This document shows, piece by piece, positions 1-32,486 of a DNA stretch of 32,486 bases. Below the pieces are notes generated by a model. That model worked only from the letters and a program-made list of their open reading frames with translations. It did not search any database and was not told where the DNA came from. Location of the stretch: contig JAGBND010000072.1 of the NCBI GenBank assembly GCA_017634575.1, positions 1 through 32,486 on the forward strand, written 5' to 3'. Both the position numbers and the translations under genes were made by a program. Numbering within the stretch: position 1 is the stretch's first letter; each line of letters opens with the position of its first letter. This stretch comes from Bacillota bacterium. GTDB taxonomy: Bacteria > Bacillota > Clostridia > Lachnospirales > Bianqueaceae.

Positions 1-24
1 CTCTACCAACTGAGCTATCTGGGC
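1..24 (-). tRNA. tRNA, partial (5' half only)
   Basis: Read on the minus strand, the first 24 bases give the 5' acceptor strand GCCCAGA, then TAGCTCAGTTGGTAGAG, the standard D-arm of a class I tRNA. The anticodon lies beyond the window edge, so the identity cannot be read; the acceptor sequence would suit tRNA-Phe, but that is a guess. It follows the tRNA-Leu gene after only six bases, so the two are co-transcribed. No CCA is encoded between them. Confidence 0.85.
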
Positions 25-30
25 ATGTTG

Positions 31-116
31 TGCCGGAGACCGGGCTCGAACCGGTACGGGGGTTAAATCCCGCAGGATTTTAAGTCCTGTGCGTCTGCCA
101 ATTCCGCCACTCCGGC
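31..116 (-). tRNA. tRNA-Leu (anticodon UAA)
   Basis: An 86-nt class II tRNA read on the minus strand. The acceptor stem is GCCGGAG paired with CTCCGGC, with discriminator A at position 31. The D-arm holds the GGCAGACGC typical of bacterial tRNA-Leu. The anticodon loop is CTTAAAA with anticodon TAA, which reads UUA (and UUG by wobble). A long variable arm (CGGGATTTAACCCCCG region) and a GGTTCGAGCC T-arm complete the fold. CCA is not encoded. It is the first gene of a tRNA operon running leftward out of the window. Confidence 0.96.
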
Positions 117-154
117 AGTGGCTAGGACTGAGCCAGTCATTCGCGACAATCGTT

Positions 155-184
155 ATAATATCACAAGATTCATTCAAAGTCAAC
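155..184 (-). promoter_or_regulatory. promoter of the tRNA operon
   Basis: On the minus strand TTGACT (184-179) is followed after 18 bases by TATTAT (160-155). The predicted start lies about 30 bases before the 5' end of tRNA-Leu, as expected for a stable-RNA operon. The rest of the 117-392 gap holds the ispF leader, with a 7-bp inverted repeat CCTTTTC/GAAAAGG at 304-310 and 327-333; no clear ispF promoter was recognised. Confidence 0.6.
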
Positions 185-392
185 TTGATTTTTATATTTT
201 TTCTGATTTTTTAACGCAATCCAAAAATCCCCACTCTTTGTCCGTTTTCCACGCAAATGGTTTGCCTTGAATTTTCAATAAGAATCTCATATAATTAGGG
301 TTGCCTTTTCGTCGGCACACGCTGCGGAAAAGGATCGTTATTAACTTTAAAACATTAAACTTTACATTCATCACAGACAGGAGGAAATATAA

Positions 393-866
393 GTGCGTAT
401 TGGTATAGGCTATGATGTCCACAGACTTACCGCCGGCCGCAAGCTGATTTTAGGCGGTGTCACCATACCCTTCGACCGCGGATTGGATGGCCACTCCGAT
501 GCCGATGTGTTAACCCATGCAGTCATGGATGCTATTCTTGGAGCTCTTGGCCAGGGCGATATCGGCAAACTGTTTCCGGATACGGATCCTGCCTATCTGG
601 GCGCTGACAGCATGCGCTTACTCAAGATCGTGGCTGACAGGATGAACAGCGCCGGGTACTTAATCGGCAACCTGGATGTTGTGCTGATCGCGCAAAAGCC
701 CAAAATCAGCCCTTATACCGCGGAAATGAAATCCAATCTTGCCAAAACCCTCGGCTGCGAAGAATCCAGAATCAATGTGAAGGCCACCACAGAGGAACAC
801 CTTGGTTTTACAGGCCGTGAAGAAGGCATGGCCGCTGAAGCTGTTTGCCTTTTAATGGAGAACTGA
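393..866 (+). CDS. ispF: 2-C-methyl-D-erythritol 2,4-cyclodiphosphate synthase IspF
   Basis: Fifth enzyme of the MEP isoprenoid pathway. It converts CDP-methylerythritol 2-phosphate to methylerythritol 2,4-cyclodiphosphate with release of CMP, in the cytosol as a homotrimer. The 157-residue protein has the family's usual length. Visible metal ligands are D8 and H10 in GIGYDVHR and H42 in the DADVLTHA segment; the loop GHSDAD and the C-terminal KATTEEHLGFTGREEG segment, with the conserved T and E, complete the active site. The start is GTG at 393, preceded by a clear GGAGG at 380-385. IspD, often next to or fused to IspF, is not nearby. The gene stands alone between a divergent tRNA operon and the convergent groESL operon. 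Confidence 0.97.
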   Translation: MRIGIGYDVHRLTAGRKLILGGVTIPFDRGLDGHSDADVLTHAVMDAILGALGQGDIGKLFPDTDPAYLGADSMRLLKIVADRMNSAGYLIGNLDVVLIAQKPKISPYTAEMKSNLAKTLGCEESRINVKATTEEHLGFTGREEGMAAEAVCLLMEN

Positions 867-930
867 CCTCATTCCGGAGTCTCATAAGAACCTGCCCCTT
901 ATGCATTAGGCCCCGGTTTTTCCAGCTCAG

Positions 931-975
931 GTCACAGAAAAAAGTCCGGGAAAGAAGATTTCTTTCCCGGACTTT
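931..975 (-). terminator. terminator of groESL (possibly also of ispF)
   Basis: A perfect 15-bp inverted repeat occupies 941-955 and 961-975 with a 5-base loop, rich in GGGAAA pairs. On the minus strand the stem is followed by a run of T (complement of 938-943) and CTG, the layout of a Rho-independent terminator 37 bases after the groEL stop. On the plus strand the stem is followed by AATTA, so termination of ispF is possible but weaker. Confidence 0.85.
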
Positions 976-1011
976 AATTATAGGCATTAATTTGGCGTGC
1001 TCTATCCTGAA

Positions 1012-2670
<1,659 letters not shown>

Positions 2671-2703
2671 TCATGCCGCATCCATCTTTAATTCTTGATG
2701 TCG

Positions 2704-2767
2704 GAACTGCGCAGCAGTTCGCCTCGCGGCACAAAAATGTGAACTCTTTAGAGTGTCAAGCCGCGAG
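2704..2767 (-). other. hairpin cluster in the groES-groEL spacer
   Basis: The spacer holds two exact inverted repeats: GAACTGC/GCAGTTC at 2704-2710 and 2714-2720, and CTCGCGGC/GCCGCGAG at 2723-2730 and 2760-2767. The second encloses a smaller ACTCT/AGAGT pair. The larger stem begins directly after the groES stop codon. No U-run follows either stem on the minus strand, so this looks like an RNA processing or stability element rather than a terminator. Confidence 0.55.
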
Positions 2768-2768
2768 T

Positions 2769-3056
2769 TTAGTCCTCAACAATCGCCAGAATATCGCTCT
2801 GTTTCAGAATAATATATTCCTGAGAATCCAGTTTGACTTCTGTTCCGGCATATTTGGAGTACATAACTTTCTGACCAACTTTAACTTCCATCTTGACTTC
2901 TTTACCATCTATCATTCCGCCGGGACCTACAGCAATAATTTCCGCTTCCTGCGGTTTCTCTTTCGCATTTCCGGTAAGAACAATACCGGATTTAGTGGTC
3001 TCAAGCGCTTCTAACTGTTTAACAACTACCTTGTCACCCAAAGGAACAAGTCTCAT
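2769..3056 (-). CDS. groES: 10-kDa co-chaperonin GroES
   Basis: Heptameric lid of the GroEL chamber. The 95-residue protein has normal length. It starts MRLVPLGDKVVVKQ and has the mobile-loop region ETTKSGIVLTGNAKEKPQ (about 19-36), whose IVL tripeptide is the GroEL contact, followed by the VGPGG and VMYSKYAGTEV segments and the C-terminal ILAIVED. The start is ATG at 3056 with AGGAGG upstream. It is the first gene of the heat-shock operon. Promoter and CIRCE lie immediately upstream, so it is expected to be repressed by HrcA and induced by protein misfolding. Confidence 0.98.
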   Translation of the reverse strand: MRLVPLGDKVVVKQLEALETTKSGIVLTGNAKEKPQEAEIIAVGPGGMIDGKEVKMEVKVGQKVMYSKYAGTEVKLDSQEYIILKQSDILAIVED

Positions 3057-3092
3057 TTCATATACCTCCTGAACTTTCTTAACTTCATTTTG

Positions 3093-3119
3093 TTAGCACT
3101 CATTCGCATCGAGTGCTAA
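3093..3119 (-). promoter_or_regulatory. CIRCE operator (HrcA binding site)
   Basis: A perfect copy of the CIRCE inverted repeat: TTAGCACTC (3093-3101), nine-base spacer, GAGTGCTAA (3111-3119). It lies between the groE promoter and the groES ribosome site, where HrcA is known to repress groESL in Gram-positive bacteria. hrcA itself is not in the window. Confidence 0.98.
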
Positions 3120-3131
3120 ACCACAATTGCT

Positions 3132-3160
3132 ATCATATTCGATTCGAGAGTTTATATCAA
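3132..3160 (-). promoter_or_regulatory. groESL promoter
   Basis: On the minus strand TTGATA (3160-3155), a 17-base spacer and TATGAT (3137-3132) form a good sigma-A promoter. The predicted start falls just upstream of CIRCE, so the operator sits in the first transcribed bases. Confidence 0.85.
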
Positions 3161-3281
3161 CCCGATCGATCCAAAAATAATGCCAGATATCTCTGCTATT
3201 CTACGTTTTACTCTTTTTATCTCCATTTTCCTCTGTTTTATAATTATTCTGACGAATACGCCTCTTCAATTTGAATTATTA

Positions 3282-3341
3282 GAATACCCATAACATATTA
3301 TTTGGAATACCCATTACATCCGAAGAGGCATGTGATATAAT
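3282..3341 (+). promoter_or_regulatory. tmcAL promoter region with direct repeats
   Basis: A consensus TATAAT lies at 3336-3341; a weak TTACAT (3314-3319) is 16 bases upstream. A 15-base direct repeat, GAATACCCATWACAT, occurs at 3282-3296 and 3305-3319, 23 bases apart, and its second copy covers the -35. A third, partial GAATAC copy is at 3254. An 8-bp inverted repeat GCCTCTTC/GAAGAGGC lies at 3260-3267 and 3322-3329. The repeats could bind a regulator. This is the rest of the 350-base gap between groES and tmcAL. Confidence 0.5.
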
Positions 3342-3406
3342 AAAGAGACATCTGGGTTTTGCAAGACGCCAAACTCAGTTTGCACCATACAAAGGATAAG
3401 AATGCT

Positions 3407-4657
3407 ATGATAGGAATCATCTGCGAATATGACCCATTTCACAAAGGGCACCTCTATCAAATCCGGCAGGCTAAATATATGGCCGGGAAAGAAGGGCTGG
3501 ATCCATCAGTAATTTGTGTCATGAGTCCGAACTTTGTTCAACGGTCTTCTCCAGCTTTTTATGATAAATACACAAGAACACGGATGGCTCTGTCAGGAGG
3601 CGCGAACCTGGTGCTTGAGCTTCCCGCCTACTACGCCACCGCAACTGCTGAAAAATTCGCCTTTGGAGGGGCTAAGCTGCTGCAGGAAAGCGGCCTGGTG
3701 GATTCCATCAGCTTTGGAATGGAGGACCCCTCCGCCCTGCCGCTGCTTGATAAAGCGGCTGAATACCTGGCGAACCCTTCCGCCGGTTATACGGACTTGT
3801 TGAAAAAAAACCTGGAAATTTACCCTTCCTTTGCCAAGGCCAGACTCGGCGCCCTCGAAACGTTAACCGGCGCCGAACTGCCCGACGAGCCTAACGCCAT
3901 TTTAGTCCTCGAGTATTTGCACGCCTGCAAACAACTCTCCTTTTCGCCAGCCCTTTTGCCTGTCAAACGTTCGGTCCCTCATAACTTTGGCAGTGATCCT
4001 TCCACTGCTCGGTCTAATGCCGCCGGCCCTTCCCCAAGCCTCCAAAATCAGCACCCATTTGTCAGCGCTTCCTTTATCAGGGAGACGGCCCGAACGGGAG
4101 GGGAAATCAGCGATTTTCTTCCCTTCCCGGTCAATCAGCATCCTGCCTTTCTTGAAGACATCTATCCTGCCATTCGGTATCGTTTGTGTTTTCACAGCGC
4201 AGACACCCTGGCGGGCATCGATGAAATCAGCGAGGGATTGGAGAACAGAATTCTGCATTCCGCACCCATAAGCACAGATTATACATCTCTGCTCCATCTG
4301 CTGGAAACAAAGCGCTATCCCACGGCAAGGCTAAGGAGAATTCTTCTCAATATTTACCTTGATATCACCAAAGAAAAAAAGAAAGCTCTAAAATTTGAGC
4401 AAGGACCATCCTATCTTCGCGTGCTAGGGGTCAGAAAAGATTCGCTTTCCCTTCTTTCCAGGCTCAAGAAAGAAGCCGGTTTGCCTGTCCTGATCAATTA
4501 TCCTGACGATACCGCCTCTCTTTCTCAGGAGGGCCGATGGATGCTGGAAGAGGAGCTTCGTTTCGGAAAGCTGTATCAAAGCCTGATGCGAAGGGATGAA
4601 GAAGGCCAACATACTCTCCCTGAATCAGAATACCAAATTCCACTTCAAATTATCTGA
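3407..4657 (+). CDS. tmcAL: tRNA(Met) cytidine acetate ligase (TmcAL / YlbM family)
   Basis: Enzyme that uses acetate and ATP to acetylate the wobble cytidine C34 of elongator tRNA-Met (ac4C34), which keeps AUG decoding accurate. The N-terminus MIGIICEYDPFHKGHLYQIR carries the nucleotidyltransferase HxGH motif (residues 12-15) of this family. The following CVMSPNFVQRSSPAFYDK and LELPAYYATATAEKFAFGG segments and VSASFIRETARTGG are also typical. From the ATG at 3407 (AAAGGA at 3391-3396) the protein has 416 residues, the usual length; a longer in-frame reading from TTG at 3359 adds 16 residues with no ribosome site and is not favoured. It is monocistronic and ends at a strong hairpin. Confidence 0.93.
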   Translation: MIGIICEYDPFHKGHLYQIRQAKYMAGKEGLDPSVICVMSPNFVQRSSPAFYDKYTRTRMALSGGANLVLELPAYYATATAEKFAFGGAKLLQESGLVDSISFGMEDPSALPLLDKAAEYLANPSAGYTDLLKKNLEIYPSFAKARLGALETLTGAELPDEPNAILVLEYLHACKQLSFSPALLPVKRSVPHNFGSDPSTARSNAAGPSPSLQNQHPFVSASFIRETARTGGEISDFLPFPVNQHPAFLEDIYPAIRYRLCFHSADTLAGIDEISEGLENRILHSAPISTDYTSLLHLLETKRYPTARLRRILLNIYLDITKEKKKALKFEQGPSYLRVLGVRKDSLSLLSRLKKEAGLPVLINYPDDTASLSQEGRWMLEEELRFGKLYQSLMRRDEEGQHTLPESEYQIPLQII

Positions 4658-4714
4658 TATCCGGATTGCCAGACAATTGCAGATTAATCCATCATCAGTC
4701 CCCCGAAACGCAAT

Positions 4715-4744
4715 AAAAAAAACCGTGCCACGCACGGTTTTTTT
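4715..4744. terminator. bidirectional Rho-independent terminator
   Basis: Stem AACCGTGC (4721-4728), loop CAC, GCACGGTT (4732-4739), flanked by a run of eight A before and seven T after, so it works on both strands. It ends tmcAL on plus and the foldase-lipoprotein unit on minus, 11 bases beyond the lipoprotein stop. Confidence 0.95.
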
Positions 4745-4755
4745 GATATGATAAC

Positions 4756-5196
4756 TTATTCTTCGTTCGGATAAACATAGCCTTCATATGTCTCCTGATG
4801 TCCGTTTGCATCTGTAACGGTCAGGATGACTGTGTCACCGTTCTCGTTGCCGGTTGAAGCAACTCCAATCTCGTAGCCTTCGCCCAGATAAACCTCAAAT
4901 GTATCGTAGTTCATCTGATTTTCGCAAAGGATACCGACATCAAAGGTGCCTGCCTGCTCTTCCGAGATTTTATCAAAGGTCACAGAGACGTTGTGACCGG
5001 GTTCCACGGAGGTAAGAAGCAGATTGTCTCCCCAGTCGGATTCATCCGGTGAGTTAATCGTCAGATATACGATTGTCTGATCCAGGTTATTCGTAACCTT
5101 AACGGCAGGTTTGGACGAACAGCCTGTGAGCAGTCCAAGCGTAAAGACAAGGAGCACCAGTGTAGAGAAAAGAGGCAGTAACTTTCTGTTTTTCAT
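4756..5196 (-). CDS. small secreted lipoprotein of unknown function
   Basis: A 146-residue protein with a lipoprotein signal: basic start MKNRKLL, hydrophobic core to residue 24, lipobox LLTGC with the lipidated cysteine at 26. The mature part (about 120 residues) begins SSKPAVKVTNNLDQTIVYLTINSPDES and continues as alternating beta-rich, acidic sequence (GDNLLLTSVEPGHNVSVTF, EVYLGEGYEIGV). This suggests one small beta-sandwich domain facing the outside of the membrane. I do not recognise the family. It starts at ATG 5196 with AAAGGAG upstream and follows the foldase gene by 43 bases with no terminator between, so the two are probably co-expressed and the protein may be a client or partner of the foldase. 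Confidence 0.85.
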   Translation of the reverse strand: MKNRKLLPLFSTLVLLVFTLGLLTGCSSKPAVKVTNNLDQTIVYLTINSPDESDWGDNLLLTSVEPGHNVSVTFDKISEEQAGTFDVGILCENQMNYDTFEVYLGEGYEIGVASTGNENGDTVILTVTDANGHQETYEGYVYPNEE

Positions 5197-5239
5197 AACG
5201 AACTCCTTTCTGAACTTGATTTTTTATATGGCTTTACCC

Positions 5240-6760
5240 TCAGATCGGCTCTGAACGGTAACGCATAGCAAATTCGTGGTTCGTCACAGGATAAATATCC
5301 GCAACCTCGGAATACCAGGAAGTATAGTCCTCGGCCTGTTTGTCAGCTCTGGCATCGATGATCCATCTGGCTTCATTCTCGCCTACGAAATACATGATGT
5401 GATAACCATACTCAGATTCAATAATGCCGCTGTCACCTGCAAATCTGGCCTCATCGAAGCACCAGTCGTTGAAGCTCTGCACCATCTGTCCGGGGTAAAC
5501 GCCGGTGTACAGACCGCCGTTGGAGGCAGAACCGGTATCGGTTGAGTTCTCCGTAGCCAGCTGCGCAAACAGATCTTCGGAGGCGCCGCCGTCCAGGAAC
5601 TGCTGATAAATCTCCTCAGCCTTTGCCTTGGCTTCGGCCTTTGACTCTTCGGATTCAGCATCCTCGGGAGCAATCAGGATATGACGGATATCCACGGTAT
5701 TCTCGGTCTGACGATGAGGCGCAGCAATCATATAGAGGACATAGACGGTGGTTCCATCCGCGCCGTCCACCACCTCGCAGTCGCCGGCCTTATGATTCAG
5801 GTAGAAAACCCAGTTGGCAACATTCTGATCGGCGGAGGTAAGAGAGCTGAAGCGGAGATTGGTGATCAGAGAAGTATCTTCTGCGCCGGGATCCTGCTCC
5901 TGCGCTTTCTCAAGAGCGCGGGCGGCAAAATCTTCTTCCGAAGTGATTCCCTCCGCAAAAGCCTCGGCTTTTGCTCTCGCCTCTTCGATGGTCACAGCCT
6001 CGGCGTCTTCCGTAGCCTCGGAGCTGGTAAAGGTAACCATGCGGATATCGGCTACATCGTAGTCGATGTGATGATCGTTATAGAAGGCATCCAGCTCGTC
6101 TTCGGTATATTCAAAAGAACCTTCCTTGAAGGACTTATAGGCATCGGCCAGCAGCTCGCGGCGGACGCATTTTTCCAGAAGAGTCATATTGAATCCCATA
6201 CCGAAATTGGTGGAAAGATAATTGTTGACAGAAACTCCGGAAGCCTCAGCGGAAGTCTTGACGCTGGCCAGCGATTCCTCCAGCGCCTGCTGGGAATCAG
6301 CCGGAAGCTCAAAGCCTGCCTTCTGCGCTTCCTCGGCCAGAACGATCACCTCTTTCAGGCTGCTGATGGCCTGGTTGCTGAAATAATCGGCATAGGTCTG
6401 ATCTTCGGAATAGGCCTGCTTCTCCAGGGATTTGGTCAGATCAATGGGCATATAGTTGCCGCCGAAATAGTTCTGGATGGTCTGATAATAGTTGTTGAAG
6501 CTGGAGCGATAGTAATAGCTGTACTCTGCAACCGATACCTTGGTGTCCCCAATGGTAACAGCGGTGAGCATACGGCGGCTCAGTCCAGTATTGGGGAAGA
6601 TAAGTGCCAAAATGACAAGTATCGAAAGAACCGTGATACATACTGACAGGATCGCATGCTTGGTTTTCTGGCTGATTTTAGCATTTTCCCGTTTTTTGAT
6701 CTCCTGCTGACGTTTTCTGGCCTCTTCACGGCGCTTCTCGATCTTCGTCGAAGTATCCAT
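5240..6760 (-). CDS. membrane-anchored parvulin-type peptidyl-prolyl isomerase (PrsA/SurA-like foldase)
   Basis: Extracytoplasmic foldase that catalyses proline isomerisation in exported proteins. The 506-residue protein has a basic, coiled N-terminus (EKRREEARKRQQEIKKR), one transmembrane segment at about 36-55, and a SurA_N-like helical part beginning AVTIGDTKVSVAEYSYYY. A rotamase (PpiC) domain at about 366-470 shows VDIRHILIAPED, the FAQLATENSTDTGSASNGGLYTG segment and SGIIESEYGYHIMYFVGE. Unlike PrsA of bacilli it lacks a lipobox and is held by the N-terminal helix. The central 150-350 region is long and acidic. Start ATG at 6760. It lies upstream of the lipoprotein gene and downstream of a separate terminator, so it should have its own promoter; only a -10-like TATACT was seen near 6784-6789. 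Confidence 0.88.
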   Translation of the reverse strand: MDTSTKIEKRREEARKRQQEIKKRENAKISQKTKHAILSVCITVLSILVILALIFPNTGLSRRMLTAVTIGDTKVSVAEYSYYYRSSFNNYYQTIQNYFGGNYMPIDLTKSLEKQAYSEDQTYADYFSNQAISSLKEVIVLAEEAQKAGFELPADSQQALEESLASVKTSAEASGVSVNNYLSTNFGMGFNMTLLEKCVRRELLADAYKSFKEGSFEYTEDELDAFYNDHHIDYDVADIRMVTFTSSEATEDAEAVTIEEARAKAEAFAEGITSEEDFAARALEKAQEQDPGAEDTSLITNLRFSSLTSADQNVANWVFYLNHKAGDCEVVDGADGTTVYVLYMIAAPHRQTENTVDIRHILIAPEDAESEESKAEAKAKAEEIYQQFLDGGASEDLFAQLATENSTDTGSASNGGLYTGVYPGQMVQSFNDWCFDEARFAGDSGIIESEYGYHIMYFVGENEARWIIDARADKQAEDYTSWYSEVADIYPVTNHEFAMRYRSEPI

Positions 6761-6813
6761 TCTCTAAAACCTCTTTTACCTATAGTATAAATTGCTGCAT
6801 GCAGACAAAATCA

Positions 6814-6846
6814 CGCCTCCGAAGCCAAGACTCATGCCCGGAGGCG
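6814..6846 (-). terminator. terminator of the rsmD-coaD operon
   Basis: Eight-bp stem CGCCTCCG/CGGAGGCG (6814-6821 and 6839-6846) about 35 bases after the stop of the coiled-coil gene. On the minus strand it is followed by TGATTTTG, a weak U-tract. On plus it is followed by CTCTTTTTA at a short distance. Confidence 0.6.
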
Positions 6847-6882
6847 GTATGCTCTTTTTAATAGAAGCAGGGAAAACACGGA

Positions 6883-7431
6883 TTATTCGTGATGAATATC
6901 CAGTTCCTTCCGGTTCTGCTGCAAAATCCGGCTCTTCTGATCTATGACAGATGCAAAATCCTTGGATCTCTGATCAATAATTCCGGCGATCTTGGAAAGC
7001 TCCTCATTGGTAAAGCCGGCCAGCTGCTTCATCTGATCATCGATCTGCATCAGCAGATCATCTGCGTATTCTTTGGCGCCCATGCGCATTTCCTTGGAGA
7101 CGCGCTTCGCATTGTCAACAATCTCCTCAGCCTGCTGATAAGCTTTGCGGGTAACCTCGTGCTCGTTAATCATCTTGAGGCGCTCTTCCTCAGCCTCTTT
7201 GATTTTTGCTTCTGCTTCGTGCTGCGCATCAACAATGATCCTGTTTTTCTCTTCAAGGACCCACTTGGACTGCTCTATCTCAGTAGGCATCTTCAGGCGG
7301 ATATCAGTAATCGCATCAAAAAGCTCCTCTCTGTCTACAAGAACTTTATCGCTGAAAGGAACCGTTTTTGCCTGCTCTAACATCTCTTCGATACTGGTCA
7401 AAATCTCTTCGATTTCCATCTGACGGTCCAT
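6883..7431 (-). CDS. coiled-coil protein of the Lachnospiraceae 'ATPase' type, function unknown
   Basis: A 182-residue soluble protein that is almost wholly charged helix. The N-terminal 55 residues (MEIEEILTSIEEMLEQAK, LVDREELFDAITDIRLKMP) look like a small dimerisation part. Residues 60-135 form a long coiled coil (EEKNRIIVDAQHEAEAKI, EEERLKMINEHEVTRKAY) of the kind misassigned to ATP-synthase subunit B or V-type subunit H, and also resembling DivIVA. The tail contains two Q/D-rich helices (IIDQRSKDFASVIDQKS). There are no catalytic motifs. Start ATG at 7431 with AGGAGG at proper distance. It sits five bases after coaD, at the end of an rsmD-coaD operon; a structural or cell-division role is possible but not shown. 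Confidence 0.8.
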   Translation of the reverse strand: MDRQMEIEEILTSIEEMLEQAKTVPFSDKVLVDREELFDAITDIRLKMPTEIEQSKWVLEEKNRIIVDAQHEAEAKIKEAEEERLKMINEHEVTRKAYQQAEEIVDNAKRVSKEMRMGAKEYADDLLMQIDDQMKQLAGFTNEELSKIAGIIDQRSKDFASVIDQKSRILQQNRKELDIHHE

Positions 7432-7435
7432 GAAC

Positions 7436-7912
7436 TTACCTCCTGAAATGATATATCATATCGATGACGGCAGCCGGAACGAAGTGGCTGATATCTCCGC
7501 CATACTTTAAAACATCCTTGACAATGGTAGAGCTGATGTAGGAATACTGCACATTGGTGGTGAGAAAAACCGTTTCCATATCCGGATAGAGAGAGCGGTT
7601 GGCCTGTGCCAGCTGAAGCTCGTATTCAAAATCGGTCACAGCCCTCAGTCCGCGAATGACAGCCTGGGCCTGCTGCTCTTTCAGAAAATCCACCAAAAGT
7701 CCTTCAAAGGGAATCACCACCACATTGTCCAGATGAGAGGTGGCTTTCTCAAGAAGCTCTACCCGCTGGGCGACAGAAAACATAGGGCCTTTTGCGCTGT
7801 TGGACAGCACGCCCACAACCAGCTTTTCAACCAGCTTCGAGCCGCGTTCTATAATATCCAGATGACCCAGCGTTACCGGATCGAAACTGCCGGGAACCAC
7901 ACCAACTTTCAA
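7436..7912 (-). CDS. coaD: phosphopantetheine adenylyltransferase
   Basis: Fourth step of coenzyme A synthesis: transfers AMP from ATP to 4'-phosphopantetheine to give dephospho-CoA, cytosolic hexamer. The 158 residues match the family length. [17 protein letters not shown] carries the TxGH nucleotide-binding motif at 14-17; [23 protein letters not shown] and the C-terminal [24 protein letters not shown] are diagnostic. The start is TTG at 7912, placed correctly after AAGGA and matching the usual first residues of the family. It begins three bases after rsmD and precedes the coiled-coil gene, so all three share the promoter at 8486-8513. Confidence 0.97.
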
Positions 7913-7915
7913 ACT

Positions 7916-8467
7916 TTATTCCTTCCTGACAAAAAAACTGAACCTGGTCGTCTTATAAACCTTTTCCCTGACCTTTTCCAAACCGTCTATACAGGGCACG
8001 GTCTCCGAAGAAGACTCAATAACAAGGGTGCCTTCAGGCGCAAGAATGCCTGCGCCGGCGATCAGTGAACCGATTTCATCCTCCAGCCCCTTAAGGTAGG
8101 GAGGATCCATAAATATCCAATCAAACTGACGCCCTTCTGTCTCGAAACGGGAAATCGCTCTTCTGACATCCAGGGGCCACACGCGAGCCTTATCCGTAAG
8201 CTGAAGGGATGTCAGATTTTTACGGATACACGACAGGGCCCGGCGATCCATTTCCACCAGATCGGCGGATGAAGCGCCCCTCGAGAGAGCTTCGATGCCC
8301 ATTTGCCCGCTGCCTGAGAACAGATCCAGAAAGGATTTGCCCATCAGATCAAACTGCAGCATTCCAAAAAGAGCCTCTTTTAAACGGTCTGTCGTCGGAC
8401 GGGTATCCATTCCTTCCGGAGTGAACAGCCGACGGCCTTTATACAGGCCGGCAATGACTCTTCCCAA
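7916..8467 (-). CDS. rsmD: 16S rRNA (guanine(966)-N(2))-methyltransferase RsmD
   Basis: SAM-dependent enzyme that methylates G966 of 16S rRNA in the assembling 30S subunit. Motifs are RPTTDRLKEALFGML, the SAM-binding FLDLFSGSGQMGIEALSRGA and the catalytic DPPY in WIFMDPPYLKG. I choose the TTG at 8467, giving GRVIAGLYKGRRLFTP at the N-terminus as in other RsmD proteins (183 residues) and a GAGGTG ribosome site at the right distance. The GTG at 8476 lies inside that site. The pairing of rsmD with coaD is conserved in many bacteria. Confidence 0.95.
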   Translation of the reverse strand: MGRVIAGLYKGRRLFTPEGMDTRPTTDRLKEALFGMLQFDLMGKSFLDLFSGSGQMGIEALSRGASSADLVEMDRRALSCIRKNLTSLQLTDKARVWPLDVRRAISRFETEGRQFDWIFMDPPYLKGLEDEIGSLIAGAGILAPEGTLVIESSSETVPCIDGLEKVREKVYKTTRFSFFVRKE

Positions 8468-8485
8468 ATCTGCCACCTCTTTCCT

Positions 8486-8513
8486 ATTTTACAGATTACG
8501 GCCCAAAAGTCAA
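8486..8513 (-). promoter_or_regulatory. promoter of the rsmD-coaD operon
   Basis: On the minus strand TTGACT (8513-8508), 16-base spacer, TAAAAT (8491-8486), about 20 bases before the rsmD start codon, which leaves a very short leader. Confidence 0.65.
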
Positions 8514-8573
8514 GTGAAATGTAATAAACAGTGAAAAAAAGCATTTGCATTCATGAGGAAATATATTTTTCTC

Positions 8574-10635
8574 TCAGCTCATGAGCGCAGCTTTTTCAAA
8601 AAACAGATCCAGCTCGTTTCTGATCCCCGCGTGTTCCAGCGATTTAAGCTCCGGATCCGCCTCCATCACCGTCTGGGCCAGCGACTGCGCCGCTCTTAGC
8701 TCTTCCATATCTCTGAAAAGGTCCGCAATCTTAAACTCCGGCAGACCATGCTGCCTCAACCCGAAAACATCGCCTGCGCCCCGAAGCCTCAGATCTTCCT
8801 CTGCGATGAAGAAACCATCCGTTGAATCGCAAAGAACCTTCAGCCTTTTTCTGGTCAGAAACCAGAACGCAATAGCTTTCATCCCGGCCTCTTCCGACTC
8901 TTCCGCGCAGCTGATGCAGCTGAGAAAGTCCGAAGCGCTCCGCATTTTCCACAATCATCAAGGTGGCGTTGGGAACATTAACCCCCACCTCAACCACCGT
9001 TGTGGAAACCAGGATTTTCGTTTCTCCCCTGGCGAAGGCTGTCATCTGAGCATCTTTTTCCGCATTTTTCATCTGCCCGTGAAGCAGACCCACCGGAATA
9101 TCCGGAAAGATCATTTCAGACAGATAAGCCTGATATCCTACGGCGCTGCGAAGGGGCGGCTGATCATCTTCCATCTCGGTCTCCTCTGCCTCTTCCACCA
9201 TGGGACAGATCACATATACCTGATGCCCCTCCTCCACCTGCCGCCTGATAAACTGATACAGGCGCTCATCATAGGAGGTATTCACGCTGTAGGTCTTCAC
9301 CGGCGTCCTCCCCGGCGGCATCTCATCCAGCACGGAAATATCCATATCCCCATAGAGAATCATGGCCAAGGTGCGGGGAATGGGCGTGGCTGTCATAACC
9401 AGCACATTCACGAGCCCTTCCTGCTCGCCGTCCTTTTGGGCAAGCATCCATCTTTGTCTGACGCCGAATCGATGCTGCTCATCCGTAATCACCAGTCCCG
9501 GGCGGTAAAAAACCACCGGGTCCTGGATCAGGGCATGGGTGCCGATGAGAAAATCAATTTCACCATTTTTAAGCTTTTCCAGGAGCGTCTGCCGCTCTTT
9601 TCCGGTGACGGTTCCGGTTAGAAGCGCCGTTCTGACGCCCAGGGGCTCCAGCACGCGGGAGGCCTCTTTAAAATGCTGCCTGGCCAGCACCTCGGTCGGC
9701 GCCATCAAGGCGCTTTGATAGCCGCACAAAAAGGCCGCATAAACACTGAAAAAGGCCACCATGGTTTTTCCGCTTCCCACGTCGCCCTGCAAAAGACGGT
9801 TCATGGGTCTTACATCGGAAAGATCCCGGCAGATTTCTTGAATTACCTTGGCCTGCGCCCCGGTAAGGGGATAGGGAAGGGAAGATAAAAGCGCATCCTG
9901 CCAGTTTTCAGGAGGGTTCATCACGACGCCTCCCTGGTTTTCCTGTCTGGAAAGCTTCTGGCTGCGAAGGGCAAGCTGCTGAATAAACAGCTCATCAAAG
10001 ACCAGCCGTTTTCTGGCCTTTTCCATCTCTTCAAAGCTGGCGGGAAAATGAATCTGCTCGTAGGCCTTGCTAAAATCCATCAGATTCTGCCTGTAATGCA
10101 TGGGCAGCGGATCAAATTCAGGGCTTAAAAGCTCCAGCGCCCCCTTTACGGCAGCGGATACGATTTTCTGGGTCAGTCCCCCTCCCAGCGGATAAACCGG
10201 CACGATGCCCGGCATTTCATCCTTCACAGGCATCACCTTTGCCGCATTCAGAGAGAGCCTTCCCCGGGAAAATTTCACTTTTCCCTCAAAGAGATAAACC
10301 TTCCCCTCCTGCAGATTCTTAACCAGATAAGGCTGGTTATACCAAACCGCTTCGATCTGACCGGTTTCATCCGCAATTCTGGTGCTGGTGATCGTCATGC
10401 GCCTGGCATGAAAATTCCGCACCGGGGCGCAGACTCTGGCTCTTAAAAGAACCAGCTCCTGATCCCTCACGTTTCCAATAGGCGTGCGCGCCCGCTCGTC
10501 CAGATAGTTTCGGGGAAAATACTCCAGAAGATCCCACAGATTCCGGACGCCCTGGGCGAAAAACAATTCAGCGCGGCCAGGACCGATTCCCTTCAGAAAG
10601 GTCAGTTCTGCCGCGCTAAGCTCTTTTTTGTTCAT
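8574..10635 (-). pseudogene. recG: ATP-dependent DNA helicase RecG, frameshifted
   Basis: RecG remodels stalled replication forks and Holliday junctions. From ATG at 10635 the first frame gives the wedge/OB domain, Walker A LLQGDVGSGKTMVAFF, the DEQH box in VITDEQHRFGVRQR, VMTATPIPRT and motif VI QLHQLRGRVGRGRDESYCVLVSD, and then runs into unrelated sequence after DQK. The true C-terminus continues in the +1 frame from about 8850: KRLKVLCDSTDGFFIAEEDL, RLRGAGDVFGLRQHGLPEFK, stop at 8574. Relative to family spacing about five to six residues (roughly 17 bases) are missing at the junction, next to a run of five A (8846-8850). The unshifted product would be 634 residues, lacking the TRG-wedge-coupling C-terminal part. 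Either a genuine small deletion or a sequencing/assembly error. It is the last gene of the yloU-fakA-recG unit, start four bases after fakA. Confidence 0.88.
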
Positions 10636-10638
10636 GGA

Positions 10639-12258
10639 TTATTCCGCAGACAGCAGGAAGTAGTAGATCGGCTGGTCGCCCTCCTGGATCTCCACTTCGG
10701 TATCGGGATAATTCTCCAGGATATATGCCGAAAGGGTTTCCGCATCTTCCTTGGAGCTGTCCAGGCCATAATAAATGGTGAAGATACCGGTTTCATCGGT
10801 AATCATCTGGTCCACCAGCAGTCTGGTGGTATCCATCAGATCCTCGCCCACCTGGCAGATATCGCCGTTTCTCAGCGCCAGGATATTGCCTTCCTTGATG
10901 GCAAAATCACCCATGTGGGTATCCCGCACCGCATAGGTGACGGCGCCGGATGTAACCAGCTCCATGCTTTCTTCCATGCGGGCCAGATTGTCCTCCAGCG
11001 AGTCGTCCGGAACATAGCTGATCATGGCGGTGATGCCCTGGGGAACTGATTTGCTGGGAAGGACGTGAATGGTTTTATCCTTGCTCATCAGCGCCGCCTG
11101 CTTGGCAGCCAGAATAATGTTCTTGTTGTTGGGAAGCACAATGATATGATCTGCGTTGATCTGAGCCGCGCCGTGAAGGATATCATCGGTGCTGGGGTTC
11201 ATGGTCTGTCCGCCGCTGAGAACCTTATCCACGCCAAGCTCGGAGAAAATCTGTTCCAGACCGTCGCCGACGGAAATGGCCAGAAAACCGACGGCTTTGC
11301 GCGGCTCGTTCTTTTTGGCAGGTTCTTCAATTTTGAGAATATGGCGATGGGACACTTCCATATTTTCGATCTTGATTTCCTTCAGATTGCCTAAGGCAAG
11401 GGCTTTTTCAAGCACTTCACCCGGATGAGGGGTATGGATGCGGATCATCAGCTGAGAAGAAACCGTGCCGGTTTCCAGATCCTGGCCCATGCCGCGAAGC
11501 TCCTTGCGGATCTTGGCAAGACCTTCCTCCGCCTCAGAGGCGGAACCTGTCAGCACCAGCAGCTCCGTACAGAACATGGCTTCTTTCTGGGGCTCTTCGC
11601 TGGCCTCCCCCTGGCCAAGAGCGATCACGGGATCAATGGTGTCGTCCTCGCGAAGCAGGGCTTCCAGGAATCCGCGATACATCAGGCAAAGGCCTTTTCC
11701 GCCGGAGTCCACCACGCCTGCCTCTTTCAGAACAGGAAGAAGCTCGGGCGTCTGCTCCAGCATATCTTCCGCCGCAAGAACGGTGTTTTCCATAATCAGG
11801 GCAAGATCATCGGCTTCCTTGGAAATCTCGTCCGCTTTGGCAGCGGCAGCCTTGGCTACGGTTAAGATCGTGCCCTCCTTGGGCTTCATAACCGCTTTAT
11901 AAGCGGTTGCCACGCCTCTGGAGAGAGCCTGCGCAAAAAGAAATGCATCGATGGTGTCGAATCCCTTCAGCGCCTTGGACATGCCTCTGAAAAGCTGAGA
12001 TACAATAACGCCCGAGTTGCCTCTGGCTCCGCGAAGGGCGCCGGAAGACAGGGCCTTGGCAATATCTGCGCAGGAATCCGTCTGAACCGCCAGCACTTCC
12101 TTGACAGCGGAAGTAACCGTTAAGGACATATTGGTTCCGGTATCACCGTCCGGAACCGGAAAGACATTCATTTCATCAACAATTTTCTTGTCTTTTTCAA
12201 GCCGGTTGGCGCCGGCCACAAGCATTTGCTTAAATTTCTGTCCGCCTATCGTTTTCAA
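10639..12258 (-). CDS. fakA: DAK2-domain fatty acid kinase subunit FakA (YloV)
   Basis: ATP-binding kinase subunit that phosphorylates fatty acids presented by a FakB (DegV-family) partner, feeding exogenous fatty acids to phospholipid synthesis. The 539-residue protein has the N-terminal DAK2 domain with the metal/ATP motif VFPVPDGDTGTNMSLTV (about 31-47) and GALRGARGNSGVIVSQLFRG, and a C-terminal DegV-like DAK1_2 domain (SVGDGLEQIFSELGVDKVLSG, IIVLPNNKNIILAAKQA). The start is TTG at 12258 after GGAGG; an upstream ATG is followed at once by a stop. It lies 16 bases after yloU, an association conserved across Firmicutes. No fakB gene is in the window. Confidence 0.93.
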   Translation of the reverse strand: MKTIGGQKFKQMLVAGANRLEKDKKIVDEMNVFPVPDGDTGTNMSLTVTSAVKEVLAVQTDSCADIAKALSSGALRGARGNSGVIVSQLFRGMSKALKGFDTIDAFLFAQALSRGVATAYKAVMKPKEGTILTVAKAAAAKADEISKEADDLALIMENTVLAAEDMLEQTPELLPVLKEAGVVDSGGKGLCLMYRGFLEALLREDDTIDPVIALGQGEASEEPQKEAMFCTELLVLTGSASEAEEGLAKIRKELRGMGQDLETGTVSSQLMIRIHTPHPGEVLEKALALGNLKEIKIENMEVSHRHILKIEEPAKKNEPRKAVGFLAISVGDGLEQIFSELGVDKVLSGGQTMNPSTDDILHGAAQINADHIIVLPNNKNIILAAKQAALMSKDKTIHVLPSKSVPQGITAMISYVPDDSLEDNLARMEESMELVTSGAVTYAVRDTHMGDFAIKEGNILALRNGDICQVGEDLMDTTRLLVDQMITDETGIFTIYYGLDSSKEDAETLSAYILENYPDTEVEIQEGDQPIYYFLLSAE

Positions 12259-12274
12259 ATTAAATCATCCTCCA

Positions 12275-12643
12275 TCAGGCCTTGTTTCTTGATTCCGTAC
12301 GGATCCCCTCAACAAAAACGCTGACGTCGGAAATCTCGATGCCCAGAAGATCTTTAACGGAATATTTCACATTACTGATCAGATTCTCGGCAATTACGGA
12401 TATATTGGTTCCATACTCGACAATTATATGAAATTCAATGGAGGTAGCCTCTGGCGTTACGCCTACTTTGATGCCCTTAGTCAGACTTTCTCCCAGCAGC
12501 AGCTGTACAATGCCGTCCTTGTAGTTAATGGAAGCCATGCCAACAACGCCATAGCACTCAAGCGCTGCCATGCCGGCGCCTCTTTTCAGGACTTCGGTAT
12601 CGATATAGACAGGGCCATATTGGGTATTAAATGAAGCCGTCAT
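12275..12643 (-). CDS. yloU: Asp23/Gls24 family envelope stress protein (YloU)
   Basis: A 122-residue Asp23-type protein. Typical segments are VYIDTEVLKRGAGMAALECYGVVGMA, the GVTPEATSIEFHIIVEYGTNIS core and the C-terminal VKDLLGIEISDVSVFVEGIR. Family members are linked to the membrane and cell-envelope homeostasis; YloU accompanies the fatty acid kinase gene in most Firmicutes. ATG at 12643 follows a strong AAAGGAGG. The ribosome site directly abuts the U-tract of the rpmB terminator, leaving no room for a separate promoter after that terminator. Confidence 0.93.
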   Translation of the reverse strand: MTASFNTQYGPVYIDTEVLKRGAGMAALECYGVVGMASINYKDGIVQLLLGESLTKGIKVGVTPEATSIEFHIIVEYGTNISVIAENLISNVKYSVKDLLGIEISDVSVFVEGIRTESRNKA

Positions 12644-12652
12644 AACATCCTC

Positions 12653-12694
12653 CTTTAAAAAAATTTAACCAGACGCCGGACCAGGCATCTGGTT
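12653..12694 (-). terminator. rpmB terminator / yloU attenuator-like hairpin
   Basis: On the minus strand an 11-bp stem (12694-12684 with 12677-12667, one G-U pair in RNA) is followed by AAATTTTTTTAAA (12666-12654). The T-run ends just before the AAAGGAGG of yloU. It lies about 40 bases after the rpmB stop. Confidence 0.85.
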
Positions 12695-12732
12695 ATATTT
12701 TTTAGAATACCCGTCCGGGCATAAACCTTACA

Positions 12733-12918
12733 TCAGGCGCGGGAAACACGACCAGACTTCAGGCAATTGGTGCAGACATGCAGAGTTTTGGGGGTTCCGT
12801 CAACAACCGCTTTGACTGTGCGGATGTTCGGTTTCCATGCTTTGTTAGATCTTCTATGTGAATGGCTGACCTGATTCCCAAAGAGCTGACCTTTCTGACA
12901 AATATCACACTTAGCCAT
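12733..12918 (-). CDS. rpmB: 50S ribosomal protein L28 (zinc-binding form)
   Basis: Small ribosomal protein of the large subunit. The 61-residue sequence MAKCDICQKGQLFGNQVSHS continues with HRRSNKAWKPNIRTVKAVVDG. It carries two CxxC pairs (C4/C7 and C52/C55), so it is the C+ zinc-ribbon form rather than the zinc-free paralogue. Start ATG at 12918 with AAGGAGG. It has its own consensus promoter and terminator and sits at the conserved position between rpe and yloU. Confidence 0.97.
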   Translation of the reverse strand: MAKCDICQKGQLFGNQVSHSHRRSNKAWKPNIRTVKAVVDGTPKTLHVCTNCLKSGRVSRA

Positions 12919-12952
12919 GAACTATTACCTCCTTCCGAGACATAACGTATGA

Positions 12953-12981
12953 ATTATATCAAAACTATGTTAAAAATGCAA
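12953..12981 (-). promoter_or_regulatory. rpmB promoter
   Basis: TTGCAT (12981-12976), 17-base spacer, perfect TATAAT (12958-12953) on the minus strand. The -35 is only nine bases from the rpe stop codon, so the whole rpe-rpmB gap is promoter and leader. Confidence 0.88.
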
Positions 12982-12990
12982 GTATTATTT

Positions 12991-13686
12991 TCATGTTCTT
13001 GTTAATTCGTTCAGTTTTTCCTGGCAATAACGGAAATTTTCTCTGGTTTTTTCCGGATTTCCCGCGGCAAATACCGCCGAACCCATCACCAGAAGATCCG
13101 CATCCAAAAGCTCGTGCATGTTGGAAACCTTCACGCCTCCGTCCAGCTCGATCAGCACATCTTTGCCCTTTTCGGCGAACAGGGACCTGACCTGGCCGAT
13201 TTTTTCCAGGGTTTCGGGAATGAGCTTCTGTCCGCCCGCACCCGGCTCCACTGTCATCAAAAGCACCAGATCCGTCTCCCGGACAAAAGGCTCCAGCACA
13301 TCAACCGGCGTGCCGGGCTTGATGGACACCCCTCTGATCACCGAAGGCTGAAGCTCATGAATCTTTTGAAGAACTCCGGCAAGATCGGCGCATGCCTCCT
13401 GATGGACGGTAATAATATTTCCCTCTGCCTCTCCCATGGCCTTCAGAAAATCCGGAATCAGATGCAAAGGCTCAGTGACCATCAGATGAACATCCAGCGG
13501 AATGGTCAATTTTTTGCGCAGCGCCTCTACCATAGACGCGCCAAAGGTAATGCTTGGCACAAAATGGCCGTCCATCACATCCAGATGCAAAAGCGAAGCT
13601 CCCAAGCCGGCGACGTTCAAGGCCTCCTCGGCCATATTTCCGAAATCAGCCGCCAATACAGATGGAACAATCTGTGTTCTGCGCAT
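12991..13686 (-). CDS. rpe: ribulose-phosphate 3-epimerase
   Basis: Interconverts ribulose 5-phosphate and xylulose 5-phosphate in the pentose phosphate pathway. TIM-barrel motifs in order: IVPSVLAADFGNM, LHLDVMDGHFVPSITFG (catalytic Asp and metal His), LDVHLMVTEP, GVSIKPGTP, VLLMTVEPGAGGQKLIPETL and the phosphate-binding ELDGGV with MGSAVF. The chosen ATG at 13686 gives 231 residues and lies nine bases after AAGGAGG; a TTG three codons upstream touches that ribosome site and is unlikely. The gene starts 14 bases after rsgA and is the last in the long rpoZ-to-rpe run. Confidence 0.96.
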   Translation of the reverse strand: MRRTQIVPSVLAADFGNMAEEALNVAGLGASLLHLDVMDGHFVPSITFGASMVEALRKKLTIPLDVHLMVTEPLHLIPDFLKAMGEAEGNIITVHQEACADLAGVLQKIHELQPSVIRGVSIKPGTPVDVLEPFVRETDLVLLMTVEPGAGGQKLIPETLEKIGQVRSLFAEKGKDVLIELDGGVKVSNMHELLDADLLVMGSAVFAAGNPEKTRENFRYCQEKLNELTRT

Positions 13687-13700
13687 CCGATGCAACCTCC

Positions 13701-14594
13701 TTAAATTGAATTCAAAGAATCCTGATACAGCGCCGAAAAATTCCGGTAGCGAAGGGGCAGAATCTGTCCTTGCCTTACGGCATCCCTTACCGCGCAGCCC
13801 TCTTCCTTCAGATGGGAACAGTTGGAATAGCGGCAGCTTCCCAGATAGGGTCTGAATTCGGGGTAGGCCATGGCCAGCTCCTCCGGATCGAGCTTCTGCA
13901 TGTAAAAAGAACTGAATCCCGGCGTATCGCCGATCAGGCCCATGACGCCATCCGCGCCCTGGAAGGTGAGCAGCCTGGCATGCCTGGTGGTATTCTTTCC
14001 CCTGGAAATTTTTTCGGAAAGCTCTCCTACCTCCTGCGTCGTATCTGTCAGGAAGCTGATCAGAGAGGATTTTCCTACTCCGGAGGGGCCTGCAAAAATC
14101 GTCAGCTTGCCGCTCAGCTTCGGGAGGATCCGGTTTTTCGCATCCTCTCTTGCGGACTCATCCTGATTGCTGATCAGCTCATAAGGATATCCTGCCGCCT
14201 CATAGGCATCTAAAATGCGCACCAGCTTTTCCCGCTCGCCTTCCGAGAGCAGGTCCGCCTTGGTAAAAATCATCAGGACGGGGATTTTTCTCAGGTCGCA
14301 TTCGATCAGAAACCGGTCCAGCAGCTTAAAATGAGGCTCCGACTTGTGGACCGCAAAGACCACAACCATCTGATCGATGTTGGCGGCTGCGGGACGGATG
14401 CTGGTATTCTTCCGCTCCAGCACCGCGTCAAAAAAACCGTCGCCGGAGATCGTAACCCTGTCGCCCAGAAGGGGCGTGATCTTTCGGTTCCGAAAGACGC
14501 CTCTGGCTTTGAGCCTCAGCACCTTACCGGATTCGCAAAGCACATCATAATTGCCGCCGATTCCGGCAATAATCCGGCCCGTTTCCTTATCCAT
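13701..14594 (-). CDS. rsgA: ribosome small subunit-dependent GTPase A
   Basis: Circularly permuted GTPase that checks maturation of the 30S subunit and releases late assembly factors. The 297-residue protein has an N-terminal OB-fold (IIAGIGGNYDVLCESGKVLR, PLLGDRVTISG), then G4 MIFTKADLL, G1 Walker A FAGPSGVGKSSLI, the switch region RGKNTTRHARLL, G3 IGDTPGFSSF, and a C-terminal zinc site CRYSNCSHLKEEGCAV. It overlaps the end of prkC by eight bases. The prkC-rsgA neighbourhood is conserved; in related species RsgA (CpgA) is a known PrkC substrate, which makes the pairing functionally sensible. Confidence 0.96.
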   Translation of the reverse strand: MDKETGRIIAGIGGNYDVLCESGKVLRLKARGVFRNRKITPLLGDRVTISGDGFFDAVLERKNTSIRPAAANIDQMVVVFAVHKSEPHFKLLDRFLIECDLRKIPVLMIFTKADLLSEGEREKLVRILDAYEAAGYPYELISNQDESAREDAKNRILPKLSGKLTIFAGPSGVGKSSLISFLTDTTQEVGELSEKISRGKNTTRHARLLTFQGADGVMGLIGDTPGFSSFYMQKLDPEELAMAYPEFRPYLGSCRYSNCSHLKEEGCAVRDAVRQGQILPLRYRNFSALYQDSLNSI

Positions 14595-16452
14595 TGATAT
14601 CTTCGCTCATAATCAGCTTATCGTCCAGATATACCTCCACTCTCACGGTGCCGGCGGGATAGCCCACTTTGATGGCGCCGCCAAGAGAGCTGAAGGTGGA
14701 ATAGCTGACCGTATTCTCGTAAATCGTCGTCTGCGATCCGGAACCGTCAATGGCAATAACCGTCAGCTTTCCGTTCTCCTCCGCCTTGGCAAAGGGCTGG
14801 GAAATGGAAACCGTTCCGGCAGGCCCTGTAGAGGTCTCTTCCTGTACCGTTTCGTTCGGTCCAATGCTGATGGTAATATCGACGGATGTTCCCTTAGCCA
14901 CCTCGCTGCCCTCAGCCGTTCCCTGGGCAATGACACGGCCTGCAGGCGCAATGCTGGAGTAATCCTGGGTGACCTCGCCGATCACCAGGCCCGCCTCCTG
15001 AAGCATCGCCTCCGCTTCCTCCTGGGTATAGCCATACAGATCGGGAACCGTTGAAAGCTGCTGCGCGGGGCCGAGGCTCACGTACAGGGTAATGGTGTCC
15101 CCCTCAAGGCCTTCGGTTCCGTAGGCCGGCTCCTGATTCATCACGATACCGGTTTCATATTCCTCGCTGTTGGAGGTAACCACGTTGGTGTAGAAGCCCA
15201 GATCCCTGGCCGCTTCGTTGGCGGTTTCAAAATCCTGTCCTACGAAGTCCGGAACCGGAATGCCCTGCTGAACAGGCACCGCCTCCTGAGAAGACTCCTG
15301 GGCGGAGGATTCCTGCACGGAAATTTCTTCCACCGTCGCGGAAGAGGATGAAATCTCGACCACGGAGGAGGATTCCTGGGCAATCTGGCCGGTCCCGTTT
15401 CCCATCCGGTCCAGCACCAGCTTCAGCAGATATAAAAGGGCAAGCAAAATCAGGATTCCCAGCACAGCCAGGGTGATTATGGTATTGCGGCGGCGCTTCA
15501 GCCGTCTCATTCGCTCTTCCCTTTCCCTGGCGATCCGCTGTCTTTCCCGCTCCTGCTCCTGTCTGATCTGATCCTGGGAACGACCGAACTCGCTGGCCGC
15601 CTTATTGTCATTTCTCAGGCGGTAATTGCGGTTGCGGTACAGATGCTTCATATCGCGGATCAGCTCATCCGCCGACTGGTAACGCCATTCGGGGATTTTC
15701 TGGGTCAGCTTCAGGATAATATCTCTCAGGCCGGGCCACAGCTGCGGCGCTTTGGCCGCCGGGTCAGGGAAATTCTCATGGATCTGCTTCATGGCGACAG
15801 CCACCGGCGTTTCCGCCGTGAAAGGCAGCTCCTTGGTAGCCATCTCGTACATGGTGATGCCCAGAGAATACAGATCCGATCTTGCGTCTACTTCGCCGCC
15901 CCTGGCTTGCTCCGGAGACAGATAATGCACGGAACCAAGGGTTTCTCCCGTGGAGGTCACGGTGGTGGATGAGGCCGCTTTGGCGATTCCGAAATCCGTC
16001 ACCTTCACATCGCCGGAGGGCGTCACCATAATGTTCTGGGGCTTGATGTCCCGGTGGATGATGCCGCCGGCATGGGCCACCTTAAGGGCCTCGGCGATCT
16101 TAATGGAGATTTTGACCACTTCCTCCGAGCTTAAAACATCACGGCGCTTGATATATTCCTTCAGGGTGATGCCGTCAATATATTCCATGACAATATAGTC
16201 ACAGCCGATTTCATGGCCCAGATCGTAAACAGCCACGATGTTCGGATGCGTCAGCGAGCCGGCCGCCAGCGCCTCTTTTTTGAATTTTCCAAGAATCGTC
16301 TCATCCAGGGAAAACTCCTGCTTCAATACTTTGATGGCCACCAGGCGGCTGAGCTTGTAATCTCTTGCCTTGTAGACAATTGCCATGCCGCCGGAGCCGA
16401 TTTCTTCCAATATTTCATAGCGCCTGCCAAGCACTCGTCCTGCTTCAAGCAT
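14587..16452 (-). CDS. prkC: PASTA-domain Ser/Thr protein kinase (PrkC/Stk1)
   Basis: Membrane kinase that senses muropeptides or lipid II through external PASTA domains. From ATG at 16452 (GGGGAGG upstream) it has 621 residues: glycine loop IGSGGMAIVY (18-27), catalytic-fold K41, HRDIKPQN (133-140), DFG (153-155), a Thr-rich activation loop to SPEQ, a charged juxtamembrane coil (291-322), one transmembrane helix at 324-347, a Ser/Glu-rich linker, PASTA repeats at about 398-461 and 468-531, and a final beta domain (545-620). Bacillus PrkC has three PASTA units; two are clear here. The start overlaps the prpC stop (ATGCTTGA). An 11-residue-longer reading frame lies inside prpC and is rejected. 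Confidence 0.95.
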   Translation of the reverse strand: MLEAGRVLGRRYEILEEIGSGGMAIVYKARDYKLSRLVAIKVLKQEFSLDETILGKFKKEALAAGSLTHPNIVAVYDLGHEIGCDYIVMEYIDGITLKEYIKRRDVLSSEEVVKISIKIAEALKVAHAGGIIHRDIKPQNIMVTPSGDVKVTDFGIAKAASSTTVTSTGETLGSVHYLSPEQARGGEVDARSDLYSLGITMYEMATKELPFTAETPVAVAMKQIHENFPDPAAKAPQLWPGLRDIILKLTQKIPEWRYQSADELIRDMKHLYRNRNYRLRNDNKAASEFGRSQDQIRQEQERERQRIAREREERMRRLKRRRNTIITLAVLGILILLALLYLLKLVLDRMGNGTGQIAQESSSVVEISSSSATVEEISVQESSAQESSQEAVPVQQGIPVPDFVGQDFETANEAARDLGFYTNVVTSNSEEYETGIVMNQEPAYGTEGLEGDTITLYVSLGPAQQLSTVPDLYGYTQEEAEAMLQEAGLVIGEVTQDYSSIAPAGRVIAQGTAEGSEVAKGTSVDITISIGPNETVQEETSTGPAGTVSISQPFAKAEENGKLTVIAIDGSGSQTTIYENTVSYSTFSSLGGAIKVGYPAGTVRVEVYLDDKLIMSEDING

Positions 16453-17236
16453 CCGTCTTCCCCTCCCCGTTAAAATCGACAACAACGACCGATATGTTAT
16501 CTTTTCCGCCTGCTTCGTTGGCTTTATCTATAAACCGGTCTGCAATTTCGCCGACATTTTTCTGCGTAGAAAGCTCACTGAGTATCTCCAGATCCGACAG
16601 CATATTGGAAAGGCCGTCGGAACAGAGTAAAATTCGTTTCAGGTTTTTGGTGGTAATACAGAAATCATCAATTTCAACCGTCTCATCAATTCCGATGGCG
16701 CGGGTAATCATATTTTTCTGCGGATGGACTCTGGCCTCTTCCTCGGTAATCAGCCCCGCCTCCAGCAGCATCTCCACCACGGAATGGTCTACCGTTACCT
16801 TTTCCAGCTTCATGGGAGAGCTCTCGTCCTGCGTCAGCTTATACAGACGGGAATCGCCCACGTTGATGCAGTAAAGATAATCCCCGCAGACGGTTGCCGC
16901 GACAAAGGTGGTGCCCATACCGCTGTAATCGTCCGATTCTTCGGAAAGATAATAGATATAACGGTTAGCCATTTCCAGCGCGGTTTTCATCAGCAGGATA
17001 ATATCATCTTCTTCCGAAGAATGATCTTCAATATATTCCAGAAAATACCGCAGCGCTTCGCTGGACGCCAGATCGCCGGCCTTGTGGCCGCCCATTCCGT
17101 CTGCTACCACAAAAAGATTGGGAAGAAGACCAATATTTTCCACCGAATAGAAAATCTGGTCCTGATTCATGGGTCTGACGATGCCGGTTTCACACCGGCC
17201 GGCAGCCGAAATCCTGCCATTCTTTTTGATATCCAT
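16445..17236 (-). CDS. prpC: PP2C-type Ser/Thr protein phosphatase PrpC
   Basis: Metal-dependent phosphatase that reverses PrkC phosphorylation. Motifs: GIVRPMNQDQ, VVADGMGGHKAGDLAS with metal-binding aspartate, MGTTFVAATVCGDYLYC, NVGDSRLY, LLCSDGLSNML and GGKDNISVVVVDF. I place the start at ATG 17236, where GAGGTGA is a near-perfect ribosome site (263 residues); a GTG two codons upstream is the alternative. It follows rlmN by 17 bases and overlaps prkC by eight bases, so phosphatase and kinase are translationally coupled. This pairing is conserved across Firmicutes. Confidence 0.95.
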   Translation of the reverse strand: MDIKKNGRISAAGRCETGIVRPMNQDQIFYSVENIGLLPNLFVVADGMGGHKAGDLASSEALRYFLEYIEDHSSEEDDIILLMKTALEMANRYIYYLSEESDDYSGMGTTFVAATVCGDYLYCINVGDSRLYKLTQDESSPMKLEKVTVDHSVVEMLLEAGLITEEEARVHPQKNMITRAIGIDETVEIDDFCITTKNLKRILLCSDGLSNMLSDLEILSELSTQKNVGEIADRFIDKANEAGGKDNISVVVVDFNGEGKTDA

Positions 17237-17253
17237 CTTCACCTCACACCTGT

Positions 17254-18273
17254 TTAGGACTTGCGAAATCTAAGCTGACCGCAGGCCGCATCAATTTCCC
17301 GTCCCATCTCCCGCCGCCTGCTGACAGGAATATGGTTATCTTCCAATACTTTCATAAACTGTCTGATTCGTTCCTCTGAGGGCCTTAAAAAGCCGCATTC
17401 GGGCACCGCGTTGACCGGTATCAGATTGACGTGGCAAAGCAGATCTTTAAGGCGATCTGTTAGCTCGGCTGCCTGCTGCGGGCTGTCGTTTACATGATCA
17501 ATCAAAAGGTATTCAAAGGTAATGCGCCGGTTGGTTTTTTCGATATAATAACGGCAGGCCTCCAGAAGCTCATCCATGGAAACCGCCCGGGCAATGCGCA
17601 TGATCTTCAGGCGGACCTCATCGTTTGGGGCATGCAGGGAAATGGCCAGTGTAACCGGCAGATCCTGATCGGCAAAATCGCGGATTTTATCGATCAGGCC
17701 GCAGGTGGAAACCGTCAGGTTCCGGTAGCTCAGCCCTTTTCCTTTTTCATCGTGCACCAGCCTGAGAAATCCCATGACTTCTTCGTAGTTGTCGAAGGGT
17801 TCCCCGCAGCCCATTACCACGATATGGGAAACCTTCACCTTCGCTTCCTGCTCCACTGTATAGACCTGAAGCAGCATTTCCGCTCTTGTCAGGTTCCGAT
17901 CAAGCCCCTTCAGGGTGGATGCGCAGAACCGGCATCCCATCCGGCAGCCGGCCTGGGATGAAATGCAAAGGGAATAGCCAAAGCGGTATTTCATCAGCAC
18001 GCATTCGATGGCTTTGCCGTCCGAAAGGCCTAAAAGGTATTTTTGGGTTCCGTCGGCGCTTTTTTGAACAGTCAGGATTGCAGCCTGATCGATCCCGTAG
18101 GCAAGCGCCAGCTTTTCCCGAAGCTTTTTGGGAACATTGGTCATTTCGTCAAAGGAAACGGCCCTTTTTCCATGCAGCCATGAAAAGAGCACCTGGGCGT
18201 AAAACGTTCGCTCGTCCCAGCCCTCCAGGACTTTTTTCCAGTCTGATACTGATAGAGACAATGCACTTTCCAT
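17254..18273 (-). CDS. rlmN: dual-specificity 23S rRNA/tRNA m2A methyltransferase RlmN
   Basis: Radical-SAM enzyme that methylates C2 of A2503 in 23S rRNA and A37 of some tRNAs. The 4Fe-4S motif CRMGCRFC is at 110-117, followed by GLDRNLTRAEMLLQV, VVMGCGEPFDNYEEV, ISLHAPNDEVR and the C-terminal methyl-carrying cysteine in IDAACGQLR (about residue 331). I choose ATG at 18273, preceded by AAGGA, giving 339 residues. The upstream ATG at 18306 overlaps rsmB but has no ribosome site, and the 361-codon reading would run 40 bases into rsmB. Confidence 0.95.
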   Translation of the reverse strand: MESALSLSVSDWKKVLEGWDERTFYAQVLFSWLHGKRAVSFDEMTNVPKKLREKLALAYGIDQAAILTVQKSADGTQKYLLGLSDGKAIECVLMKYRFGYSLCISSQAGCRMGCRFCASTLKGLDRNLTRAEMLLQVYTVEQEAKVKVSHIVVMGCGEPFDNYEEVMGFLRLVHDEKGKGLSYRNLTVSTCGLIDKIRDFADQDLPVTLAISLHAPNDEVRLKIMRIARAVSMDELLEACRYYIEKTNRRITFEYLLIDHVNDSPQQAAELTDRLKDLLCHVNLIPVNAVPECGFLRPSEERIRQFMKVLEDNHIPVSRRREMGREIDAACGQLRFRKS

Positions 18274-18298
18274 AGCCAAATCCTTGTCGTTTGTTACA

Positions 18299-19657
18299 TC
18301 ATTCATGTTTTCGAAATACGGAAATGAAAAAGCCTTCATGCCCGTTTTCTTCCGGCAGCAGCGTCAGGTGACGCTGAAACAGGCCGCAGTCTTCCGGAAG
18401 ATATGCCAAAAGATCTTCCTGGGCAAATTCGGGATGCCTTTGAAGAAAGGCAATCACCTGCTCCTGATTTTCTTCCGGCAGCAGCGTGCACGTGCTGTAG
18501 AGAAGGTATCCGCCCTTCTTAACCGCCAAGGCCGCCGCATCCAGCATTTTCTGCTGCAGCGCTGCAAGTTCCGGAATATCTTCCGGTTTTCTAAAATACA
18601 GAATATCCGGTTTGGTTCTCACAACGCCCAGACCGCTGCAGGGAGCATCCAGCAAAACAACCTCAAAGGCTTCCTTATCTTCCGGGTAGGCGATGGAAGC
18701 GTCTTTCACTTCCCCTACCAGGTTTTCAAGCTGTAACCTGCGGGCATTTTCCAGAATCAGCTCCACCCGGTGCGCATACAGATCTCGGCAGTAAACCATT
18801 CCGGAAGGGATGCCGCCCTTTCCCAGTCTGCCGGCTATCATGCCGGCTTTGCCTCCGGGAGCGCCGCACAGATCCACGATCCAGATCGGCTGGTCATAAG
18901 AAGCCCTTTTCAGCAGGGTTAAAAGCGCCTGACAGGCCGTCATGCTGCTTTCATCCTGAATATAAAGGCGGCCGCTCAAAAACGCCGGCCATTCGGTGAT
19001 CCCCTGGGCATGGGACAAATAGAAGGCATCCGGGCAAATTCTGCCGGCTCTTAAAGCCGTTTTTTCCTGAAGGGCCTCCAGCAGGGCCTTTTTCTCTTCT
19101 TCATTTTCCGCATCCAGACGGATGCAGACAGGCTTTCTGGTTTCAAAAATGCTCTCCAGCCATGCGCTTCTCTCCGCGCCATAGGCCTCTGTCAGCTTTT
19201 CCCGAATCCAGGAGGGAAGAATCTCGTGAAGGCAGACGCCTCCAAGCTGCTTTCTGTCAGCGGATGCTTCCAGGTCCCGCAGCAAATGCCGCAGCACGCC
19301 GTTTGCATAGCCGGAAAGAGACGCGCCTTTCGTTTTTTTCAGCGCGCTAACCGTTTCCGATACAGCTGCATAGGGCTTGATGCCATCCAAATATACCAGC
19401 TGGCAGATGCCGATTCTCAGCGCCGCCCTTACCTCTTTTTTGAGTTTTGCGCAGGGAACCTTTGAATAGGCGTCTATGAGACGGTCGATGGGCTGAAGAT
19501 GCACCATGGCAGCATAGCAGATGCCTGAGAGCAGCGCCTTGTCCTGCCCGGAAAGATCGCTGTTTTCCATGAGCTTTGAGAGGACAAGCTGTATATAGCC
19601 GCCCTCATCGGTGACTTTCATCAAGGCCTTCATGGCCGTTAACCGGAGATGGCTCAT
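18299..19657 (-). CDS. rsmB: 16S rRNA (cytosine(967)-C(5))-methyltransferase RsmB
   Basis: SAM-dependent m5C methyltransferase acting on 16S rRNA. The 452-residue protein has the N-terminal NusB-like RNA-binding domain (about 1-130: VTDEGGYIQLVLSKL, VRAALRIGICQLVYLDGI) and a C-terminal NOL1/NOP2/sun catalytic domain: YIQDESSMTACQAL, SAM motif VDLCGAPGGKAGMIAG, catalytic loop LLDAPCSGLGVVRTKPDI (proton-relay Cys) and the nucleophile Cys in LLYSTCTLLPEEN. It overlaps fmt by four bases (ATGA), and rlmN follows by 25 bases. Confidence 0.96.
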   Translation of the reverse strand: MSHLRLTAMKALMKVTDEGGYIQLVLSKLMENSDLSGQDKALLSGICYAAMVHLQPIDRLIDAYSKVPCAKLKKEVRAALRIGICQLVYLDGIKPYAAVSETVSALKKTKGASLSGYANGVLRHLLRDLEASADRKQLGGVCLHEILPSWIREKLTEAYGAERSAWLESIFETRKPVCIRLDAENEEEKKALLEALQEKTALRAGRICPDAFYLSHAQGITEWPAFLSGRLYIQDESSMTACQALLTLLKRASYDQPIWIVDLCGAPGGKAGMIAGRLGKGGIPSGMVYCRDLYAHRVELILENARRLQLENLVGEVKDASIAYPEDKEAFEVVLLDAPCSGLGVVRTKPDILYFRKPEDIPELAALQQKMLDAAALAVKKGGYLLYSTCTLLPEENQEQVIAFLQRHPEFAQEDLLAYLPEDCGLFQRHLTLLPEENGHEGFFISVFRKHE

Positions 19658-20631
19658 ACAGAAGAAACCGCATCAAAGGAAGCGGGAATGTTCCGCTGTC
19701 CCCTCAGAAAATCGGCGGCCGCCATCGGCTTCTTTCCCTGCAGCTGAAGGGAAAGAATCTGCAAAGCCTGATTTCCGCATCCTACCAGCAGCCTTGGCCT
19801 TTTGGCCGAAGCCGCCTCTATGTCTATTTCGCCGGGCTTCAGGCTCTGAAGCGTCTCGTCAGAAATGACTGCCGCTGAAAGAACCGAGAGCTTTTTGCCA
19901 TCCAGGAATGTATAGGCCTGGGGCCAGCTGTGAAAGCCTCTCACCCTGCAGTCTATGCTTCCGGCATCCATTTCCCAGTTAATCAGCCCGTCCTCTTTTG
20001 AAATCATCGGAGCGTAGGTAACCTGATTCTCGTCCTGCGGGACCGGGATAAGCTTTTCGCCGGAAAGGATTCGCTGAACAATCTGACAGATCAGATCAGC
20101 GCCCTCCTGCGAAAGCTTCCGGTAGAGGCTTTCTTCGGTATCGTCATCGCTGATGGGCACGGTTCTTTGATCCAGGATCGCTCCGGTATCCATGCCGGCA
20201 TCCATCTGCATGGCGGTGACGCCGGTAAGGGCATCCCCATTCGCAATGGCCCACTGGATTGGAGCTGCGCCTCTCAGCTTTGGCAGCAGGGAGGCATGCA
20301 TGTTAATACAGCCAAGCCGCGGAATGTCCAGAATTTCCTGTGAGAGAATCTGACCATAAGCGGTAACCAGCACCAGATCAGGGGCCAGCTCTTTCAAAAT
20401 CCGGACCCATTTTTCTCTTTTAATCCGTTTGGGCTGATAAACCGGAATGCCCTTTTCTTCCGCCAGTGCCTTAACCGGAGGCGGGGTAAGGATCTGCTTT
20501 CTTCCCACCGGCTTATCCGGCTGGGTAAAAACCCCGACAATCTCCACCGGAAGCGAAAGCAGCTTTTCCAGCCCTTCCCTGGCTATATCCGGTGTGCCCA
20601 TAAAGACAATTCTTAATCCCGTTTCACCCAT
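19654..20631 (-). CDS. fmt: methionyl-tRNA formyltransferase
   Basis: Formylates initiator Met-tRNA with 10-formyl-tetrahydrofolate, making fMet-tRNA for translation initiation. 325 residues in two domains: the formyltransferase core with RIVFMGTPDIAREGLEKLL, QPDKPVGR, INMHASLLPKLRGAAPIQWA (catalytic N110, H112) and MDAGMDTG (D148), then the C-terminal OB-fold that binds tRNA (about 210-310). ATG at 20631 follows AAGG and lies inside the end of def (19-base overlap), so the formylase and deformylase genes are coupled, as in most bacteria. Confidence 0.97.
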   Translation of the reverse strand: MGETGLRIVFMGTPDIAREGLEKLLSLPVEIVGVFTQPDKPVGRKQILTPPPVKALAEEKGIPVYQPKRIKREKWVRILKELAPDLVLVTAYGQILSQEILDIPRLGCINMHASLLPKLRGAAPIQWAIANGDALTGVTAMQMDAGMDTGAILDQRTVPISDDDTEESLYRKLSQEGADLICQIVQRILSGEKLIPVPQDENQVTYAPMISKEDGLINWEMDAGSIDCRVRGFHSWPQAYTFLDGKKLSVLSAAVISDETLQSLKPGEIDIEAASAKRPRLLVGCGNQALQILSLQLQGKKPMAAADFLRGQRNIPASFDAVSSV

Positions 20632-21074
20632 TCTTCAACCTTGTCGACATAAACCTTTCCGCGAAGATGATCGATCTCGTGGCAAAAAGCTCTGGCAAGG
20701 AGTCCTTCGCCTGTTCTTTCAAACCACTCGCCGTTCTCGTCCATGGCCCGGACTGTCACCCTATAGGGTCTGGTCACAATTCCCTGCTGTCCAGGGAAGC
20801 TGAGGCAGCCTTCGGGCCCCCGCTGCTGTCCCTCCTGGAAGATAATCTCCGGATTGATCAGCACCATCTTCTCGTTTTCTTCACCGGTATCAATCACAAC
20901 CACCTGCTTGAGCACGCCCACCTGCGGGGCCGCCAGACCAACGCCTTCTGCATCGTACATGGTTTCAAACATATCCTCAATCAGAATCTTGGTCCGGTTG
21001 TCAACGGTCTCAACCTTCCGCGCTTCTTTTCTGAGAATCGGGTCATCATCAATACGAATATTTCTCAGTGCCAT
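20613..21074 (-). CDS. def: peptide deformylase
   Basis: Metalloenzyme that removes the formyl group from nascent proteins. With the start at ATG 21074 (AAGGAG ten bases upstream) it has 153 residues and begins MALRNIRIDDDPILRK. All three signature motifs are intact: GVGLAAPQ (44-51), EGCLSFP (88-94, metal-ligand C90) and HEIDH (132-136). A longer reading frame would add 15 residues from inside the priA-def gap and is not supported. It lies 22 bases after priA and overlaps fmt. Confidence 0.97.
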   Translation of the reverse strand: MALRNIRIDDDPILRKEARKVETVDNRTKILIEDMFETMYDAEGVGLAAPQVGVLKQVVVIDTGEENEKMVLINPEIIFQEGQQRGPEGCLSFPGQQGIVTRPYRVTVRAMDENGEWFERTGEGLLARAFCHEIDHLRGKVYVDKVEEWVKRD

Positions 21075-21096
21075 GAATCTATAACTCCTTAAAAAC

Positions 21097-23247
21097 TTAA
21101 ATAATTGCCATCGGATCAATATCCGCCTGAAGCGTGATAGCGAGGCTCAGCGGCTCTTCGCTCTGAAACTTGCGCACGATATATTCGGAAAAGGCTCTCA
21201 GCCTTTGCTCCTCGGGACATTTTACGAGTATTTTCCAGCGAAAAACATTGTTGATCCGTTTCAGCTGCGCCGGCGACGGCCCAAGGATTTCAAACGGCCT
21301 TATTTTGGCATAGGGCTCCATCATGGCAAGCAGCCTTTCAGCGCAAAGCCTGGATTTTTCCTCGTCCTTTCCCATAACCACAATCTGCGCCAGATGGGTA
21401 AAGGGCGGACACTCCATCAGCTTTCTCGCCGCAATTTCATTTTGGTAAAAGCCGGGATAGTCCTGATCTTTCGCCTTCTTCAGGCAATAATGCTCTGGGG
21501 AAAAAGTCTGAATCAGCACCTCTCCCGGAGACTTGGCCCGTCCTGCCCTTCCGGCCACCTGCACCAACAGCTGAAAGGTACGCTCCGTGCTGTGAAAATC
21601 CGCGTTATACAGGGTCATATCCGCCGCGATCACCCCCACCAGGGTAACCTTCGGAAAATCAAAGCCCTTGGACACCATCTGGGTTCCGATCAGAATGTCT
21701 CCCTCTCCCTTTCGGAAGGTTTCATAAACCTGCTGATAGTCTTCCCGTTTCTTCATGGTGCCCATGTCCATCCGCAGAATGCGGGCATCCGGAAACAGCC
21801 GGGCTGCTTCCTCCTCCACCTTTTCGGTTCCGACGCCGAACTGCCTGATGTGCATGGAATGACAGTTCGGACAAATCCTGGGGGGTGAAACCACCTTGCC
21901 GCAATGATGGCAGATCAGGCTGTCCTTTTCTTTGTGATAGGTATAGGGCAGATAGCACCGGGGACATTTCAGCACAAAGCCGCAGCTGCGGCAGTTCATA
22001 AAGGTGGAATAGCCCTTGCGGTTGAGGAACAGAATCGTCTGCTCCCCCCGATCCAGGCGTTTCTTCATGCCCTCCACCAGCCTGGCGCTGAAAATTCCCA
22101 TATTTCCGGACTGCATTTCGGCCCGCATATCCACCAGACTGGTCTCAGGCAGAGATGCGCCGCTGATCGCTCTTTTATCCAGCGTCAGCAGACGGATTTC
22201 TCCCTGTTTTGCCCGGTAATAGCTCTCCAGCGATGGGGTGGCGGAGCCCAGCACCAGTGGTATCTGCTTCTTTTTGCAGATCATCTCGGCGACCTGCCTT
22301 GCATGGTAATGGGGAGCCATCTGCTCTGAGCGGTAGGAGCTCTCGTGTTCCTCATCCAGGATCACCAGTCCCAGATCCGGCATGGGCATGAAAAGCGCCG
22401 AGCGCGGGCCTATCATGACCCGGGCTTTTCCGCTTCTGGCCTGATGCCAGACAAGGGAGCGCTGTTTGTCCGTGAGACGGCTGTGGGTAATGCAGATTTC
22501 TCCGGCAAAACGCCTTTCAAAAACAGCCATCAGCTGCGGCGTCAGGCTGATTTCAGGGACCAGCAGGATGCAGGTTTTCTGCGCCTTCAGCGCCTCTTTG
22601 ATGCAGCGCATATAGACTTCGGTTTTGCCGCTTCCGGTGATTCCGTAGAGAAGAAATTCCTCGAAAGCGCCTTTTTCCATGCTCTCATGGATGCTGGTAA
22701 AGGCATCCAGCTGCTGCTGGTTAAGCGGCAGATCCTCTTCTTTAGCCTGATGAGCGCCCTGTTCCGGGAAATTTTCCTGAGCAGACTCCGCTGTCGCAGA
22801 CTCCGCTGACGCGGAGGAAACAAAACCAGCCGGAATAACTTCCGGCGGAGCGTTTTCTTTTTTGGAACGGCGATCTTTGGGTTCTTTTAAGGCCTTTCCC
22901 GGCTGTTTCGGCAAAAACAGAGACAGACAGCTGGATAAAGGAGCCATATAGCAGGATGCCATTTCCCTGGCCAGCTCTATGTCTTCTTCTCTCAGAAAAA
23001 CCTCTTCGCTGACGAGCCTGATAACCGTTTTCAGCTTATCAAGGCTATCCTTTACATCTTCGGGGGGCTCTGTTTGGATTTCCAGCACATATCCCCGTTT
23101 CGGTTTATCTCCGATCCCAAAGGGAACCTCCACCAGATGTCCGATCCGCAGCGTACCGGCAAGCGTGTCCGGAACCACATAGGTATATACCCTGTCCACC
23201 TTCTGATGATGGACATCGATCGCTATACTGGCGTAACGGGATTCCAT
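21097..23247 (-). CDS. priA: primosomal protein N' (replication restart helicase PriA)
   Basis: 3'-to-5' DNA helicase that reloads the replisome at stalled forks. The 716-residue protein has an N-terminal 3'-DNA-binding domain (about 1-110: YTYVVPDTL, GHLVEVPFG), a low-complexity linker with short Ser/Ala/Glu repeats (about 140-170), the helicase core with Walker A LLYGITGSGKTEVY, DEEH in LVILDEEHESSYR and GSATPSLES, the zinc domain CRSCGFVLKCPRC with CHHCG and CPNC, and a C-terminal GRAGRAKSPGEVLIQT region. The ATG at 23247 shares one base with the rpoZ stop (TGATG), indicating translational coupling; no strong ribosome site precedes it. Confidence 0.96.
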   Translation of the reverse strand: MESRYASIAIDVHHQKVDRVYTYVVPDTLAGTLRIGHLVEVPFGIGDKPKRGYVLEIQTEPPEDVKDSLDKLKTVIRLVSEEVFLREEDIELAREMASCYMAPLSSCLSLFLPKQPGKALKEPKDRRSKKENAPPEVIPAGFVSSASAESATAESAQENFPEQGAHQAKEEDLPLNQQQLDAFTSIHESMEKGAFEEFLLYGITGSGKTEVYMRCIKEALKAQKTCILLVPEISLTPQLMAVFERRFAGEICITHSRLTDKQRSLVWHQARSGKARVMIGPRSALFMPMPDLGLVILDEEHESSYRSEQMAPHYHARQVAEMICKKKQIPLVLGSATPSLESYYRAKQGEIRLLTLDKRAISGASLPETSLVDMRAEMQSGNMGIFSARLVEGMKKRLDRGEQTILFLNRKGYSTFMNCRSCGFVLKCPRCYLPYTYHKEKDSLICHHCGKVVSPPRICPNCHSMHIRQFGVGTEKVEEEAARLFPDARILRMDMGTMKKREDYQQVYETFRKGEGDILIGTQMVSKGFDFPKVTLVGVIAADMTLYNADFHSTERTFQLLVQVAGRAGRAKSPGEVLIQTFSPEHYCLKKAKDQDYPGFYQNEIAARKLMECPPFTHLAQIVVMGKDEEKSRLCAERLLAMMEPYAKIRPFEILGPSPAQLKRINNVFRWKILVKCPEEQRLRAFSEYIVRKFQSEEPLSLAITLQADIDPMAII

Positions 23248-23633
23248 CAAGAGAGCGGGATCTCTTCCGCATCCGCAGATGCATCTTCAAAAGCGTCTTC
23301 TTCGATATCTTCCGCAGAATCGGCATCTTCTTCGGCATCGGCAGCCTCAGTCAGCGCCTCCTCCTCGGATGCCTCGTCCTCGGTTTCTTCTTCGTAAACG
23401 GGCTCTTCAATAACGATGCCCAGTTTTTCTTTATCCATTTCTTTGACTGCCAGTGACAGGGGGCGGCCATCCTGGTCGTCGCTTACCATCAGCTCATCGC
23501 CATCCACCAGGTCTCTCGCCCGCTTGGCAACGGCCATAACCAGGGTATAGCGGCTGTCTATTTTGGGCTCGCCCATTTGTTCATTGACATGGTTAACATG
23601 ATCAATCAGTTCCATATAAGAAGGATGCAGCAT
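23247..23633 (-). CDS. rpoZ: RNA polymerase omega subunit with acidic tail
   Basis: Omega helps assemble and stabilise RNA polymerase. The first 75 residues carry the family core (MLHPSYMELIDHVN, KIDSRYTLVMAVAKRARDLVD, the last with the conserved R-A-R). The last 50 residues are an extension of almost pure Glu/Asp/Ala (VYEEETEDEASEEEALTEAA and on), making the protein 128 residues against 65-90 for most omegas. Start ATG at 23633 with GAGGAG upstream. It heads the ten-gene run to rpe and has a clear promoter embedded in the end of gmk. Confidence 0.93.
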   Translation of the reverse strand: MLHPSYMELIDHVNHVNEQMGEPKIDSRYTLVMAVAKRARDLVDGDELMVSDDQDGRPLSLAVKEMDKEKLGIVIEEPVYEEETEDEASEEEALTEAADAEEDADSAEDIEEDAFEDASADAEEIPLS

Positions 23634-23696
23634 AATGATTGATTCTCCTCTCGGTTAGTAGGAAATTGCTACTTATATATTCTTAAGCGCATACAT

Positions 23697-23737
23697 AGTC
23701 AGCCTGTAAGTATACCACAAACAGCTGACTATTTCAA
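23697..23737 (-). promoter_or_regulatory. rpoZ operon promoter with overlapping palindrome
   Basis: On the minus strand TTGAAA (23737-23732), 17-base spacer, TATACT (23714-23709). The -35 overlaps the last codons and stop of gmk. An inverted repeat, AGTCAGC (23697-23703) and GCTGACT (23724-23730), with further CTGT/ACAG flanks, straddles the -10 and spacer and is placed like an operator. Confidence 0.75.
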
Positions 23738-24331
23738 GTCATCTAATAGCTTACTGTGCTTTGGACTGATGCCGGTTCTGGTCTGGATAATCCGGTGAAG
23801 CTCTTCCACGCAGGCATCAATGTTTTCGTTGACAATCAGAAAATCATATTCCCTGGCCTTAAAGGTTTCTTCTTCAGCCGCCTTTTTCAGGCGTTTTTCG
23901 ATCTTATCTTCCGATTCGGTTCCCCGGCCCACCAGGCGGCGTTTCAGCTCGTCCATGCTGGGCGGAAGCATATAAATCAGCAGGGCATCCTCCACCTGCT
24001 TTCTCACCTTAAAAGCGCCTTCCGCTTCAATTTCCAGAATCACATCTTTTCCCTCTGCCAGGGCGTCCATGACAAAGCTTTTCGGCGTGCCATAGTAGTT
24101 GCCCACATAGGATGCCCATTCAAAAAAGTCATCGTCCTGAATCTTTTTCTCGAAGGCTTCCTTTGTCAGGAAGTGATAAGAAACGCCATCGATCTCGCCT
24201 TCACGGGGGGCCCGGGTTGTGGCCGAGATGGAGAGCGCATAGGGATATTTTTCCAACAATTTCTTGACAACAGTGCCCTTTCCGACGCCTGAAAAGCCGG
24301 AAATGACTGCCAGAGTTCCTTTTCTTTGCAT
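23729..24331 (-). CDS. gmk: guanylate kinase
   Basis: Phosphorylates GMP to GDP with ATP, essential for guanine nucleotide and (p)ppGpp pools. 200 residues, typical length. Walker A SGFSGVGKGTVVKKL at 11-25, GMP-binding SATTRAPREGEIDGVSYHFL, the EWASYVGNYYGTP segment, DVILEIEAEGAFKVRKQ and the lid RLVGRGTESEDKIEKRLK. ATG at 24331 with AAAGGA upstream. It follows remA by 12 bases in the conserved yicC-remA-gmk-rpoZ order. Confidence 0.97.
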   Translation of the reverse strand: MQRKGTLAVISGFSGVGKGTVVKKLLEKYPYALSISATTRAPREGEIDGVSYHFLTKEAFEKKIQDDDFFEWASYVGNYYGTPKSFVMDALAEGKDVILEIEAEGAFKVRKQVEDALLIYMLPPSMDELKRRLVGRGTESEDKIEKRLKKAAEEETFKAREYDFLIVNENIDACVEELHRIIQTRTGISPKHSKLLDDLK

Positions 24332-24343
24332 ATATATCCTTTC

Positions 24344-24580
24344 TTAGCCGTTCAGCCGCTCGGCCATGGTATCGGCGCCGATGGCGCAGATCATAATCCA
24401 GCCGTTTTCCAAATATAAAACGGCCCTGATTTTTCGTCCGTAGGTGGCGTCAATCAGCACAGAGGCCTCTTTGGCTTCCTGAATTCTGCGCCTTACAGGG
24501 GCGGAGTCCGGCTGAAGAATCGCTGTTATTTTTTCGGCATCCACAAAGCTGCCGAAACCGGCGCTGACAAATTTACTCAA
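24344..24580 (-). CDS. remA: RemA family DNA-binding regulator (YlzA, DUF370)
   Basis: Small oligomeric DNA-binding protein; the Bacillus homologue activates biofilm-matrix and osmoprotection genes by wrapping DNA. The core FVSAGFGSFVDAEKITAILQ, then PDSAPVRRRIQEAKEASVLI and DATYGRKIRAVLYLENG, is diagnostic. I choose TTG at 24580, giving 78 residues that begin SKFVSAGFG like other RemA proteins. This start overlaps the yicC stop by eight bases (TTGAGTAA), so translation is probably coupled; a longer frame would run 44 bases into yicC with no homology. Confidence 0.9.
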   Translation of the reverse strand: MSKFVSAGFGSFVDAEKITAILQPDSAPVRRRIQEAKEASVLIDATYGRKIRAVLYLENGWIMICAIGADTMAERLNG

Positions 24581-25457
24581 TGTTCTGCACCTGTTCCCTG
24601 ATTTTCTCAATGACATTTTTCATGGCCAAGGCAGCCTGGGTAATCTGAAGGTCACTGGATTTGGAGGCGATGGTGTTGGTTTCCCGGTTCAGCTCCTGGG
24701 TAAGGAAATCCAGCTGACGGCCCACCGGCTCGTTTTTCTCGATCAGCTTCCGGTACTGCGTGATATGGCTCTCCAACCTGGTCAGCTCCTCGTCAATGGC
24801 GCAGCGGTCAGCGAAAATCGCGATTTCCGTCTCCAGTCTGCCTTCATCCAGGGACGGGGTGATGGAAGGATCCAGATAATCCCGCAGCTTTTCATGCAGC
24901 TTCTCTCTGTACAGTTCCACAACCAGCGGGGCTCTTTCGGCGATCTTTTCCCGAAGGCAGGAAAGCTCATCCAGTTTTCCGGCAAGGTCCTTTTTCAGGT
25001 TCTCCCCTTCCTTTTCCCGCATGGCCACCAGGCCGCCAAGAGCCTGCGTCAAGGCTTCCATCAGCACCGGCTGCAGCATTTCAAGATCTGTCTGGTTATC
25101 CTCGCTGCTGATCACATCCGGTAAGGAAAGGATATGCGAAAGCTTCAGATCGTCTTCCAGGCCGTATTTGGCGCCGCACGCGCGAAGCGCGCTCAGGTAT
25201 TCTTCAAGCCTTCCTTCCCCGAGCCAGATTTTTCCCTGGTCGTTTGAATGATTCGTATAGGAGACAAAAACATCCACCTTGCCCCGAGCAAGCTTTTTCT
25301 TTACCATGCTGCGGACTTCCTGCTCCAAAGCGCCCAGCCTGTGCGGAATTCTCACGCCGGTTTCCAGATAACGGTGGTTCACCGACTTGACTTCAACCGA
25401 AAAGCTGTGGCCTTCCTTCTCGCATTCGCCGCGCCCAAAACCTGTCATGCTGTACAT
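24573..25457 (-). CDS. yicC: YicC/YloC family endoribonuclease
   Basis: Endoribonuclease of the YicC family, implicated in RNA turnover. 294 residues, typical length. Diagnostic ends: MYSMTGFGRGECEKEG at the N-terminus with SVEVKSVNHRYLE, and the C-terminal GRQLDFLTQELNRETNTIAS KSSDLQITQAALAMKNVIEK region (DUF1732), which holds the acidic residues thought to bind metal. Start ATG at 25457 with AAGGAG. First gene of yicC-remA-gmk, divergent from the FAD oxidoreductase gene. Confidence 0.95.
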   Translation of the reverse strand: MYSMTGFGRGECEKEGHSFSVEVKSVNHRYLETGVRIPHRLGALEQEVRSMVKKKLARGKVDVFVSYTNHSNDQGKIWLGEGRLEEYLSALRACGAKYGLEDDLKLSHILSLPDVISSEDNQTDLEMLQPVLMEALTQALGGLVAMREKEGENLKKDLAGKLDELSCLREKIAERAPLVVELYREKLHEKLRDYLDPSITPSLDEGRLETEIAIFADRCAIDEELTRLESHITQYRKLIEKNEPVGRQLDFLTQELNRETNTIASKSSDLQITQAALAMKNVIEKIREQVQNIE

Positions 25458-25505
25458 TCAAAATACTCCTTGTTCATTGTCGTTGGTAGAATGGCTGTTC
25501 TTATA

Positions 25506-25535
25506 ATTTTATCATATCTCCCCTTTATTTGTAAA
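25506..25535 (-). promoter_or_regulatory. probable yicC operon promoter
   Basis: On the minus strand TTTACA (25535-25530) and TAAAAT (25511-25506) with an 18-base spacer, 49 bases before the yicC start. On the plus strand a TATACT at 25547-25552 may be the -10 of the divergent FAD gene, with only a weak TTTATT -35; the two promoters would be back to back. Confidence 0.45.
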
Positions 25536-25608
25536 GAAAATAGGGTTATACTATTCCTTTGTAGTTAATCTATGTTCACACCCTGAGATCAGAGAGGAAT
25601 GGATAGAT

Positions 25609-27375
25609 ATGATCCGCATCAGTGATTTTCGAGTACCTATAGAAAAAGCCGGCCAGAATATGGAAAAGCAGATACGCGCCGAGCTGGGGATTTCCGATCT
25701 GCACCCTCTTTCCTGGAAGGTTTTCAGGAAATCCATTGATGCCCGCAAGGGTCACGGCTTCAGCTTTATTTATACCATTGATGCGGTTCCTGCCAAAGAG
25801 GAAAAAATCTTCAACCGGGGGAGGCGCGCGCACAAGAACTGGCAGCTTCTGAAGGAAGAGCCTCCTTACAAAGTCTCCTCTCCTTCCCACAAGCCAAAGA
25901 AACCGCCGGTGGTGGTGGGCGCAGGTCCTGCAGGCCTGTTTGCCGCGCTGCTTCTTGCCAGGGCCGGACTTAAGCCTATTGTCATCGAACGGGGCCGCCC
26001 CGTAGAAAAAAGGGCCGAAGATGTCCGGCTGTTTTTTACCAGACAGATCCTTGATCCCTCCTCCAACGTTCAATTTGGAGAAGGCGGCGCCGGAACCTTC
26101 TCCGACGGAAAGGTTAATACTTTGGTAAGGGATCCCAGCGGACGGGGCCGTTTTGTACTGGAAACCATGGTAGAAAAAGGCGCGCCTGAAACCATTTTAT
26201 ATGACCAGAAGCCCCACATCGGCACCGACAGGCTAAAAAAAGTGGTGCGAGCGCTGCGGGAAGAGATGATCAGCCTGGGCGCTACGGTGCTGTTTGAGAC
26301 AACCTTGACAGCCCTGCTTTTCGATCCGGATGCGCCCCGTAAAGTACGGGGAATTTCCTGCCGCGGCCCGGAGGGCGTCTTTACGCTGGAATGCGATACG
26401 GTATTTCTTGGCATCGGCCACAGCGCCCGAGATACGTTCAGGATGCTTGCAGATTCTCAGATTCCCATGGAGGCCAAGCCTTTTGCGGTAGGTCTTCGCA
26501 TCGAGCATCCCAGGGAGATGATCAACCGGGATCAGTACCGGGAATACGCCTCTTCCCCCTATCTGGAAGCCGCCAGCTACAAGCTGTCGGGAAAAGCCAC
26601 TGACGGAAAAGGCGTATATACCTTCTGCATGTGTCCCGGCGGCCTGGTGGTCAGCGCCACCTCTGAAAAGGGGCGTCTTGTTACCAACGGCATGAGCAAC
26701 TACGCCAGAGATGAAGCCAACAGCAATGCTGCGCTTCTGGTAGGGGTAACACCGCAGGAGTGCGCGCTCTATGCCAAAGAAATGAACAGGCGTTATCCGA
26801 ATCTGGCAAGCGATCTTTTGGATCATCCGGGATACGATTCTATGAGCGATCCGGCAAATATCACGGGATTCGATCCGGCAGGCAGCTCTGCCCCGGACGC
26901 TTCCAAAAATCTTCTCTTTTCCGGGGTATATTTTCAGGAACAGCTGGAAAGAACGGCTTTTCTGATGGGCGGTTCCAATTACAGTGCGCCGATTCAGCTG
27001 GTTGGCGATTATCTCTCCGGCACCGACCGAATCAGCAGTCTTGGAGATATCGCGCCCAGTTTTACAGGTCCCACGGTCCAGACAAACCTTCATGATCTGC
27101 TGCCGTCTGCCATTGGAAATGCGCTATCTGACGGCATCCGTTTCTTTGGAACCAAGCTGAAGGGCTTTGACCGGGATGATGCGGTGCTTACAGGCATCGA
27201 GTCCAGAAGCTCTTCACCACTTCGCATCCTTCGCGAGGCGGATATGCAAAGCGCCGTGAAAGGGCTTTATCCCATCGGAGAAGGCGCCGGCTATGCCGGC
27301 GGCATTATGTCCGCTGCCATGGACGGCATGAAGGCGGCTGAAACTTATCTTAGCGCACTGGAGGACAAAGGCTGA
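25609..27375 (+). CDS. NAD(P)/FAD-dependent oxidoreductase (COG2509-type dehydrogenase)
   Basis: A 588-residue flavoprotein of the uncharacterised 'FAD-dependent dehydrogenase' group common in Firmicutes. An N-terminal 90-residue part (IRISDFRVPIEKAGQNMEKQ, SIDARKGHGFSFIYTID) precedes the Rossmann fold VVVGAGPAGLFAALLLARAG (GxGxxG at 104-109) ending in IERG. Further conserved segments are NVQFGEGGAGTFSDGKVNTL, GIGHSARDTFRML, CMCPGG and the C-terminal flavin-contact YPIGEGAGYAGGIMSAAMDG. The substrate is unknown. ATG at 25609 with GAGAGGA upstream. Its TGA overlaps the next ATG (TGATG). Confidence 0.9.
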   Translation: MIRISDFRVPIEKAGQNMEKQIRAELGISDLHPLSWKVFRKSIDARKGHGFSFIYTIDAVPAKEEKIFNRGRRAHKNWQLLKEEPPYKVSSPSHKPKKPPVVVGAGPAGLFAALLLARAGLKPIVIERGRPVEKRAEDVRLFFTRQILDPSSNVQFGEGGAGTFSDGKVNTLVRDPSGRGRFVLETMVEKGAPETILYDQKPHIGTDRLKKVVRALREEMISLGATVLFETTLTALLFDPDAPRKVRGISCRGPEGVFTLECDTVFLGIGHSARDTFRMLADSQIPMEAKPFAVGLRIEHPREMINRDQYREYASSPYLEAASYKLSGKATDGKGVYTFCMCPGGLVVSATSEKGRLVTNGMSNYARDEANSNAALLVGVTPQECALYAKEMNRRYPNLASDLLDHPGYDSMSDPANITGFDPAGSSAPDASKNLLFSGVYFQEQLERTAFLMGGSNYSAPIQLVGDYLSGTDRISSLGDIAPSFTGPTVQTNLHDLLPSAIGNALSDGIRFFGTKLKGFDRDDAVLTGIESRSSSPLRILREADMQSAVKGLYPIGEGAGYAGGIMSAAMDGMKAAETYLSALEDKG

Positions 27376-27872
27376 TGAAAGCATTTATTGTATCAGACAT
27401 TAAAACCTTTATGAACAGCATGCTGAACGGGAAACTGTTTCATCGCTGGCAGCTTCGCACCATGGAGCTTGGTCTGATCAGCCATATCTCGATTGATGGC
27501 AAGCTGAACCGGAATTTTCTAAGCGAAGAAGAATCAGCTTCCAGGACCTCTGATTATATAGAATGGGATGAAATCCAGCCAAAGATCAAGGGACTGATCC
27601 AAGGGAAAAACAGTCCCAGCGTTCTGACCATGACCCTTTCTCTTCCCCCTGAGCTGGTGCCGGGCATTCAATCGGACGCAATCGAGTCTTATCAGCTGAA
27701 CATCCGCTATGAGGTCCCGGCCGGCAGCGAGGACAAGAAAAAAAGGCTGGTACTGATCACCGGGATCAGCACCAAAACCTTTACGATGGACAAAGAACCC
27801 GAAAGAGCCTGGGACAGCCTGATTCCTTCCTACTTTGAGAAGCGGCAGCTGTCCATTGAGGAGCTGACGTAA
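27375..27872 (+). CDS. DUF5721-like protein of unknown function
   Basis: A 165-residue soluble protein. The opening MKAFIVSDIKTFMNSMLNGKLFHRWQ and the LISHISIDGKLNRNF segment resemble a small Lachnospiraceae family (DUF5721), recognised by eye only. The middle IEWDEIQPKIKGLIQGKNSP and the C-terminal TMDKEPERAWDSLIPSYFEK look like a compact alpha/beta domain. There are no membrane segments, signal peptide or catalytic motifs. It starts one base inside the FAD gene stop, so the two form one unit and probably act together. It is the last conserved gene before the accessory region. Confidence 0.8.
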   Translation: MKAFIVSDIKTFMNSMLNGKLFHRWQLRTMELGLISHISIDGKLNRNFLSEEESASRTSDYIEWDEIQPKIKGLIQGKNSPSVLTMTLSLPPELVPGIQSDAIESYQLNIRYEVPAGSEDKKKRLVLITGISTKTFTMDKEPERAWDSLIPSYFEKRQLSIEELT

Positions 27873-28245
27873 GAACTTCGGATTTATCTGCTCTTTAGAA
27901 AAACAGAGTCGCACTTTTACATGTAAACTATATTTTTATATACAATTTATTTCTTTTTATTTTTATTCGATTCTATCGAATAAAAACTCAAATTGTTCAT
28001 CTTGGAATATGTCGGACATTTTGATTTTGGAAGACACAGCAGATCAAGGTGAAAATGTTCATCTGAAATTGGTTGTTTGTCGTGATTTGGATTTTCAAAA
28101 TGTTCATCTATATTATACATCATGAAGCCGAGATGCGTCTGTAGTCGTATTGTAATTGCTACAGACAAACAACTGGCGTGATCTCCTAATACATTATTGC
28201 AATGACGCGATGAATGGAAGTAAAAGCCATATGACAATCAAACAG
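27873..28245. other. AT-rich gene-free spacer with IS-end-like repeats
   Basis: Between the DUF5721-like gene and the surface-protein terminator no convincing gene is seen. It holds three copies of AAAWTGTTCATCT (27990, 28052, 28097), a segment at 27989-28029 that resembles 32320-32365 next to the right-edge array, and an 8-bp inverted repeat GTCTGTAG/CTACAGAC (28137-28144 and 28159-28166). A 96-codon minus-strand frame covers part of it, but it is low-complexity, has no ribosome site and reads through the repeats. The pattern suggests the remnant of a mobile-element end. Confidence 0.5.
27899..27923. repeat. left copy of a 25-bp direct repeat bracketing the accessory segment
   Basis: AAACAGAGTCGCACTTTTAC plus ATG at 27901-27923 matches 32271-32293 with two mismatches, in the same orientation and 4370 bases apart. 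In the right copy the sequence forms a terminator hairpin (GTCGCA/TGCGAC); here the right arm has drifted, but a palindrome TTTACATGTAAA remains. Confidence 0.75.
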
Positions 28246-28275
28246 CAACGGGACGCTTCATAAAGCGTCCCGTTG
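28246..28275 (-). terminator. strong hairpin after the surface-protein gene
   Basis: A perfect 13-bp stem, CAACGGGACGCTT (28246-28258) and its complement (28263-28275), with a CATA loop, 41 bases after the stop codon. The following minus-strand sequence TGTTTGATTG is only moderately U-rich. Confidence 0.75.
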
Positions 28276-28316
28276 TCGTCTTGAATTAGTAATAAACATA
28301 ACAAAAAGAGTAAGTA

Positions 28317-31300
28317 TTAATCTATCCTTTTCTTTCTGGCCTTTACCACCGCGCCGATTCCAATCACAGAAAGACACAGCAGGCTGATCCACAATTCCGG
28401 ATGATTGTTGTCACCTGTATTGACCCCATTCTGAGGCTTATTACTTTCAGCCGGTTTTGCTTGTATCGTGATTTTTTTCTCCACCGGATCGCCATCATCG
28501 AACAGGACTGTGACTGTATGTTCCCCTACGCTGAGCGTTTCCAGTGTTTCTGCGTTGATCGTAATGATCGTGCTACCCGGCTCTGCAGATACTTCCATGT
28601 CTTTTTCATCGATCTGTACCTTAACAAAATGGTTGAAGCATTCTTCATCATTTTCACTTCGTTTAATTATCATCACGATAGGATCCGAGGAACCCTTCGT
28701 CCAATTGCCTTCAGAAGTCTGGGTTTCGGTGTAAAATATCCATTTTTTTACTGTGGTATACACTGATATATAGACAGTGTCACCGGTTACTGGAGGTAAG
28801 GATTCATTGTCATAGACTGTACCATCACCATCAACAGCTTTCCAGCCAGCAAAGGTATCAATTTTGTTAATACCATCGATCCTTGTTAGTATATTGCCTG
28901 TGTACTTTGGTGTCTCACCATAGGCATAATAAGATGCATTCATAGAAACTACATTTGGTGTTTCTATTCTAAACGCGATCGTATACATACGCTCTTCTTC
29001 TTTAAATAATACAGTATATGTTGCATCTCCTGTTACAAGAGGCAAAGAGGCTCCTTCACCGTAAACTGTACCATCACTGTCTTTCCAGCCTGCAAAGGTA
29101 TAGGTGTACTGAACTGTTGCTTCCTTGGTCGGTGCTGTACTTGTGTATTCCGGTGTTGCACCATAGGCTACCTTACCGCTCTGTAGTTCCTTGCCCTCTT
29201 CATCTACGAATGTGATCGTATATTCTTTTGTTTGTTTGCTGTAGGTTGCTTTATAAGTTGCATCGCCTGTCACTTTTACGATCTCTTTATCCCAGCCTGC
29301 AAAGGTATAGGTGTACTGAGCATCAGCAGCCTTGGTCGGATCCGCATGAACCGGCATCTCCCCATACTCTACCTTCATCGTATCAATCAGTGACCCGTCT
29401 TCCTGAAGCCAGGTGATCGTATAGCTTTGTTTGCCGCTGGAATAGACAGCTGTATATACAACATTTGCGGTAACATCCTTGAGTTCCGGAGTCCACCCTG
29501 AGAATTCATATGTATACTCGTCATCCGAGGCTCTCACCGGATCTTTCGGCAGAACGATATCAGAAGCTTTTGTGCCGTAGTCGTAGGCGGTCGCTTCTTG
29601 AAGAACCGTCTTTCCGTCATAATCAAGGAAGGTCACAGTATATTGGTTCACTGTCTTGGTGTATGCGGCTGTATAGGTCTCGTCACCGCTTACCGCAGGC
29701 AAAGACTTACTTGCCTCGTAGATAGTGCCATCACTTGTTTCCCAGCCGGCAAATGTGTAAGTGACTTCAGCATCCGCTTCTTTGGTTGGCGTTTCGCCAT
29801 TATATTTTGGTGTATCACCATAAGCCAGCTTACCACTTTGCAGTTCTTTGCCTTCTTCATCTACGAATGTGATCGTATACTCATTAACCGTCTCGGAGAA
29901 GGATACCGTATAGGTTGCATCACCTCCTACAGCAGGCAAGGCGTCCTTTTCACCGTATACTTTACCGTCGCTGGCTTTCCATCCAAACGTATAGGTGTAC
30001 TGAGCATCCGGTTCTTTGCTGGGCGTCTCGCCATTATACTTCGGTATCTCGCCATAGGTTAATGTGTCTGCCTGCAATACCTTGCCTTCTTCATCCACGA
30101 ACCTGATCTCATATTCTCGTAACGTACCGGTGTAAGTCGCCGTATACGTTGTATCGCCTTTTACAGCAGGGAATGAGCCATTTTCACAAACAGGGCCGTT
30201 ACTCATTTGCCATCCGGCAAAAGTATATGTATACTGGACATCAGGCTCCTTGACAGGTGGATTTGGATTACCCTTGAACTCTGGTGTCGTGCCGTAGGTA
30301 AAAGTAGCACTGTCAAGTACTGTCCCATCGTCATCCAGGAATTTGACCTCATACTCACGTAACGTGCTGGTATAAGTCGCGGTATAGGTTGCTTCGCCTT
30401 TTACAGCAGGCAAGGAATCATTTTTACCATACACCTTACCGTCACTGGCTTCCCAGCCGGCAAAAGTATAGGTGTATTGGTTATCCGGCGCCTTGGTTGG
30501 TGTTTCCTTATTGTAGGTAGGAACAGCGTTATATTCAAAGGGATCATTCTGTAGGTTTGTTCCGTCAAAGTTTTGGAAATTGATTGCGTATTTGCGTACT
30601 TCTTCAGTGTATGTCGGTGTATAAATATAATAGTTAGGGGTATTCTCTTTCAGTTTCTCCTCCCACCCATCGAACTTATAGTTATACTGTTCGGTCGATG
30701 GTTTCTCTGGTCCATTTGGTATGGCATCCCTGTAATCTATATTTGAGGAACAGAAAATCGTACGAAGAATCTTGGAGCCATCGAAGTTTATAAATTCTCT
30801 TCTAGTGATTATGGGGAAAAAGGCATTCCCAAGAACTGCATCAACTGATCCATCGATGACCATCTTGAGATTTTCACTTTCCAAAAATGCATTCTCGCCA
30901 ATTGTACCAACATTACCATTAATCGTCACGGTCGTAAGTTTATCACAATCAAAGAATGCAGACTGGCCAATTGTACCAACATTACCATTAATCGTCACGG
31001 TCGTGAGGTTATCACAATAAATGAATGCAGACTCGCCAATTGAACCTACGCTACCTTCAATCGTCACGGTCGTGAGTTGAGGACAATCATAGAATGCATA
31101 CTTGCCAATTGTACCTACGCCACCTTCAATCGTCACGGTCGTGAGTTGAGGACAATCATAGAATGCATGATCGCCAATTGAATCAATACTTCCTTCGATT
31201 GTTACACTGGTGAAATCGGATTTGTAATATTCACCACCGCCAATGTCTTGCACTTTATTCTCGCCGGGTTCAGGAGAAAGCACAAGTTCCCCCTCATCGG

Positions 31301-31373
31301 CAAAAACCTTCGTCGGTAATAACAAAAGAAGCAGCATGACAGAAAGCAAAAGGCTTAATGATGTCTTTTTCAT
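28317..31373 (-). CDS. secreted BspA-like leucine-rich-repeat / multi-repeat cell-surface protein
   Basis: A 1018-residue surface protein. Signal peptide 1-25 (MKKTSLSLLLSVMLL, cleaved after VFA). Residues 57-171 are five exact-length 23-residue BspA-type LRR units (VTIEGSVGSIGESAFIYCDN pattern), with a partial sixth. About 172-259 is a divergent linking repeat (NYKFDGWEE). About 260-875 are eight 67-82-residue InlB-B/Flg_new-type units, each built as YTITFVDEEG...YTYTFAGW...ATYTATY. An Ig-like part (about 880-970) follows. The end NGVNTGDNNHPELW, a 17-residue hydrophobic stretch and KARKKRID form a cell-wall sorting signal with an unusual, non-LPXTG motif. Such proteins bind host or bacterial surfaces. 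ATG at 31373 with GGGGAGG; own promoter and terminator. Base composition is lower in GC than the housekeeping genes, suggesting accessory origin. Confidence 0.92.
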   Translation of the reverse strand: MKKTSLSLLLSVMLLLLLLPTKVFADEGELVLSPEPGENKVQDIGGGEYYKSDFTSVTIEGSIDSIGDHAFYDCPQLTTVTIEGGVGTIGKYAFYDCPQLTTVTIEGSVGSIGESAFIYCDNLTTVTINGNVGTIGQSAFFDCDKLTTVTINGNVGTIGENAFLESENLKMVIDGSVDAVLGNAFFPIITRREFINFDGSKILRTIFCSSNIDYRDAIPNGPEKPSTEQYNYKFDGWEEKLKENTPNYYIYTPTYTEEVRKYAINFQNFDGTNLQNDPFEYNAVPTYNKETPTKAPDNQYTYTFAGWEASDGKVYGKNDSLPAVKGEATYTATYTSTLREYEVKFLDDDGTVLDSATFTYGTTPEFKGNPNPPVKEPDVQYTYTFAGWQMSNGPVCENGSFPAVKGDTTYTATYTGTLREYEIRFVDEEGKVLQADTLTYGEIPKYNGETPSKEPDAQYTYTFGWKASDGKVYGEKDALPAVGGDATYTVSFSETVNEYTITFVDEEGKELQSGKLAYGDTPKYNGETPTKEADAEVTYTFAGWETSDGTIYEASKSLPAVSGDETYTAAYTKTVNQYTVTFLDYDGKTVLQEATAYDYGTKASDIVLPKDPVRASDDEYTYEFSGWTPELKDVTANVVYTAVYSSGKQSYTITWLQEDGSLIDTMKVEYGEMPVHADPTKAADAQYTYTFAGWDKEIVKVTGDATYKATYSKQTKEYTITFVDEEGKELQSGKVAYGATPEYTSTAPTKEATVQYTYTFAGWKDSDGTVYGEGASLPLVTGDATYTVLFKEEERMYTIAFRIETPNVVSMNASYYAYGETPKYTGNILTRIDGINKIDTFAGWKAVDGDGTVYDNESLPPVTGDTVYISVYTTVKKWIFYTETQTSEGNWTKGSSDPIVMIIKRSENDEECFNHFVKVQIDEKDMEVSAEPGSTIITINAETLETLSVGEHTVTVLFDDGDPVEKKITIQAKPAESNKPQNGVNTGDNNHPELWISLLCLSVIGIGAVVKARKKRID
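30861..31205 (-). repeat. five 69-bp LRR-coding tandem repeats
   Basis: Codons 57-171 of the surface protein: five consecutive 69-base units, the second pair (AFYDCPQLTT) and fourth/fifth pair (VTINGNVGTIG) being nearly identical at DNA level. This indicates recent unit duplication. Confidence 0.9.
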
Positions 31374-31424
31374 ATTGAAACCTCCCCTCTTTGTAGAACA
31401 GGCAGTAAATATTATTCCATTTTC

Positions 31425-31453
31425 ACAATATCATAAGTGTTTGGCAGATGCAA
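31425..31453 (-). promoter_or_regulatory. promoter of the surface-protein gene
   Basis: TTGCAT (31453-31448), 17-base spacer, TATTGT (31430-31425) on the minus strand, about 50 bases before the start codon. It lies directly downstream of the hairpin at 31495-31529. Confidence 0.65.
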
Positions 31454-31485
31454 GCATTTCATGCGGGCTCCCTGCTCAGAGACAA

Positions 31486-31529
31486 AACAAAAAAGTGGCA
31501 AATCTGAGATTTGATTCTCGATCTGCCAC
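31486..31529 (-). terminator. minus-strand terminator upstream of the surface-protein promoter
   Basis: On the minus strand GTGGCAGATC (31529 side) pairs with GATTTGCCAC (31495 side), allowing one G-U, followed by TTTTTTGTTTTG. It contains an inner palindrome AAATCTGAGATTT. No minus-strand gene feeding into it was found. Confidence 0.7.
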
Positions 31530-31549
31530 CTCATCATATACCGCACGAT

Positions 31550-32110
31550 ATGAAAGCTTATTTGTCGGTTTTGCTATATCCATATCCTGTCAAAGATCGC
31601 AAGGTTGGAGACGATTCTTGTCCGTATTGTGCAGGGAAAAAAATACTTACAGGCTTCAATGACCTGCAAACAGTCAACCCACAGCTCGCCAAAGAGTGGA
31701 GCCCAAACAACGAGTTTTCTGCCAGCAGGGCTCTTCCAACTTTATTACGCACTGCTCTATGGATTTGCCCTGATTGTAATGGCGAGTATCCCTATCCTGT
31801 CAAAGATCGCAAGGTTGGAGATGACTCTTGTCCGTATTGTGCAGGGAAAAAAATACTTAAGGGGTACAACGATCTTCAAACAACCCATCCTGAATTGATG
31901 TGCGAATGGTCTGAAATTGACAATGCCTTACAAAATTTCTGGCCGGATGAAATAACAGAACATTCCTCAATTTCGGTTTGGTGGGTATGCAAGGACTGCG
32001 GATACAAATATAAGATGAGCCCAAGAGATAAACTCATCTATGCTATGCGGCATCAAATTAGCTGTAGCAGGTGTAAAGGCCGTCGTCGGAATAAGGTATA
32101 TATCGGCTGA
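31550..32110 (+). pseudogene. remnant of a zinc-ribbon repeat protein (DUF4379/treble-clef type)
   Basis: The frame ending at 32110 encodes repeated zinc ribbons of the W-x-C-x2-C ... R ... CPYC kind: CPYCAGKKIL (first), WICPDCNGEYPYPVKDR with CPYCAGKKILKGYNDLQ (second), and WWVCKDCGYKYKMSPRDKL with ISCSRCKGRRR (third). It looks decayed at the 5' end. No ribosome site precedes the ATG at 31550 (or an in-frame ATG at 31511), and the first ribbon lacks its leading cysteine pair in frame. An ICRFC is visible in the +1 frame at 31565-31579; compared with the second ribbon about seven bases are missing just after it. Homologues are usually longer multi-ribbon proteins, often in accessory islands; their function is unclear. 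Confidence 0.6.
31583..31859 (+). repeat. 67-bp direct repeat inside the zinc-ribbon remnant
   Basis: 31583-31649 and 31793-31859 are 67-base copies with two mismatches, 210 bases (70 codons) apart. Both encode the YPVKDRKVGDDSCPYCAGKK segment. This is a recent internal duplication or conversion of a ribbon unit. Confidence 0.9.
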
Positions 32111-32123
32111 TACTCTCCTCTCA

Positions 32124-32188
32124 AAACACAGTCCACACCATTCCTGTTGAAAAAAATATGCATGTAGGGTATACTGTAGACTGTGTTT
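32124..32188. repeat. 10-bp inverted repeat enclosing the small-RNA promoter
   Basis: AAACACAGTC (32124-32133) and GACTGTGTTT (32179-32188) are exact complements flanking the -35 and -10 elements. They could be an operator pair or short terminal repeats. Confidence 0.7.
32147..32175 (+). promoter_or_regulatory. promoter of a candidate small RNA
   Basis: TTGAAA (32147-32152), exactly 17 bases, TATACT (32170-32175). Expected start near 32182. No open reading frame with a ribosome site follows before the terminator at 32235-32265. Confidence 0.78.
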
Positions 32189-32266
32189 GAAGTGGTGATT
32201 CCCCACCACAATCCAAAAGCAGGGATTTTTATTCAGAGGTGGCTGATCCAGTCACCTCTTTTTTTG
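32182..32266 (+). ncRNA. candidate small RNA, about 85 nt
   Basis: Sequence between a consensus promoter and a Rho-independent terminator with no coding capacity. It can fold into three stems: GTGGTG/CACCAC (32192-32197 and 32204-32209), AATCC/GGATT (starting about 32210 and 32222), and the terminator stem AGAGGTG/CACCTCT. The GGTG of the first stem could also pair with the CACC of the terminator, so alternative folds are possible. No known RNA family is recognised. Confidence 0.55.
32235..32266 (+). terminator. plus-strand terminator of the candidate small RNA
   Basis: Stem AGAGGTG (32235-32241) and CACCTCT (32253-32259) with an 11-base loop, followed by T at 32259-32265. It faces, across GTC, the A-run that is the U-tract of the minus-strand terminator. 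Confidence 0.85.
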
Positions 32267-32297
32267 TCAAAAAAAGAGTCGCACTTTAACATGCGAC
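32267..32297 (-). terminator. minus-strand terminator, convergent with the previous one
   Basis: Stem GTCGCA (32278-32283) and TGCGAC (32292-32297), loop of eight; on the minus strand it is followed by TC and seven T (32275-32269). It should end transcripts arriving from beyond the right edge. Its sequence is the right copy of the direct repeat at 27899-27923. Confidence 0.8.
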
Positions 32298-32319
32298 CCT
32301 GATTTTTGAATCAGTTTCT

Positions 32320-32358
32320 CAAAATGTTCATCTTTTTGTGATTAACATGAACATTTTG
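32320..32358. repeat. 12-bp perfect inverted repeat
   Basis: CAAAATGTTCAT (32320-32331) and ATGAACATTTTG (32347-32358) with a 15-base loop. The same CAAAATGTTCATCT motif recurs three times at 27989-28109 on the other side of the accessory segment. Confidence 0.85.
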
Positions 32359-32362
32359 AATT

Positions 32363-32486
32363 TGGTTTACTCGAGCAAAATGTACGTTTTTGACCAGTTT
32401 TGGCTCGAAAAATATTTCTGGTTTACTCGGGCAAAATGTACGTTTTTGAGGTCATTTACCACAAAAAATTTTTCTGGTTTATTTTC
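32363..32486. repeat. 56-bp-period direct repeats at the right edge (possible IS21-type element end)
   Basis: A 31-base unit (TGGTTTACTCG, R, GCAAAATGTACGTTTTTGA) occurs at 32363-32393 and 32419-32449 with one mismatch; a third copy begins at 32475 and is cut by the window edge. Starts are exactly 56 apart. The 25-base intervals differ but both end in an A/T-rich AAAAATWTTTC, so the true unit includes that part. Multiple internal repeats of this kind occur at ends of IS21-family elements; the assignment is inferred and no transposase is in view. Confidence 0.6.

Follow-up and report, generated by a model that had tools for sequence, protein, structure and literature searches.

A putative small RNA gene at one end of a species-specific insertion in a Clostridia genome

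The window (the whole stretch of DNA that was analysed, 32,486 nt) contains a 4.3-kb species-specific insertion, which was located by synteny in a convergent intergenic region at approximately 27.9 to 32.5 kb. The insertion is flanked on one side by a DUF5721 gene and on the other by a CAP-protein gene in convergent orientation. It contains an LRR-type surface protein gene, a 96-codon frame with no Pfam match, a DUF4379 remnant and, at its right edge, a short unit in which a promoter-like site is followed by a terminator. The features of the region are as follows.

27899-27948 (+): left direct repeat GAGTCGCACTTTTACATG, insertion boundary
28317-31373 (-): LRR-type surface protein gene, 1018 residues, BspA-type LRR start
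31511-32110 (+): 5'-truncated DUF4379 (treble-clef zinc finger) frame, Pfam match 6.6e-21, with a 210-bp tandem duplication
32124-32133 (+): left arm AAACACAGTC of a perfect 10-bp inverted repeat; wider imperfect arm 32114-32144
32147-32175 (+): sigma-70-like promoter, TTGAAA-17-TATACT
32179-32188 (-): right arm, exact complement of AAACACAGTC, covering the predicted start site; wider imperfect arm 32168-32198
32182-32266 (+): predicted RNA, 85 nt, three hairpins, no Rfam match and no homologue found
32192-32209 (+): hairpin 1 of the predicted fold, 6 bp, C-rich loop AUUCCC
32210-32227 (+): hairpin 2 of the predicted fold, 5 bp, weak
32235-32266 (+): strong intrinsic terminator, 11-pair stem (32235-32259), then T run
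32269-32317 (+): right direct repeat GAGTCGCACTTTAACATG
32275-32300 (-): opposed terminator, probably of the convergent CAP-protein gene past the contig end
32319-32486 (no strand assigned): repeat array CAAAATGTTCATCT / CAAAATGTACGTTTTT / TTTCTGGTTTAYT, 56-bp period

The contig end of the window and a second contig, C150, share an exact end overlap of 28 bp. The last gene of C150 is directed back toward the window and encodes what we take, from its sequence, to be a CAP-domain-like secreted protein. Three genus relatives carry the DUF5721 gene followed by a CAP gene in the opposite direction, and the insert is absent from all three. The two genes directly adjoin in G006 (a single terminator hairpin lies in the approximately 95 bp between them) and are separated by one extra gene in G001 and G002. 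This gene order supports the joint with C150 and shows that the insertion is species-specific. The boundary direct repeats of approximately 50 bp are 76% identical to each other, and the right one begins a few bases after the T run of the predicted RNA. The 18-bp repeat core GAGTCGCACTTTNACATG was found as an exact match only at the two insertion edges in the genome, and short AAAATGTTCATC-type repeats follow each edge. The array reaches the contig end and continues into C150, and motifs related to it recur near 27990-28110, including 28052 and 28097. The first-pass annotation had noted a mobile-element-like repeat array at this place; this array was confirmed, and it marks where the insertion borders on its surroundings. 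Motif searches of viral contigs for an IS-family origin of the array gave no informative relatives.

The surface protein comprises many repeats of approximately 70 residues, presumably of the Listeria-Bacteroides type as judged from the sequence, and has a hydrophobic anchor at its C-terminus. Upstream of its gene, on the minus strand, a hairpin (GTGGCAAATC...GATCTGCCAC, 31494-31535) is followed by a T run. The stem of this hairpin resembles the terminator stem at 32235-32259 (16 nt, 88% complementary). The DUF4379 frame had been described as a decayed zinc-ribbon gene, and this holds, as its first repeat lacks its start and begins mid-repeat ('YPYPVKDRKVG') behind unrelated sequence. No ribosome site was visible before either possible start. 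No copy was found in the genus relatives, and a second weak match to the gene in its own genome (30% identity) was to an unrelated zinc-ribbon-like protein. The frame includes an in-frame tandem duplication of 210 bp (31577-31882), which looks fairly recent, though the gene is truncated, because its 96-nt core is 90% identical.

The promoter of the unit matches the consensus at 10 of 12 positions and has no extended -10. The site had been called a textbook promoter. It is present, but the description was overstated, since sites with at least 9 of 12 matches are common (10 in 3.5 kb compared to 6.9 in shuffles). A 10/12 promoter arose in 55 of 5000 shuffles of 32111-32234, a chance of approximately 1% for the stretch. 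The Rho-independent terminator reported downstream was confirmed as an 11-pair stem with a T run, 59 nt from the promoter and on the same strand. Only one frame spans the unit, 39 codons long with a GTG start (32183-32302). It passes through the terminator and has neither a Pfam match nor a visible ribosome site, in agreement with the earlier statement that no frame lies between promoter and terminator.

The frequency of such units was determined in stretches covering approximately one third of the genome (881 kb including the window). A unit was defined as a promoter of at least 10/12 with a strong terminator within 300 nt and no frame of at least 80 codons between them. Four units were found in the 881 kb. 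The chance expectation was 0.375 units when the frame-free stretch upstream of each terminator was shuffled. Of the other three units, two are tRNA-Leu genes and the third codes for a ferredoxin-like protein of approximately 56 residues; one tRNA-Leu was confirmed by Rfam, and the second tRNA-Leu and the ferredoxin-like gene were recognised from sequence. The rule is cheap to apply and marked genuine short genes in all three checkable cases. The signature is thus a sign of genuine short genes in this genome, but a lone unexplained unit is no proof because 0.375 false units are expected. As four units were found where approximately 0.4 would arise by chance, and three of them are genuine genes, a genuine transcript of 80-90 nt is somewhat more probable than not here.

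The predicted RNA folds at -30.3 kcal/mol (z -4.2), and the computed fold agrees with the three stems proposed from the sequence. The significance of the fold derives mostly from the terminator, because 32182-32234 without the terminator hairpin gave a z of only -1.9, a weak value. The first-pass annotation had also suggested an alternative pairing of the first stem with the terminator stem. The best fold containing this pairing reached only -19.7 kcal/mol, so that the main fold is favoured by more than 10 kcal/mol and the pairing is implausible as a switch. An attenuator or riboswitch-like arrangement was rejected on the same energy difference and on the lack of a plus-strand gene downstream before the convergent CAP gene.

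The promoter is bracketed by a perfect 10-bp inverted repeat as reported, the two arms being exact complements. They are separated by 45 bp (approximately 55 bp centre to centre) and form the best portion of a 31-nt imperfect inverted repeat of 74%. An equally good inverted repeat occurred in 35 of 2000 shuffles of the region, and 2 of the 217 promoter matches in the genome sample were bracketed by such a repeat. The arm AAACACAGTCNACA occurs exactly in these two places only, and its near-matches in the genome were no commoner than those of a reversed control pattern. Repressor control had been suggested, and the two arms could act as paired operator half-sites. No operator regulon was found, in that the same site was not seen at other promoters of the genome. 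The palindrome-framed unit had alternatively been taken for a mobile short unit, and this was not upheld: a second copy was absent from this genome and from the relatives searched.

The Rfam search proposed for the RNA returned no family over the candidate at either gathering or relaxed thresholds. The proposed BLASTN comparison likewise gave no homologue. Among 7 genomes of the genus the unit matched only itself, 19 genomes of the family gave no credible match, and samples of the order (392 genomes) and class (391 genomes) gave chance matches only. Most of the scattered short matches fell on the A-rich promoter stretch; the matches from the order that were inspected had no common structure in their flanks. 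A single-sequence covariance model was run on 295 genomes of the order; the matches inspected were mostly plain terminator-like hairpins, and none had this promoter and palindrome. No relative of the unit was found in plasmids and phages, and an exact-word scan of viral contigs gave nothing useful for it. An exact 17-mer scan of species genomes gave 17 matches compared to an estimated 30 or so expected by chance, none of them at a locus with a matching neighbourhood. Conservation with compensatory changes would support a small RNA gene and is not strictly required, as young small RNAs can lack it.

On balance the unit is best read as a short species-specific RNA gene, probably an ordinary one. 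The genome base rate lends partial support to the stand-alone RNA gene that the first-pass annotation had proposed, but no homologue of it was found in the genomes searched.

A less likely reading, though one to be taken seriously, takes the unit for the 3' UTR of the DUF4379 gene together with its terminator, which would have ended transcription of the gene before or after its truncation. Any small RNA would then be a by-product, and the promoter match and palindrome would be due to chance or, for the palindrome, to a 3'-UTR hairpin. The gene that ends closest upstream on this strand is DUF4379, whose stop codon (32110) precedes the terminator by 125 bp, and in a read-through RNA the palindrome would fold as a long hairpin. 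Promoter matches at the 9/12 level are common, as noted, but the 10/12 match is the one expected in only approximately 1% of shuffled stretches. Transcription of the DUF4379 frame is itself doubtful, as it is truncated at the 5' end without a visible ribosome site and lies directly behind an oppositely directed gene.

It is unlikely that the hairpins at 32114-32360 are a relic of the insertion boundary, that is, remains of mobile element ends with no RNA function. This reading draws on the six hairpins in succession, on the direct repeat and array adjoining the unit, whose motifs recur at the other insert edge, on the repeat core confined to both edges and on the absence of the insert from three relatives that share this gene order. 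However, no transposase or integrase match was found among the insert proteins searched, and the end of an element would not be expected to combine a promoter with a terminator. An inverton, in which recombination of the 10-bp inverted repeats flips the promoter, is very improbable: the promoter does lie within inverted repeats and near a surface-protein gene, but once flipped it would face the 3' end of DUF4379 and not a gene start, no recombinase was found among the proteins searched and 45 bp between arms is very short for recombination.

For the favoured reading, a small RNA gene, the analysis established the promoter and terminator signals with their base rate, the computed fold and the insertion; transcription and mode of action are inferred. 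The promoter at 32147-32175 would direct RNA polymerase to initiate near 32182, and termination at 32266 would yield a transcript of approximately 85 nt whose 3' end the terminator hairpin would protect. If the RNA is functional, its likeliest mode by analogy would be that of a Gram-positive trans-acting antisense RNA, with its free 5' tail and the AUUCCC loop of hairpin 1, which is C-rich, pairing with ribosome-binding sites. Several regulatory RNAs of Gram-positive bacteria that act by binding ribosome sites are marked by accessible UCCC motifs in their loops (PMC3861533), and a UCCC motif is present in the loop of hairpin 1. The ribosome site of the adjacent LRR gene appeared promising by eye as a target and was rejected, since cofolding ranked it approximately 430 of 758 start regions, which is not significant. 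The more elaborate proposal of a recent regulatory RNA at the edge of a surface-protein insertion, with a regulator bound to both inverted sites and the C-rich loop acting on ribosome sites, seems improbable as a whole. If transcribed, the unit would add another orphan small RNA to a little-studied lineage of Clostridia and would exemplify an RNA gene placed directly at the border of a young insertion.

Among known families, the best sub-threshold Rfam match in the region was sbrA (RF01489), with 27.5 bits compared to a gathering score of 45. This match covers 32269-32327 of the opposite strand, outside the candidate RNA, and the common feature is only a terminator-like hairpin. The candidate resembles the trans-acting small RNAs of Gram-positive bacteria, such as the Rsa RNAs of S. 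aureus and LhrC of L. monocytogenes, in being short, in having a promoter-like site and an intrinsic terminator and in its C-rich loop motif. It differs from them in being single-copy, without a homologue and predicted from sequence. With 3'-UTR-derived small RNAs it shares its position between a stop codon and a terminator, and some of these, e.g., MicX, use their own promoter (PMC9438474). In contrast to such RNAs, the candidate follows a gene that survives only as a truncated remnant, and the promoter is located downstream of the stop codon of this remnant.
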